Assembly: GCA_024642335.1 (NCBI GenBank)
Contig: JAHEBH010000008.1
Coordinates: 1-64,000 of the forward strand
From: Erythrobacter sp.
GTDB taxonomy: Bacteria > Pseudomonadota > Alphaproteobacteria > Sphingomonadales > Sphingomonadaceae
Length of the DNA: 64,000 bases
Reading direction: 5' to 3'
The notes beneath the pieces are model-generated. The model was not told the DNA's origin and made no database searches. It saw nothing but the letters and a program-made list of their open reading frames with translations. The first letter of the stretch is position 1; every line of letters begins with the position of its first letter. Positions 1 to 64,000 of this stretch are shown piece after piece. Position numbers and translations under genes: made by a program.

Positions 1-95
1 CTCCCCTTGGGGAGGGGCTGGGGGTGGGGGTGCGACGGTCGATAGGTGGAACCCCCATCCCAACCCTTCCCCTTGGGGAAGGGCTTTCTGTTTGC
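1..95. repeat. Intergenic inverted-repeat (REP-like) element, possibly truncated at window edge
   Basis: CTCCCCTTGGGGAGGGGCTGGGGGTGGGGGT ... ACCCCCATCCCAACCCTTCCCCTTGGGGAAGGG: two arms reverse-complementary with mismatches, each arm with its own small CCCCTTGGGG palindrome. Confidence 0.6.
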
Positions 96-116
96 TCAAC
101 CTATTCAGGACAGACT

Positions 117-671
117 CTAGAATGGATCCTTCGTCTGCTCGTCGAACGGCCGCGTATCGGCGGGCGGCACTTTATAGGGCGGGCGCTGCGGCAGGGTGCG
201 CTCGCCCTTCCACGGCACCTGGTCCACCTCTGTCCAGGCGTTGACATGCAGGCGCCAGAACTTCCAGCGCCCGTCTTCCCTGATCAGCCTGTCATCGCGC
301 GTGCCGATGCCGAAGACGAAATTGGTGCGGTAATCGGCGTTCCACTGGATGATCTGGAAGAAGCAGCGCACCCGCGCGCCTTCCTCCACCGGGTCCATGA
401 TGAAGTGGTTCATCATGTGCTGGCGGCCATACCACCAGTGCTGGCGATCGTACCACAGGCTGCGCAGGTTTTCGCGAATGGCATCGTGGCCCTTCACCTT
501 GCCCTGCCAAAGGTGGTCAAACTCGGCATCGCGGGCGAAGGTGGCGATTGCCTGTTCCTCATCCGCCAGGTCGATGCCCCAGGCATAGCGGGCATAGAGC
601 TCCTCTATCTCCCCGCGATCCTGTGCCGGCATGATCGGCGGCACGCCCTCGGGCCAACACGCTTCACCCAT
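117..671 (-). CDS. NTF2/SnoaL-like protein (nuclear transport factor 2 family)
   Basis: ORF MGEACWPEG..., EIEELYARYAWGIDLADEEQAIATFARDAEF fold signature; divergent from CCD gene. Confidence 0.75.
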   Translation of the reverse strand: MGEACWPEGVPPIMPAQDRGEIEELYARYAWGIDLADEEQAIATFARDAEFDHLWQGKVKGHDAIRENLRSLWYDRQHWWYGRQHMMNHFIMDPVEEGARVRCFFQIIQWNADYRTNFVFGIGTRDDRLIREDGRWKFWRLHVNAWTEVDQVPWKGERTLPQRPPYKVPPADTRPFDEQTKDPF

Positions 672-753
672 GATCCCTTGTCTCCCGTCAAATGCGCGCT
701 TGATTTGCGCTGCTAATAGCCGTTCAATCGACCCTATCAAAAGGGAGAGAAGA

Positions 754-2163
754 ATGCCGGAAATATTTCACCCGTTTGCCAGTTTTGGCCTGCAGCACCG
801 CATGCCCATGCGGTTCGAGGCCGACGTGTTCGAATGCGAGGTGGAAGGCGAAATTCCCGAGGCGCTGAAGAACGGCGCCTATTACCGCACCGGCGGGGAC
901 CGGCTCTATCCCACGATGGAGGATGACATCATCCTCAACGGCGATGGCATGTTCAGCGCCTTCCATTTCGAGGACGGCCATGTCTCCTATCGCAGCCGCT
1001 ATGTGGAGACCGAGAGGCTGAAGGCGGAAAAAGCCGCGCGCCGCCGGCTCTATGGCAAGTATCGCAACAAATATACCGATGACGAAAGCGTCTCCAACCT
1101 CCCGCAGCGCGACAATACCGGCAATACCTATGCCTTCGCGCATCATGGTGAGCTGTTTGCCCTGCGCGAGGATTCGCGGCCCTACCGGCTCGATCCCGAT
1201 ACGCTGGAAACACTCGATTTGGGCGATTTCGGTGACCTGAAATCCAAGGCGCTCACCGCGCATCCCAAGATCGATCCGCAGACGGGCGAGTGGTGGAGCT
1301 ATGCCGTCTTTGCCGGGGGCGAGCCGACCACCGATGCCAGCCTCCACGTGTTCGACAAGGACGGAAAGCTGGTGCGCGAGCAATGGTTCCACACGCCCTA
1401 CCCCGGCCTGAGCCACGACTGGGGCATCACGCGCGAACATATCGTGCTGCCGATCATGCCGCTCACCGCCGACGAAGCGCGGCTGCGCGCGGGCGGCGAC
1501 TATTATCAATACGATCCCGACCTGCCGAGCAAATGGGGCGTGATGCCGCGCGGTGGCGATCCCGCCCGCGACATGCGCTGGTTCGACATTCCCGGCATCG
1601 TGATGGGCCATGTCATGAACGCCTATAGCGAGGGCGACAGGGTGATCATCGATACCCCCTGTTCTCCCGGAAATTGCTTCTCCTTCTTCAAGGACAAGCA
1701 TGGCAACCAGCCCACTCCGCCCGAAACGGTAACGCAGATCACCCGCATCACTTTCGACCTGTCGAAGCCCGATGCAGAAGCCGTAACGCTCGAACCGCTG
1801 GGCGGCGCTTTGGGTGACATGCCCAAGATCGACGATCGCTATGCGATGGAGAAATACCGCGTGGGCTATTTCGCCCTGCGCGATTTCCCGCAGATGGGCA
1901 TCGGCCAGATCGACTGGGAGACCGGCGCAATCAAGGTCCACGAACTGGAAGCTGCCGCCAGCCAGGAGCCTGTCTTTGTGCCGCGCAGCCCCGATGCGCC
2001 AGAAGGCGATGGTTATGTGCTTGTCGCGGTCGACCGCATGGCCGAAAAGCGCATGGACCTGCTGATTCTGGACGGGAACGACGTGAGCCGCCCACCTGTC
2101 GCAACAATCAAACTGCCCTTTGCCCAGCCGATGTGTTTCCACGGCTGCTGGGTCCCGGCTTAA
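754..2163 (+). CDS. Carotenoid oxygenase / lignostilbene dioxygenase family protein (CCD-1)
   Basis: RBS aagggagagaaga before ATG 754; four iron-ligand His contexts TAHPKID, SHDWGIT, GHVMNAY, FHGCW. Confidence 0.85.
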   Translation: MPEIFHPFASFGLQHRMPMRFEADVFECEVEGEIPEALKNGAYYRTGGDRLYPTMEDDIILNGDGMFSAFHFEDGHVSYRSRYVETERLKAEKAARRRLYGKYRNKYTDDESVSNLPQRDNTGNTYAFAHHGELFALREDSRPYRLDPDTLETLDLGDFGDLKSKALTAHPKIDPQTGEWWSYAVFAGGEPTTDASLHVFDKDGKLVREQWFHTPYPGLSHDWGITREHIVLPIMPLTADEARLRAGGDYYQYDPDLPSKWGVMPRGGDPARDMRWFDIPGIVMGHVMNAYSEGDRVIIDTPCSPGNCFSFFKDKHGNQPTPPETVTQITRITFDLSKPDAEAVTLEPLGGALGDMPKIDDRYAMEKYRVGYFALRDFPQMGIGQIDWETGAIKVHELEAAASQEPVFVPRSPDAPEGDGYVLVAVDRMAEKRMDLLILDGNDVSRPPVATIKLPFAQPMCFHGCWVPA

Positions 2164-2177
2164 GGAGAGAAACTGGA

Positions 2178-2498
2178 ATGGCTGATCTTGCCAAGGCGAA
2201 AACACTGCTTGAAGCGCAACTTGCGGAATTGAAGGCGCGGCTCGAACGTATCGAGACAGACCTTGCCGAACCGATGGATGCCGACAGTTCGGAACGCGCG
2301 GTGCAGATGGAGGATGACGAGAGCCTGGAGGGACAGGCGGCCGTTATCGAGGCGCGCATTGGCGCCACGCAGCGCGCGCTGTTCCGCGTGGAGGATGGCA
2401 GCTACGGCACCTGCATGGAATGCGGTGACGAGATTTCCGCAGGCCGCTTGGAAGCGCGCCCCGAAAGCGTGCTCTGCATCAGCTGCAAGCAGGGCTAG
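2178..2498 (+). CDS. TraR/DksA family C4-type zinc finger protein
   Basis: [25 protein letters not shown] motif, N-terminal coiled coil. Confidence 0.85.
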
Positions 2499-3358
2499 CT
2501 CGTAACCCTGCCGACAAAGCCCGCGATCATGCGTTCAGTTTCTTGCTGGTCGCTGCCGATGCTGAGCGCGGGGCTGAGGTGGTTGTGGCCGGAGAGATAC
2601 TGCATTTCCGGCAGGCGGCCTTTGGTTTCTGTCCACTGGGTGACGACCTGCGCGGCCTGGCGCTGGAAATCGTCGGGGTCGAACTCGGCGACCGAGAACT
2701 GGAGCGGAACCTCCGTGGCCAGCAGCCCCGCCATGCAGGATGCAGGGCCCCAGCCCTTGCGGTCTTCACCGTAATAGGCCTCTGCGAACTGGTTGGGCTC
2801 GCAAGTCGTGGTGTCATAAATGCCGCTCATCAGCACTGCGCCCGCAATGCCCCTCGCATGATCGCGGCGATGCGCGAGATAGCCCGCCACATGCGTCGCC
2901 CCGGCGGACTGGCCCGAGAGCACGATCCTGGCCGGATCGCCGCCATGTTCGGCCACATTGGCGCGCAGCCATTCGATAGCCGCCGTCAGATCGTCGGGAC
3001 CGGAAGGAAACTTGTTGTCCGGCGCGAGACGATAGGTGATCGTCACCCCCACCATGCCGTGCCGCGCGGCGAAATCGCCCATGTTGGAATAGAAGGGCGA
3101 TCCTTCGGTGTGCTTGTCCCCCATCACGAAGCCGCCGCCGTGGACGAAGACGAAGACCGGCGCACCCTGCGGCGATCCTTGGGTGAAAATGTCCAGCCGG
3201 TTGCGATCATGCGGGCCGTAGGAGATGTCGCGCACGATCTTGGTATTGGCGTGCAACCCCTTGTTGCGCGGCACGAATATCTGTTGCGTTCCCCCGATCA
3301 TATCCGGTGTCAGGTTCGGCCCCAGCGCTTCCAGCTTCGCACGGATTTCAGGAGTCAT
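2495..3358 (-). CDS. Alpha/beta hydrolase (HSL-type esterase)
   Basis: HGGGFVMGD oxyanion motif, SGQSAGATH nucleophile elbow; 4-nt overlap with upstream ADH. Confidence 0.85.
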
Positions 3359-4455
3359 TGGCCGTTCTCCATCAGCAGGACAGGTTTGATCGCCTTGCCC
3401 GAATGCGCATCGGCAAAAGCGCGGTCGATCTCGGCGAAGGGGTAGAAGCTGAGCATGCGGTCAAAGGGCAGCTTTCCCTGCTGCCAGTATTCGGCGAGCT
3501 GGGGCAGGAAGGTCTGCGGATTGGCATCACCCCCCAGTATGCCGCGCAATTGCTTGCCGCCCGCGAGCATGGCGAACATTTGCGGCGCCCATTGGCCCAG
3601 TGGCGCGGCGACGAAACCCGCCGTGCCGTTCATCGCCAGCACTTCCAGCGCCAGCGAGTGCACCGGCGGCGCATTGGTGGTGTTGAAAGTGAAATCCACA
3701 CCGCGGCCTGTCACGCCCCTGATCTTGGCAGCGATGTCATCCTCGTCGCCCGCGATACAATCGGTGGCGCCAAACTCGCGCGCCAGTTCCAGCCGCTCGC
3801 GATTGAGGTCCACCGCGACGATCCGCTTGGCGCCGACAAGCTTCGCAGCCATCACGGCCGAGAGTCCCACGCCGCCCGTGCCGAAGATCGCGATCGTATC
3901 GCCGAACCCGACCTTGAGCGCTTCAATCACGCCGCCAGCCCCGGTCACCACGCCGCAGCCGAGCGGGCCGAGCTTCTCCAGCGGCAGGTCCTTGTCCATC
4001 TTCACCGCCGTGCGAACTGGCACGATGGAATGGGTGGCGAAGCTCGACTGGCCGAAGAAGTGCGAATGGACCTCGCCTTCATCCCCGCACAAGGCGGTGG
4101 AACCATCCAGGCGCTTGCCGCCGAAGCACAATGGCATGGCAAGGTCGCAATAGGTCGGGCGGCCTGCAAGGCAGGACGGACAGCGCCCGCAGCTATTGCC
4201 CGAGAGGACCACATGATCGCCGATCTCGAAGGTGCTGACCCCCTCGCCCAGCTTCTCGACCACGCCTGCGCCTTCATGGCCGAGCACGATGGGCTGCGGC
4301 GCATGGCGACCGGGATGTTCGTGCAGGTCGGTATGGCAGATGCCCGTGGCGACCAGACGGATGCGCATCTCGCCCGCACGCGGTTCTTCCTGTTCCAGTT
4401 CGACCAGTTCGGGGGCCGCCCCGCCCCTGCCGCTTAGCGCTGCGGTGATTTTCAC
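3355..4455 (-). CDS. Zinc-dependent NAD(P) alcohol dehydrogenase (aryl-alcohol / class III-like)
   Basis: [15 protein letters not shown], zinc-ligand cluster [31 protein letters not shown] start VKITAALS chosen because the longer ORF runs into a repeat. Confidence 0.85.
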
Positions 4456-4458
4456 AAT

Positions 4459-4601
4459 ATCCTCCCCTGCAAGGGGAGGGGGACCAGCCGCAGGCTGGTG
4501 GAGGGGCACCCTCCCCTGATCTGTTCAATCGAGGTCATGAGCACAAGCACCTTCCCCTCCACCATGCTACGCATGGTCCCCCTCCCCGTTCCGGGGAGGA
4601 T
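4459..4601. repeat. Long inverted-repeat (REPIN/BIME-like) element, 48-bp arms
   Basis: ATCCTCCCCTGCAAGGGGAGGGGGACCAGCCGCAGGCTGGTGGAGGGG (4459-4506) is near-perfect reverse complement of 4554-4601; fills the ADH/ALDH gap exactly. Confidence 0.85.
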
Positions 4602-6052
4602 CACTGACCTGCCCCCAGATGGTGATCATCCTGGATGTCGGCAACATCGCCCGTCTGGGTGAGCAGGCTCTTGCGGCGCAGGAAACGGCGCAGGCTTTCC
4701 GGCCCGATGCGCGGGCTCCCGTAGCCTGACCAGCCGAAGCTGTCCGATCCGAAGGTGCGCAACTTGGCGAAGGTGAGGAAAGTATCCTGCAGGAAGATGC
4801 CGCCCGCATTGATGCGCTTGCCGATCGCCTTGGCCTCCTCCGCATCGCCTGCAATCACGCTGGCGGTGAGGCCGAAATGCGTATCGTTGGCGAGGGCGAT
4901 GGCCTCCTCGGTGTCAGAATAGGCCATCACCGGGATGCAGGGGCCGAAGGTTTCGTCCTGCATGATTTCCATGTCGTGATTGACGCCTGTCAGCACGGTC
5001 GGCCTCATGTAGAGGCCGCCGCCGATATTCTCGATCTCCCCGCCCGTCAGCACCTTGGCGCCCCTGGCCTTCGCGTCCTCGATATGGCGCATGACGATGT
5101 CTGCCTGCGGAGCGAAGGTAAAAGGGCCGATATGGCCGGCCCTGGGGTTTTCGGCATTGAGGCGCACGGCCTGCGCCTTCTCCACCAGCTTCGCAACAAA
5201 GGCATCGTGCACGCTCTCATGCACATAGACGCGTTCGACCGAATAGCAGACCTGCCCTGTGGCATAGACCGCCCCGCGCAGCACCGCAGTCGCGGCACGC
5301 TCAAGATCGGCATTTTCGGTGACGATGCAGGGGTCCTTGCCGCCGAGTTCAAGGTTGCAGGGGATGAGCCGTTCGGCACAGGCTACCGCGACCTTGCGCC
5401 CGGTAGGTACGCTACCGGTGAAGCAGATCGTATCCGCCTCCTCGATCACCCATTGGCCGACTGCGCCCGCGCCGGTGACATAATCGAACACTGCGGCGAG
5501 TTCGGGCACTTCGCGCACCGTCTCGAACAATGCCTCGATCACGCGCGGCGTCACTTCGCTCGGCTTGAGCAATACCGCGCTGCCCGCAAACAGCGCAGGG
5601 ATCGCATCGAGCAGAGCGAGCATCAGCGGCGCGTTCCACGGGCTGATCACGCCGGTGATGGGAAAAGCGACTACTTGGCTTTCCACCCGAACGCTCGGCA
5701 TGGAGGTGCTCATCGTGTCCCATGCCAGATCGGCAAAGGCGCGCGGCGCATCTTCCAGCCAGCCGCCAATGTTCCCCATGGTGATGAAACCCTGGATATA
5801 GGAGGTGTGGCAACCGCCCGTGTCCACCGCATCGGCCGCGCCGATATCCGCCGCGCGCGCCTTCACCGCACCCAGCCAGCGGGCCATGACGCCGCAGCGA
5901 CCCTGTACGCCGATGGCTTCCCAGGCGCGCTGGTTTGCGCGTAGCCGCGCAGCCTTCTCGGCCACCTCCTCGCGCGCCGAAATCGTGATGCTGTGATCGG
6001 CGGTGCCGGTGCGCGGATTGCGCACTGCAAGCACGGCGGATTGCGATGACAT
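4601..6052 (-). CDS. Aldehyde dehydrogenase family protein
   Basis: CNLELGGKDPCIV, ATGQVCYSVERVYV catalytic Cys, DETFGPCIPVM. Confidence 0.88.
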   Translation of the reverse strand: MSSQSAVLAVRNPRTGTADHSITISAREEVAEKAARLRANQRAWEAIGVQGRCGVMARWLGAVKARAADIGAADAVDTGGCHTSYIQGFITMGNIGGWLEDAPRAFADLAWDTMSTSMPSVRVESQVVAFPITGVISPWNAPLMLALLDAIPALFAGSAVLLKPSEVTPRVIEALFETVREVPELAAVFDYVTGAGAVGQWVIEEADTICFTGSVPTGRKVAVACAERLIPCNLELGGKDPCIVTENADLERAATAVLRGAVYATGQVCYSVERVYVHESVHDAFVAKLVEKAQAVRLNAENPRAGHIGPFTFAPQADIVMRHIEDAKARGAKVLTGGEIENIGGGLYMRPTVLTGVNHDMEIMQDETFGPCIPVMAYSDTEEAIALANDTHFGLTASVIAGDAEEAKAIGKRINAGGIFLQDTFLTFAKLRTFGSDSFGWSGYGSPRIGPESLRRFLRRKSLLTQTGDVADIQDDHHLGAGQ

Positions 6053-6115
6053 ATGCCTCTCCCTCTGGAGGCGCGAACCTAGTGGTTCGGCCTCAAGAGG
6101 AACAGGCAAAAAGTG

Positions 6116-8143
6116 TCAGAAACCGTAACGGAGGCCCAGCCAGAACGTCTGCGGGACGCCATAGTCCATCGAACCGCCCTGGTTGCGGGTGACGATCACT
6201 TCATCCAGCAGGTTTTCCACGCGCACGACGGCCGACAGCTTGTCCACGATGGGCACCTGCGCAAACAGGTCCACGGTGGTGGCGGCGGGAAGGATGTCAT
6301 CTTCCAGATCGCCTTCGAACTGCTTGCCCACATGGCGCAGGGACGCTGCAAAGCTCATGCCGTTGGCGGCACGATAGCTGGCGGTGGTGCTGGCCATGAA
6401 AGTCGGCGTCTGCGGCGGCCTGTTGCCTTCGAGCACTCCGGCAGGGCCGCTGCCACGGATTTCGGCATCGGTCAGCGCTATGCTGGAGACAAGGCCCCAC
6501 GGCCCTCGCTGGATGTTCAACGATGCCTCCACGCCAAAGGCGTCGATCGCATCGAGGTTCTGCCGCTGGCGCAAATTGGTGCCGACGGTGACATTGGCAA
6601 TCGCGTCCTTCACCTTGTTGTCGAACACGGTGACGGAGAATTGCGTTCCTTCATCGACATCGAAGTCGATCCCGGCCTCAAACCCGCGCAGGCGTTCGGG
6701 TACGAGGTCCTCATTCGCCAAGGTAGTGACCGGGAAGACCACGAACGGCCGGTAGAGTTCGTTCAGCGTCGGCAGCCGGAGGCCGGTATAGGCCGCAGCA
6801 CGCAGGGTGACAGCTTCATTGGCCTGCACCAGCGCGCCGGCGCGCCAGGTCACTTCCCAGTCGGAGCGATCGGCATAGGTATCGTCGCGCACCGGCGTGC
6901 CCGATCCGTTGAAGCTGCGGTAATAGCCATCATCTATCGAGTAACGGTCGGCCCGCAGGCCGCCGGTCAGGGTGACAGGGCCGAGCACGACGTCATTCTC
7001 GGCAAAGAAGCCGAGATTGGTGTTCACGCCGCCGGCAAAGCGTTCCTCGGTCAGATTGCCGGAGAATGCGCTGTAGGCATCTTCAAACAGATCGCCCTCG
7101 CCGCGGCGGTAATCGGCACCCAGGCGCAGCGTCATGTTCTCGCCCACGGGCGGACGGATCTCGATCTTGGCGCCCTGCCCTTCGGCGGGCGTATCCTTCT
7201 GGTCCAGCACGGGCACGTAGCGGGTTGAGCTGACTACGACATTGGTGAAATTGCGCCACTGGGCATAGGCCAGTGCATCGACCTGCCACGAACCGCGGCT
7301 GACAAGGCGCAAGGACAGATCCTGCCCTTCCACCGAATTGTCCGCACCTTCGAAGCGTAATGTGCGGTTGTCTTCGAAAGCCATGCCGCGCAGCTGCAAT
7401 TCGAGGCCGCCCAACTGCTGCACCAGCCTGCCGCTGGCGGACCAGCTGTCATAATTCGCGCGGCTGGTGGCCAGCACCCTGTCCGCTTCCGGCGTGGTGA
7501 AGAAGCCGTCACCGCGATCCCAGCTGCCGCTGATCGTGGCAAAGCCATTGCCCACTTCCGGTGCGAGCGAGGCCGACATCTGCGTGTCCTCACGCTGGTT
7601 GGCGAAGAGCTGGCCGGTAAACAGGCCGAGCACTGAAGGATCGGCACTGTCGAGTTCGATCGTGCCTGCCAGTGCGCCGGAACCGAACGGGCCCGAACCT
7701 CCGCCGCGCGTTACCCGGATCGAGCCGAGCCGTTCGGGAGCGATCGCGGTGAACGGAACATGGCCGAAGAACGGGTCCACCATCGGCACGCCGTCGAGAA
7801 GCACCAGCGCGCGGCTTGATGCGTTGCCGCCCAGCGCACGCAGCGTTGCACCTTGTGCGGAAGGGTTGGCGGAACGGCTGTCAGACCGGCGGAACTGCTG
7901 GAAGCCTGCCACGTTCGTGAGCACGTCTTCAAGCCGCCCCGAACCCGATGCGACAATCTGCTCGCGCTCGATCTCCAGCGTCGAATAGGCAGGCGACGCA
8001 GGCGTGTCGGGCAGGCCTTCGCCCAGCACTACAATCACATCTTCATTGTCAGTCGCAGCATTGTCGTCTTGCGCCATTACCGGCGTGGCAATCAAGACAG
8101 CGGCAGTACCAGTTAACAGCAGCTTTTTCATCTGGTTACTCAC
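6116..8143 (-). CDS. TonB-dependent outer-membrane receptor
   Basis: Signal peptide, plug domain (SGRLEDVLTNVAGFQQF, LLDGVPMVDPFFGHVPF), C-terminal beta-barrel ending in aromatic F. Confidence 0.9.
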   Translation of the reverse strand: MSNQMKKLLLTGTAAVLIATPVMAQDDNAATDNEDVIVVLGEGLPDTPASPAYSTLEIEREQIVASGSGRLEDVLTNVAGFQQFRRSDSRSANPSAQGATLRALGGNASSRALVLLDGVPMVDPFFGHVPFTAIAPERLGSIRVTRGGGSGPFGSGALAGTIELDSADPSVLGLFTGQLFANQREDTQMSASLAPEVGNGFATISGSWDRGDGFFTTPEADRVLATSRANYDSWSASGRLVQQLGGLELQLRGMAFEDNRTLRFEGADNSVEGQDLSLRLVSRGSWQVDALAYAQWRNFTNVVVSSTRYVPVLDQKDTPAEGQGAKIEIRPPVGENMTLRLGADYRRGEGDLFEDAYSAFSGNLTEERFAGGVNTNLGFFAENDVVLGPVTLTGGLRADRYSIDDGYYRSFNGSGTPVRDDTYADRSDWEVTWRAGALVQANEAVTLRAAAYTGLRLPTLNELYRPFVVFPVTTLANEDLVPERLRGFEAGIDFDVDEGTQFSVTVFDNKVKDAIANVTVGTNLRQRQNLDAIDAFGVEASLNIQRGPWGLVSSIALTDAEIRGSGPAGVLEGNRPPQTPTFMASTTASYRAANGMSFAASLRHVGKQFEGDLEDDILPAATTVDLFAQVPIVDKLSAVVRVENLLDEVIVTRNQGGSMDYGVPQTFWLGLRYGF

Positions 8144-8234
8144 CCCAGGTTGATTTTGTCCGAAGCGCCTTTAGCGAGTCGATCTTGCCGCGTCACCCCG
8201 CAAATGGCAGGAAGGCTTCCGAGAGGGGAAATAT

Positions 8235-8810
8235 ATGCGTTTCGCAATCCTTGTCGCCGCACCATTACTGCTTGCGGCCTGTTCCATGACCGTTGAAGAT
8301 GATGAGGCAGGCGATAGCGCCGCCCAGGCACAAGTGGGAGCCAATGAGATGTCCGTAACGCCGCCGAATGTTTCCGAAGATCACCAGGCGTTGCTGGCCA
8401 GTCCCGATCCCAGGCTCGCAGCCAACAAGCGGCTGGTCTATGACATGTACAGGATCGTGCTGCAGGCCGGGCTGGCGGACCGCGCGGGCGAATATATCCG
8501 CGAGGATTACATCCAGCACAATCCCAATGCCGCGCAGGGCCTGTCCGGCGTGCAGGACTATATCCGCGCCACGCGCCCCGAACGTGCGATAGAGGAAAAG
8601 CTGGAACTGCCCCTGATCCACCTGATGGCGGAAGGCGATTACGTGACCACAGCCTTTGTCCGCACCGAAACCGATACCAACGGCGCAACATACTATTCGA
8701 CCTGGTTCGATCTCTACCGGATAGAGGATGGCAAGATCGCCGAGCACTGGGACCCAATGCTGAAGAGCGATACGCCGATCGATCCCAACGACCAGCGGCT
8801 GGAGGACTGA
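8235..8810 (+). CDS. NTF2/SnoaL-like putative lipoprotein
   Basis: Lipobox LLLAACS; ...YIREDYIQHNPNAAQG... FDLYRIEDGKIAEHWDPM SnoaL-like C-terminus. Confidence 0.75.
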   Translation: MRFAILVAAPLLLAACSMTVEDDEAGDSAAQAQVGANEMSVTPPNVSEDHQALLASPDPRLAANKRLVYDMYRIVLQAGLADRAGEYIREDYIQHNPNAAQGLSGVQDYIRATRPERAIEEKLELPLIHLMAEGDYVTTAFVRTETDTNGATYYSTWFDLYRIEDGKIAEHWDPMLKSDTPIDPNDQRLED

Positions 8811-8811
8811 C

Positions 8812-10989
8812 ATGCGCGCATGGGGCAGGCTGGCATTCGGCACCGCGCTGGCATCACTCGCACTGGCGCAGGCCACGGGCCAGACCGCACCCGATTTCGC
8901 GCCCGTCACCGATGCGGAACTCCAGAACCCCGATCCGGCAGACTGGCTGAGCTGGCGGCGCACGCTCGACAGCTGGGGCTATTCCCCGCTCAACCAGGTC
9001 AACCGCGAGAATGTCCGTACGCTGCGCATGGTCTGGGCGCGTCCGCTTCCGCCGGGGCATCAGGAAGGCACGCCGCTGGTGCGCGGCGGAGTGATGTATT
9101 TCCCCGGCCCTGCCGACACGATCGAGGCGATTGACGCCCGATCGGGCGAGATGATCTGGCAGTACCGTCGCCAGTTGCCCGAGGATATCGGCAATTTCCT
9201 GCCGGTCTATGACACCACCCGCAACGTCGCGATCTACGGCAATCTCATCATCGGCAATTCGGCGGACGACTTCCTCTACGCTCTCGATGCCCGCACCGGC
9301 GCGCTGGTGTGGGAGACAAAGATCCTCGATTACACGCACGGCGCCAAGCAGAGCTCGGGACCGATCATCGCCAACGGCCTCGCTATTACCGGGCGCTCTT
9401 GCGAGCCCGAAGGTGGCCCCGCCGCCTGCGTGATCACCGCGCATGATGCGGTGACGGGCGCGGAGGTCTGGCGCACGCCAATCATCGCGCAGGGGGATGA
9501 TCCCAACGATGCGACATGGGGCGGCGTGCCGCTGGAAGACCGTCAGCAGGTCGGCGCGTGGATGCTGCCGAGCTACGATCCCGAACTTGGGCTGGTCTAC
9601 ATGGGAACCTCGGTTTCCGCGCCCGCGCCCAAGATTGCGCTGGCGGGCAATGACCATTCCTATCTCTACCACAATTCGACGCTGGCGCTCGATGTCGCGA
9701 CGGGCAGGATCGTCTGGCATTACCAGCACCTGGTCGACCAGTGGGACCTCGATCACACGATGCCGCGCATGCTGGTCGACGATGTGGTCGCACCAGATCC
9801 ATCCGAAGTGGCTTGGATGGCCCCCGATATCGAGGCGGGACGTGTCTACAAGGTGCTGACCGGGGTTTCGGGCAAGCCGGGCATCATTACCACGCTCGAC
9901 CGCGAGACGGGCAAGTTCCTCTGGGCGCGCCCGACCGTGCGGCAGAATGTAATTGCCGATATTGACGGCGCCACCGGGCGCGTGACGCCCGATCCTTCCA
10001 GCGTGCCGACCGAATTCGGCGCTGCGATGGAGGTCTGCCCATCGGCCAGCGGCGGCGCAAACTACATGGCGGGTTCCTACAGCCCGCTGAGCCGCACGAT
10101 CTATTGGCCGCTGCTGAATACCTGCGCGGAAATGACTGCGGTCGACCCGGCGGATAATCCCGGCGTCTACGGCATGGCGACACGCGCCTATATCAATCCC
10201 GAAATGAATGGCATGCTGGGATCGATCTATGCCGTCGATGCCGTGACCGGGCGCACCAGATGGGTGCACAACCAGCGCGCAGGCGTGCAATCGCTCATCA
10301 CCACGGGCGGCGGTCTGGTCTTTGCCGGAGAGGCAGGCGGGCGCTTTTACGCGATGGACCAGGATACGGGCGAAATCGTGTGGCAGGTGAACCTGGGTTC
10401 CTCGGTAACCGGCTATCCCGCCACTTTCTCCGTCGACGGCCAGCAATATGTCGCAGCCTCGACCGGACGCTGGCTCAATGACAGTTACACGCCCGAACTC
10501 GTCCACGGCACGCAGAACACGCTGTTCGTCTTTGCCTTGCCCGAGACGGGTATCGGCCAGCGCGGGCCGGTGCGTGCGCAGATCAACCGGCGCGGCGAAC
10601 TGACTTCGGTCGATCCCGCGCTGAGCGGGATCGGGGCGGCTGTCTTCTCGCGCAAGGCCAGCAGCGGTGTATTCTCGGCCGCGCAAGCACGTGCAGGACA
10701 GCAGGTGTACGGGCGCGCCTGTGCTGCCTGCCATGGCGCCGACTTCCAGCCTGCCGCCGGTTCACCGACATTGAAGGGCGGCGCTTTCCTCACCAATTGG
10801 CGCGGGCGTTCGGTGGGCGATCTTTTCGCATATACTCGCGAGAACATGCCAGTGGGTCAGGGCAGCTCGCTGCCCGATGCGCAATATCTCGCGCTGGTCG
10901 CCTATTTGCTGGAGGTGAACGACTTCCCGGCGGGCGAGGAGCCGCTCGATAATGACGGGGCGATCCTGGGCACCATCGGGATCGATTGA
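8812..10989 (+). CDS. PQQ-dependent dehydrogenase with C-terminal cytochrome c domain (quinohemoprotein)
   Basis: Repeated propeller W-motifs, DQWDLDHTMP active-site segment, CAACHG haem motif. Confidence 0.88.
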   Translation: MRAWGRLAFGTALASLALAQATGQTAPDFAPVTDAELQNPDPADWLSWRRTLDSWGYSPLNQVNRENVRTLRMVWARPLPPGHQEGTPLVRGGVMYFPGPADTIEAIDARSGEMIWQYRRQLPEDIGNFLPVYDTTRNVAIYGNLIIGNSADDFLYALDARTGALVWETKILDYTHGAKQSSGPIIANGLAITGRSCEPEGGPAACVITAHDAVTGAEVWRTPIIAQGDDPNDATWGGVPLEDRQQVGAWMLPSYDPELGLVYMGTSVSAPAPKIALAGNDHSYLYHNSTLALDVATGRIVWHYQHLVDQWDLDHTMPRMLVDDVVAPDPSEVAWMAPDIEAGRVYKVLTGVSGKPGIITTLDRETGKFLWARPTVRQNVIADIDGATGRVTPDPSSVPTEFGAAMEVCPSASGGANYMAGSYSPLSRTIYWPLLNTCAEMTAVDPADNPGVYGMATRAYINPEMNGMLGSIYAVDAVTGRTRWVHNQRAGVQSLITTGGGLVFAGEAGGRFYAMDQDTGEIVWQVNLGSSVTGYPATFSVDGQQYVAASTGRWLNDSYTPELVHGTQNTLFVFALPETGIGQRGPVRAQINRRGELTSVDPALSGIGAAVFSRKASSGVFSAAQARAGQQVYGRACAACHGADFQPAAGSPTLKGGAFLTNWRGRSVGDLFAYTRENMPVGQGSSLPDAQYLALVAYLLEVNDFPAGEEPLDNDGAILGTIGID

Positions 10990-11011
10990 ACAATTGCAGG
11001 GGCAAGTAACC

Positions 11012-11494
11012 ATGAGAAATTTGACCGCGATCGCTCTGGGCTCGCTCGTGCTGACCTCCTGTACCTCAGAACCCGAACAAGCACTCAATGCGCCAGATGC
11101 CTCATTGACCAGCGCCGCACAGGAGTTGGCGGCGGTTGAACAGGCGCGGCTCAATGCTTTTGTAGAAGGCAATTGGGAATTGCTCGACGAGCTTCATGCC
11201 GAAGACTTCGAATTGATAAATCCGAACGGCGAACCTTTTACCAAGTCTGAATACCTCGACCCGATGAAGGAAGGCGAATTTCGCTACCTGATTTTCGAGC
11301 CCCAAGGCGAGATCAGGGCAGAAGGCGGCACAGAAGCCGGTGCAGTGCGCTATCAGTCACGCCTGTCCGTACGCATCGGCGAGACGGTAATTCCGGAAGC
11401 GATCTATCGCCACACCGACTATTACGAGAAGCGAGACGGGCGCTGGCAAGTGGTCTTCTCTCAGGCAACGCCGGAGCTACCGCAGGCAGAATAA
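11012..11494 (+). CDS. DUF4440/NTF2-like putative lipoprotein
   Basis: LVLTSC lipobox-like; EQARLNAFVEGNWELLDELHAEDFELINPNG ... HTDYYEKRDGRWQVVFSQAT. Confidence 0.7.
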   Translation: MRNLTAIALGSLVLTSCTSEPEQALNAPDASLTSAAQELAAVEQARLNAFVEGNWELLDELHAEDFELINPNGEPFTKSEYLDPMKEGEFRYLIFEPQGEIRAEGGTEAGAVRYQSRLSVRIGETVIPEAIYRHTDYYEKRDGRWQVVFSQATPELPQAE

Positions 11495-11524
11495 TTGTTG
11501 GCTCGTCCGAACAGTTGAAGGCCT

Positions 11525-12043
11525 TCACTCGTAACGCTGTACAGCAGCCTCGAACACGGACCTCGCCCGCTCGTCAAAGCACACGAATGTGACAGCATCG
11601 ATCGCGCCCGGGTGGGAGTCCAGGACCTCCACCACCGTTCTTGTAGCCACCTCAGCAGCAAGATCCATCGGGTAGCCGTAGATTCCGGTCGATATGGCCG
11701 GAAAGGCAATGGTCCGCACCGCATTGGCCATCGCGACTTCGAGCGAGTTGCGATAGCAACTGGCCAGCAGTTCGGGTTCACCGTCATTGCCGCCGCGCCA
11801 TACAGGGCCGGCGGTGTGGATCACATGCCTTGCGGGCAAAAGGTATCCCTTGGTGATCTTTGCCTGCCCTGTCTTGCAGCCGCCCAGCAGGCGGCACTCG
11901 TGCAAAAGGTCCGGCCCCGCTGCACGATGGATCGCCCCGTCAACGCCGCCTCCCCCCAGTAGCGAGGAGTTTGCGGCATTGACGATCGCATCCACCGCAT
12001 AGGTGGTGATGTTGCCCAGTTCGACGTCCGGAAGAAAGCTCAC
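11525..12043 (-). CDS. Macro-domain protein (O-acetyl-ADP-ribose deacetylase-like)
   Basis: [40 protein letters not shown]. Confidence 0.92.
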
Positions 12044-12059
12044 CCCGGCTGCTTACAGG

Positions 12060-13526
12060 TCAGGCGGGAGCGCCGTCCAGCAGGATCGTCTTGGTTTCAA
12101 CATAGCCCCAGATACCTTCGTCACCGCCTTCGCGGCCGATGCCGGACTTCTTGAAGCCGCCGAAGGGCGCGGTCCATTCCATACGCATGCCGTTCTGACC
12201 GACCACGCCCGTGCGGACGCGGCGGGCGATGTCATAGGCCGCCTGCGGATCGGTGGTGAAGACCGATCCGTTGAGGCCGAACTCGCTCTCATTGGCGATG
12301 CGGATCGCGTCTTCCTCGTCCTCAGCCGGGATCAGGCACAGCACCGGGCCGAAGATTTCCTCCTGCGCGATGCGGCTGTTGTTGTCGACATTGGCGAACA
12401 GCGTCGGCTCGATGTAATAGCCCTTGTTCATATGCGCCGGGCGCTGGCCGCCGGTGACGAGGTCGGCACCCGAAGCCTTGCCCGCCTCGATATACATTTC
12501 CACGCGGTCACGCTGGCGGCGCATGGCAAGCGGGCCGAGCTGGGTTTCGGGATCGGTCGGATGGCCGATCTTCACACCCTTCATCACGCCGGCAATGGCT
12601 TCTGCCAGCTCGTCATGCCGCGCCTTGGGCACGATGGCGCGAGAGAGCATGGCGCAGACCTGGCCGCTCATCACGGTAATCGTATTGCCAAGGATGCCTG
12701 CTGCAGCTTCGGTGGGGAAATCATCGCGAATGATCGCTGCCGACTTGCCGCCCAGTTCGAAAGTCGCGCGGGTCATGTTGGAACCGCAGACGCTGGCGAT
12801 ATGCGCACCCGCGGCAGAAGAGCCGGTGAAGGTGACCTTGTCGATCAGCTTGGAATGGATCAGGTGGTCCGCCGCCTCGCGGTCCGAGGGGACCAGATTT
12901 ACAGTGCCGGGTGGCATTCCGGCGGCTTCCGCCGCCTCGGCAATGATATAGGCTTCCAGCGGCGTTTCGGGTGAAGGCTTCATGATCACGGTGCAGCCAG
13001 CGATCAGCGAGTAGAACACCTTGTTGGCCATGATGGCGAAGGGGCCGTTCCACGGCGCGATAGCGGCAACCACGCCCACCGGCTCACGCACCACGCAGAC
13101 AGTATCGACTGCCATGCCCTTGCTGCGCTTTTCCCACTCGAAACGCTCACCCAGTGAGGCGATGCCGCGCAGGCCCGCAACCGCGCCGCCATGCATGGGA
13201 CCGGACGCAGTGGAAAGCCCGCCGATCTGCACGGTCCATGCGGCGGCGAGTTCGGGCACGCGCGGTTCCAACTGGTCGATGAACTTCATCAGTCTGCCCA
13301 TGCGTTCCACGGGCGAGAGGCGAGGCCAGGGACCATTGTCGAACGCCTCGCGCGCGGCGGCCACGGCGCGGTCCATATCGGTGGCATCGGCATGGGCGAC
13401 GCGGGCGACGATTTCCTCATCTGCCGGGTTCTCCACCTCAATCACACCAGTGCCATGCGGGGTTACCCACTCGCCGCCGATAAACAGCTTGTCGGGGTGC
13501 TTGATGTTCACGCCTTCGGGGGTCAT
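12060..13526 (-). CDS. Aldehyde dehydrogenase family protein
   Basis: FELGGKSAAII, MSGQVCAMLSR catalytic Cys, QEEIFGPVLCLIP. Confidence 0.9.
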   Translation of the reverse strand: MTPEGVNIKHPDKLFIGGEWVTPHGTGVIEVENPADEEIVARVAHADATDMDRAVAAAREAFDNGPWPRLSPVERMGRLMKFIDQLEPRVPELAAAWTVQIGGLSTASGPMHGGAVAGLRGIASLGERFEWEKRSKGMAVDTVCVVREPVGVVAAIAPWNGPFAIMANKVFYSLIAGCTVIMKPSPETPLEAYIIAEAAEAAGMPPGTVNLVPSDREAADHLIHSKLIDKVTFTGSSAAGAHIASVCGSNMTRATFELGGKSAAIIRDDFPTEAAAGILGNTITVMSGQVCAMLSRAIVPKARHDELAEAIAGVMKGVKIGHPTDPETQLGPLAMRRQRDRVEMYIEAGKASGADLVTGGQRPAHMNKGYYIEPTLFANVDNNSRIAQEEIFGPVLCLIPAEDEEDAIRIANESEFGLNGSVFTTDPQAAYDIARRVRTGVVGQNGMRMEWTAPFGGFKKSGIGREGGDEGIWGYVETKTILLDGAPA

Positions 13527-13547
13527 CGAATCTCTCCATTCCTTGGT

Positions 13548-13614
13548 GTGAGCTCCCGCGAAGGCGGGAGCCTGTCTCCGGCCCGACAAGGTCCCCGCCT
13601 TCGCGGGGACTCAC
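13548..13614. repeat. REP-like paired palindromes
   Basis: GTGAGCTCCCGCGAAGGCGGGAGCC ... GGTCCCCGCCTTCGCGGGGACTCAC, imperfect inverted pair of ~25-bp units each itself palindromic. Confidence 0.8.
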
Positions 13615-13632
13615 GCCGTGCACAAATCTCTA

Positions 13633-15846
13633 TCAGAAACTGGACAATATGGTGAGCGACTGCGTGTCGAGCGGCAGGCCGCGCCGTTGCAGTTCCAGCT
13701 CGCGCGTGCGCAATTTGCCTTGCGTATCGATCAGCCAGGCATGGATCGCCTTCACGTCTTCTTCGCTCAAACGATCGTCCCATCGCGGCATGCCGTTATG
13801 CAGCAGCAGGCCTTCGAGCAGGATCTGCCGGAACGCGCCATGCACGCCAGCGTTCATGCGGCGAAGATCGGGCAGTGGTGCGCGCGGCTGGTTCGAATGG
13901 CAGATGGTGCAGTTCTCGGTGTAGAGCGTATTGCCGCGCGCGATCATTGCGGGCGTTGCATCGGCGTATTGCGCGGGCGGTTCGTCCGCCGGTTGCAGTG
14001 GCGGCAGATCAGCCGGCACAGGCACTTCGCTGCCGCCCAGCCTGAATACCAGCAGGCGGTTCGCGTTACCCTTGCGATAGGCCGCGGCATAGGACGGCAG
14101 GAAACCCCAGCCGCCCCCTCCCCAGCCGGTCTGCACGGCGACATATTGCACGCCGTCCACCTCATAGGTCATGGGCGCTGCCATGATCGAGGAACCGGTA
14201 TCGACGCGCCACAATTCCTCGCCCGTATCGGCATCGCGCGCATAGAGCTGCCCGCCCACGCTGCCGTGGAAGACCAGGCCGCTCTCTGTCGCCAGCGCAC
14301 CCTGGCGATCCTGCCAGCCGAGGCTGGGCACCGCCCATTTCGTCTTGCCGGTCAGCGGGTCAATGGCCCGGAATTCGCTGCGGTAGGGTTCATCCTTGAC
14401 CCATTGCCACTGCTCGGTGGCTTCGATCTCGGCCATCACTTGCGGCGGCAATGTTGGCGCTGCGGCCTGCAAGTCGGGCGAGAACAGGATGACCGCATTG
14501 TTGTTCAGGAAGTTCTCCTGATGCTCCAGTTTTGCGGCAGGATTGGGCACCCACAGCAGGTTCCCCATGTCCAGAACATGCGCGAAATAGGTCCCGCGTC
14601 CAGGATCATAGGCCGCAGGATACCAGTTGCGCGCGCCGGGCGATCCGGGGAAGACGACCTTCGGCCCGGTATTGAAGTCAGCCTTGTCGAAGGTCATGTG
14701 CGGGCGGTTCGCGGCATAATCCCAGCCATCGGCCCAGCTGGTGCGCACGATGGGATTTGCCGCCAACGCCTTGCCGTTTTCACGGTCCACCACGAAGAAG
14801 AAACCGTTCTTGGGCGTGTGCAGGATGACGGGGCGCTGCTCGCCGCCCACTTCCATGTTTGCCAGCAGCATGGGCTGGGTGGCGGTAAAGTCCCAATTGT
14901 CTTGCGGGGTCTGCTGCAGATACCAGTTCATCCGCCCGCTTGCGCGGTCGATGGCCACCAGCGAGCTGAGATAGAGATTGTCCCCGCCACCGGGCGAACG
15001 CGCGCTTTGCGCATAGGGCCCGCCGTTGCCCGTCCCGACGATGACCTGGTCGAATTCGGGGTCATAGGTAATGGCGTCCCAGGCCGTGCCGCCGCCGCCG
15101 ATATCCCAGCGCGTGTCTTCGGACCAGGTTGCCAGTGCCGCATCGAGCTCTTCATGTTCCTGCGGACCCTGGGCCGGATCATGCGGGACGGTGAAGAAGC
15201 GCCACGCCTCTTCGCCGGTGTCGATATGATAGGCGGTGACATAGCCGCGCGTGTCATATTCCGCGCCGGCATTGCCGATCACCACCAGGTCGCCCGCAAC
15301 TTCGGGTGCCCCTGTCGAGGTATAGCCACGATCATGTTCGGTAATCGTGTCCACCGACCATTCGACCGCGCCGGTCTGTGCGTTGAGCGCATAGAGTATG
15401 CCGTCCGCAGCACCCACGATGACCTTGCCCTGTGCCACAGCGACTCCGCGATTGGCCCAGTCGCAGCAGATCGAGCGGGCGATCTGCATGTCCATCTCTG
15501 GGGTGAAGGTCCACAGCTCCTCGCCCGTCGCGGCATTGAGCGCATAGACACGGCCCAGCACGCCGGAAGTATACATCACTCCGTCGATGACAACGGGGGT
15601 GGCTTCCTGCACGCGGGCAGAGCCCAGGTCATATTCCCAGGCGAGGCCAAGTTCGGAGACGTTTTCCGGATTGATGCCCCCAAGCCGCGAGAAGTGGCTT
15701 TCCGCCCAGTCACCGCCGGGATTGTCCCAGTTCGCGCCCGCACCATAGGTGGAGGTGTCGATGCTGCCCGGATCAAAGCTCTCGCCGCAAGAGGCAAGCG
15801 CCAGCGCTGCAACGGCAAGGGCAATGCGTTTCATCATTTGGGCCAC
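13633..15846 (-). CDS. PQQ-dependent dehydrogenase with cytochrome c domain (quinohemoprotein)
   Basis: SCGESFDPG lipobox-like N-terminus, GGDNLYLSSLVAID, TPQDNWDFTATQP, CTICHSNQ haem motif. Confidence 0.87.
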   Translation of the reverse strand: MAQMMKRIALAVAALALASCGESFDPGSIDTSTYGAGANWDNPGGDWAESHFSRLGGINPENVSELGLAWEYDLGSARVQEATPVVIDGVMYTSGVLGRVYALNAATGEELWTFTPEMDMQIARSICCDWANRGVAVAQGKVIVGAADGILYALNAQTGAVEWSVDTITEHDRGYTSTGAPEVAGDLVVIGNAGAEYDTRGYVTAYHIDTGEEAWRFFTVPHDPAQGPQEHEELDAALATWSEDTRWDIGGGGTAWDAITYDPEFDQVIVGTGNGGPYAQSARSPGGGDNLYLSSLVAIDRASGRMNWYLQQTPQDNWDFTATQPMLLANMEVGGEQRPVILHTPKNGFFFVVDRENGKALAANPIVRTSWADGWDYAANRPHMTFDKADFNTGPKVVFPGSPGARNWYPAAYDPGRGTYFAHVLDMGNLLWVPNPAAKLEHQENFLNNNAVILFSPDLQAAAPTLPPQVMAEIEATEQWQWVKDEPYRSEFRAIDPLTGKTKWAVPSLGWQDRQGALATESGLVFHGSVGGQLYARDADTGEELWRVDTGSSIMAAPMTYEVDGVQYVAVQTGWGGGGWGFLPSYAAAYRKGNANRLLVFRLGGSEVPVPADLPPLQPADEPPAQYADATPAMIARGNTLYTENCTICHSNQPRAPLPDLRRMNAGVHGAFRQILLEGLLLHNGMPRWDDRLSEEDVKAIHAWLIDTQGKLRTRELELQRRGLPLDTQSLTILSSF

Positions 15847-16742
15847 TGATCCTGATACTGTTCAAACACGCTGCGCAGCGTGCGCGGCTTCCTGCCGGTT
15901 ATCCGCTCAACATCGTCGGATGCGATATTCATGAAGCCTTCGCGGATCGACTGGCCGAATGTCACCATGCCCTCGCTCGCCCACGGAATCGGCCCGTTGG
16001 GATCGACATCCTCGGACTTGCGCGGCACGCCCAGCGAATCGAAATAGGCGAACATGGCATCGTCATCGACCAATTGGACGTCGATTGGCTTGCCCGCCAT
16101 TTCGGATACCAGCGCCATCGCATCGGGCAAGGCCCACAGCTCCGGCCCGGTCACGTCATAGGCCTTATTCTCGTGGCCATCCTGCGCCATCACGCCCACA
16201 GCGGTGGCCACGCAATCGTCGCGGCTGACAATCGGGACGAGGCCCATGCCGGCATTTTCAGGCTTCGATCCGGACATCAGCGCAGGGATCGCCATCGCCG
16301 TGGCAACGGCTTCTGCATAAAGGCTGTTGCGCAGCATGGTCCAGGCAAGGCCCGATGCCTCCAGCATTTCCTCGGTCGCGATATGGTCGAAACCCTCGAC
16401 CGACGGATTGCCCGGACGGCGCACACCCAGCAGCGAGGTATAGGCGATATGGCTCACGCCAGCAGCCTTGGCGGCGTTGATGGCATTGCCATGCTGGCGC
16501 GGCCTTTGTCCCACAAGCGTGGTGGAAATCAGAAGCAGCTTCTCGCCGCCCGCCATCGCTTCTTCGAGCCCATCCGGACTGTCAAAATCGGCGGCGCGCA
16601 CTTCGGCGCCGCGCGCGGCAAGGTCGGCCAGCCTGGCGGTCGAGCGTGACAGGGCGATCACTTCATGCCCCAAGTCCAGCAACTGCGAAGCTGCAGCATG
16701 ACCGAACTGTCCGGATGCGCCGGAAACGATAATCTTGCCCAC
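15834..16742 (-). CDS. NmrA-like NAD(P)-binding oxidoreductase
   Basis: MGKIIVSGASGQFGHAAASQLLDLGHEV Rossmann motif. Confidence 0.8.
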   Translation of the reverse strand: MGKIIVSGASGQFGHAAASQLLDLGHEVIALSRSTARLADLAARGAEVRAADFDSPDGLEEAMAGGEKLLLISTTLVGQRPRQHGNAINAAKAAGVSHIAYTSLLGVRRPGNPSVEGFDHIATEEMLEASGLAWTMLRNSLYAEAVATAMAIPALMSGSKPENAGMGLVPIVSRDDCVATAVGVMAQDGHENKAYDVTGPELWALPDAMALVSEMAGKPIDVQLVDDDAMFAYFDSLGVPRKSEDVDPNGPIPWASEGMVTFGQSIREGFMNIASDDVERITGRKPRTLRSVFEQYQDQWPK

Positions 16743-16772
16743 TTTGATCCTCTCCTTCTTGGCAGGCGATAT

Positions 16773-16784
16773 TAACGAGTGTTA
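16773..16784. promoter_or_regulatory. Candidate operator TAAC-N4-GTTA (site 1)
   Basis: TAACGAGTGTTA in divergent promoter; shared with three other divergent promoters in window. Confidence 0.5.
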
Positions 16785-16814
16785 CAATTGAGGCAAGATG
16801 TGAGGAGAGATGAA

Positions 16815-17312
16815 TTGCCGCAAATTCCGATCGAGGACCGCCTTGGCCTGCAGGATCTGATTGCCGATTACAGCTGGGCGCTCGACACGGGCGATGTGGA
16901 AGCGCTGGTCGCCTGCTTTACCGAAGATTGCCTGATGAGCGAGGAGGTGTTCGAGGACCCCGATATCTGGAACGGGCACGAGGGGATTCGCGGGCTGATG
17001 AAGCATTACGCCAATGCCCCCGGCTTCCCCGGCCGCCAGCACCATGTGACGCAGACCAAATATTTCCCGCAAGGCGATGGCAGCGTGAAAATGAAGAGCT
17101 TCGCCTTCGTCACCGAATGCCATGACGAGCCACCGTATGAACTGCGCTTCTGCGGTTGGTATGACGATCATGCGGTAAAAGACGCAGACGGCAAATGGCG
17201 CTTCCAGCGCCGCATCGTGCGGCTGTGGGATGGCGAGGTGCTCAGGAACTTCCCCGGCCACGGCGAATGGAAGCCGCGCAAGCGCCCAGCCAGCCTGGTC
17301 ATCAAAAGGTAG
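16815..17312 (+). CDS. NTF2/SnoaL-like protein
   Basis: LGLQDLIADYSWALDTGDVEALVACFTEDCLM; start probably TTG at 16815 after gaggagagatgaa (ORF track 16779). Confidence 0.75.
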   Translation: MPQIPIEDRLGLQDLIADYSWALDTGDVEALVACFTEDCLMSEEVFEDPDIWNGHEGIRGLMKHYANAPGFPGRQHHVTQTKYFPQGDGSVKMKSFAFVTECHDEPPYELRFCGWYDDHAVKDADGKWRFQRRIVRLWDGEVLRNFPGHGEWKPRKRPASLVIKR

Positions 17313-17415
17313 AGCAAGGCCGCACTTGCACTTTTCAGACAAAGACTTGGACAATCGGATTTCACGCTTTCCCGGGCGATCCGAGTTGATACTCTGGCGC
17401 CAAAGGAGAGGATTC

Positions 17416-18990
17416 ATGCAGATCAAGACAATCCTGGCGATTGGCGCATCGGGCGCCGCATTGGCCGTTGCAGCGCCCGCACAGGCGGCCTGCGAAGACT
17501 TGGCAAATCTGCAAATCGACGACGGAACTGTGACTTCCGCCGAAGTCGTCGCCGCAGGCGCTTTCGTGGCGCCGCCCAGCGGTTTCGGCCCGCCGCCCGG
17601 CGTCGCCGCATCACCCTATGCCGATGTGCCGCAATTCTGCCGCGTACGCCTGACGCTGTCGCCATCCGCTGATTCGGACATCAAGAGCGAGGTGTGGCTG
17701 CCGCTGTCGGGCTGGAACGGCAAATATGCCGGCGTCGGCAACGGCATCTGGGCGGGGTCGATCTCCTACACCGAAATGGGCCGCAACGTGGCCCGCAATT
17801 ATGCCACTGCGGCGACCGATACGGGCCATGTCGGCACGGGCATGACCGCCGAATGGGCCATCGGCCATCCGGAAAAGCTGGTCGATTTCGGGCACCGCGC
17901 CGTCCACGTCACCACAGTCGCCGCCAAGGCGGTGGTCGAAGAGTTTTATGGCCGCGCGCCCGACCTGTCCTTGTGGAACAGCTGCTCCACAGGCGGGCGT
18001 CAGGGACTGATGGCAGCGCATCGCTATCCGGAAGATTTCGACGCGATCAGCGCCATGGCCCCGGCCAATCCGATGACCGACCTGATGACGCAGAGCATGT
18101 GGCAGGGGTGGCAGCCGCAGCGTTTCGGGGTCGTCATGCCCGCACCGGCACTGGCGCTGGTGCACGGCGAGGTGCTGCGCGCCTGCGATGCGCTGGACGG
18201 CGTGACTGACGGCCTTGTGGGCCGCCCGCTGCAATGCCGCCCCGACTTCACGAGGCTGCAATGCCGTCCCGGCCAGAGCGTAGACTGCCTCAATCCCGGA
18301 CAGATGAGCGCGGTGCAGAACTTCTTCGGCGGTGTGCGCGCGGATGACGGATCCTTGCTGCTGCCGGGCTGGCCCTATGGCTCGGAATTGCAGATGGCTG
18401 CTCTGGTCATGGGACAGGAACCCTTCCCTGTCGCCATGAGCTATTTCCGCGACCTCGTGTTCGCCGGACAGGCTGGCTGGGACTGGAAGACGATGGATTA
18501 CCGGACCTACACCGATGCCGCACGAACCTATGCTGCGCACATCCTTAACGTGCCGTCAGACGGACTTTCGGCCTTCTTCCAGCGCGGGGGCAAGCTGCTG
18601 CTGAGCCACGGCTGGTCCGACGGGCTGATCCCGGCGACCAATACGCTGGCATTCCATCATGGCTTGTACAGCTCCCTTCCCGCCAGCCAGCGCGAGAACC
18701 AGTTGCGGCTGTTCATGGCACCGGGAATGGATCACTGTTCGGGCGGCGACGGGCCGAGCCAGTTCGACACACTGGGTACGATCGATAGCTGGGCGACGAC
18801 GGGCCTTGCACCCAACAGCATCATCGCCACCCGGCCGACACAGGCGGGCGGCGGATTTGGCGGCCCGCCGCCTCCGCCGCGCGATCCGATGGAGCGCCCG
18901 ATCTGTGCGTGGCCCACCGTGGCCATCTATGACGGTGAGGGCGATCCTTCGGTAGCCAGCAGCTTTAGCTGCGGCTTCGAAGGTAGCTGA
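17416..18990 (+). CDS. Tannase / feruloyl esterase family protein, exported
   Basis: Signal peptide; CS-D-HC arrangement: LWNSCSTGGRQG, HGWSDGLIPATNT, MAPGMDHCSGGDGP. Confidence 0.9.
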   Translation: MQIKTILAIGASGAALAVAAPAQAACEDLANLQIDDGTVTSAEVVAAGAFVAPPSGFGPPPGVAASPYADVPQFCRVRLTLSPSADSDIKSEVWLPLSGWNGKYAGVGNGIWAGSISYTEMGRNVARNYATAATDTGHVGTGMTAEWAIGHPEKLVDFGHRAVHVTTVAAKAVVEEFYGRAPDLSLWNSCSTGGRQGLMAAHRYPEDFDAISAMAPANPMTDLMTQSMWQGWQPQRFGVVMPAPALALVHGEVLRACDALDGVTDGLVGRPLQCRPDFTRLQCRPGQSVDCLNPGQMSAVQNFFGGVRADDGSLLLPGWPYGSELQMAALVMGQEPFPVAMSYFRDLVFAGQAGWDWKTMDYRTYTDAARTYAAHILNVPSDGLSAFFQRGGKLLLSHGWSDGLIPATNTLAFHHGLYSSLPASQRENQLRLFMAPGMDHCSGGDGPSQFDTLGTIDSWATTGLAPNSIIATRPTQAGGGFGGPPPPPRDPMERPICAWPTVAIYDGEGDPSVASSFSCGFEGS

Positions 18991-19365
18991 TCAGCCCCGC
19001 GCCCGTATCGCGGGCATCAACGTCCATTTGATCGCGTCGCCATCCACTTCCATGGCGGCGCGTTCATAGCCTGCCTCGGCAGCCACTTCCTCGATGAGGA
19101 TGGCATCGGCCTGGCGGCTTACTCCCTGCACGATAGCGGGGCGGCGGGCGAAGATGTCGCGGGCGAAACGGATGCGGTCGCCCTCGATCGGCTTCACGCT
19201 GCGGTTCCACGCACGCCCCGCTTCGGCAAAGGCGCGGCCTTGCGCCATCTCTGCATCGAACAGCAGCACGGTGCCGTGACCATGCTTCCACTGCCAGCTT
19301 GCCAATCCGGCGACCGTCGGCACGGCCATTGCACCGGCAAGTAATCCGCGGCGCGTGACCTTCAT
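18991..19365 (-). CDS. Hypothetical Tat-exported protein
   Basis: MKVTRRGLLAGAMAV twin-arginine signal; overlaps start of cytochrome c stop by 4 nt. Confidence 0.65.
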   Translation of the reverse strand: MKVTRRGLLAGAMAVPTVAGLASWQWKHGHGTVLLFDAEMAQGRAFAEAGRAWNRSVKPIEGDRIRFARDIFARRPAIVQGVSRQADAILIEEVAAEAGYERAAMEVDGDAIKWTLMPAIRARG

Positions 19366-19757
19366 TGGCCACCCCCATGCGGTCCGGCGGCGAGATATTC
19401 GCCGATCGCCTGCAGGTCTTCATCCGAGACCTCGCCGCGCGGAATGGCGGGCATGTTGCCGATGCCCATGCGCGCCGCCGTGATCACGAATTCCGGCGTG
19501 AGGTTGTCGCGCAGTTCCAGATTGCCTTCATCCATGCGCCGCGCCAGCAGGCCGGAGCCCATGCCATTGGGACCGTGGCACATGATGCAATATTCGACAT
19601 AGAGCGCCTCACCGCCCGCGGCATCGGGCCGCTTGGCCATTGTGATCGGCTGCGGCATGGGCGGCGGGCCGCCTGCAGCGGCTTCCTCGCCGCCACCGGA
19701 ACAGGAAGAAAACGCCAGCGAAGCGGCGGCGAGCGAAATGGCAGCAACAATCCTCAT
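19362..19757 (-). CDS. Cytochrome c (class I), putative lipoprotein
   Basis: LAFSSCSGGG lipobox, YCIMCHGPNGMGSG haem motif, NMPAIPRGEVSDEDL distal Met. Confidence 0.88.
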   Translation of the reverse strand: MRIVAAISLAAASLAFSSCSGGGEEAAAGGPPPMPQPITMAKRPDAAGGEALYVEYCIMCHGPNGMGSGLLARRMDEGNLELRDNLTPEFVITAARMGIGNMPAIPRGEVSDEDLQAIGEYLAAGPHGGGQ

Positions 19758-21316
19758 TGTCCGCGCTCCCCTGCAAATCCCTTCGGCCAGATGCCGCTCT
19801 TGCCCGGGGCGATGATGCCGTTGGGGTCGAGCGCATCCTTCACCTTTTCATTCAGGCGGCGAAGGGCGTTGTTGTTGAAGTCATAGCTGTCTGCAACAAG
19901 GTCCATGTAATCCAGATGCGTGCGATATTCGCCGTAACCCTGCTCCTTCGCATCGGCCACCAGCGTGCGGAAGAAGGGATCGATCTGTGCCATCATCGCC
20001 GGATCATCCTTGTTGAAGATCATGGCATTGACATTGGTCAGGTGCCGCTCGCCAAAGGCGAAGCTGCCCTGGTAATCCATTCCGTATTCCTTGTATCGGG
20101 CATAGGTGCGCTGGAACTGCGCCAGCGCGGCATCGCCATTCTGCGGGATGATCGGCGAAAAGCCGATATGTCCTCCGCGCCCACCATACCAGTTCACATT
20201 CTGCATGGGGAAGGTCATCGGCGTGCCGGTCCAGCCGGTATATTCGAGCGGCTGCCCCTTCACCCAGCTGGTCGGCTTGATTGCCATCGGCCCGGCATTG
20301 CCCATCGCCTCCTCAAGGATCTTGTAGGCGGCCTTGTTGACCTCCTCGCGCCCGTAAAGGCGCAGGCTTACCCCCCACCAGCCGATATTGAACTGCTTGC
20401 GGATGGCATCGATCACGCTGTCCGAGATTGCACCCGGCTCGTCGGTCCAGTCGGTCCGCCGGGTGAGCACGGCGGCGGCGCGCATCCAGTTGCCGATGGA
20501 AGGGCTTTGCGTCAGCACGCGCTCGCGCCGCAAGGGGGCGATGGTATCGACCATCACCTTCAGGTCCTCCGGCCGGTCGAATTCGACATCCATGCCCATC
20601 AGGCTTTCAGGTTCGGGCATCATCCACATGCCCATCTTGGTCACGATGCCGAAGTTGGACTGGACGAACATCTGGTCCCACCCCGGACCAAAGCCGAAGG
20701 GATAGGCCTGCCAGGTCGGGGCGTTGCTGAAAGCGCCCATGCCCGTGCGCACCAGGTCGCCATCGGGCAGCACCACTTCGAGGCCGCAGATGTTCTTCGT
20801 ATGCTCGCCATAAGGCGTATAACCCACGCCGCGATCGAGCGCGTTACCCATGACCGATCCCCAGCTGTTGCCGGGGGTGGAAAGCCAATAAGGCAGGTTG
20901 TTGCGCTGGACGTAGTCGTAAAGGTCGTAGAAACCGACGCCCGGCTCAACGATCACCGTGCCCATTTCGGCATCGAACTCGATCTTCTTCATCCGGCTGA
21001 GATCGAGCACGACCGAGCCTTCCAGCACCGGAGCCGTGCCGCCGTATCCCAGGTTCTTGCCGCGGGCGATAGGGAAGAGCGGCAGGCGATACTGGTTGGC
21101 GATGCGCACAACCGCCTGCACTTCCTCCACGCTCTCGCACGCAATGGCGCCCGAAGGGTGGTGCGCCTCGTCATTGACCGCGAACTTGTCAAGGTAGGAT
21201 GTGCGATCAAGTTCCTCGAAGAAGACCTTGTTCGCGCCCAGCACGCTTTCGAAGGCGCGCTGTGCCTGCGTCAGTTTCTGCAGGGTAAAATCGGGGGGAA
21301 GCCTGAGTTCTGCCAT
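19754..21316 (-). CDS. FAD-linked oxidase/hydroxylase of vanillyl-alcohol oxidase / p-cresol methylhydroxylase family
   Basis: PIARGKNLGYGGTAPVLEGSVVLDLSRM FAD-binding, GYGEYRTHLDYMDLVADSYDFNNNALRRLNEKVKDALDPNGIIAPGKSGIWP C-terminus. Confidence 0.88.
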   Translation of the reverse strand: MAELRLPPDFTLQKLTQAQRAFESVLGANKVFFEELDRTSYLDKFAVNDEAHHPSGAIACESVEEVQAVVRIANQYRLPLFPIARGKNLGYGGTAPVLEGSVVLDLSRMKKIEFDAEMGTVIVEPGVGFYDLYDYVQRNNLPYWLSTPGNSWGSVMGNALDRGVGYTPYGEHTKNICGLEVVLPDGDLVRTGMGAFSNAPTWQAYPFGFGPGWDQMFVQSNFGIVTKMGMWMMPEPESLMGMDVEFDRPEDLKVMVDTIAPLRRERVLTQSPSIGNWMRAAAVLTRRTDWTDEPGAISDSVIDAIRKQFNIGWWGVSLRLYGREEVNKAAYKILEEAMGNAGPMAIKPTSWVKGQPLEYTGWTGTPMTFPMQNVNWYGGRGGHIGFSPIIPQNGDAALAQFQRTYARYKEYGMDYQGSFAFGERHLTNVNAMIFNKDDPAMMAQIDPFFRTLVADAKEQGYGEYRTHLDYMDLVADSYDFNNNALRRLNEKVKDALDPNGIIAPGKSGIWPKGFAGERGQ

Positions 21317-21330
21317 GGGTTCCTACTTTC

Positions 21331-22095
21331 TCAGCTCGCTGACCACTGCGTGCGAGCGGGCGGGCGCGTGCCGGCGTCGAGCCGGATCACTTCACCATTG
21401 ATGAGCGGGTTTTCGATAATGAACAATGCCGTTCTGGCGAATTCGTCGGCACGACCGGCGCGCTTGGGAAATTCGGCATCCTGGAGCAATTCGGCGACGA
21501 AATCGTCGGGCAGGAAAGCCACCATGGGCGTTGCCATGAAACCCGGCGCGATCCCGGCGCAGCGGATGTGGTGCGCGGACATGTCGCGCGTCCACACCAG
21601 CGTGAGAGCCGCCAGCCCGGCCTTGGCGGCGGTGTAGGCGGTCATGCCTTCCTGCCCTTCGAAACTGGCGATGGAGCAGGCATTGATGATCACGCCGCGC
21701 TCCGAATCTTCGCCGCTGGGCGCATTGCCGATCATGCGGTGGGCTACTTCCGCGGTCACATTGATCGCGCCCAGCAGGTTGACTTCGATCACCTTGCGGA
21801 TGGCGGCAACATCGCCGGGTCCATCTGCGGTGGCGATCTGGCCCATGCCGCCGATGCCGGCGCTGTTGATCAGGACATGGATTGCGCCGTGACGGCTGGC
21901 GACCTGCTCCACCGCACCCTTTACCTGCGCGGGATCGGACACGTCGCAGGAAATGCAATCGGCACCCTCCGGCGCATCTCCGCCAAGGTCGAAGCTCACC
22001 ACCTTGCAGCCGCGCGCCAGCAGCGCCTCGGCAGTAGCCCTGCCCAGCCCTGAATTGCCGCCGGTGACGACAGCCAGCTTGCCGTTTGGATCCAT
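21331..22095 (-). CDS. Short-chain dehydrogenase/reductase
   Basis: VTGGNSGLGRATAEAL, INSAGIGGMG, YTAAKAGL. Confidence 0.88.
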   Translation of the reverse strand: MDPNGKLAVVTGGNSGLGRATAEALLARGCKVVSFDLGGDAPEGADCISCDVSDPAQVKGAVEQVASRHGAIHVLINSAGIGGMGQIATADGPGDVAAIRKVIEVNLLGAINVTAEVAHRMIGNAPSGEDSERGVIINACSIASFEGQEGMTAYTAAKAGLAALTLVWTRDMSAHHIRCAGIAPGFMATPMVAFLPDDFVAELLQDAEFPKRAGRADEFARTALFIIENPLINGEVIRLDAGTRPPARTQWSAS

Positions 22096-22126
22096 TGCCT
22101 CTCCCCGCCCGAGTCACAGACGACTT

Positions 22127-22138
22127 TAACGAACGTTA
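22127..22138. promoter_or_regulatory. Candidate operator TAAC-N4-GTTA (site 2)
   Basis: TAACGAACGTTA between SDR and DUF8021-like gene. Confidence 0.5.
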
Positions 22139-22180
22139 CTTTTGAGGTAGCACCGCGACAAGTCAAGCGGAGGGGAGAGG

Positions 22181-23047
22181 ATGTTGGTATCTCGCAAGGA
22201 ATTGCTTGGGGTTTGCGAGGCCTATCTGGCGTCGCTGGAAGTGCGCGCGGTGGGCGCTGCGCCGCTGGCTGCAGAGGTCTTCAACACCGAGAATAACGTG
22301 GAGCTTGAACCGGGTGACGGTTGCTGGAACACCATCACCGCGCTGCACGATTATCGCCTGTTCCTTGCCGAACCGGAAGCGGGACAGGTCGCGGTCTTCA
22401 CGGCGATCGAGGAGACGGACGCTCTCAACCCCTGCTGCATCCGGCTGGAAGTGGGGCAGGACAGGCTCATCACCGGCGTGGAAACCGTGGTCGCGCGCAA
22501 CAAGGATGAAGGCTTCCCTTTCGGCCCGCAGCACTTCGAGACCAAGCCTGTCATGGAAGCGATCATCCCCGAAGCCGAACGCGCGAGCCGCGAGGAGCTG
22601 ATCCGCATAGCCAATGGCTATTTCGAAACCATCGAACGCAATGACGGCACGATCAACACGAAATTCTGGCCGCATTGCAACCGGGTGGAAAACGGGGTGC
22701 AGACCACCAACAACAAGGACTTTCCCCTGCCCGTCGCACGCATGGGCTGCGAGGAGCAGTTTGCGCTTGGCTGGTACCGCTATGACGACGATCTGCGTGC
22801 CCGCAGGTTCCCCTTGGTCGATCTCGAGCGCGGTATCGTGCTCGCATACGGCTTTATCGATCATTCGGGTGCGCTCGGCGAATATGAACTGACCAATGGC
22901 GAAGTTGTGAGCAGCCCCGTGCGCCGCCCGCACAGCTATTATCTTGCAGAAGCCTTCAAGATCAGGGACGGTGCGATCGAACAGGTGGAAGCCGATTTCC
23001 TGACCGTACCCTATCGCATGCCCAGCCCGTGGGATGCGCGAGGCTAG
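22181..23047 (+). CDS. Uncharacterised two-domain NTF2-like protein (DUF8021-like), cytosolic
   Basis: FWPHCNRVENGVQTT ... RRFPLVDLERGIVLAYGFIDHSG ... FKIRDGAIEQVEADFLTVPYRMPSPW, shared with 29249, 36829 and 37834 ORFs. Confidence 0.7.
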   Translation: MLVSRKELLGVCEAYLASLEVRAVGAAPLAAEVFNTENNVELEPGDGCWNTITALHDYRLFLAEPEAGQVAVFTAIEETDALNPCCIRLEVGQDRLITGVETVVARNKDEGFPFGPQHFETKPVMEAIIPEAERASREELIRIANGYFETIERNDGTINTKFWPHCNRVENGVQTTNNKDFPLPVARMGCEEQFALGWYRYDDDLRARRFPLVDLERGIVLAYGFIDHSGALGEYELTNGEVVSSPVRRPHSYYLAEAFKIRDGAIEQVEADFLTVPYRMPSPWDARG

Positions 23048-23080
23048 CGGGGCGGCGAGCCACGGGGGAGAGGAATCGAA

Positions 23081-24319
23081 ATGACCAATCCGGGCCGCAT
23101 CGCTTCGCTTGTCTTCCTGGCGGGCGTATTCGTCATGGAAGGCTATGATATTGCCGCCATGGGCCTTGCCGTGCCGCGGCTTGGCGATGCGCTGGGGCTG
23201 GAGCCGACAAGCTTCGGTTGGGTCTTCACTTCACTGCTGGTCGGCATCGGCATTGGCGGGGCATTGCTTGCTCCTTTCGGCGACCGCCTTGGCCGCCGCA
23301 CCATGATCGTGCTGGGCTGCGCCGCGACTGGCGCCTTCACGCTTGCCACGACCACCGCCACCAGCATCACCGCCTTCCTGATCTGGCGCGGACTGACAGG
23401 TATCGCGCTGGGAGCGGCGCTGCCCAACGTCAGCGCGCTTTCCGCCGAGCTTGCGCCGGACAGGCTGCGGGCAACGATCATGGCTGTGGTCTCCGCCGGC
23501 ATCCCGCTGGGGATCGGCGTTGCCGGTTTCATCTCACCCGAAGTCGTGGCCATGGCCGGTTGGCATGGCCTGTTCTACGTGCCCGGCCTGCTGGCGCTGG
23601 CGCTGGCGATTATCCTCTTCTTCATGCTCGAAGGCGGGCTTCCGAAGGGCGCGCTGCAAGGCGGCGCAAAACCCGCCGCCGCGCCGCAGATCGAACTGTT
23701 CAGAATGCCCTGGGTCATCCCCTTCGCGGTCTTCGCGGCGATGCTGGCCGTGAATGCGATGAACCTCTACCTGCTCAACAGCTGGATCCCCACCGTCCTT
23801 CCGCAGGCCGGTTTCACGCAGGATGTGGCAGACCGCATTTCCGGTATTGTCCAGTTCGCCGGCATCGGCATTGGCATTGCCGCCAGCTTCGGCGTCGATC
23901 GCTGGCGGCCCGCGCCAAGCCTGATCGCGATGTTCGGTGCGATGGCCGCCTGCTTCTTCGCCGTGAGCGTGACCGCACCCGATGCAGGCTTGTGGACTGC
24001 CTTGCTGTGCGTGGGCGTGGGCGGTGCAAGTGCGGGCGGCATGGTGCTGCCGGGCCTGTGCGTATACCTCTTCGCTCCGCGCCTGCTTTCCACCGCCATC
24101 GGCCTGGGCGTAATGGTCGCGCGGCTTGGGGCATTTGCCGGACCGCTGATAGGCAGTGCGATCCTCAGTGCCGATGCCGGACCCCAAGCCTTCTTCTTCG
24201 TTGCTGCCGTTCCGGCGGCTGTGTGCGCGGTGATTGCCATTCTGGTGCCCATGGCGCTGAAGTTTCGGGCCAGGGCTGAAGGCACAGCAACACCTTCCCA
24301 AAATTCTGGAACAGCATGA
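23081..24319 (+). CDS. MFS transporter, aromatic acid:H+ symporter-like
   Basis: MEGYDIAAMGLAVPRL, APFGDRLGRRTMIVLGC MFS motif, 12 hydrophobic segments. Confidence 0.85.
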   Translation: MTNPGRIASLVFLAGVFVMEGYDIAAMGLAVPRLGDALGLEPTSFGWVFTSLLVGIGIGGALLAPFGDRLGRRTMIVLGCAATGAFTLATTTATSITAFLIWRGLTGIALGAALPNVSALSAELAPDRLRATIMAVVSAGIPLGIGVAGFISPEVVAMAGWHGLFYVPGLLALALAIILFFMLEGGLPKGALQGGAKPAAAPQIELFRMPWVIPFAVFAAMLAVNAMNLYLLNSWIPTVLPQAGFTQDVADRISGIVQFAGIGIGIAASFGVDRWRPAPSLIAMFGAMAACFFAVSVTAPDAGLWTALLCVGVGGASAGGMVLPGLCVYLFAPRLLSTAIGLGVMVARLGAFAGPLIGSAILSADAGPQAFFFVAAVPAAVCAVIAILVPMALKFRARAEGTATPSQNSGTA

Positions 24320-24320
24320 G

Positions 24321-25025
24321 ATGAGCAGGCTGCATGTCCATTCTGAATCCCACACAGTTTCGCGCATCGGATGGCTGCGCGCTGCAGTCATGGGTGCCAA
24401 TGACGGGATCGTATCGACGGCAAGCCTGATCGTCGGCGTGGCATCCGCCGATGCGAGCCGGTCCTCGGTGCTCGTTGCCGGTGTCGCCGCACTCATCGCC
24501 GGGGCAATGTCGATGGCTGCGGGGGAATATGTGTCTGTCAGCTCGCAAGCGGACACGGAGAAGGCAGACCTCGCACGTGAAACCCGGGAGCTGGCCGATG
24601 CGCCCGAGGCGGAGCGCGAGGAATTGGCCGGGATCTATCAAGAGCGGGGCGTGACGCGCGAGACCGCGCTGGAAGTCGCCGACCAGATGATGGCGCATGA
24701 TGCGCTGAGCGCCCATGCCCGTGACGAACTCGGCATTTCCGATGTCACCTCCGCCAGGCCTCTGCAGGCAGCACTCGCCTCCGCGCTGACATTCACTGCC
24801 GGAGCCGCCGCACCCCTGCTCGTAGTCCCGCTGGCGGGAGCGGACATGCTGGTTCCGGCAGTTGCGATTGTCTCCCTGCTCTGTCTCGCACTACTCGGCG
24901 CGCTGGGAGCGCGCGCAGGCGGCGCTCCAGTGGGCCCTTCGATCGTCCGGGTAACCTTCTGGGGGGCGCTTGCGATGATCGTCACGGCAGCGGTCGGTGA
25001 AGCATTCGGGGCCGTGATCGGCTGA
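24321..25025 (+). CDS. VIT/CCC1 family membrane protein
   Basis: AAVMGANDGIVSTASLIVGVA, AGAMSMAAGEYVSVSSQADTEKADL. Confidence 0.9.
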   Translation: MSRLHVHSESHTVSRIGWLRAAVMGANDGIVSTASLIVGVASADASRSSVLVAGVAALIAGAMSMAAGEYVSVSSQADTEKADLARETRELADAPEAEREELAGIYQERGVTRETALEVADQMMAHDALSAHARDELGISDVTSARPLQAALASALTFTAGAAAPLLVVPLAGADMLVPAVAIVSLLCLALLGALGARAGGAPVGPSIVRVTFWGALAMIVTAAVGEAFGAVIG

Positions 25026-25041
25026 AGCAGCCTGCCTTTGG

Positions 25042-25503
25042 CTAGGGCCGGAAGTCCAGGCTGCCCACACGCTCCTTGAACCGCCATCCGGTCGGCGTGA
25101 GCACGCATTTGTCGACAAACGTTCCCACCAGCGGGCTCTTGGCATCCTGCACCGGCAATTGCGCTTCTTGGCCGCCATCTTCGGCCGCATCGCCCATATA
25201 AAGCACAATCACGCTCCTCGCCCGCGCCGTGGCAGGCCCTTCCACATCGACAAGGATGTTGGCGATGGTGTGCCGCTGCGCACGCGCGGGCCGTGCCAGG
25301 AAACCGTCGAGTATCGCCTGCCGGCCGACAATGGCATCGCCCCCGCTGGGCCGCCGGAACACGGCATCCTCGGTGTAGAGAGATGCGCATTTTTGCCAGT
25401 CCTGCGCGTCATTGGCCCAGGTATATTCATGGATCAGCCGCGCCACATCGGCCTCCACAGCGCGGCGATCATGGTCGTTCATGCCATAGGGTGTGTGCGA
25501 CAC
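25042..25503 (-). CDS. NTF2/SnoaL-like protein
   Basis: DVARLIHEYTWANDAQDWQKCASLYTEDAVFRRPSGGD. Confidence 0.78.
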   Translation of the reverse strand: MSHTPYGMNDHDRRAVEADVARLIHEYTWANDAQDWQKCASLYTEDAVFRRPSGGDAIVGRQAILDGFLARPARAQRHTIANILVDVEGPATARARSVIVLYMGDAAEDGGQEAQLPVQDAKSPLVGTFVDKCVLTPTGWRFKERVGSLDFRP

Positions 25504-25507
25504 GGCC

Positions 25508-26041
25508 TCAGTCCTCTTCCGGCCTCGTAGCCTCGAGGAATACCGAACGCCCTTCCTCGTCGGTGGCTTCCAGCTTGCCTATCAGGCGGTGGATGATGGT
25601 ATCGAGCTGGGCCAGCTCCTTATCGTCCAGTTCCGAAAAGATGTAGTCGGCCACCTTTTCGCTTTGCGGGCGCATCAGGTCATAGAGGCGCTGTCCCTCC
25701 TCGGTCAGCGTCAGCCATTTGCGCCGGCGATTGGCGCTGTCGCGTTCGACATGGACGCGACCGTCACGCTGCATGGTAGCAACCGCGCGGCTCACGCTCA
25801 TCACATTCACGCCTGTGAGGTCCGCCACCTCGTGGCTTGCCGTACGCCCCAATGCACCGATCGACATCAGCAGCCGGAATTCGTTCAATGAAATGCGATA
25901 CCGGTCCGCCAGATGGGTGCTGAAAGGAGCCATCAGGCGGTTCTGCAGCTTCAGCAGATCATGCAGCAGCGCGCCCTTGAACGTCATGCCGCCCGCCGCA
26001 TTCTGGTCTGTCTTCCGAGCCGCATTATTCTGCACAATCAT
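25508..26041 (-). CDS. MarR family transcriptional regulator
   Basis: ISLNEFRLLMSIGALGRTASHEVADLTGVNVMSVSRAVATMQRDGRVHVERDSANRRRKWLTLTEEG; ATG at 26041 preferred to track TTG. Confidence 0.9.
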   Translation of the reverse strand: MIVQNNAARKTDQNAAGGMTFKGALLHDLLKLQNRLMAPFSTHLADRYRISLNEFRLLMSIGALGRTASHEVADLTGVNVMSVSRAVATMQRDGRVHVERDSANRRRKWLTLTEEGQRLYDLMRPQSEKVADYIFSELDDKELAQLDTIIHRLIGKLEATDEEGRSVFLEATRPEED

Positions 26042-26075
26042 CCCCTCAGCCAGCAAAGCCTGTTTGCGATAACCG

Positions 26076-26087
26076 TAACACCTGTTA
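26076..26087. promoter_or_regulatory. Candidate operator TAAC-N4-GTTA (site 4, extended)
   Basis: ATAACCGTAACACCTGTTAGCGTTAT (26069-26094), nested inverted repeats between marR and CCD-2. Confidence 0.55.
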
Positions 26088-26143
26088 GCGTTATTGGCGA
26101 GGAATCAGAACCACACTTCACCAGATTTGAGAGGACCAGGGGC

Positions 26144-27628
26144 ATGTCGGCCTTTCCGCAAACCATTCACTTCATCGGCACCAACACTCCGCGCCGGGTC
26201 GAGATGTCGGTCCGCAACCTCGAGGTCGAAGGAGAAATCCCCGCAGAGGTCAATGGCGCCTTCTTCCGCGCCGTACCGGACAATGCCCATGCACCAATGT
26301 TCGAGGACGACATCGCGCTCAACCACGATGGCATGATCGGCCGTTTCAACATCGCGAATGGCGCTGTCGATTTCGACCTCAAATATGTCGAGACCGAACG
26401 GTATCTGCTGGAGAAGGAGGCGCGCCGCGCACTGTTCGGCAAGTATCGCAACCCTTTCACCGACGATCCCAGCGTAGCAGGCAAGGACCGCACCGTCGCC
26501 AACACCACGCCTGTCTGGCACGCGGGCCGCCTGTTCATGACCAAGGAAGACGGGCGCGGTTACGAGGTCAATCCGCACACTTTGGAGACAGTCGGCAGGT
26601 GGGATTACGAGGGCAAGTTGCGTTCGCAGACCTTCACCGCCCACCCGCGCATCGACGATGTAACGGGCGAACTGTTCTTCTTCGGTTATGAAGCAGGCGG
26701 ATTGTGCGACCCGCACGTGGCCTATTGCATCGCCGACAAGGATGGCAATCTCGTCAAGGAACAATGGTTCGAGCAGCCCTATCTCTCGACCATTCACGAC
26801 TTCGTGATCACACAGAAATACGCGATCTGGCCGATCTTCCCCACGCTGGCCGACCTCGACCGGATCAAGGCAGGCGGCGCGCACTGGGCGCACCACCAGG
26901 ACCTGCCGAGCTATATCGGCATCATGCCGCGCTATGGCGATGTGTCGGAAATGAAGTGGATCAAGGGCCCGATCGGCGTCTCCTGCTTCCATGAGGTGAA
27001 CGCTTATGACGATGGCGACGAGGTCCATATCGACCTGTGCCTGACTAATACCAACGCCTTCCAGTTCATGCGCGAGGCGGGCGGCGTCCACATCGCGCAG
27101 CAGGATATCCAGGGCGCGCTCACCCGCTGGACGATCGACATGAGCAAGGACAATCCGGAAATCGTGGAACGTCCCATCGGCCCTCCCGGCGACCTGTGCC
27201 GTCTGGCCGATGCGGACCAGGGCCGTCCATACAACCGGGCCTGGTATCTTTCCATGAACCCCCAGGCCAAGGGGCCGCCCATGCTCGGCGGTCCGGTAGG
27301 CGCGAATTTCAACTGCCTGTTCCGCATCGAGCCGGGCAATGGCCGTGTGACCATGATGGAGACCCCGCCGGGCGGCGCAATCAGCGAGCCGGCCCATGTC
27401 GTCTCCTCCGAGCCCGGCCACGGCGGCTGGCTGGTCATGGTGATAGATGTCCCCAACGGTCCTCCCGGCGGCAATCCGGCAGACTATTCCTCCGAGTTGT
27501 GGGTGGTGGAAGCCGACGCAGTGGAAAACGGCCCCATCGCGCGCGTGAAAACCGGCCTCGCCTTGCGCAGCCAGGTCCACGGCACATGGGTCAGCCGCGC
27601 CAAACTGGACAATAGCCGGATCAGCTAG
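26144..27628 (+). CDS. Carotenoid oxygenase / lignostilbene dioxygenase family protein (CCD-2)
   Basis: Four His contexts FTAHPRID, STIHDFVI, CFHEVNAYD, QVHGTW; GKYRNPFTDDPSVAGKDRTVANT. Confidence 0.9.
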   Translation: MSAFPQTIHFIGTNTPRRVEMSVRNLEVEGEIPAEVNGAFFRAVPDNAHAPMFEDDIALNHDGMIGRFNIANGAVDFDLKYVETERYLLEKEARRALFGKYRNPFTDDPSVAGKDRTVANTTPVWHAGRLFMTKEDGRGYEVNPHTLETVGRWDYEGKLRSQTFTAHPRIDDVTGELFFFGYEAGGLCDPHVAYCIADKDGNLVKEQWFEQPYLSTIHDFVITQKYAIWPIFPTLADLDRIKAGGAHWAHHQDLPSYIGIMPRYGDVSEMKWIKGPIGVSCFHEVNAYDDGDEVHIDLCLTNTNAFQFMREAGGVHIAQQDIQGALTRWTIDMSKDNPEIVERPIGPPGDLCRLADADQGRPYNRAWYLSMNPQAKGPPMLGGPVGANFNCLFRIEPGNGRVTMMETPPGGAISEPAHVVSSEPGHGGWLVMVIDVPNGPPGGNPADYSSELWVVEADAVENGPIARVKTGLALRSQVHGTWVSRAKLDNSRIS

Positions 27629-27706
27629 TCCGGATAATTTGCGACAAAGGAGCATCTTGCAACGCGCGGCCTGTCAGGCATACTCGACCGCCTAGGGGAG
27701 AGTCTG

Positions 27707-28747
27707 ATGAAATACGCTTTGTTTGCATCCGCACTGGGCCTGGCCGTGATGGCGAGCCCGGCCGTCGCGCAATTCACTGCTGAAGAAGAAGAAGCCATGA
27801 TGGAGGCGCGCTTCGATGCCCCTCCCGCCGGGTGGGAAGTGCCGCGCACCGATTGGGGCGATCCTGACCTGCGCGGCAAATGGCCGATCGATTACCTCGC
27901 CGGTACGCCGCGCACACGCTCCCCGCAATTCGGTGATCGCCGTTTCCTGACTGACGAGGAATACGCCGCGGCGTTCGACACTGCCGAAGACATGCGCGCG
28001 CGCTATGACGAGGAAGAAGACGCCAACATGATGGCGATGGGTCACTGGAACGAGCGCGGCCATCCGCTGCGCCAGACGTCGCTGACCATGGAGCCGGCCA
28101 ATGGCCAGATGCCGCCGCAGACCGAGGAAGGCAGGCGCCGCTCAGCAGCCGAAAAGACCAGCTGGAACACCTATGTGTTCGAAACGATGGACGATTTCGG
28201 CGTGTTCGACCGGTGCCTGACGCGCGGCATGCCCGGCTCCATGCTGCCCGGGGCCTATAATATGGGGATCGAGATCTTCCAGTCGCCCGGCCTCGTGGCG
28301 ATCACCGTGGAGATGATCCACGAAACGCGCATGGTCTACCTCGACGGGCGCGATCCGCCGCCAGCCAATATGCACTACGACCTGGGCTATTCGATCGGCC
28401 ATTGGGAAGGCGACACGCTGGTGATCGAGACCACCAATTTCCGCCCGCTGATGTCCGGCGGCAACAGCGACCAGATGCGCATCGTCGAGCACCTCACCAT
28501 GAAGAACCCCGGCCAGATCCATTATGAGGCCTGGGTCGAGGATCCGGTGGTACTGACCGGGCCCTACAAGCTCGATTTCCCCTGGGTGCGTAATGACGAT
28601 TACGGCATGTACGAATATGCCTGCCACGAAGGCAACGTGCAGGTCCGCGGCTATATCATGTCGACCTCGCCCCGCTTTGCCGAACAGCGAGCGGCAGTAT
28701 GGCGCTCGCGCGGCGAAGAGCCGGAATCGGGAGTTCCCGTCAGGTGA
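27707..28747 (+). CDS. Hypothetical exported protein
   Basis: Signal peptide MKYALFASALGLAVMASPAVAQ; GHWEGDTLVIETTNF segment typical of an uncharacterised exported family. Confidence 0.7.
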   Translation: MKYALFASALGLAVMASPAVAQFTAEEEEAMMEARFDAPPAGWEVPRTDWGDPDLRGKWPIDYLAGTPRTRSPQFGDRRFLTDEEYAAAFDTAEDMRARYDEEEDANMMAMGHWNERGHPLRQTSLTMEPANGQMPPQTEEGRRRSAAEKTSWNTYVFETMDDFGVFDRCLTRGMPGSMLPGAYNMGIEIFQSPGLVAITVEMIHETRMVYLDGRDPPPANMHYDLGYSIGHWEGDTLVIETTNFRPLMSGGNSDQMRIVEHLTMKNPGQIHYEAWVEDPVVLTGPYKLDFPWVRNDDYGMYEYACHEGNVQVRGYIMSTSPRFAEQRAAVWRSRGEEPESGVPVR

Positions 28748-29214
28748 GCGATACCGTTGAAGAGCCCGTGGATGAACTGCCCGGCCCGACACTCAAGTGG
28801 ATCTATCATCTCAGCCGCGTGATCTTCGGCGGCTGGTGGCTCTATTCCGGCGTCATGCCCTTCATCGATCCCGCCTGGCAGCCGCTGGGGCAGGAGCAGG
28901 CGGCAAGGGATTTCACGCTTGCCATGATCGACAGCGGGTTGATGACCTGGGTGAAGGTTGCCGAAATCGCATTGGGACTGCTGATACTGACCAACCGCAT
29001 GATGGTCTTTGCAGCGATTGCCATCGTGCCGATCAATTTCGTGATCCTCTATTGGAACTTCGTGCTCGATGAAGGCGCAGTCGAATACACGTTCGGCGCA
29101 CTGACCGTGCTGTTCAACGCCATCCTGATCTGGCCGTGGCGGCGCTACTACTGGCGTCTGTTTTCGTGGCGGGGTCGTCCCGATTTTTCGACCGAGCCGG
29201 GAATTCAGGATTGA
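28744..29214 (+). CDS. Small integral membrane protein (DoxX-like)
   Basis: GTG start overlapping the previous stop (GTGA); four hydrophobic segments. Confidence 0.6.
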   Translation: MSDTVEEPVDELPGPTLKWIYHLSRVIFGGWWLYSGVMPFIDPAWQPLGQEQAARDFTLAMIDSGLMTWVKVAEIALGLLILTNRMMVFAAIAIVPINFVILYWNFVLDEGAVEYTFGALTVLFNAILIWPWRRYYWRLFSWRGRPDFSTEPGIQD

Positions 29215-29248
29215 TTTGGCAGGGTCTCAAATTGGGAGAGACAAGAAA

Positions 29249-30217
29249 ATGAGGAAATTGACGGGATTGCTCCTGGCGGGTGCTGCCGTGGCCGCTTCGG
29301 CTCCGGCACAGGCCGATCACCACGAGAGCGCGTGCGACCGGCAATGCCTGATCGATCTTTCGGATGCCTATGCCAATGCGCTGATCGCGGACAACGCCTC
29401 GTCCCTTCCCTGGGCCGATGATGCTGTGATCATGGAGGCTCTGGCGCCGATCGGTGCAGGCGAAGGGGCGTTCGACACGATCACCGGCGACGGCAGTGAC
29501 GATTTTGCTGTTCATGTCGCGGATCCCGTCAGCAAGCAGGTGGGCCTGCTGAAGATGATGGTGGAGGGCGAAACGCCGGTTCTGGTCGGCATCCGTCTGC
29601 AGCTGAACGAGGCAGGCGCGATCGAGGAAGCAGAGCACCTGATCGCACGCGACTTGTCGGAGCGGCAGCTGGCCAATCTGCAGGCGCCGCGCCCCGGACT
29701 GCAGCGCAAGGTGCCCGAACTCTATGCCGATTCACGCGGAAGGCTGCTGTGGCTGGGCGAGTCTTATTATGACGCGCTGGATTCCAACAACTCCAAATTC
29801 TCCAATATGGCGGATGATTGTGTGCGCCACGAGAATGGCATCCAGACAGCGCGCAATGGCTTTACCCGCCCGGGGATGGAAGAAAGCGAATTGTCCTATC
29901 TCGGCGGGCTCGGTTGCGCGGCGCAGATGGACACCAATATGTGGGAATATATCGACACGATTGAAAACCGCCGGGTCGAGATCGCCGACACCGCAACCGG
30001 TCTGGTCTGGGGTATGAGCCATTTCCATCATGACATGGCAGAGAACACCATACCGCTGATCGGCGTGCCCTTTGCCACCGAACGCGACATGAGCAGGTTC
30101 AACGCTTTCGACATGCCCGCCATCCATATCTACAAGATCTGGGGCGGTGCAATCCACGAGATCGAGGCGCTCGGCATCGTCGCGCCTTACCAGTCGGAAC
30201 ACAGTTTCGCGGATTGA
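29249..30217 (+). CDS. Uncharacterised exported two-domain NTF2-like protein (DUF8021-like)
   Basis: Signal peptide; CDRQCLIDLSDAYANALIADN, DDCVRHENGIQTARNG, RRVEIADTATGLVWGMSHFHH. Confidence 0.7.
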   Translation: MRKLTGLLLAGAAVAASAPAQADHHESACDRQCLIDLSDAYANALIADNASSLPWADDAVIMEALAPIGAGEGAFDTITGDGSDDFAVHVADPVSKQVGLLKMMVEGETPVLVGIRLQLNEAGAIEEAEHLIARDLSERQLANLQAPRPGLQRKVPELYADSRGRLLWLGESYYDALDSNNSKFSNMADDCVRHENGIQTARNGFTRPGMEESELSYLGGLGCAAQMDTNMWEYIDTIENRRVEIADTATGLVWGMSHFHHDMAENTIPLIGVPFATERDMSRFNAFDMPAIHIYKIWGGAIHEIEALGIVAPYQSEHSFAD

Positions 30218-30248
30218 TCGAAGCAATCTGCTTGCCGAAAAAGAAGAA

Positions 30249-30281
30249 GGGCGGGGAGGCATATTGCTTCCCCGCCCTCTT
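30249..30281 (+). terminator. Rho-independent terminator
   Basis: GGGCGGGGA-N11-TCCCCGCCC followed by TCTT. Confidence 0.75.
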
Positions 30282-30319
30282 CATTGCGACCCCAGAGGGC
30301 TGGCGCCTTGTCAGGCAGA

Positions 30320-30856
30320 TCAGCCTGCGCCTGATTCCTTCTTGGTCAGAATGCCGGCAAGCTTCTCCGAAACGATGCCGAACACTGCACCGATAATGAC
30401 CGAGACGACCGTCGGCACCCATGCGCCAACGGGGTCCATTCCTTCTTCGCCAGCCATCAGGAATGTCGCACCGGCGACTGCGGCAAAGCCGTAAACGCTG
30501 GCGGGAATTGTCGCGAGCAGCGGAATCCTGCTGGCAAGGCAGATCACGAATGCGCCGAGGCCGACGGCCACCGGACCGGCAAAATCACCCAGGCCAGCGA
30601 GCGGGCCCATCAGCGCGAGAATGGCAGCAGAGCCGACTGCTGCGCCAAAGCCCATGCCAACGATTGCAGTGGTCATGCCCTTCGGGCCTGCACCCGAATG
30701 GAAATGGCACCCCCAGGCGATGAAACTGACCCATACAAGACCCGGCAGAAACTCAGCCAAGGGTACGCCGAACAACCAGGTATCCACCACGGCGAGCACG
30801 CCAACCGACACCGCAAGTGCAAGATATGCTGACATCAAATAATCCCTCCCGAACAA
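30320..30856 (-). CDS. DUF1097-type membrane protein
   Basis: VWVSFIAWGCHFHSGAGPKGMTTAIVGMGFGA with multiple TM segments. Confidence 0.75.
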   Translation of the reverse strand: MFGRDYLMSAYLALAVSVGVLAVVDTWLFGVPLAEFLPGLVWVSFIAWGCHFHSGAGPKGMTTAIVGMGFGAAVGSAAILALMGPLAGLGDFAGPVAVGLGAFVICLASRIPLLATIPASVYGFAAVAGATFLMAGEEGMDPVGAWVPTVVSVIIGAVFGIVSEKLAGILTKKESGAG

Positions 30857-31192
30857 TTTCTTCTTGTTGTCCGCCCCGGTTCCCCCGGCAGCAGTTCGGC
30901 GGAGATTAGTGCAAGGGCCTTATGTGGTAAATAGGCATGGTGGATAAACGACCTATTGCGCAACAAATGTGCGGTAAACTTCTGTTTTTAAATATGTTTC
31001 TTGACGCCTGCGGAAAGAAGGCTGTTTACCATTCCTGTTGCGGTGGCAGGCATATGGTCTGTGCAGCAGGAGATGGCCGCGATACGACATGCTGGTCAAC
31101 AATGCGCCATTGGGCGTCGGGCTCAGACTGCTCTCGCCACTTGCCTTCCTGCGGCGACCTGCGATGATCTGATCGAGAGAGGGAGAAATGCC

Positions 31193-31783
31193 ATGAAGAT
31201 TCCAGCCATTGCCACCGCCGCATTCGCCAGCCTGGCGCTCACCGCCTGCGGTGATGCTACGATCACGGCCGAACTTGATCCGGGCCTTCAGGAAGTGGTC
31301 GACAAAGCCGCGATCGAGGAATTGCTGGTCAGCTATTATTCGCATTTCGGCGGCACCGAGAATGAGGATTTCGGTGCCTATTACACCGAGGATGCGATCT
31401 TCGATGTGAACGGCATCGTTTCCACCGGGCGTGAGGAAATTGTCGGCCTGTACAACAATGCCGAAGAAGCGGGGGAAGACGAAGGCGAAGAGGCTGCGGC
31501 GGAACCGTCCGGCCAGTTCCGCATGATGGCCACCAATATCGAAATCGACATTGACGGTGACACTGCAACCGCCAGACTGCTGTGGACCGGGGTCATGAAT
31601 TCCGACCCCTTTGCGCCGCCGACCGTGGTGGAACAGGGCCGCGAGTATGACAAGTTCGTGCGCGCGGAAGACGGGAGCTGGCTCATCAGCCACCGCGTTG
31701 TGGTCGCCGATAGCGGCATTCCGGAATTCTATGCGGCGAACTATGAGCCACGCCCGGATTTCAGCTTTGACGAGGCTGAATAG
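31193..31783 (+). CDS. NTF2/SnoaL-like putative lipoprotein
   Basis: LALTACG lipobox, IEELLVSYYSHFGGTENEDFGAYYTEDAIFDVNG; start 31193 after gagagggagaaatgcc. Confidence 0.75.
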   Translation: MKIPAIATAAFASLALTACGDATITAELDPGLQEVVDKAAIEELLVSYYSHFGGTENEDFGAYYTEDAIFDVNGIVSTGREEIVGLYNNAEEAGEDEGEEAAAEPSGQFRMMATNIEIDIDGDTATARLLWTGVMNSDPFAPPTVVEQGREYDKFVRAEDGSWLISHRVVVADSGIPEFYAANYEPRPDFSFDEAE

Positions 31784-31798
31784 CTCCGATCCGTCGCG

Positions 31799-32158
31799 TC
31801 AGACGCGCACGACGTCCGGCCTCAGCTGGTAGAAGATGTAGAGGACTTCGGCCTTCTCGCCTTCGCCGATTCCGTTCTTGGCAAGGGCATCCATGACGTC
31901 GTCGACCACCGCCATGAACTCCTCATCCGAGATGTTCATGCCGCGGTGGGCGTCGAGCATGCTCTTGCCCTCATAGACCTGCGGACCGCCAGAGCCGGTA
32001 ATGAAGAAGTCGGCTGCCTTCTGCTTCAAGGCCGGGATGTCGCTATCGGCAAATCGTTTGCCCACCTCGGGATTGGCCGCATGGTTGTCCACCACATCCG
32101 CTGCGATGCTGGTAATGCCGTCCGTGCCGCCCAGCCGCTCATATAGAGATTGCGCCAT
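31799..32158 (-). CDS. Group 1 truncated hemoglobin
   Basis: SLYERLGGTDGITSIAADVVDNHAANPEVGKRFADSD. Confidence 0.88.
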   Translation of the reverse strand: MAQSLYERLGGTDGITSIAADVVDNHAANPEVGKRFADSDIPALKQKAADFFITGSGGPQVYEGKSMLDAHRGMNISDEEFMAVVDDVMDALAKNGIGEGEKAEVLYIFYQLRPDVVRV

Positions 32159-32221
32159 ATCCTGCCTCCCGAGTCTGATCGGGCGGCACTATTGCAGCAC
32201 AGATTATCGGCCACAATCCCG

Positions 32222-32848
32222 TCATATTGCCGGTTTGACCGGCTGTCGCAGCACAGTGCGCAGTTTCTCGGGCGCAGTGCGGCGCGGATCGGAGAGGTAT
32301 ATCTCGTGATGATGGCCGTTAAAGGTCAGGCCGCGTTCGGGCAGGATTTCCTCGTGCAATTGCGCCAGTTTCAGGCCTTCTTCGGAAAAGGGTCCCAGAT
32401 GAAGGTGCTGCATGGACAGCCCTTCCTCCAGCGCCTCCATCCGCAGCCTTGAGAAATCGAGACTGGGCTTCTTCCTGGCCTGCGTGGCCAGTGCGGCGTC
32501 GACATGGTCCTGCGTGATCCAGTCGGGCAGCATGATCATGAGGGTCCAGCGCCATTCCTCGCGCCTGCCGTCCTGCACATATGCGTTGAAGTCCTCGGCC
32601 CACCATAGACCTTCGAGCGGAGGCACACCATAGTCGCGGCCTAGTTCCAGCTTGCTGTAGAACTTTGTGCCATAGGCGGCAGGGTAAAGCACCTCCAGCG
32701 CTGCAACATACTCCACCCCGCCCGGCTCGCGTTGCCCATCGACCATCATATAGTTGAGAGCTGGGAAGGTAACCTCCTCCCAGCCCGACTTGCTGGCCGA
32801 GAAGTAGTCTTTGAGCTCGCGCTTGAGATCGATCTTGTTCGCCATCAC
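32222..32848 (-). CDS. GyrI-like domain protein
   Basis: TFPALNYMMVDGQREPGG..YVAALEVLYPAAY ... EGLWWAEDF ... ERGLTFNGHHHEIYLSDPRRTAPEKLRTVLR. Confidence 0.8.
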   Translation of the reverse strand: MMANKIDLKRELKDYFSASKSGWEEVTFPALNYMMVDGQREPGGVEYVAALEVLYPAAYGTKFYSKLELGRDYGVPPLEGLWWAEDFNAYVQDGRREEWRWTLMIMLPDWITQDHVDAALATQARKKPSLDFSRLRMEALEEGLSMQHLHLGPFSEEGLKLAQLHEEILPERGLTFNGHHHEIYLSDPRRTAPEKLRTVLRQPVKPAI

Positions 32849-32941
32849 TCCCTCCTGTTCGCAAGGACCAAGGGGCTAGGCCACATCCTTAGTATGCCTA
32901 GACGGTTAGCGACATTCCGCGATCAACTTACGGTGAGCCGA

Positions 32942-33478
32942 TCAGGTCAGCGCGTAATAGCGCAGGCGATTGCCCTCAGTCCGACGCTCGCCAACGCCGA
33001 TGAACACGTGTTTGGTCAGCCAGTCGTGCTTGCCCGCAGCGCATTCGAAGCTGGTCTGGCTGCGGAGGTAATATTCCTCATGCGGAACGGTTGGGCCGTT
33101 GTTGAACGCCCAGTCGCGCAGCCGCTCCATCGTGTCGGGCTTGCGGCCCCACAGGAAGCCCTTGTTCTGCAGCATGATGGTTGTGCCATCATCCTCTTGC
33201 AGAAGGTATCGCGCATCGAGGCAGGCAACGTCATCGCCGCGCCAATAGGCATAGTCGCCGCCCGAGCCGGGTATCGCCTTGCCCTTCAGCAGCGGGCCTT
33301 CGAACGTGCCGCCCTGCACCAGCACGGCAGTGCGCATGCCGCCGCCGGGCAGCGGGGCCATGGAATAGGCTTCCGGAAAGTCCAGGCGGACTTCCATCAC
33401 CAGTTCGAGGCGGGGATTGTCGAGCACCGAAAAGGGCGCGGAAAAGGGCGTGGTGTCTGAGAATTCTGTCATGATCAA
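32942..33478 (-). CDS. DUF3237 family protein
   Basis: VLVQGGTFEGPLLKGKAIPGSGGDYAYWRGDDVACLDARYLLQEDDGTTIMLQNKGF. Confidence 0.82.
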   Translation of the reverse strand: MIMTEFSDTTPFSAPFSVLDNPRLELVMEVRLDFPEAYSMAPLPGGGMRTAVLVQGGTFEGPLLKGKAIPGSGGDYAYWRGDDVACLDARYLLQEDDGTTIMLQNKGFLWGRKPDTMERLRDWAFNNGPTVPHEEYYLRSQTSFECAAGKHDWLTKHVFIGVGERRTEGNRLRYYALT

Positions 33479-34224
33479 CTCAAGTTTATCAGGCCGCCAT
33501 CGACGAGGATATCTTCCCCGGTGATGAAGCTGGCATCGTCACTGGCGAGGAAGAGCACGGCCTTGGCGACCTCCTCGCTCTCGCCCATGCGGTGCATGGG
33601 AATGTTCTGGATCATCATTTCCTTCAGCTTCTCCACCTCTTCCGGACCCATGCCGGGATTGCGGTGGAGCAGCGGCGTATCGATGGGCCCCGGGCTCACC
33701 ATGTTGAGGCGGATCTTGCGCGGCAGAAGTTCGCGCGCGAAAACCTTCATCGCCATCGCAAGGCCTGCCTTGGCGGCAGCATAGGTGCCGTTGCCTTCCA
33801 GCGGGCCATGCGCGCCGATGGATCCGGTGACGACAATCGAGCCGCCCTCGCCCATGATTCGCACGGCCTTTTGCAAAGCAAAGACACAGCCTTTCAGGTT
33901 GATCGCGTGGACGAAGTCCCAGTCTTGTTCGGTGATCGCTTCGAGCGGAGCGAAGCCGCCGACGCCCGCGTTGATGTAGAGCACGTCGATCCGTCCATCT
34001 GCCTCCTCGACCGCTTTCACCACTGCCTCGGTGGAGGCAATATCGGCAATGTCGGCCTGGTAACCGCTCGATCCCGGGATGCTGGCCACTGCGGCATCGA
34101 TGGTCTGCTGGTTGCGGCCCGTCAGGTGCACCTTCGCGCCTTCCGCCGCAAAGGCCTGCGCGGCAGCAAGCCCCATGCCGCTATTGCCGCCAAGTACGAG
34201 GACGATCTTGTCCTGGAAACGCAT
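33475..34224 (-). CDS. Short-chain dehydrogenase/reductase
   Basis: VLGGNSGMGLAAAQAFAAEGAKV, INAGVGGFAPL, YAAAKAGLAMAMKVFA. Confidence 0.88.
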   Translation of the reverse strand: MRFQDKIVLVLGGNSGMGLAAAQAFAAEGAKVHLTGRNQQTIDAAVASIPGSSGYQADIADIASTEAVVKAVEEADGRIDVLYINAGVGGFAPLEAITEQDWDFVHAINLKGCVFALQKAVRIMGEGGSIVVTGSIGAHGPLEGNGTYAAAKAGLAMAMKVFARELLPRKIRLNMVSPGPIDTPLLHRNPGMGPEEVEKLKEMMIQNIPMHRMGESEEVAKAVLFLASDDASFITGEDILVDGGLINLS

Positions 34225-34238
34225 CCCTGCTCCCCCAA

Positions 34239-34628
34239 TCAGAAAGGCGAGTTCGGGTTCGGCCCGCCTTCGACGACATCCTGCAACACATCCCAGTGTT
34301 CAACAATCATTCCGTCCTCGATCCGGAAGATATCGATCACTGCCCAGCCCAGGTCATCGGGCCAGCGCCGTACATGGTAGTGCACGGTCACATGATCGCC
34401 ATCGACAAAGGCGCGCTTCACATCGTGCACGGCCTGCGGAGTTTCGGCCTTGATAATGTCGAGGAAGGCCTTGAGCGCCTCGCGCCCGGGAGCGGTGAGC
34501 TGGCTATGCTGCACATAACCGGGCGCAATGAAGCGGTCGACGGCGGAGGAATCCATCGGGTTCAGAACCTGCTCGAACATGTCGAGCACGAGCTGGAGAT
34601 TGGTTTCTTCCTGATTGTCGCGACTCAT
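34239..34628 (-). CDS. SnoaL-like (aldol-condensation type) NTF2 family protein
   Basis: [27 protein letters not shown] ... [20 protein letters not shown]. Confidence 0.82.
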
Positions 34629-34632
34629 ACTC

Positions 34633-36270
34633 CTATCTTGCAGGAATTTCGTCGGCAGGCAATTTCTTGCCGCGCATGGCATCGGCGGCCTTCTCCGCCA
34701 CCATGATCGTGGGCAGGTTGGTGTTGCCGCCCGGCACTGTGGGCATGACGCTGGCATCGACCACCCGCAGCCCCTCCACACCGATCACGCGGCACTCCTC
34801 ATCCACCACCGATCGCTCTCCCATGCCCATGGCACAAGTGCTGGTCGGGTGCTGCGCGGTGTAGCAGGTTGCGCGGATGAGCGCGGTAAGCTCGTCATCG
34901 CTTTCGGCCCCCGCCGTCGGCGGACGCTCTGGGCCGACTAGTCGCGCGAACGGCTCGCTCGCATAGATCTTGCGCGCGGTGCGGATCGCACGGCGCATCT
35001 GCTCAAGGTCGGCCTCCTCGCTCATCAGGTTGAGCGTTACTGCCGCTTCCTCAAGCGGGTTGGACGCCTTCAGTTCCACCCAGCCGCGACTTTTGGGGTG
35101 CAATTGCACCACGCCCGCCCAGAAAACATGATCCTGCTCCGGCTTGATGAGCGGGAACCAGGTCTGCGCATCGAAGCGGATCGGGTTGACCATGATCTGC
35201 ATGTCGGGCCGGTCGAGGTGCGATGCAGTCTTCACCACCACGTTGCAGCTGTTGAGCTGGCTCGCCATCGTGCCGGTTCCCGTCAGCGCCCAGCGCACCG
35301 CGTTGAAGGCCAGCCGGTCCCAGCGCAACTGGCGGATGAAGGTGACAGGCTTGTTGGCGAGCCATTCGAGGCTCGCGGTCGGGTGCTCCTGCAGATTGCG
35401 GCCCACGCCCGCGCTGTCATGCACCACGGTGATGCCATGATCCTTCAGCTGCGCTGCCGGGCCAATGCCCGACAGAAGCAACAAATGCGGCGAATTATAG
35501 GTCCCGCCCGAAAGCACCACTTCCTTGCGTGCCCTTACAAGCTGCGGACCATCGGGCGTGTGGATTTCCACACCGACGGCCCGCTTGCCTTCAAACACCA
35601 CGCGCGTGACCTGCGCATTCTGCCGCACATCGAGGTTCTGCCTACCCAGAGCGGGCTTGATATAGGCGCTGGCGGCGGAAACGCGTCGGCCCTGGTCGTC
35701 AACCGATTGCTCTCCGCGGGCAAAGCCTTCGGGGTTGGCGCCGCCAAGGTCGTCGGTGGTGGCAAAACCGGCGTTGGCGGCGGTCGCCATCATCTCCTCA
35801 TGCAGCACGTGCGGGCTGTCGATCGGCCGAATTCGCACCGGGCCGCCCGACCCGTGGTAGAGGCTTTCGCCGCGCCAGCTATCCTCCATCTTGCGGAAAT
35901 AGGGCAAGCAATCGGCATAGCTCCAGCCGCGTGCGCCCATCTGCGCCCACTGGTCGTAATCCGCCGGATGGCCGCGCATGGCGAACATGCCGTTGATCGA
36001 GCCCGAACCGCCCATCACGCGGCCGCGCGGCATGGGCATGCGGCGACCGTCGAGATGCGGTTCGGGCTCGGTCCAGTAGTTCCAGTTGAACTGCGGCTTG
36101 GTCATCGCCCGCAGGAAGCCCAGCGGCATCTGGATATAGGGATGATCGTCGCTGCCACCGGCTTCCAGCAGGAGGACATTGTCCCTGCCATCCTCGCTCA
36201 GCCGCGCGGCCATGACGCAGCCCGCGCTGCCGCCGCCCACAACAATGTAATCCACCTGCGCTTCGCTCAT
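34633..36270 (-). CDS. GMC family FAD oxidoreductase
   Basis: [86 protein letters not shown]. Confidence 0.93.
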
Positions 36271-36289
36271 GCTTGCCTCTGCCCCGCTC

Positions 36290-36308
36290 ACCCTGAGCTT
36301 GTCGAAGG
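36290..36308. repeat. Short palindromic interspersed repeat
   Basis: CCCTGAGCTTGTCGAAGGG; same core CCTGAGCTTGTCGAAGG reverse-complemented at 57895-57911. Confidence 0.75.
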
Positions 36309-36325
36309 GTCTCTTGCCGCCTTGC

Positions 36326-36337
36326 TAACGATCGTTA
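36326..36337. promoter_or_regulatory. Candidate operator TAAC-N4-GTTA (site 3)
   Basis: TAACGATCGTTA, perfect 12-bp palindrome between GMC and NTF2-like genes. Confidence 0.55.
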
Positions 36338-36368
36338 CGATGGATCGCAAGAACAGGAGAGAGCCCCG

Positions 36369-36764
36369 ATGACCCGCGAAGACTATGAACGTTATGCAGC
36401 GGCCTTCAACAGCCGCGATTATGACACGGTTTTCGACCATTACACCGACACGCCGCGCATGGCATTTTTCGGCATAGAGATCACCACGCGCGAGCAGTTG
36501 AAGCAATTCTACCGCTTCCTCCACTCCTATGTCCGCGAAACGATCACGATCGAACGATTCGCCAGCAGCGAGGAACTGGCAGCGGTCGAAGGCATAATTC
36601 GCATCGAGGCATTCGCGGACCTGACGCGGGAAATCCTCGACACCAACGGCATGGGCCAGTTCTTTCCCGTCGCGAAAGGGGAAGTGCAGGAGATGCGGCA
36701 ATACATCCATTACCACCTCGATGGCGGAAAGATTGCAAGTGTGGGCTGCGCTATCGTTCCATGA
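36369..36764 (+). CDS. NTF2/SnoaL-like protein
   Basis: YAAAFNSRDYDTVFDHYTDTPRMAFFGIEITTREQLKQFY. Confidence 0.75.
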   Translation: MTREDYERYAAAFNSRDYDTVFDHYTDTPRMAFFGIEITTREQLKQFYRFLHSYVRETITIERFASSEELAAVEGIIRIEAFADLTREILDTNGMGQFFPVAKGEVQEMRQYIHYHLDGGKIASVGCAIVP

Positions 36765-36828
36765 ACTAACGACCTTGCCAAGCGACTGATCGACCTGCAC
36801 ATTCCCCAAGGCGAATGGAGGGGAATCG

Positions 36829-37788
36829 ATGAAAGCACGTCTTTTCGCTGTAGCGCTGTGTGCGAGTGCCGCCTTGGCCATGCCGCAAACGGCATCAGCT
36901 CAGATCGGGGCCGAATGCGACCAGGAATGTCTGGTCGACATGATGGACCAGTACTTCAACGCACTTGTGGCGCATGATTCAGGCCAGCTGACGCTCAGCA
37001 ACGATATCAAATACACCGAAAACGGAGTGACGCTCGCGCTCTCCGACGGCCTGTGGAACACGGTACAGGCCCGGCCAAGCTATCGCTTCGATATCGCCGA
37101 CCCGGTCAATGGAGAGGTCGCCGCGCTCGCCATCATCAACGAGAACGGCAACCAGAACAACATGTCCGTCCGCCTGCGGGTAGAGAACCGCCGCATTACC
37201 GAGATCGAGAACCTGGTCGTGCGCAATATTTCCATGGGCGGCGGAGGCGATGCCGGAGCATTCGTCAGCGTGCAGCGCACCGAAGTCCTGCCCATCTTCC
37301 TGCGCGTGGAACCGGAGGACACGCGCGTGCCGCGTCACAAACTGCAGGAGGCGGCTGATCGCTATTTCCGCGGCATCGAATCCGAGGTGACCGCCGATGC
37401 CACGCCGTTCCACCCAGATTGCCAGCGGATGGAGAACAACAGCTGGACCGCCAATTCTCCCGACGGTGGATCGAACGCAATGGCCAAGCTCGATTGTGCC
37501 GCGCAGTTCGATACCGGCTTCCAGACCATCGTCACCAATATCCGCGCCCGCCGTTTCCCGGTGATCGATGAGGAACGCCAGCTGGTCTATGCGCTGGGCT
37601 TCTTCGACCATTCGGGCACGGTGCCCGCCTATGCCGAGCCCGGCGGAGAGCAACGCGCGGCCAACGGCGCTTTCGCCCAGCCCTTCAGCTTCATCATCGC
37701 CGAGGTGTTCAAGCTGGAAGACGGCCAGATCCGTCAGGTCGAAGCGGTACTCACCACTGTGCCCTATGGCATGCCCAGCGGGTGGTAG
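36829..37788 (+). CDS. Uncharacterised exported two-domain NTF2-like protein (DUF8021-like)
   Basis: Signal peptide; CDQECLVDMMDQYFNALVAHD, HPDCQRMENNSWTAN, RRFPVIDEERQLVYALGFFDHSG, EVFKLEDGQIRQVEAVLTTVPYGMPSGW. Confidence 0.72.
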   Translation: MKARLFAVALCASAALAMPQTASAQIGAECDQECLVDMMDQYFNALVAHDSGQLTLSNDIKYTENGVTLALSDGLWNTVQARPSYRFDIADPVNGEVAALAIINENGNQNNMSVRLRVENRRITEIENLVVRNISMGGGGDAGAFVSVQRTEVLPIFLRVEPEDTRVPRHKLQEAADRYFRGIESEVTADATPFHPDCQRMENNSWTANSPDGGSNAMAKLDCAAQFDTGFQTIVTNIRARRFPVIDEERQLVYALGFFDHSGTVPAYAEPGGEQRAANGAFAQPFSFIIAEVFKLEDGQIRQVEAVLTTVPYGMPSGW

Positions 37789-37833
37789 GGGAGACAAGAC
37801 AAACCAAAGTGAAGCAAAGGGAGAGGACTTGAG

Positions 37834-38874
37834 ATGAAGAACATGACCCGTTTTGCCGGTGTGCTGATGGCCGCCAGCGCACTCACGGCCTGTGGCGAGA
37901 CAGCTGTGGAAGAGGCAGGTCCGGCATGCGATCGCACCTGCCTGATCGACCTTGCCAATTCCTATGTCGCGGGCCTTGAAAGCAACAGCGCGGAAGGCGT
38001 CAATTTTGCCGAAGGCGTGCGCATTGTCGAAAATATCAAGCCGATCAATGTGGGCGAAGGCCTGTGGGCCGACATCACCGGCCCCGGGACCGACTTCAGC
38101 GTGGTGGTGCCCGACGAGGTGCGCCAGACCATCGGCTGGATCGGCATGGTCGAGCGCCAGGGACAGAATGCCATTGTCGCGGTGCGCCTGCAGCTGGACG
38201 AGAATGGCGCGATCTCGGAGGCCGAGCATCTCTATGCCGGTGTGAACGAGGAATCGCCCTTCGGCACCTCGCAGCTCGCCAATTTGCAGACGCCGCGTGC
38301 GGGCCTGCTGGCCGAAGTGCCCGAGGCCAACCGCAAGAGCGCGGAAGAACTGATCGCCATCGGTGCCAGCTATTATGACGCGCTCGATGACAATGACGGT
38401 TCGCTCATGCCCTTCGCACCCGATTGCCAGCGCTTCGAGAACGGCATCGAGACCGCAGGTCCGGGCGAAAGCCAGGGCACTCTCGGCAATAGCGAGCACC
38501 CGGTCGCCCGCGATTGTGCCGGCCAGCTGACGTCCAACACGTTCGCCTATATCACCACCATCGACAACCGCCGCGTCTTCGCCGCCGATCCGGTGACGGG
38601 CCTGGTCATGGGCCTGTCGCATTTCCGCCACCCGATGGACTTCGAGCCCTATCCGGTCACCTCGATCGACGGAACCGTGACCATGCGCCCGGCGGATGAA
38701 GGCATGTTCGCCGACCTCGGTCCGTTTGACCTGCCTGCCGCGCATATCTTCAAGGTTGGCGCAGACGGCCTGGTCCATGAAATCGAGGCCATGGGCTTCA
38801 CGACCGACTACAATGCCCCTACGGGCTGGGAGGACGAAGCTCCGGCAGCTGAGGAAGAAGCCGCCGCAGAATAG
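37834..38874 (+). CDS. Uncharacterised two-domain NTF2-like putative lipoprotein (DUF8021-like)
   Basis: ASALTACG lipobox; CDRTCLIDLANSYVAGLESN, APDCQRFENGIETAG, RRVFAADPVTGLVMGLSHFRH. Confidence 0.72.
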   Translation: MKNMTRFAGVLMAASALTACGETAVEEAGPACDRTCLIDLANSYVAGLESNSAEGVNFAEGVRIVENIKPINVGEGLWADITGPGTDFSVVVPDEVRQTIGWIGMVERQGQNAIVAVRLQLDENGAISEAEHLYAGVNEESPFGTSQLANLQTPRAGLLAEVPEANRKSAEELIAIGASYYDALDDNDGSLMPFAPDCQRFENGIETAGPGESQGTLGNSEHPVARDCAGQLTSNTFAYITTIDNRRVFAADPVTGLVMGLSHFRHPMDFEPYPVTSIDGTVTMRPADEGMFADLGPFDLPAAHIFKVGADGLVHEIEAMGFTTDYNAPTGWEDEAPAAEEEAAAE

Positions 38875-38893
38875 CGCAAGCTGTACCAATTCG

Positions 38894-38928
38894 GGCCGGG
38901 CGACGTTTCACAGCGCGCCCGGCCTTTT
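38894..38928 (+). terminator. Rho-independent terminator
   Basis: GGCCGGGCG-N13-CGCCCGGCC TTTT, perfect 9-bp stem. Confidence 0.85.
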
Positions 38929-38941
38929 CATGCTTGCGTTA

Positions 38942-38959
38942 ATTTCGCATATATGAAAT
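38942..38959 (-). promoter_or_regulatory. Candidate IclR operator A
   Basis: Reverse complement ATTTCATATATGCGAAAT; matches 14/18 positions with 43157-43174. Confidence 0.45.
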
Positions 38960-38990
38960 ACGTCTCTCCGTCCCAAGGAGAGCTTCCCCA

Positions 38991-40115
38991 GTGATCGAAA
39001 CCACCCATGTCGGCAGCCTTCCGCGCGGTGCCGAACTCGTGCCCCTGCTGCTCGCGCGCGATAAGGGCGAGCCTTACGACGAGGCCGAATTCGATCGCGT
39101 AGTGCAGCAAGCCGTCGACACCGCGGTCAGGAACCAGGTCGCCGCTGGCGTCTCCATTGTCAGCGATGGCGAGCTCGGCAAGGTCGGCTATTCGACCTAT
39201 ATCATCGAGCGGCTTTCGGGCTTTGGCGGTCATACGCCGCGCAAGCCTGCGCTGGACCTCGCCCAGGTTCCCGAACTTGCCAAGAAGCTCGCCGCCATCA
39301 TGGGCAGCCAGGAATTCACCCGCGCCAGCGCCATAGACAAGGTGGAACTGGTGAACCTCCAGCCGCTGCATGACGACATTCGGCGGTTCCGGACAGCGCT
39401 CGATAGGCATGGAGAGGGGGTCAAGGCCTTCCTCAACACTGCCTCGCCGGGGCTGATCACGGCGTTCCAGCCGAACCAGTATTATCCCAGCCACGAGGCC
39501 TATCTGGCAGACCTCGTCACCGCCATGCGGCCCGAGTACGATGCCATTGCTGCTGCCGGTTTCCAGGTGCAGTTCGACTGCCCCGACCTCGCCATGAGCC
39601 GCCACACCGGCTACCAGGACATGAGCGAGGAGGAATTCCTCGCCACCATCCGCGCCAATGTCGATGCATTGAACGAAGCAACCCAGAATATCGCGCCCGA
39701 ACAGATGCGCATGCATGTCTGCTGGGGCAATTACGAAGGCCCGCATGACTACGACATCCCGCTGGAGACCATCATCGACGTGATCCTGTCCGCCCGCCCG
39801 GCGACGATCCTGTTCGAACATGCCAATCCGCGGCACGAGCACGAGTGGAAGGTGTGGCGCGATGCGGACATCAGCGGAAAGATCCTTGCACCCGGCTTTA
39901 TCGACAGCTGTTCCAACTACATCGAAACGGCGGAGCTGATCGCCCAGCGGATCGAGCGCTTTGCCGAATTTGCCGGCAAGGACCGCGTGATCGCCAGCAG
40001 CGATTGCGGCTTCGGCACATTTGCGGGCTACGGCAAGATAGACCCTGCGGTCGCATGGAAAAAGCTCGCCAATCTGCGCGCAGGCGCGGATATTGCAGAC
40101 GAACGGATCGGATAG
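38991..40115 (+). CDS. MetE-like (cobalamin-independent methionine synthase C-terminal domain) family methyl/alkyl transferase
   Basis: TTHVGSLPR, zinc-ligand-like MHVCWGNYEGPH and SSDCGFGTFAGYG; GTG start. Confidence 0.82.
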   Translation: MIETTHVGSLPRGAELVPLLLARDKGEPYDEAEFDRVVQQAVDTAVRNQVAAGVSIVSDGELGKVGYSTYIIERLSGFGGHTPRKPALDLAQVPELAKKLAAIMGSQEFTRASAIDKVELVNLQPLHDDIRRFRTALDRHGEGVKAFLNTASPGLITAFQPNQYYPSHEAYLADLVTAMRPEYDAIAAAGFQVQFDCPDLAMSRHTGYQDMSEEEFLATIRANVDALNEATQNIAPEQMRMHVCWGNYEGPHDYDIPLETIIDVILSARPATILFEHANPRHEHEWKVWRDADISGKILAPGFIDSCSNYIETAELIAQRIERFAEFAGKDRVIASSDCGFGTFAGYGKIDPAVAWKKLANLRAGADIADERIG

Positions 40116-40116
40116 A

Positions 40117-40875
40117 ATGGCGGACTCAGGTAACGGCGCGCAAAATTCGCAGGTCAAATCGGCCACGCGCACGCTCAACATTATCGAATATGTGGTGGCG
40201 CATAACCGCCCGCTCGTGGCGCAGGAGATTGCGACCGCCCTGGGAATCCCGGTATCGAGCCTGTCCTATTTGCTTTCCACGCTGGTGGAACGCGAATATC
40301 TGACGCGCGACGGCAGGCGCTATTCCGCCGGTCCCGGCCTTGCCCGATTGCAGGCGCCCACGGGCAGTTTTACCCTGGCCGACCGCACCGCACCGCTTGT
40401 CCGGACCTTGCGCGTGCACCTCAACGAAACCACCAGCTTCTTCGTGCGCGAAGGGTGGGAGATCGAGGCGATCGTCACCGAAAGCAGCGAACAGGCGCTG
40501 CGCTATTCGGTCGAACAGGGCCGCCGCCTGCCCATTCACGCCCTGGCATCAGGCAAGGCATTGCTTGCCGCCATGTCCGATGAGGAGCTGGACCGCTATT
40601 TCGCCGAAGCCAAGCGGGAAAAGTTCACCCAATCCACCGTCACCGACGAGAAGAAACTCCGCGCGCAGCTGGAAACGGTTCGCCGCACAGGCTTTGCCGA
40701 GACCGATGAGGAGTATTCGCGCGGAATCGTCGGCATTGGACGGGTGGTGACGATTGGCGGGGAACCGGTCGGGGCCTTGTCAGTCGCGATCCCCAAGGTG
40801 CGTTTTGACGAAGATATCAAACGCCGCGTTTGCGACCTGCTGCAACGTACCGCCTCGCTGCTGGAAGGCAGTTAG
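40117..40875 (+). CDS. IclR family transcriptional regulator
   Basis: TRTLNIIEYVVAHNRPLVAQEIATALGIPVSSLSYLLSTLVEREYLTRDGRRYSAG; effector domain RRLPIHALASGKALLAAM. Confidence 0.92.
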   Translation: MADSGNGAQNSQVKSATRTLNIIEYVVAHNRPLVAQEIATALGIPVSSLSYLLSTLVEREYLTRDGRRYSAGPGLARLQAPTGSFTLADRTAPLVRTLRVHLNETTSFFVREGWEIEAIVTESSEQALRYSVEQGRRLPIHALASGKALLAAMSDEELDRYFAEAKREKFTQSTVTDEKKLRAQLETVRRTGFAETDEEYSRGIVGIGRVVTIGGEPVGALSVAIPKVRFDEDIKRRVCDLLQRTASLLEGS

Positions 40876-40902
40876 GCCCCAGCCCCATAACAGCACACAA
40901 AA

Positions 40903-40929
40903 AAGGGGCGGCCAGATTGACCGCCCCTT
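40903..40929. terminator. Bidirectional terminator between iclR and ligM-like
   Basis: AAGGGGCGG-N9-CCGCCCCTT between convergent genes. Confidence 0.75.
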
Positions 40930-40954
40930 CCTTGCTGTATTCGGTAATGACCGA

Positions 40955-42379
40955 TCAGGTGTTGGCGCCAACACCCGTGGCACGCCAGCTGTCCGCATAG
41001 GCGGTACGGGCGACGTTGGAGTAAGGAACCGGCGAAATGACGGCCTTGATCTCGGTCTGCACGTGCGGCTCGACGGTCGGCTTGGTGGTGCCGCCATTCG
41101 GCTCGCCCCATACCAGCTTCACTTCTTTGCCCATTTCGACCTCTGACGGGTCGATCATGGCGAGGGTGAGCATCTTGCCTTCGTTCGAAGAGTAACCGAC
41201 CCAGGTCGAAACGCCGATAACCTTGCCATCAGCATTCTTCACTTCGTCGAAGGGATGCATGGCGTACACGGCGCTCGGGAACTCGAAGTACTTGGCACGA
41301 TCACCGGTCGCGTAGAGCGAGGAGAGGACGCGCAGCATGTCTTCGTTGTCGAGAGCCAGCGTGACCTTCTGCTTGTGGGTTTCGCCAGCCATACGCTCGA
41401 GAGCTTCGCGACCCACGAAGTCGTGGTCGAACTTCACGATGTGGCCATAACCGATATCCCACGGCGTGAGGTAGTAACCCTCGATGCTGTCAGGAACGTA
41501 GGAACCACCGATCGAGCACATGCCGGCATATGATTTGCCGTCGGCCCACTGGCGGAAGTCCTTCATCATCTGGCTGTCGCCGGTGAAGAATGCGGGCAGT
41601 GGCGAAGGCAGCCAGCCGGATTCCAGCGTGTTCGACGAATAGGCGCGGCCGCCAACCAGTTCGAGGCCGAATTCCTTGCCGGCTTCGACCAGCGCACCGT
41701 GAACGGCGGCATAGTCAGCCCAGGGGCCGAACAGTTCGTAACCCGGCTGACCGGCCATGCCGTGACGCAGCGCAATCACATCGTTGCCGCCAATGTCGAG
41801 GTGAGCCATGTTGAAGAACTTCAGCACCGGCGGGACCTGGCCCATGGCCTTTTCCAGAACGGCCTGGGCGTTGGGGCCCTGCAGCTGGAAACGGTAGTTC
41901 TTGCGAACACCGTCGGTACGCATGGCGGTACGCTCGTCACGCTCGACGGTGACGTTCCACTTGGAACCGTCGGGCTTGGGATACTGGGCGTGGAATTCGA
42001 CCCATTCGATTGCCGGAGCACGGCCTACCAGGCTGAATTCTTCGTCGGCCAGGTAGAACAGGATCACGTCACCGATGACGTAGCCGTCCGGGGTGACCGG
42101 AACATACTGCTTGGCCTTGTTGACTTCGAAGTTCTTGAAGCTGTTGATGGCGGTGTATTCGAGCAGCGCCTTGGCTTCCGGGCCGCGAACATAGAGTTCG
42201 ACCATGTGGTAGCTCTGGTTGAAGAGCACTGCGCTCTTTGCCCAGCCGCGCTGTTCATTGCGCCAGTTGGAATATTCTGCCGGAACGCCGGGATAGACGT
42301 TCGGGCCGACCTGCTGGTTGCGCAGGAAGTCTACGACGTTGGACTGTGCGTCCAGCTTCTGTTGCAGATTCTGACTCAT
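40955..42379 (-). CDS. ligM: LigM/DesA-like tetrahydrofolate-dependent aryl O-demethylase (aminomethyltransferase fold)
   Basis: 474 aa, GcvT-like fold segments; LVGGRAYSSNTLESGWLPSPLPAFF places Tyr at residue 247, the number recalled for LigM's catalytic Tyr. Confidence 0.8.
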   Translation of the reverse strand: MSQNLQQKLDAQSNVVDFLRNQQVGPNVYPGVPAEYSNWRNEQRGWAKSAVLFNQSYHMVELYVRGPEAKALLEYTAINSFKNFEVNKAKQYVPVTPDGYVIGDVILFYLADEEFSLVGRAPAIEWVEFHAQYPKPDGSKWNVTVERDERTAMRTDGVRKNYRFQLQGPNAQAVLEKAMGQVPPVLKFFNMAHLDIGGNDVIALRHGMAGQPGYELFGPWADYAAVHGALVEAGKEFGLELVGGRAYSSNTLESGWLPSPLPAFFTGDSQMMKDFRQWADGKSYAGMCSIGGSYVPDSIEGYYLTPWDIGYGHIVKFDHDFVGREALERMAGETHKQKVTLALDNEDMLRVLSSLYATGDRAKYFEFPSAVYAMHPFDEVKNADGKVIGVSTWVGYSSNEGKMLTLAMIDPSEVEMGKEVKLVWGEPNGGTTKPTVEPHVQTEIKAVISPVPYSNVARTAYADSWRATGVGANT

Positions 42380-42414
42380 GCTTCTTCCCTCTCCTTAGAG
42401 GCTTTAGTGGTTGA

Positions 42415-43116
42415 TCAGGATGCCGGCGTCTGAAGCCAGCGGGTTATTGCCTCGTTGACGGCAGCGGGTGCTTCCAACTGGATCATGTGTCCAGCCCCCG
42501 GTACGACAACGAATTGCGAATTTGTGATGCGCGAAGCGATGGCCTCGTGCTGTTCGGGCGGTGCCCAGCCGTCCAGCGCTCCGGTCATGACCAGAGTGGG
42601 GCAGGCGATTTGCGGTAACAGCGTTTCGACTTCCGGGCGGGACACCAGCGCATTTATCTGGGCATCGAAAACTGCCTGTCCCATCGACAGGCACATGTCC
42701 CGCAGCGGCGCATAGACCTGCGCATTGTTGCGGTTGTGTGCGGCGACCATGGGCGGCAGCCAGTGATCTACCAGTGCCTCAAAGCCCTGTTCGTGGCCGA
42801 TGGCCTTTAGCGTCTCGCGGCTTTCCGGCTCGCCGGCGCCCAGCGGATGCACACCGGTGGAGACCAGCGCCAGGCGGCGGACGCGATCGGGTGCCAGACG
42901 AAAAACCTCCAGCGCGACTCGTCCGCCCATCGAATGGCCGAACAGGTCGAAACGATCTGCGCCCAGCCTGTCAGCATCGTCCAGGGCGATTCGCGCCATC
43001 CCTTCCAGCGAATCGGCCAGACCATAGGAATTAACCGCATGCGAACCTTCAAAGGCCGCGGTTTGCGGCGCATAGATGCGCGCATCGCAGATCAGGCCTG
43101 GAAGGAAAATCAGCAT
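42415..43116 (-). CDS. Alpha/beta hydrolase
   Basis: LFGHSMGGRVALE nucleophile elbow, PGAGHMIQLEAP His motif. Confidence 0.87.
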   Translation of the reverse strand: MLIFLPGLICDARIYAPQTAAFEGSHAVNSYGLADSLEGMARIALDDADRLGADRFDLFGHSMGGRVALEVFRLAPDRVRRLALVSTGVHPLGAGEPESRETLKAIGHEQGFEALVDHWLPPMVAAHNRNNAQVYAPLRDMCLSMGQAVFDAQINALVSRPEVETLLPQIACPTLVMTGALDGWAPPEQHEAIASRITNSQFVVVPGAGHMIQLEAPAAVNEAITRWLQTPAS

Positions 43117-43156
43117 GGAAACGGAAAGACTCGCCCTGTTATTCGCTCTTATGAAA

Positions 43157-43174
43157 ATTTCATCTATACGAATA
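43157..43174 (+). promoter_or_regulatory. Candidate IclR operator B
   Basis: ATTTCATCTATACGAATA in divergent promoter hydrolase-ligM / metF-folD. Confidence 0.45.
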
Positions 43175-43271
43175 ATTCGCGTTGCGCTAGGGGCTTTCTA
43201 AACCCGCCCTACGGGCGCTAAGGCCCGTCCCCGAACGGAAATGGGCGAGAGAGCCGAGAGGAGATGATTCG

Positions 43272-44144
43272 ATGAGCTATGCAGCGATCCACCCCAATTG
43301 GGAAAAGAACCCCGAAAACATGGTGGACGGCTATTCGCTGGAAATGACGGCAAAGGAGATCGAGGGCGTCAGGGAAGCTGCGTCGCTGATCCGTCCGGGA
43401 ACGCAAGTTGCCGTTACCTTCCTGCCGGGCGAAACGCTGGAACAGCGTATCGAAGCTGCCGTGCTGGTCCGCGAACTGGGCTTCGAACCGATCGTCCACC
43501 TTTCCGCCCGCCGCATCGAGAGCGAAGAACAGCTCGACTGGTACCTGGGCGAAATCACCAGCAAGGCCGGCGTGAAGCGCGTCTTCATCATCGCCGGTGA
43601 CCCGCCCGAAGCCGAAGGTCCCTATTGGGATTCGCTGCAGATCATCGAAACCGGCCTGCTGGAAAAACACGGCATCGAGATCGTCGGCGTCGGCGGCCAC
43701 CCCGAAGGCCACCCGAACAACACGCCTGCCGAACTGTGGGACTGGATGGAACGCAAGATCGCTGCCGTCCGCGCCCATGGCATGACACCGCTGGTCGTCA
43801 CCCAGTTCGCATTCGATGACGATGCTATCGTCGAATGGCTCGCCGAAATGCGCAAGCGCAACATCGATGTCCCCGTCCGCCTTGGCGTTCCCGGCCCGGC
43901 CGGCATCAAGCGCCTGCTCGGCTTTGCCAAGCGTTGCGGCGTGGGCGCATCTGCCAGCGTGATGAAGAAGTACGGCATCAGCCTGACCAACCTCATCGGC
44001 AGTGCCGGCCCCGACAAGCTGGTGGACTCGCTCAACAGCAAGCTGGGCGAAGCACACGGCCGGGTCCGCCTGCACTTCTATCCTTTCGGTGCGCTCACCG
44101 CGTCCGCCGAATGGATCAACAAGTACCACGCCAAGCACAGCTGA
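43272..44144 (+). CDS. metF: Methylenetetrahydrofolate reductase
   Basis: EPIVHLSARRIESEEQLDWYLGEITSKAGVKRVFIIAGDPP, VGVGGHPEGHPN. Confidence 0.87.
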   Translation: MSYAAIHPNWEKNPENMVDGYSLEMTAKEIEGVREAASLIRPGTQVAVTFLPGETLEQRIEAAVLVRELGFEPIVHLSARRIESEEQLDWYLGEITSKAGVKRVFIIAGDPPEAEGPYWDSLQIIETGLLEKHGIEIVGVGGHPEGHPNNTPAELWDWMERKIAAVRAHGMTPLVVTQFAFDDDAIVEWLAEMRKRNIDVPVRLGVPGPAGIKRLLGFAKRCGVGASASVMKKYGISLTNLIGSAGPDKLVDSLNSKLGEAHGRVRLHFYPFGALTASAEWINKYHAKHS

Positions 44145-44174
44145 GCGGCCTCGCGCCCCGGACAGGAAGACAAC

Positions 44175-45107
44175 ATGGCCGATATCATTGATGGCCGCGC
44201 CATAGCGCGCCAGCTTGACGAGAAGACCAAGGCACAAGTCGACGAGATGATCGCCGCCGGGATGACTCGTCCCGGTCTGGTGGTGATCCTGGTGGGTGAG
44301 GACGGCGCGAGCCAGGTTTATGTCCGCCGCAAGATCAAGGCCTGCGAAAAGGTCGGCATCAACTCGATCGAGCATCGCCTTCCTGCCGATACCAGCCAGG
44401 AAGACCTGCTGGCCCTGATCGACAAGCTCAACAAGGATCCCGAGGTACACGGCATCCTTTGCCAGGTCCCCCTGCCCGAACATATCGATACGCGCCTGGT
44501 GCTGCGTTCGATCAGCCCGGAGAAGGACGTCGACGGCTTCCACCCGGTCAATGTCGGCCGGCTGTCGACCGGAACCGGCGGCATCGTGCCCTGCACGCCG
44601 CTGGGGGTGATGATCCTGCTGCAGAGCGTGATCGACGATTTCGTTGGCAAGGATGCGGTGGTAATCGGCAAGTCCAACATCGTCGGCAAGCCGGTGGCAA
44701 ACCTTCTGCTCGATGCCGAATGCACCGTCACCGTCACGCATATCTACACCCACGGCCTGCCCGAAATCGCCCGCAAGGCGGATATCATCGTGGCGGCCGC
44801 CGGTGCTCCCGAGCTGGTCAAGGGTGACTGGGTAAAGCCCGGCGCCGTGATCATCGACGTCGGCATTACCCGTATCATGGGCGATGACGGCAAGGAGAAG
44901 CTGGTGGGCGACGTCGCCTTCGACGAATGCCAGCATGCCAAGGCCATCACCCCAGTCCCCGGAGGCGTGGGCCCGATGACGATTGCCTGCCTGCTGGCCA
45001 ATACGGTACAAGCCGCAAAAGCCTTGCAAAGCAACGGCGCCAGGGACGATCATTATCACGACGCACCCTCGCGCAGCATGTTCACAAAGGCTGCCACAAA
45101 CGCCTAG
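44175..45107 (+). CDS. folD: Bifunctional methylenetetrahydrofolate dehydrogenase/cyclohydrolase FolD
   Basis: [83 protein letters not shown]. Confidence 0.95.
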
Positions 45108-45118
45108 GACAAGGACTT

Positions 45119-46585
45119 ATGACCGGCCCCGACCATGACATCTTGATCATCGGGGCCGGCATATCCGGCATCTCCATGGCGGCGCACCTGGGCATGATCT
45201 GCCCTGACAAGAGCTACGCCATTTACGAACGCCGCCAGCAGATTGGCGGGACATGGGACCTGTTCCGCTACCCCGGAGTGCGGTCGGACAGCGACATGCA
45301 CACGCTGGGCTTCGCTTTCGAGCCGTGGCGGCATGAAGATGCCATCGCCGACGGCCCCAATATCCTCGAATATCTCAACCGTATCGCCGATGAGCGCGGC
45401 ATTCGCGGTCATGTCCGTTTCGGTCATGAAGTGCTGACCGCCGACTGGGATTCGGATCGCTCGCACTGGAAGGTGACCGCCCGCACCGATGACGGAAGTG
45501 AGACGGTTACGACCTGCCGCTGGCTCTATTTCGCGTCCGGCTATTACGATTACGACAGTCCGCATGACGCACAGCTGCCGGGGATCGAGGAATTCGGCGG
45601 ACAGGTAGTGCACCCGCAGTTCTGGCCGCAGGACCTCGATTATGCGGACAAGAAGGTAGTCGTCGTCGGTTCGGGTGCGACTGCCGTCACCATCGTCCCG
45701 GCAATGGCCGACAAGGCCGCCCATGTCACTATGCTGCAGCGGACACCCACCTGGATGGCTGCCGGCCCGCGGCAGGACAAGTGGAACCAGCGCTTCCTGC
45801 GCTGGCTGCCGGAGAAATGGGCCTATTGGCTGACGCGGCAAAAGAACATCGCGCTGCGCAGTTACTTCTTCAATCTCTCGCGCCGCAACCCGCAGAAGCT
45901 GGCGGAGATGCTGCGCGGCATGCTGAAGGAGCATCTCGGCGATAAATATTCGCAAGAGAATTTCGAACCGCCATACAATCCCTGGCAGCAGCGCCTCTGC
46001 CTGGTGCCGGAGGGCGACTTGTTCGAGGCGGTGAAGAGCGGCAGGGCCGATGTTGTAACCGGCCATATCGCGGGCTTCGATGCAGGCGGCGTGAAGCTGG
46101 CATCGGGCAAGCATCTTCCCGCCGATATCGTCGTTACCGCCACCGGCTTGCGGCTGGTGCTGTCGGGAAAGGTCGCCATCTCGATGGACGGACAGAAGGT
46201 CGATTTCACCCGCCATTTCTTCTATCGCGGCACGATGTTCTCCAACATTCCGAACATGTCGGTCGTCTTCGGCTATCTCAATGCCAGCTGGACCTTGCGC
46301 GCGGACTGCAATGCCCGCTTCACCGCCGAAGTGCTCAAGCACATGGGCGACACCGGCGCCACCATCGCCATTCCCGAGCTTGCCGCGGAGGATGAGCCGG
46401 AGGCCGTGGATCCGTGGGACTACACATCGGGCTACCTCGACCGGGCGAAAGCCATGATGCCCAAGAGCGCCGCCGAGCGCCCGTGGTGCCTGGCGCATGA
46501 TTATCTCGCCGACCGCAGGGACTTCCGCCAGCGGCCCGTTGCCGACGGCGTGCTGCGTTTCCGGCAGCATGGGCCGATCGCATGA
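45119..46585 (+). CDS. Flavin-containing monooxygenase (FMO/BVMO-like)
   Basis: DILIIGAGISGISMAAHLG, YERRQQIGGTWDLFRYPGVRSDSDMHTLGF, VVVVGSGATAVTIVPAM. Confidence 0.9.
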   Translation: MTGPDHDILIIGAGISGISMAAHLGMICPDKSYAIYERRQQIGGTWDLFRYPGVRSDSDMHTLGFAFEPWRHEDAIADGPNILEYLNRIADERGIRGHVRFGHEVLTADWDSDRSHWKVTARTDDGSETVTTCRWLYFASGYYDYDSPHDAQLPGIEEFGGQVVHPQFWPQDLDYADKKVVVVGSGATAVTIVPAMADKAAHVTMLQRTPTWMAAGPRQDKWNQRFLRWLPEKWAYWLTRQKNIALRSYFFNLSRRNPQKLAEMLRGMLKEHLGDKYSQENFEPPYNPWQQRLCLVPEGDLFEAVKSGRADVVTGHIAGFDAGGVKLASGKHLPADIVVTATGLRLVLSGKVAISMDGQKVDFTRHFFYRGTMFSNIPNMSVVFGYLNASWTLRADCNARFTAEVLKHMGDTGATIAIPELAAEDEPEAVDPWDYTSGYLDRAKAMMPKSAAERPWCLAHDYLADRRDFRQRPVADGVLRFRQHGPIA

Positions 46586-47346
46586 CGACTTCCGGAAAAA
46601 TATGGACCGCCGCCCTTGCCGTGATCGGGGACGAGATTCTCTCCGGTCGCACGCATGACAGGAACATCGCCCAGATCGCCAGCTGGCTGCAGGTGCAGGG
46701 CATCCGCCTCACCGAAGTGCGCGTGGTGGCGGACGACATGGATGCGATTGCCGAGGCGGTGAATGCGCTGCGCAGCAAGTATGACTACCTCTTCACCACC
46801 GGCGGCATCGGCCCCACGCATGATGATATCACCGTCGATGCCGTGGCCCAGGCGCTGGGCGTGCCCGTGGTCGTCCACCCCGAGGCGCGGGCGATGCTGG
46901 AGGATTATTACAGGGACCGGCCCGGCGGCCTCACCGATGCCCGCCTGCGCATGGCCCGCGTGCCCGAAGGTGCAACCCTGATCCCCAACCGCATGTCCGG
47001 CGCGCCCGGCATCAAGCATGGCAATATCCATTTGATGGCGGGGGTTCCCACCATCACCGCGCAAATGCTCGATGCACTCACCGGCACGCTCGAAGGCGGG
47101 GCGCCGCTGATCAGCGAGACGATCGGCGGATACATCCTTGAAAGCGAAGTCGCCGACATATTGCGCGAGATCGAGAAGATGCATGAAGGCTGCCAGATCG
47201 GCTCCTACCCCTTCTTCCGCGAGGGCAAGACGGGCGCCAACCTCGTCATCCGCTCGACCGATGCCGAACTGCTGGCCAACTGCGTCGATGCCCTGATCCA
47301 GGCGCTCGAAGAGGCAGGAAACGACGTCACACCCGGCGGGATTTAA
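46582..47346 (+). CDS. CinA N-terminal/MoCF-type molybdopterin-binding domain protein
   Basis: AAVIGDEILSGRTHDRN-like start, YDYLFTTGGIGPTHDDITVDAVAQALG. Confidence 0.88.
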   Translation: MTTSGKIWTAALAVIGDEILSGRTHDRNIAQIASWLQVQGIRLTEVRVVADDMDAIAEAVNALRSKYDYLFTTGGIGPTHDDITVDAVAQALGVPVVVHPEARAMLEDYYRDRPGGLTDARLRMARVPEGATLIPNRMSGAPGIKHGNIHLMAGVPTITAQMLDALTGTLEGGAPLISETIGGYILESEVADILREIEKMHEGCQIGSYPFFREGKTGANLVIRSTDAELLANCVDALIQALEEAGNDVTPGGI

Positions 47347-49214
47347 TCTCCTCTCCTTTCCGCGTACCAATCGGCCAGTACAGCGAAGGCCAGCTTGCGC
47401 TCACCGAGCGGCCCGATCAGGCCCTTGCGGTTCCAGCCGTCCTGCACATCGGGCAATTGCCGCCGGGGCGAGCGGAAATCCTTCAATATCCACGGCGACA
47501 ATCCCGCCAGCGTGGGAATGCCTTCCGCCATTTCCAGCGTGTTGCGATAATAGGCTGCCTGGTATTCCTCGGTGAACTTGATCGGCTCAACGCCCTCGCC
47601 CGCGAATAGCCCCGGCTGCGCGCCCGCGCCCAGCTCGGAAAAGACAAGCGGCCGGCCCAAAGGCACGTCCCAGCCGATGCGCGGCACATCCGCCGGGCGA
47701 TCCGGACCGTACCAGCCATTGTAGGTGTTGACCGCCAGCACATCGAGATGCTCGGCCAGCGGATCGACAAGCCGCATCATGGGCCGTTCTCCGCTGTCGT
47801 CCCGCTCGGTCAGCAGCGCCGCGCTTACCAGACGCTGCGGATCGAGCGAGCGCGTATCGGCCACCAGTTGCGCCATGAAGGCATTGCGCGCCTCGCTGAC
47901 GGGCGTCTCGTTGCCCACGCTCCAGATCACGATGCTGGCGCGGTTGCGATCGCGTAGGATATTCTCGGCCAGCATCGTGCGGGCGTGGGCGAGCACATCC
48001 GTATCCTCCCATGCGATACGCCAGTAAACGGGGATCTCGCTCCACACGAGCAGGCCCAATTCGTCCGCCGCACGGACCATGGCATCGCCATGCGGATAAT
48101 GCGCCAGGCGCACGAAATTGCCGTTGAGATCATCCTTCACGATGGCGAGCAATGCGCGCGCAGCCTGCGGCGTCATATTGCGCGCGGGACTATCGCCCAG
48201 CTCCTCCTCATGCAGGCTGATGCCGCGCAGGAACACCGGCTGGCCATTGAGCAGGACCTGCGATCCGCGCGTGGCAATGGTGCGGAAGCCCACGCGGTCG
48301 CGCCAGATATCATCGCCAATGCGCACCGACACATCGTAGAGCTGCGGCTTGCCCGGCTGCCACAATTGCAGGTTTGCCGGAGCTGCGATCTCGCCCGCCA
48401 ATCGTCCTGCATCATCGGCCCGCAGGCGCAATTCGACACCCAGCCCCCTGATCGCCAGATCGACCGTCGCACCGGCAGACTGCGGCCCGTCGAGCGCAAT
48501 ATCGAAGGCAATCGTGCCGTCATTCGTCAGGCGGAGCCAGGCATCGTCGACATAGGTCTGCGGCACCTCGATCAGGCTGACAGGCCGGGTGATCCCGCCA
48601 TAGGTCTCCCAATCGGTGACGGGCGGCGGCACGTCCGCATCATCGCGGATCGAATCCACGCCCAGCACCAACCTGTTGCCCTCTGCGCGCAGCAGGCCGG
48701 TCACTTCGAAGGCAAAGGGGGTGAAGCCGCCTTCGTGCCGCCCGAGGAACTGCCCGTTGAGCCAGACTTCGGCAGCATAATTCACCGCGCCAAAGCGCAG
48801 GAACTGCCGCTCGCCTTCGCCCGGTGCTACATCGAAGCGGCGCTGGTACCAGACGAGGCCCTGATAATGGCGCATCTCGGGCGCATGCGTCAGCCAGCTG
48901 GAGGGCAGCGTGGCACGCGGGGCGCGGTCCATGTCATATTCGTAGAGCGCCAGCGGATCGGCGCGGCGCGCGGCCTCGACATCCACATCGTCATAGCGGC
49001 GGTGCCCCGTTCCCGCCGCCCCGCCATGAAAGCCCGCCATGCCATCGCGATAGGGATCGATGGAGTATGTCCATTCGCCCGACAGGTCCTGCCCGCCGCG
49101 CATATCCGCCGCCGCCAGCACCGGTCCATCGGGCAAGACCTGCGCCTGCGCAGCGCCCCCATGCAGCAGCGCCAAATGCAGCATCGCCGCCGCAATCATA
49201 CCCAGCATCCGCAT
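47343..49214 (-). CDS. Glycoside hydrolase family 2 protein, exported
   Basis: FVRLAHYPHGDAMVRAADELGLLVWSEIPVYW, IWSVGNETPVSEARNAFM, PLVFSELGAG catalytic Glu regions; signal peptide MRMLGMIAAAMLHLALL. Confidence 0.88.
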   Translation of the reverse strand: MRMLGMIAAAMLHLALLHGGAAQAQVLPDGPVLAAADMRGGQDLSGEWTYSIDPYRDGMAGFHGGAAGTGHRRYDDVDVEAARRADPLALYEYDMDRAPRATLPSSWLTHAPEMRHYQGLVWYQRRFDVAPGEGERQFLRFGAVNYAAEVWLNGQFLGRHEGGFTPFAFEVTGLLRAEGNRLVLGVDSIRDDADVPPPVTDWETYGGITRPVSLIEVPQTYVDDAWLRLTNDGTIAFDIALDGPQSAGATVDLAIRGLGVELRLRADDAGRLAGEIAAPANLQLWQPGKPQLYDVSVRIGDDIWRDRVGFRTIATRGSQVLLNGQPVFLRGISLHEEELGDSPARNMTPQAARALLAIVKDDLNGNFVRLAHYPHGDAMVRAADELGLLVWSEIPVYWRIAWEDTDVLAHARTMLAENILRDRNRASIVIWSVGNETPVSEARNAFMAQLVADTRSLDPQRLVSAALLTERDDSGERPMMRLVDPLAEHLDVLAVNTYNGWYGPDRPADVPRIGWDVPLGRPLVFSELGAGAQPGLFAGEGVEPIKFTEEYQAAYYRNTLEMAEGIPTLAGLSPWILKDFRSPRRQLPDVQDGWNRKGLIGPLGERKLAFAVLADWYAERRGD

Positions 49215-49269
49215 GTCGATCGCTCTCCTTCCGGGAGAAGCTATGGGGAACAGCCACTGGCGGCAAGCC

Positions 49270-49788
49270 TCAGGCATCATCGCCCTCACTGTCGGTTGAC
49301 GCGAAGCCGCCCGGTTTTGACTGTGACCTTTGGCTACGGCGTCTGGCCTTGCGACCCTCGCGATAGGCGCGGTCGAGCTGCGCGAGCCAGCCGAGAAGCG
49401 CGGAATTCGGGGCCTCACGCACGCTGCCGCAATATTTGCCGCGCCGCATCACCACCCGCCAGCGCCCGCCCAGGATGGCGCGCCACGGCTCTGCCTGTGT
49501 GACCTTTCGCGAACGCTCCTGCTGCGCCGCTGGCACTCTCCGCACACCCGCCACGGCCAGCGCCGCATCCCACGCCGCCGCAAATTCCTCGGCCCCCGGC
49601 TTGCCGCGCAAACGATAGGCCGTCTCGCGCGCCATCCCGACAAACTCCGCCGCTGCCGAGACCGAGCCGGTCTGCGCGAGCATGCCGATGAACTCGGCCT
49701 GCCTCAGCGGTGTCCAGCCGTCAGCACGCGCGCGGACCGGGACGGGAGTGAACGGCGGGATGCGACGGGGCGGTTGAAAGCGGGCCAT
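49270..49788 (-). CDS. Hypothetical helix-turn-helix-like protein
   Basis: WTPLRQAEFIGMLAQTGSVSAAAEFVGMARETAYRLRGKPGAEEFAAAWDAAL. Confidence 0.65.
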   Translation of the reverse strand: MARFQPPRRIPPFTPVPVRARADGWTPLRQAEFIGMLAQTGSVSAAAEFVGMARETAYRLRGKPGAEEFAAAWDAALAVAGVRRVPAAQQERSRKVTQAEPWRAILGGRWRVVMRRGKYCGSVREAPNSALLGWLAQLDRAYREGRKARRRSQRSQSKPGGFASTDSEGDDA

Positions 49789-49837
49789 GCTGCGCGGCTA
49801 GGCGTGGTTGAGGCCTGTAGGAAAGCAATCCCGGGAA

Positions 49838-49864
49838 TGTCCGCTAACGGCCCGCTTGCGGACA
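49838..49864. repeat. TGTCCGC...GCGGACA inverted repeat copy 1
   Basis: TGTCCGC taacggcccgctt GCGGACA. Confidence 0.6.
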
Positions 49865-49870
49865 ATAGAA

Positions 49871-49900
49871 AAGGGCTGGTGGATCGCTCCACCAGCCCTT
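49871..49900. terminator. rplA terminator
   Basis: AAGGGCTGGTGGA-TCGC-TCCACCAGCCCTT perfect 13-bp stem. Confidence 0.85.
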
Positions 49901-49927
49901 CTTGTTGCGTTGGACCAGCTGGAAGGC

Positions 49928-50620
49928 TTAGGCCCCCTCAACCTCTGCCAGGTCCACCTTCAGGCCGGGGCCCATCGTGCTGGTCAGCGAGATCTTCTTG
50001 ACATACTTGCCCTTGGCGCCCGAAGGCTTGGCCTTCACCACGGCGCCGGTCAGCGCCTGGAAGTTCGCCTTCAGTGCAGCATCGTCGAAAGACAGCTTGC
50101 CGATGCCGGAGTGGATGATGCCCAGCTTCTCCACGCGGAATTCGACCTGGCCGCCCTTGGCGTCCTTCACGGCCTGCTCCACGTTCGGAGTGACGGTGCC
50201 CAGCTTCGGGTTCGGCATCAGGCCCTTGGGACCCAGCACCTTGCCGAGGCGGCCGACGACACCCATCATGTCCGGCGTGGCGATCACGCGGTCATAATCG
50301 AGATTGCCGGCCTGCATGTCTTCCATCAGGTCCTCGGCGCCGACCTTGTCGGCACCTGCCTTGAGCGCCTTTTCGGCGTTGTCGCCGCGGGCGAAAACCG
50401 CAACCTTGACGTCCTTGCCGGTGCCCGAAGGCAGCGAGACCATGCCGCGCACCATCTGGTCGGCGTGACGCGGGTCAACACCCAGGTTCATCGCGACTTC
50501 AACGGTCTCGTCGAACTTGGCCTTGTGCTCGCGCAGCAGGGCCAGGGCTTCGTCCACCGTGTAGAGCTTCTCGCCATCGAGAGTGCCGAGCGTCTTCTGC
50601 TTCTTGGTCAACTTTGCCAT
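49928..50620 (-). CDS. rplA: 50S ribosomal protein L1
   Basis: [11 protein letters not shown]..., [35 protein letters not shown]. Confidence 0.98.
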
Positions 50621-50624
50621 GTGC

Positions 50625-51056
50625 TTAGCCCTCCACCACTTCGAGGCCCATCGAACGGGCAGAGCCTTCGATGATCTTCATGGCCTGATCGATATCGTTC
50701 GCGTTAAGATCGGCCATCTTGGTTTCGGCGATCTCGCGCACCTGGCTCTTCGTCACCTTGCCGGCCACAACCTTGCCCGGCTCCTTGGAGGCGGACTTCA
50801 GCTTGGCGGCCTTCTTCAAGAGGAAGCTGGCAGGCGGGGTCTTGGTGATGAAGGTGAAGCTGCGATCGGCATAGACCGTGATCTTCGTCGGGATCGGCAT
50901 GCCCTTTTCCAGGCTTTCGGTCGCGGCGTTGAAGGCCTTGCAGAATTCCATGATGTTCACGCCGCGCTGGCCCAGGGCCGGGCCGATCGGCGGGGACGGG
51001 GTTGCAGAGCCCGCGGCCACCTGCAAATTGATATAGCCGTCAATTTTCTTGGCCAT
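50625..51056 (-). CDS. rplK: 50S ribosomal protein L11
   Basis: [38 protein letters not shown]. Confidence 0.98.
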
Positions 51057-51252
51057 AAGACCATTCCTTTCTCACTGTTCCCCGGATGCGCTCCGAGGTC
51101 ATGGTTAGCGGTACAAACGGCCCGCTTGACGAGCCTCCCGCATGGATTCCCTTTCGAGAAGGCGCGCGCCTAGTCGAAAGGCGTGCAAAAGGCAAGCGAT
51201 TCACAGGCGTGCGGCTGGTCAAGCCCGCATGGCGGGCATTAGGTCTGTCCGC

Positions 51253-52014
51253 ATGACCGAAGATATCGCCAATCCCCCGACCATTCGACCGCTGGGCTGG
51301 CGGCGCTTCCTGCTGCAGCTTGTCACGGTCCTGCTTGTCTACCTGGCCTTGTCGACCATCCCGCTTATCCCGCTTATCGACCTCAACGACCCGGGCAACA
51401 TCGGCCGGGACTCGACCCTGTGGGCGCTGTCTGCAGCCGTCGGCATGGCGGGCGCTTTGCTGGTGGCGTGGCTGTGGCTCAGGCGTGACGGCGCGGCGGG
51501 CGAGGCCTTCAATTTCACGCGCCCCGAAAGCTGGCGGCGCACGCTCGCATGGGCGGTGGCCGGAACCGGCATCATCATTGTGATCTTTACCGTGGGAACG
51601 TGGCTGGTCGGCCTGCTCGATCTTCCGAAACCCGAGGTGGAAAGCGTGATCGACCTTGCCACCCAAAGCCCTGCGGCCTTCGCCCTGTGGATCACGCTGG
51701 TGGTCTGGGGCACTGCCGCCTTTGGCGAGGAAATGCTCTGGCGCGGCTTCCTGATGGACCGCCTCTCACGCCTTGCCGGACTGCGCGGACGCATGCTGCT
51801 GGTGCTGCTGATCCAGGCCCTCGCCTTCGGTCTTGCGCATGCCTACCAGGACCTGGGCGGCGTCATCATCACCGGCAGCGTGGGCCTGTTCCTGGGCTGG
51901 CTGCGCCTGCATATGAAGGGCAGCCTGTGGGCCGCAGTGATCGCCCACGGCCTCGTCGACACGGTGATGCTCAGCCTCGGCTATGCCGAAGCGCTGGGGT
52001 GGTACGGGGGTTGA
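51253..52014 (+). CDS. CPBP family intramembrane glutamic endopeptidase
   Basis: FGEEMLWRGFLMDRLSR, ALAFGLAHAYQDLGG, AAVIAHGLVDTVM. Confidence 0.88.
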   Translation: MTEDIANPPTIRPLGWRRFLLQLVTVLLVYLALSTIPLIPLIDLNDPGNIGRDSTLWALSAAVGMAGALLVAWLWLRRDGAAGEAFNFTRPESWRRTLAWAVAGTGIIIVIFTVGTWLVGLLDLPKPEVESVIDLATQSPAAFALWITLVVWGTAAFGEEMLWRGFLMDRLSRLAGLRGRMLLVLLIQALAFGLAHAYQDLGGVIITGSVGLFLGWLRLHMKGSLWAAVIAHGLVDTVMLSLGYAEALGWYGG

Positions 52015-52046
52015 AGGTCTAGCCCACGGCCTGACAGGGTGGCAGA

Positions 52047-52075
52047 TGTCCGCAGTTGGGATGGAAAGCGGACGT
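52047..52075. repeat. TGTCCGC...GCGGACG inverted repeat copy 2
   Basis: TGTCCGC agttgggatggaaa GCGGACG. Confidence 0.55.
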
Positions 52076-52225
52076 CAGAATTGGTCAGCATTACCAGAAA
52101 ATCAGTTTGACCCGACCTCTGACAACGCTGCGAGAGCCGATCGATTGCAGAATGCGATCTCGCATTCTCCTCGCTCCCGCGCAGCAACGGCGCCGTTCAG
52201 GCACCGTTGCGTTGCAAGTGTGGCG

Positions 52226-54889
52226 TCAGCCGCCGCGCCCTTCTCTGCTGGCGATGATGCCCGCCTGCATGTTCAACGGACGAATCGGCAATTCCGGAGG
52301 ATCGGCCACATAGAGTTTGACCCAGAGGCTATCCACGTCCCTGAACCAGGACGTCTCGTTCGCTCCGCGCAGTGCCGCCAGGCTGTTCAGTTCCGTACCG
52401 GAGTCCGCGGTGGAGAAACCCGGCAGTTCGAAGATCACCCACGAACCCTGGTCCATCTCACTGATGCTGAGAGGCACTTCATCCCTTTCGGTCAGCACCT
52501 GGACCTCGGTGCCGGCGCGCACTGTGGCCCCATTGCCATTTCCGAATTCGATGTCATTGCGACGCAGCGTGATGGGTGCCTGGGGCGGGGGCGGAGTGCC
52601 GAGATTGCCAAAGTTGAAAGTAGCGCCAGCAGGGCGCGGCGCACCGGGACGTCCGAATGCAAAGCCCTGGCGAGGCGGCGAAAAGGCCAGACGCCCGAGA
52701 TCGCCGGCGCAGACCGAAGCGTTCCAGTCGGGATGGATGGTGCAGCTGTCGTCGGTGGCGACGCTGTTGCTCACCCCGTCATGGAGGATGATGTGGGAGT
52801 TGGGTATCCCGGATGTCGTACCGTCAAGATCGCGGATCGACAGGGTCCTGTATGACCCGCCGCCACGATTGTCATTGTCGAACCTGGTATCGTAGTTCGG
52901 GAAATAGACCGGCTTGGCGTTGATGTATGTCGCGGTCTTGATGGTACTTGCGGTGGTAACGCCCGAGCTGTTGAACATGAGCCACGACAGAGCGCCCGTC
53001 TTGCGCAGGTCATTGTCCTGATAGTTGACGAAAGTCGTGTTCTGCACCTCGTTGCGATAATCGTAATATTCATAGGCGCGGATCGGGAAATCGGGGATCA
53101 GCGGCTTGGGCAGGCTGCGACCGTAGGTGACTTCTTCCGGCGTCCGAGGATTGCCGATATTGTCGGTTTCGCCCACGAACAGGGAATCGGTCACCAATGA
53201 AGTATACGTCTCGGTGCCGAACGAACCCGATGATATCGTCATGCCGATGGCGTTGTCGGCGGACTTGAAATTGTGGAACGTGAGAAGTTCACCGCGGCCC
53301 CACAGGCCCTGATTTCGGTTCTTGTAGGCGGTCAGGTCGACAAAGTTTGTTACCAGCGCCTCGCTCAGCGGGTCAGTATGATCGACCAACGGGAGGTATG
53401 TGTTCCCGGCCAGCGCGAAGGTATTATCTTCGGCGATGTTCCGGTCGAACATGTAGCCGTCATAGTTCGAGTGAGCCGTGTTGCCCCGGAATTCGCCCAG
53501 CAGCGTCCGGCGCGGCCAGGTGTTGAGGCTCGCCTCCGTACCCAGGAAGGCGCCATTGGGGTGCTCCGGCAACGAAAGCCAGAACCCGGCCTGGTCGGAA
53601 CCGGCCGCCACATTGTCGATGTAGGTGTTGTCCGGGTTGGTGATCCAGAAGCTCGAGACCGTATTGTCCGAAGGCAGCAGGACATTTTCGCTTTGGAAGC
53701 TGGCCTGGAGGTGCGCCTGGCGATTCTCGAATTTCAGAGACTCGCCGTTGGGCCCAATGTTCACCGGCACGCATGCCAGCGTCGGGTGGCACTTGGTCTG
53801 GATCGCCAGGTTCCTGATGAAGCTGTTGCCGTGCTCTATGCCGTCTTCCATGAAGAAGCAGTGGCCCACGGTGTTGTAGGTCACGTTGTTCTCGATGCGC
53901 AGGTCGTTGGTGCCATGCACAGTTACGCAGCGATTGTAGGTGTCGTGGATCGCCGCGTTCCTGATGTACATCCCTTCCGCATCGCCGAGGATGTGGAAGT
54001 GCATCGGATAGCGTGCCAGCGTAAGGTGCTGGCCCATGCGGTTGAGCTCGACCCCGTCGACATAGGCCTTCGATCCGCCCATCGCCATGATGTGACCGCC
54101 GATATAGGTCTCTTCTGCGTCCTCTGACGCCTGCACCTTGATATTGCGGGTCATGTTGGCGACCTCGCCGCGCTGGTCGACGTCGTAGGTGATCTCGCCG
54201 AAATGCATGTATTCGAGCGGCTGGGCGAAGCTGACCGTGTTGCCGTTGACTTCGGTGATCGTGCGCTTTTCCGCCTGGCGCGGATCGAAGTCGGTCGAGG
54301 CCAGCACGATCTCGTCGCCTGCACGCCATTCGGACGCATCGAGCAAGGTGATGCTGGTAGCGCCCTTCTCGGCGGTGGCCGCCAGCTTGGACCAGGTGTG
54401 GTCGCGCGTGCCGTGCATGTTGAGCGTGCCGCCCATCAGCATGATGCCGCGGTCGCCCATGGTGTTGATGTCCTCGCCCGGCACATTGTCGGTCAGTGTG
54501 ATCGTGGCATTGTGCTGGTAGGGATTGGCCGCAGTGCCGATGGTCAGCTCGCCGCCAGGGACATAGATCCACTCGCTTTCAAGCGCGATATCGCTTGTAT
54601 CGGCAAAGGTCAGCTTGCCCTGGACGGTGATGCTGCGCAGTTCGGGCGCGTTCGTGTCCAGCACGACCTCAATGCCGCGGCCGATGACCACCGCATCGCC
54701 CGCACCCGGCACCTTGCCGCCGGCCCAGGTTGAGGCGCTCGACCAGGCGCCGCTCTTCGCGGCTGTCAGCGCGACGGCGGTATCGACCTCGGCATGGTCG
54801 TGATCCTGGGCAAATGCCGGCGCTCCCAGTGCCATCGAGGCGGGAAGCAGCATGGTTGCGATTAACAGGCGACTTTGTTTGCGTGTCAC
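52226..54889 (-). CDS. Large secreted G8-domain / parallel beta-helix protein
   Basis: Signal peptide; SGAWSSASTWAGGKVPGAGDAVVIGRGIEVVLDTNAPELRSITVQGKLTFA G8-like; repeated beta-helix segments; GTG start chosen at 54889. Confidence 0.78.
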   Translation of the reverse strand: MTRKQSRLLIATMLLPASMALGAPAFAQDHDHAEVDTAVALTAAKSGAWSSASTWAGGKVPGAGDAVVIGRGIEVVLDTNAPELRSITVQGKLTFADTSDIALESEWIYVPGGELTIGTAANPYQHNATITLTDNVPGEDINTMGDRGIMLMGGTLNMHGTRDHTWSKLAATAEKGATSITLLDASEWRAGDEIVLASTDFDPRQAEKRTITEVNGNTVSFAQPLEYMHFGEITYDVDQRGEVANMTRNIKVQASEDAEETYIGGHIMAMGGSKAYVDGVELNRMGQHLTLARYPMHFHILGDAEGMYIRNAAIHDTYNRCVTVHGTNDLRIENNVTYNTVGHCFFMEDGIEHGNSFIRNLAIQTKCHPTLACVPVNIGPNGESLKFENRQAHLQASFQSENVLLPSDNTVSSFWITNPDNTYIDNVAAGSDQAGFWLSLPEHPNGAFLGTEASLNTWPRRTLLGEFRGNTAHSNYDGYMFDRNIAEDNTFALAGNTYLPLVDHTDPLSEALVTNFVDLTAYKNRNQGLWGRGELLTFHNFKSADNAIGMTISSGSFGTETYTSLVTDSLFVGETDNIGNPRTPEEVTYGRSLPKPLIPDFPIRAYEYYDYRNEVQNTTFVNYQDNDLRKTGALSWLMFNSSGVTTASTIKTATYINAKPVYFPNYDTRFDNDNRGGGSYRTLSIRDLDGTTSGIPNSHIILHDGVSNSVATDDSCTIHPDWNASVCAGDLGRLAFSPPRQGFAFGRPGAPRPAGATFNFGNLGTPPPPQAPITLRRNDIEFGNGNGATVRAGTEVQVLTERDEVPLSISEMDQGSWVIFELPGFSTADSGTELNSLAALRGANETSWFRDVDSLWVKLYVADPPELPIRPLNMQAGIIASREGRGG

Positions 54890-55116
54890 TAGGTTTTCCT
54901 CTCCGAGACTACGAATCCCGCATATGTTCGATTTTGCGCAGACTGTGCATCGAGTAGGCTCTTTTGCCAAGCATTTGAGCGAGAAAGGGTGGAAGTAGTC
55001 ACAATGGATTCGACCGGGGGCTGAATCGCGTATGACCCGGCCTGCTGCGCATCGCTTTCAGAAATGCGTGCAAAGTCCGTGTCGCATTCGCTGGGGATCC
55101 GGCTCCTTTTGGCCCA

Positions 55117-55146
55117 ACGTCCGCAATTGGGTCGAATGCTGACATT
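55117..55146. repeat. Degenerate copy 3 of the TGTCCGC repeat
   Basis: ACGTCCGCAATTGGGTCGAATGCTGACATT. Confidence 0.45.
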
Positions 55147-55210
55147 GCGCTCTTGGAATGTTGGCGGAAATCAGTTCGGCATGGAAGCGCCAGCAATCAC
55201 CAGAAAACAA

Positions 55211-55246
55211 AAAAGGGGCGCCCGGCTTTCGCGGGGCGCCCCTTTT
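55211..55246 (-). terminator. nusG terminator
   Basis: AAAAGGGGCGCCC ... GGGCGCCCCTTTT stem-loop. Confidence 0.88.
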
Positions 55247-55268
55247 GCTTCTGGTCTGAAAACCGGCC

Positions 55269-55805
55269 CTACTTGGCCAGTTCGACCTGCTCGAAGTCCA
55301 GTTCCACCGGCGTTGCGCGGCCGAAGATGGAGACGGAGACCTTGACCTTGGCCTTGTCGAAATCGAGTTCTTCCACCACGCCGTTGAAGCTGGCGAAGGG
55401 GCCTTCGAGCACCTTGACCTGATCGCCGATCTCGTACTCGACGCTGATGTCCTTCTTGGGGGAAGCCTTGGCTTCCTCCACCCCGCCGAAATAGCGCGCA
55501 GCCTCCTTCTCGGAGATCGGCTGCGGCTTGTTGTTGTTGCCCAGGAAACCCGTCACCTTCGGCGTGTTCTTGACCAGGTGGTAGATATCGTCGGTCATGT
55601 TCAGCTTGGCCAGCACGTAGCCGGGCATGAACTTGCGTTCGACCTGCACCTTCTTGCCGCGCTTGACCTCGGTCACGGTTTCGGTCGGAACCTCGACTTC
55701 CTCGACACCCTCGGAAAGCCCGAGGCGCTCGGCCTCGGCCAGGATCGAATCGCGAACCTTGTTCTCGAAGCCGGAGTAAGCGTGGATGATGTACCAGCGG
55801 GCCAT
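55269..55805 (-). CDS. nusG: Transcription termination/antitermination factor NusG
   Basis: MARWYIIHAYSGFENKVRDSI, RKFMPGYVLAKLNMTDDIYHLVKNTPKVTGFLG, GDQVKVLEGPFASFNGVVEELD. Confidence 0.98.
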   Translation of the reverse strand: MARWYIIHAYSGFENKVRDSILAEAERLGLSEGVEEVEVPTETVTEVKRGKKVQVERKFMPGYVLAKLNMTDDIYHLVKNTPKVTGFLGNNNKPQPISEKEAARYFGGVEEAKASPKKDISVEYEIGDQVKVLEGPFASFNGVVEELDFDKAKVKVSVSIFGRATPVELDFEQVELAK

Positions 55806-55842
55806 CTGAATTCTCTTTCCTGTCTATTTGCGGTGTGTGGCG

Positions 55843-56049
55843 TCAGGCCAGCGAAAGCAGCCAGCGCACGGCCGCACCGAACAGCGAATCGACGCCGAGG
55901 AAGAACAGCGAGAGGATCAGCATCATGATGAAAACGAAGATCGCCGTGCGGATCGTCTCTTCCCGCGAGGGCCACACAACCTTGGAAGTCTCCGACTTCA
56001 CCTGGTTGATGAAATCGCCGGGGCTTGTCTTCTTGCCGTCCTGCGCCAT
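55843..56049 (-). CDS. secE: Preprotein translocase subunit SecE
   Basis: FINQVKSETSKVVWPSREETIRTAIFVFIMMLILSLFFLGVDSLFG. Confidence 0.95.
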   Translation of the reverse strand: MAQDGKKTSPGDFINQVKSETSKVVWPSREETIRTAIFVFIMMLILSLFFLGVDSLFGAAVRWLLSLA

Positions 56050-56316
56050 TGCTCTTGCCTCTGTTCGCTACGCGATAAATCTCTTTCGCCTTTCACCATA
56101 GGTCCATCGCCGCCCCGATCCAAGTGACCGGGAGGGGCTGCGATTTTCCGATGTCGGAAGGCGAAGGGCTATTTAGGGTGCATGGCTGGGCTTGGCAAGT
56201 GTGTGCAAGGCCAAGCTGCGAAAGCCGGTTACAGATGCAACATGGGGGCTGGCCAGTGGCGCGGCTTGGCGATAGCTTCCCCTCCTTTCAGGGACAGGTA
56301 TTGAAGGGGTCGCCAC

Positions 56317-57831
56317 TTGGCACAGGCAGAACAGGCGCTGACGTTTCTCGATCACGTCACCAATGTTTCGGACTTCATCTGGGCCGGCCAGTGGAGCGGG
56401 CAGGAAGTGCTTCCCTTCCCGCCGATGGTCATCATCCTGTTCGGTGTCGGCCTGTGGGTCATGGTGGGGCTGCGCTTCTATCCCATCGTCAAGCTGGGCA
56501 GCGCATTTGCCGGTCTGTTCAAGGGCCGCAAGGGCACTGGTGCCGGCGAGATCAGCCCCTTTGCCGCGCTTTCCACCGCGCTTTCCGGCCAGGTAGGCAC
56601 GGGCAATCTGGCAGGTGTCGCCACCGCCATCGCGCTCGGCGGGCCGGGCGCGATCTTCTGGATGTGGATCACCGCGCTGATCGGCATGGCGCTGGCCTTT
56701 GCCGAAGGCGCACTGGCCATCCGCTACCGCGAGAAGACCAGCGACGGCATCTATCGCGGCGGCCCGATGAGCTACATCATGATCGGCCTTGGTCCCAAAT
56801 GGACCTGGCTGGCGCTGGTATTCTGCGTGGGCACGCTGTTTTCCGCGCTCGTCACCGGCAACGCGATCCAGTCCAACGCGGTGGCTGACGGCATGAACGA
56901 ATTGTTCGGCGTGGAAGAATGGATCGGCGGCATGATCACCGCCATCGTCGTGTTCGTGGTCATCATCGGCGGCATCAAGTCGATCGGCAATGTGGCGGAA
57001 AAGGTCGTGCCCTTTATGGCAGGGGCCTATATCGTGATGGCCCTGATCGCCATCCTGCTCGACATCCAGGACATTCCCGAAACCTTCGCCCGCATCTTCC
57101 ACGGAGCCTTCAATCCGCAGGCGGCGACCGGCGGCTTTGTCGGCGCGGCAATCATCATTGCCATCCGCGCGGGCGTGGCTCGCGGACTTTTCTCCAACGA
57201 AGCGGGGCAAGGCTCGACGCCTATCGCCCATGCCGTGGCGCAGACCGACGATCCCGAACAGCAGGGCCGCATGGCCATGCTGGGCACATTCATCGATACC
57301 ATCGTGATCTGCACCATGACCGCGCTGGTGATCCTGACGGTGGAGGGCAATTTCACCGGCGCTGGCGGACCCGTGGAGCATGCATGGCAATCGGACCTGA
57401 CCGGCTTTGCCATGACCAGCGGAGCTTTTGCGGCCGCCTTCCCCTTCTCCGTCGCCAGTGTCCCGCTCGGCACGTTGATTGCCAGCGTGGCTCTGATCCT
57501 GTTCGTCTTCACCACGCTCTTGACCTGGTCCTATTACGGCGAGCGGGCGATCACCTTCATCTACGACCGCGTGCCGGGATCGAACCGCGCGGGCGAAAGG
57601 ATGCTGCACCGTGGCTGGCGCGTGATCTGGTGTCTGGCCATCTTCATCGGCGCATCGCGCCCGTCGGAAGAAGTCTGGCGCCTGGGCGACATCTCCAATG
57701 CGGCCATGGCGCTGCCCAATTTGCTGGCGCTGGCCCTGCTGTCGGGCGTGGTGTTCAAACTCGCCAGGGGTGACAAGAAGGCCGGGCCGGACCATCTGGC
57801 CGATACGCCGGAAGAGCCCGAGGAGTATTGA
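56317..57831 (+). CDS. Alanine/glycine:cation symporter (AGCS family)
   Basis: GEISPFAALSTALSGQVGTGNLAGVATAIALGGPGAIFWMW, NEAGQGSTPIAHAVAQTDDPEQQG; TTG start. Confidence 0.92.
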   Translation: MAQAEQALTFLDHVTNVSDFIWAGQWSGQEVLPFPPMVIILFGVGLWVMVGLRFYPIVKLGSAFAGLFKGRKGTGAGEISPFAALSTALSGQVGTGNLAGVATAIALGGPGAIFWMWITALIGMALAFAEGALAIRYREKTSDGIYRGGPMSYIMIGLGPKWTWLALVFCVGTLFSALVTGNAIQSNAVADGMNELFGVEEWIGGMITAIVVFVVIIGGIKSIGNVAEKVVPFMAGAYIVMALIAILLDIQDIPETFARIFHGAFNPQAATGGFVGAAIIIAIRAGVARGLFSNEAGQGSTPIAHAVAQTDDPEQQGRMAMLGTFIDTIVICTMTALVILTVEGNFTGAGGPVEHAWQSDLTGFAMTSGAFAAAFPFSVASVPLGTLIASVALILFVFTTLLTWSYYGERAITFIYDRVPGSNRAGERMLHRGWRVIWCLAIFIGASRPSEEVWRLGDISNAAMALPNLLALALLSGVVFKLARGDKKAGPDHLADTPEEPEEY

Positions 57832-57850
57832 GGGATATCCTTTGTAGTTA

Positions 57851-58097
57851 CGCCCCTGCATCCGCAGGGGCATCCTCGGCGCTGATCCCTCCGTCCTTCG
57901 ACAAGCTCAGGACTGCGGGGCACCTGCGGTCGCGCAGTCGCGCTCTGGTGTCGCCAGTCGCGCCACAATCATTGCCGTCCAGCAATGTGGAGCGACATTC
58001 GGGCCACAAGGCCCGCAAGGCCGACCGGCCGCCCGCAGGTGCCCCGCAGCGCAGCGGAGGGAACGGCACCGAGGACGCACGCGCGGATGCGCGGGCG
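57851..58097. repeat. Composite long inverted-repeat element (element A)
   Basis: 57870-57893 pairs with 58055-58078 (20/24), 57913-57929 perfect inverse of 58033-58049 (17/17), outer 57851-57865 pairs with 58083-58097. Confidence 0.8.
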
Positions 58098-58118
58098 AAA
58101 CAACAAGAGAAAGGAAAA

Positions 58119-58194
58119 TGGCAGGGGTGACAGGATTCGAACCCGTGGCCCTCGGTTTTGGAGACCGATGCTCTACCAGCTGAGCTACACCCCT
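58119..58194 (-). tRNA. tRNA-Trp (anticodon CCA), CCA encoded
   Basis: AGGGGTGTAGCTCAGCTGGTAGAGCATCGGTCTCCAAAACCGAGGGCCACGGGTTCGAATCCTGTCACCCCTGCCA, cloverleaf stems complete. Confidence 0.97.
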
Positions 58195-58270
58195 GCAGCG
58201 AGCGCGCCTCTATAGCGCCTTCGCTTCAATGGCAAGCGACGAGCGCGTGATCGCATGATAGAAGGCGCAA

Positions 58271-59050
58271 ATGCACGGCCCCGCGCCCCAGATCCTGCCA
58301 GCAGAAACGCTGCTGCTCGCCTATCGCAGCGGCATTTTCCCGATGGCCGATTCGCGCCATGACGAAGAGGTCTACTGGGTCGAACCGCGCGAGAGGGCGA
58401 TTATTCCGCTCGAGGGATTCCGGCTTTCCAGCTCGCTCACCAGGATGGTGAAGCAGGATCGCTACCAGGTCACCTGCAATCGCGCCTTTGTCGATGTTGT
58501 CGCCGCCTGTGCCGCATCGCGTCCGGGTCGCCATGATACCTGGATCAACCGCAGGATCGAGGCGAGCTATGTCGAACTTCATCACGCAGGCCATGCCCAC
58601 TCGATCGAATGCTGGCGCGATGGCGAACTGGTGGGCGGGCTTTACGGCGTCAGCTTCGATCGCGTGTTCTGCGGCGAGAGCATGTTCAGCAGGGCGGACA
58701 ATGCGAGCAAGGTGGCGCTGGCGTGGCTGGTGGCGCTGATGAAGCGCGCCGGATATCGGCTGCTCGATTGCCAGTTCATGACGGAACACCTTGCCTCGCT
58801 TGGGGCGGTGGCCTTGCCGCAGGCGGAATACCTTAAACTGCTCGCGGACGCTTGTGCCGACAGGTTTGCGGCAGACCTGCCTTCAGCCCATGCTCAATTG
58901 CTGACCTCGGCAGGTGCTGCTTCGGCCTCCGGAGCCGCCGGTGCGCCAGCCTCTGGCGCAGCTGTGGCGGAAGCCGTGGGTGCGGAAGACGAGACGGCAG
59001 TTTCCTCTCCCGGGAAACTCATCGCGCAGTCCTTGACCCAGACATCGTAG
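58271..59050 (+). CDS. aat: Leucyl/phenylalanyl-tRNA--protein transferase
   Basis: LLAYRSGIFPMADSRHDEEVYWVEPRERAIIPLEGF, ELVGGLYGVSFDRVFCGESMFSRADNASKVALAWLV. Confidence 0.95.
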   Translation: MHGPAPQILPAETLLLAYRSGIFPMADSRHDEEVYWVEPRERAIIPLEGFRLSSSLTRMVKQDRYQVTCNRAFVDVVAACAASRPGRHDTWINRRIEASYVELHHAGHAHSIECWRDGELVGGLYGVSFDRVFCGESMFSRADNASKVALAWLVALMKRAGYRLLDCQFMTEHLASLGAVALPQAEYLKLLADACADRFAADLPSAHAQLLTSAGAASASGAAGAPASGAAVAEAVGAEDETAVSSPGKLIAQSLTQTS

Positions 59051-59484
59051 ATCGGGTGTTCCACCACGTTGACGGCGGGGGCTTCCTTGTAGAGCCAGCC
59101 AGAGAAAATCCTTCTCCAGTCGCTTGTTCCGCGATCCTGCACCAGCACCTGCACGAAGGCCCCGGTCAGCGGCGGGTGCTCCCACGGCGCGGTGCGTTCG
59201 CAGCTCGCCAGGCGGATGATGATATTGTCGAAGCGCTGCTGTTCGCCCGGACGCAACTCGATATCGCGGGTGATGTTGTTGCGCTTGTTGATCAGGCCAA
59301 TCGTCGCCACCCGTTCTTCCAGCGGCGTACCCAGGCTGTCGTCAACCTCCACCAGCGGCAGGGAGGAATCGGCCAGATCGTCCGGAATTTCGGTTTCTTC
59401 GGCCTCGGGCTCCGGCGCACTGCTGTCGCAAGCCACCAGCGCCAGAGCGCCCGCCCCGACGATCGCGAGGCGCAGAAGGCTCAC
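58894..59484 (-). CDS. DUF2155 domain protein, putative lipoprotein
   Basis: FVQVLVQDRGTSDWRRIFSGWLYKEAPAVNVVEHPIYDVWVKDC. Confidence 0.87.
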   Translation of the reverse strand: MSLLRLAIVGAGALALVACDSSAPEPEAEETEIPDDLADSSLPLVEVDDSLGTPLEERVATIGLINKRNNITRDIELRPGEQQRFDNIIIRLASCERTAPWEHPPLTGAFVQVLVQDRGTSDWRRIFSGWLYKEAPAVNVVEHPIYDVWVKDCAMSFPGEETAVSSSAPTASATAAPEAGAPAAPEAEAAPAEVSN

Positions 59485-59879
59485 GCCTCGGGCGTCCAGG
59501 CTTCGTAATCGCCCGTGGCGCGCGCGCGCTGCCCGCCGCGTTCAAGTGCCCCTGCCGGCCTGTAGGCCTGCGAAGTGCCGGTGGCGTTGGGCGTGTAATC
59601 TGTTTCCCAGATCCGCGGCGGCGGCAAATGGCTTTCGGGCAGTTCGTCATAGGAATGATGCAGCCAGCCATGCCATTCTGCGGGAACTCGGCTGGCGTCA
59701 TTGGCGCCGTTGTAGATGACCCAGCGCCGCTCGCGCTCGCCATCGCGGACGTTCTTCGTGCGGTAGTATTTGTTGCCCTGCGCATCGGTGCCGACATGCT
59801 CGCCCTTGCGCGCAGACCACAGGAGCGTGCCGATCGTGGCACCATCCCACCAGGTGAAGATTTTCATCAGGATTCCCAT
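59481..59879 (-). CDS. NDUFA12 family NADH:ubiquinone oxidoreductase accessory subunit
   Basis: KIFTWWDGATIGTLLWSARKGEHVGTDAQGNKYYRTK, RRWVIYNGANDASRVPAEWHGWLHH. Confidence 0.93.
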   Translation of the reverse strand: MGILMKIFTWWDGATIGTLLWSARKGEHVGTDAQGNKYYRTKNVRDGERERRWVIYNGANDASRVPAEWHGWLHHSYDELPESHLPPPRIWETDYTPNATGTSQAYRPAGALERGGQRARATGDYEAWTPEA

Positions 59880-59925
59880 GGCCGCGCGGTTAGCCCTTTT
59901 CCTATGTCCAGCGCAAGCGTCAGAT

Positions 59926-60019
59926 CGGGCCGAAGGCCCGCAAGGGCGACTGCCCGCCCCGCAGCGGGGGCAGCTTGCCTGCCCGTCTAGCGAGGACGCG
60001 CACCCGGATGGGTGCGCGA
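59926..60019. repeat. Structured repeat (element B), related to right arm of element A
   Basis: GGGCC-GAA-GGCCC, GGGC-GACT-GCCC, CGCGCACCC-GGAT-GGGTGCGCG hairpins in same order as in element A. Confidence 0.7.
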
Positions 60020-60030
60020 AAGTCAGACAA

Positions 60031-60540
60031 TCAATCCTCCCATTCCACCTGTGCGCCGGGAGTGAAGCCCAGTTCCTCCAGCCGCCCGCCGTTGATCTCC
60101 AGCACGGCATTGGTCAGACCCGCCGATGGCAGCGAATCCAGCGAATAGGGCGTGGTCATGGGATAATAGTTGAGTATCCGGTTGTCCGTGCCGATGAAGA
60201 TGATGTCCAGCGGGATGACGGTGTTGCGCATCCAGAAAGATGCCTGCTGTCCAGGTCGGCCGACAAATATCATGCCTTCATCAGCGCCCATGACGGTGCG
60301 GAACATCAGACCGCGCGACCATTCCTCGCGGCTGCGCGCCACTTCCACCTGCAGGACGTGCCGCTTGCCATCCTGCACGATCGTGAGCGGGATGACCTCA
60401 AGGCCGGACTCTGGGTGCACTGCGCCTGCCGGCATGCTCTCCCGTGCCGGTTGTTCGCTGGCGACCTGGGTCGAACAGGCGGCCATGGCGCAACAGGCCG
60501 CGAGCACCATGGCCCGCATCAAGTCAATTCGTCCTGCCAT
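60031..60540 (-). CDS. DUF192 domain protein
   Basis: REEWSRGLMFRTVMGADEGMIFVGRPGQQASFWMRNTVIPLDIIFIGTDNRI. Confidence 0.92.
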   Translation of the reverse strand: MAGRIDLMRAMVLAACCAMAACSTQVASEQPARESMPAGAVHPESGLEVIPLTIVQDGKRHVLQVEVARSREEWSRGLMFRTVMGADEGMIFVGRPGQQASFWMRNTVIPLDIIFIGTDNRILNYYPMTTPYSLDSLPSAGLTNAVLEINGGRLEELGFTPGAQVEWED

Positions 60541-61126
60541 TTGTCTCATCATCCAGTTCATAGGCCCATTGTTCGGCCGATTCCTCGCTCGCGGCATCCA
60601 CCATTTCACGCGCGAAGTCGAGCGAATGGCCCGCGCGCAGCATGGCAGCAATTTGCTTCTCACGCCTGTCGCGTTCAAGCTCAATGGCACCAAAGGGACC
60701 GAAGCGGCGCTTTCTTGCCAGAGCGAGCACCGCATGGCGCCTTGCCGCCTCTCCGGGCGCCACCTCCTCGCGCAGTGCAGTGGAAATCCCGTCCTGGCCC
60801 AGCGCCTGGTTCACGCGGCGCAGGCCATACCCGCGCCGCAACAGGCTCGCGCTCCTGGCGCGCGCAAATCCTTCATCGTCGATGTAGCCCAGTTCGGCAT
60901 AGCGCGCGACGAGCGCAGGGATATCGGGCGGCACGGCGCCATCGGCCCAGCCCAACTCGCGCAGCTTCCGCGCCAGATAGCGCTCCAGCTTCGCCGCAGA
61001 GGTCGCATATCGCGCCACATAGGACAGCGCCAGATCACGCAATCGGGCGTCATCAAGGGGCGTTCTGCCCCTCTTCGGCTGCTTTCCCACTTGCCTATTG
61101 TTCACCATTGGCCTTATTCGTGCCAT
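60524..61126 (-). CDS. recX: RecX family regulatory protein
   Basis: LDDARLRDLALSYVARYATSAAKLERYLARKLRELGW, YIDDEGFARARSASLLRRGYGLRRVNQALGQDGI. Confidence 0.85.
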   Translation of the reverse strand: MARIRPMVNNRQVGKQPKRGRTPLDDARLRDLALSYVARYATSAAKLERYLARKLRELGWADGAVPPDIPALVARYAELGYIDDEGFARARSASLLRRGYGLRRVNQALGQDGISTALREEVAPGEAARRHAVLALARKRRFGPFGAIELERDRREKQIAAMLRAGHSLDFAREMVDAASEESAEQWAYELDDETNGRTN

Positions 61127-61238
61127 ACTTCATGACAAATGGGAAAGATTGATACGATGTCGGGACGGACTCGGCATCTTTTTTGTTATGAGGGGGAGCG
61201 CCGAAAGCGCGCAATAATAAAGGGTTGCCTGACTGGCC

Positions 61239-62966
61239 ATGACAGAACTCACACCCACGCCCAACGATTGCCCGCTGCCGCGCATTCGCGCCGATTTCGC
61301 CACGTTCAACGATGCGATCGATTATGCCGCGAAGAGCGCGAAGGGCCTGAACTTCCACGACATGCGCGGCACGCTGGAACGGGTCTATACCTTTTCCGAG
61401 ATGCGCAAGGACGCGCTGGAGATGGCCTATCGTCTGATCGATGCAGGCGTCAAGAAGGGCGATCGCATTGCCCTGATCGCGGAAACCGGGCCCGATTTTG
61501 CGGCGCTGTTCTGCGCCTGCACCTATTCCGGTGCCTGGCCGGTACCACTTCCGCTGCCGACCACGTTTGGCGGCAAGGAAAGCTATATCGACCAGCTCGC
61601 GGTGCAGCTGCAAAGCTCCGACCCGTTGATACTGATCTATCCCCCCGAGATCGCCGACATGGCCAAGGCCGCGGCGGACAAGCAGGGCTGCCAAGGCATC
61701 AGCTGGGACGAGTTTGCAAAGCGACCCGCTCCACAGGCGGAGCTTCCCAAGGCCGACCCGGAAGATATCTGCTACCTGCAATACTCCAGCGGCTCTACCC
61801 GATTCCCGCAAGGCGTGGCGGTGACGCACAAGGCGCTGCTGCATAACCTCTATGGCCATGCCGCCAGCATGGAAGTCGGCACCAACGATCGCGTGGTCAG
61901 CTGGTTGCCCTGGTACCATGACATGGGCCTTGTCGGTTGTTTCCTGTCGCTGATCGCCAACCAGATGAGCGTCGATTACCTCAAGACCGAACATTTCGCC
62001 CGCCGTCCACTCGCCTGGCTGGACCTGATCAGCCGCAACAAGGGCAATACGCTGAGCTATTCGCCCACTTTCGGCTATGATATCTGCGCGCGCCGCATCT
62101 CCAGCCAGAGCCACGTATCCGAGCGTTTCGACCTGTCGCGCTGGCGGCTGGCCGGCAATGGTGCCGACATGATCCGCCCAGACGTGATGCAGAATTTCGT
62201 CAACGCCTTTTCCGAAGCCGGGTTCAAGGCCCATGCATTCACCCCAAGCTACGGCCTGGCCGAGGCAACGCTGGCCGTCACCGTCATGCCGCCGGGCGAA
62301 GGCATCCGTGTCGAGCTGGTCGAGGAAGAGCGCCTGTCAGGCACGCGCCGCGACCTTTCGCGCCCGGCCCGCTATCGCGCCATTGTCAATTGCGGCAAGC
62401 CCCTGCCCGACATGGATGTCGAAATTCGCGGGGAGAAGGGCGAAGCCAGGGGCGATCACCAGATCGGCAAGGTATGGTGCCGCGGGCCGAGCGTGATGCA
62501 TTCCTATTTCCGCAACCAGGAAGCGACCGATGAATGCCTAGTCGACGGATGGCTGGATACAGGCGACATGGGCTACCTGGCCGATGGCTACCTGTTCATC
62601 GTCGGCCGCGCGAAGGACATGATCATCATCAACGGCAAGAACCACTGGCCGCAGGACATCGAATGGGTGGTGGAACAATTGCCGGGCTTCAACCACGGCG
62701 ATATCGCTGCCTTCTCTATCGAGATGGAAAATGGCGAGGAAGCCCCCGCCGTGCTGGTGCATTGCCGCGTTTCCGATCCCGAAGAGAGGCTGAAACTGCG
62801 CGACGACATTGCCGACAAGGTCCGCGCCGTCACGGGCATGAACTGCATTGTCGAACTGGTACCGCCGCGCACGCTGCCGCGCACCAGCTCTGGCAAGCTC
62901 AGTCGCGCCAAGGCAAAGAAGCTGTATCTTTCGGGCGAGATCGAACCGCTCAATCTGGCGGCCTGA
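61239..62966 (+). CDS. Fatty acyl-AMP ligase (FAAL-type AMP-binding enzyme)
   Basis: YLQYSSGSTRFPQGVAVTHKALLHN, SWLPWYHDMGLVGCFL, DTGDMGYLADGYLFIVGRAKDMIIINGKNHWPQDIE. Confidence 0.93.
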   Translation: MTELTPTPNDCPLPRIRADFATFNDAIDYAAKSAKGLNFHDMRGTLERVYTFSEMRKDALEMAYRLIDAGVKKGDRIALIAETGPDFAALFCACTYSGAWPVPLPLPTTFGGKESYIDQLAVQLQSSDPLILIYPPEIADMAKAAADKQGCQGISWDEFAKRPAPQAELPKADPEDICYLQYSSGSTRFPQGVAVTHKALLHNLYGHAASMEVGTNDRVVSWLPWYHDMGLVGCFLSLIANQMSVDYLKTEHFARRPLAWLDLISRNKGNTLSYSPTFGYDICARRISSQSHVSERFDLSRWRLAGNGADMIRPDVMQNFVNAFSEAGFKAHAFTPSYGLAEATLAVTVMPPGEGIRVELVEEERLSGTRRDLSRPARYRAIVNCGKPLPDMDVEIRGEKGEARGDHQIGKVWCRGPSVMHSYFRNQEATDECLVDGWLDTGDMGYLADGYLFIVGRAKDMIIINGKNHWPQDIEWVVEQLPGFNHGDIAAFSIEMENGEEAPAVLVHCRVSDPEERLKLRDDIADKVRAVTGMNCIVELVPPRTLPRTSSGKLSRAKAKKLYLSGEIEPLNLAA

Positions 62967-62969
62967 TCG

Positions 62970-64000
62970 CTACTCCTCCGGGGTCACCCATGATACGCTG
63001 ACCGGGCCATAACCGGGCCCGCCGGGGGCAAGCTCGGACACTATGCCGCGTTCGCCCAGTGCGGCATTGACGAGCGCGACCGAATCCCTGCGACCTTCCA
63101 GGCGTATTGGCAGGCCGATGCGTTCCGCCGTCCAGGCGACCAGCTTCACCGCCTCCTGCCCTTCGGCAGAGATTGCCTCATCCGCGACGGCTATATCGGG
63201 CAGCGCCATTACTGGCGGGACCAGACGAATATCCCATCCCGGCCCCTGGATTGCGACGATGCGCCTTTCCAGTTCGGAATAGGCGCGCAATGTCGCTCCC
63301 TCGAGCGGGGTTGCCTTGACCGTTGCGCGGTTCCGGTCGCGGTCGACCGTCACCGCAGACACCTCCACGCCCGCAACCAGGGCCAGACGCTCCGACAGGC
63401 GATCGGCCTCTGCCAAGTCTGCCCGCTCCTCTGCCAGTGCAGCAGACAATTGCGCCTCTTCCGCCGCCTGTGCGGTGGTTCCGACGCGATATTGCGTGAT
63501 CACCACTTCGACCGGCTCACCCAGCGCGCGTTCCAGGGCCCGCATTGCCGTACGCTCGGCATCCTCTTCAAGTTCCGGCGTCAGCACGGTCGCGTTGACC
63601 CGGATCGGGTCTGAATCGAAATTGGCCTCGATTTGCGAAAGCCGGGCCCGGTTGTCGAACCCCTGCATCACCAGCGAGTTCATCTGCCTGGTCGCCCGTG
63701 CCTCCTCGGCAATGTCGAGCAGGGACAGGAACAGCGGAATGGCGATCGCCACAAATGTGACCGCAATGATGCCCGATTGCATCCAGGTCTGCTTTTCGGA
63801 AAGATTGGTGCGGAAGCCATAGAGGCGCGCCATGACAGCGGCAGTCAACGCGATGGTCATGAGGTTGGTGAAGAAGAGTCCCAAAGCTCCTGAAAACACC
63901 GTCCAGTTGAAGGTAGCGAGGCCAAAGCCGACGACGGCCAAAGGCGGCATCAAGGCGGTGGCGATGGCCACGCCCACGATCGTGCCTTCCCGACCGCGGA
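62970..64000 (-). CDS. DUF389 family membrane protein, truncated by window end
   Basis: GVAIATALMPPLAVVGFGLATFNWTVFSGALGLFFTNLMTIAL; reading frame continues to 64000. Confidence 0.88.
   Translation of the reverse strand, partial: RGREGTIVGVAIATALMPPLAVVGFGLATFNWTVFSGALGLFFTNLMTIALTAAVMARLYGFRTNLSEKQTWMQSGIIAVTFVAIAIPLFLSLLDIAEEARATRQMNSLVMQGFDNRARLSQIEANFDSDPIRVNATVLTPELEEDAERTAMRALERALGEPVEVVITQYRVGTTAQAAEEAQLSAALAEERADLAEADRLSERLALVAGVEVSAVTVDRDRNRATVKATPLEGATLRAYSELERRIVAIQGPGWDIRLVPPVMALPDIAVADEAISAEGQEAVKLVAWTAERIGLPIRLEGRRDSVALVNAALGERGIVSELAPGGPGYGPVSVSWVTPEE

Follow-up and report, generated by a model that had tools for sequence, protein, structure and literature searches.

Elements A and B, two structured stretches in the 64,000-nucleotide piece of Erythrobacter sp. 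DNA that was analysed here as a whole (the window), belong to a new short inverted-repeat family whose copies lie just behind many Erythrobacteraceae genes; B and the right arm of A are two arms of it. In its behaviour this family resembles heterodimeric REP/BIME repeats, but a GTAG or CGTC tag is absent. Comparison of its copies indicates that the family is probably a dispersed element with a recognised single-stranded fold, and the explanation taken as a whole, in which element B is an arm from a dispersed family of REP/BIME-like palindromic repeats in the Erythrobacteraceae, appears to us reasonably probable.

Two arms that are not identical and face each other as inverted repeats make up the basic unit of about 250 nt, and each arm is 110 nt long and comprises four helices (P1–P4). 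The features of the window, located in part with R1, a covariance model built from 57 arms, are as follows.

59926–60021, plus strand: element B, a single type II arm (P1–P4); cmsearch with R1 returned 59940–60021 at 77.9 bits.
59926–59940, plus strand: P1 hairpin of element B, CGGGCC-GAA-GGCCCG, from the sequence and its MFE fold.
59944–59955, plus strand: P2 hairpin of element B, GGGC-GACT-GCCC, from covarying pairs.
59957–59995, plus strand: P3 region of element B, type II (..GTCTAGC), closed by the CC/GG of GAGGAC, from the RNAalifold consensus and counts.
59992–60021, plus strand: P4 terminal hairpin of element B, GAGGAC-GCGCACCC-GGAT-GGGTGCGC-GAAA, from pattern matches and 58 distinct covarying stems.
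57848–58100, no single strand: element A, a complete head-to-head inverted unit, from cmsearch and repeat I2.
57848–57947, minus strand: left arm of element A, with P4 stem GCCCCTGC/GCAGGGGC (57860–57877), unlike that of the right arm, from cmsearch.
58015–58100, plus strand: right arm of element A, with a type I P3 and P4 at 58071–58100, stem GCACGCGC/GCGCGGGC with one A.G mismatch, from the pattern match and cmsearch.

Element B is flanked by the DUF192 gene (minus strand, ending at 60031) and the NDUFA12 gene (minus strand, starting at 59879), and element A by an AGCS transporter gene (plus strand, ending at 57831) and tRNA-Trp (minus strand, 58122–58194). In element B a GCAAG linker sits between P1 and P2, and P4 consists of GAGGAC (59992–59997), an 8-bp stem, the GGAT loop and GAAA (60018–60021). 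The order of parts that the first-pass annotation had seen in both elements, P1-GCAAG-P2-P3-GAGGAC-stem-GGAT-stem-GAAA, was indeed recovered at 58000–58100 as well. Its view of A and B as two copies stood in so far as B and the right arm of A belong to one family; element A itself is an inverted pair. The A stem CGCACGCGC/GCGCGGGCG, which it gave as paired, is interrupted by an A.G mismatch at the third of 8 bp, so that 8/9 pairs of the right-arm P4 are formed, counting the closing C-G. The plus strand of element B folds better than 200/200 dinucleotide shuffles (z -3.3), with a weaker result for the minus strand (z -1.8); for element A the corresponding values on the two strands are -4.1 and -3.1. 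The exact terminal-hairpin pattern has three matches in the window's genome, against none for a reversed-pattern control. An intrinsic terminator was rejected as an identity for the element: there is no U-tract, P4 being followed by GAAA-ACAAA in the sense direction and by GTCCTC on the other strand.

The R1 search (E<=0.001) detected 19 arms in the window's own genome. All 40 genomes of the same genus that were searched contain arms (between 1 and 44 apiece, 10–44 in most), as do 27/96 sampled genera of Erythrobacteraceae; none was detected with R1 in the other families of the order that were searched. The exact hairpin pattern was found in 22/101 relatives, own genome counted, and when about 85,000 genomes were scanned, 90 stretches emerged, 87 of them from Erythrobacteraceae (Erythrobacter, Qipengyuania, Aurantiacibacter, Alteraurantiacibacter, Altererythrobacter, Pontixanthobacter, Pelagerythrobacter and other members of the family). 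The three further matches, in Pseudomonas, Pseudoxanthomonas and Roseisalinus, have unpaired stems and were taken as chance. No copy was found in plasmid and phage collections at the sensitivity used, and a literature search retrieved no description of this repeat family, which is not proof of absence. An Rfam search of the element gave no family match at either the gathering or a relaxed E-value threshold, and a resemblance of the CGCAAGGCCGA stretch to twister-sister was dropped for that reason. Near one unit in genome G002, a stretch (L266:2006-2170) matches the Rfam family of the Caulobacter sRNA CC2171 below threshold (53 bits vs a gathering threshold of 75) and is probably a distant homologue of that sRNA.

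The arrangement of arms was surveyed in four relatives (G002, G014, G024 and G038; loci L263–L360). Two-arm sites of head-to-head (-,+) orientation accounted for 51 of all 98 sites, the tail-to-tail (+,-) orientation for none, and the aligned arm cores lie 63–77 nt apart in nearly all head-to-head units; a mixed-species set contained 25 (-,+) vs 1 (+,-). Many units pair a type I arm, in which P3 is closed by GGTGC/GCACC, with a type II arm (..GTCTAGC), as do nearly all units examined from G002 and G024. Further, the same stem was never found at both ends of a unit (0/46, with 5.9 expected from within-genome shuffling, P=0.0015). The GAAA end mostly lies 0–30 nt from the stop codon of the convergent gene (median about 6), and tRNA genes serve as neighbours too, as tRNA-Trp does for element A. 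Compared with 348 background intergenic regions, sites avoid divergent gene pairs (5/181 vs 85/348, P=4e-12) and favour convergent ones (80/181 vs 65/348, P=9e-10), counts that are approximate because they come from a simple, imperfect dicodon gene finder which miscalled the aat gene in the window. As to orientation relative to genes, which the first-pass annotation had left to be checked, the outer ends mostly lie near gene 3' ends. A cis-regulatory 5' leader was rejected, as divergent genes flank only about 3% of the units and it is rare for an arm to stand in sense ahead of a start codon.

The pairing of the terminal hairpin was assessed without circularity in the 87 Erythrobacteraceae pattern matches: the scan pattern fixes the outer bases only, so that pairing at the inner five positions of either stem half could be judged free of selection by the search. 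All five inner pairs are formed in 74 matches and four of five in 13, while partner shuffling yields five of five in 5.8%. In a set of 57 arms drawn from many species, covariation of the 20 proposed pairs scores 0.463 against 0.129 with shuffled partners and at most 0.11 for slid structures, and paired cells make up 96.3% vs 76.6% after shuffling; here and below, covariation was judged against controls of this kind. In 147 distinct arms from four genomes the corresponding score is 0.545 vs 0.147 shuffled, with double changes at 9/9 P4 pairs, and P2 and P3 covary as well. The compensatory change across copies that had been proposed from two elements is therefore borne out in the two larger sets, in which pairing is kept well above the shuffled level. 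Among the first-collected arms the GAGGAC, GGAT and GAAA boxes and the CCGCAG and GCAAG linkers are near-invariant, which for box and loop holds partly by construction, as the search pattern had both fixed. In model-collected arms the loop is GGAT in 108/139 and GGAG in 23/139, and the box is GAGGAC in 110/139, with GAGGAT and similar forms in the rest. Stems are swapped freely in sequence, but their pairing, the loop and the bases beside them are fixed, so that what is preserved is shape and not the sequence of the stem. Some arms (L271, L275, L326 and L031) end in tandem hairpins with different stems, in the form GAGGAC-hairpin-ATGAGACAAATAATTACC-GAGGAC-hairpin.

The non-Watson-Crick pairs carry information about the strand that folds. 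At the many-species loci, P4 contains 17 G.T vs 3 A.C pairs, and stems in all contexts contain 37 vs 9 (P=4e-5); the bias is weaker, 46 vs 22 (P=0.005), when the outermost pair is included in the covariance-model alignments. An excess of G.T over A.C indicates that one single strand folds and speaks against a symmetric cruciform, so that of the two forms suggested earlier, RNA or cruciform DNA, a folding single strand is favoured and the symmetric cruciform disfavoured. The direction of the bias favours the strand that runs from GAGGAC to GAAA as the folding one. G.T pairs are more frequent in arms read in the sense direction by flanking genes (13/248) than in antisense-read arms (7/360, P=0.035), which is only suggestive. 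The excess is not reversed in antisense-read arms, and we count this against our preferred explanation; on these counts a purely mRNA-level role is no more than possible.

Comparison of orthologous junctions revealed gain, loss and exchange. Judged by both flanks, the majority of units occupy orthologous positions in different species. At the DUF192/NDUFA12 junction of element B, 5/30 congeners have an arm, some of them decayed, and 25/30 have a shorter gap; G037 provides an empty site that matches the occupied G019. The junction of element A (57831–58122 in the window; L062) is occupied in Alteraurantiacibacter aquimixticola too, with different terminal stems. At the L333 junction, compared in six species, there is a full unit in G024, a single arm in G039 and a hairpin remnant in G014, the site is empty in G001 and G011, and G002 carries another repeat. 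The remnant (L383, G014:C1:445409-445835) is a lone, hairpin-sized piece where relatives have a full unit or single arm, and may have been left by a deletion or inserted as a hairpin alone. The G002 repeat (L381, G002:C1:2205884-2206431, orthologous to L333) is a different inverted repeat (CGTCATTGCGAGCG...AATCCAG) whose features agree with those described for CGTC REPs, and its presence where G024 has a unit suggests that gene 3' ends are common hot spots for unrelated repeats. Target duplication was not established at the units.

Stems are replaced at fixed loci as well. Between G002 and G024 the stem differs in 8 of 21 orthologous arms (at most 6/8 bases alike, mostly 3–5), and the adjoining 60 nt are as similar in the stem-replaced arms (0.87) as in those with unchanged stems (0.85). 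At L282/L336, body and tails are 88–97% identical, yet neither of the two terminal stems is the same. Most of the replacing stems come from a repertoire common to other arms. This wholesale replacement means that part of the covariation may reflect cassette exchange; it could arise by short gene conversion or by repeated exchange of hairpin cassettes. The earlier proposal of selection for structure thus holds as far as the structure is preserved, but much of the change is replacement of entire stems and not stepwise compensation.

Among known repeats, bcr1 of the Bacillus cereus group is a 100–200 nt chromosomal repeat with a reported RNA-like fold and compensatory changes. We know of no conserved hairpin loop with a variable stem in bcr1, and its host belongs to another phylum than the Erythrobacteraceae. 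The CGTC REPs typical of alphaproteobacteria have 8–9 bp stems with 4–5 nt loops. They occur as inverted and often heterodimeric pairs at most about 20 bp away from gene 3' ends, and no dedicated transposase belongs to them (Di Nocera et al. 2013, PMC3733652). The present family shares the 9-bp P4 (closing C-G counted), the 4-nt loop, the predominance of inverted dimers, heterodimers, the gene 3' placement and the lack of a transposase (Y1_Tnp being the one tested). CGTC REPs are defined, however, by an unpaired CGTC 5' of the hairpin, a CCA tail and a stem starting with AT (PMC3733652), whereas our arms have no CGTC tag or AT stem start, end in GAAA/ACAAA, possess three further helices (P1–P3) and swap stems wholesale around a fixed box and loop; at 110 nt they are also larger than the 20–40 bp REP hairpins described (PMC3733652). 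With GTAG REPs, REPINs and BIMEs the family has in common dispersed extragenic inverted dimers, singletons, gene 3' placement and mosaic modules (PMC3116915, PMC2817692, PMC3733652), but it lacks the GTAG tag at the hairpin end, its arms are much larger and its copy number is low.

Several other explanations were considered. A purely functional RNA without mobility of its own, maintained by selection at each gene as a conserved 3'-UTR structure with a part in termination, mRNA protection or processing, we consider unlikely. Units are kept at orthologous junctions between species with flanks 65–90% identical, arms at such junctions in several genera also fit a stably kept functional element, pairing is maintained despite stem change, and the G.T counts favour the sense strand; against this stand the absence of an arm from most congeners at the element B junction, the many arms antisense to both neighbours (37 singles in the << context) and a paired GC stem that leads into A-rich sequence with no U-tract. 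It is quite improbable, in our view, that a mutational process keeps the pairing without selection, with template switching or short gene conversion copying a stem strand or importing hairpin cassettes. Such a process would account for whole stems being replaced within bodies as well conserved as elsewhere, and for the limited repertoire of stems common to loci and genomes, but stems vary around a near-invariant loop and flanking boxes, P2 and P3 covary too, and a strand-symmetric process is not expected to give G.T over A.C.

CsrB/RsmZ-type decoy RNAs contain repeated hairpins with GGA loops, and the GGA in the GAGGAC box and in the C-GGAT-G loop, together with the tandem terminal hairpins of some arms, would suit an RNA that serves as decoy or binding site for a regulator that recognises GGA. 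Such a role is very improbable, as CsrA was not found in any of 41 genomes searched, own genome included (control genomes were positive), and the copies are scattered as units behind unrelated genes and not collected in one sRNA gene. Mobilisation as a REP/REPIN by a RAYT fits the inverted pairs, singletons and extragenic 3' placement known from REPINs (PMC3116915, PMC3733652), and a past RAYT acting in trans would be compatible; with no GTAG tag, and with Y1_Tnp present in 3/37 and absent in 34/37 same-genus genomes though all carry arms, we give it hardly any credence. The sole Y1 transposase-like gene of the own genome (G000:C39:1443-1772, L203) is a 240-aa open frame on a contig where no arm was found.

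In the explanation that we prefer, a dispersed palindromic repeat with a recognised fold, each arm would fold into P1–P4, and its terminal hairpin would be defined by the unpaired GAGGAC, GGAT and GAAA plus pairing and not by stem sequence, with the single strand running from GAGGAC to GAAA as the putative recognised form. Where units are transcribed, their arms may form rows of hairpins in the 3'-UTR that restrict read-through or shield the 3' ends of mRNAs. The spread of units and the exchange of hairpin cassettes would both take place at the DNA level, driven by a factor that in most genomes would not be a resident RAYT. Loss of identical ends may be due to the instability of long perfect inverted repeats, or to their preventing each arm from folding on its own. 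We advance more tentatively, and with considerable doubt, the idea that the terminal hairpin is a stem-agnostic address for a protein or ribonucleoprotein. Hairpin cassettes would then pass actively from arm to arm with body and flanks left in place, and a unit would need two different stems for its function.

A survey of REPs noted the preference for heterodimers without an obvious explanation and left open what mobilises the transposase-less REPs of alphaproteobacteria (PMC3733652). The present family offers a clear inverted-pair anatomy, orthologous occupied and empty sites, and complete stem replacements at fixed loci, and with it two questions become directly testable: whether fold or sequence is recognised, and whether the recognised form is RNA or single-stranded DNA. 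If the terminal hairpin were a stem-agnostic address of this kind, bacterial palindromic repeats would be evolving here in a manner that is new for them.
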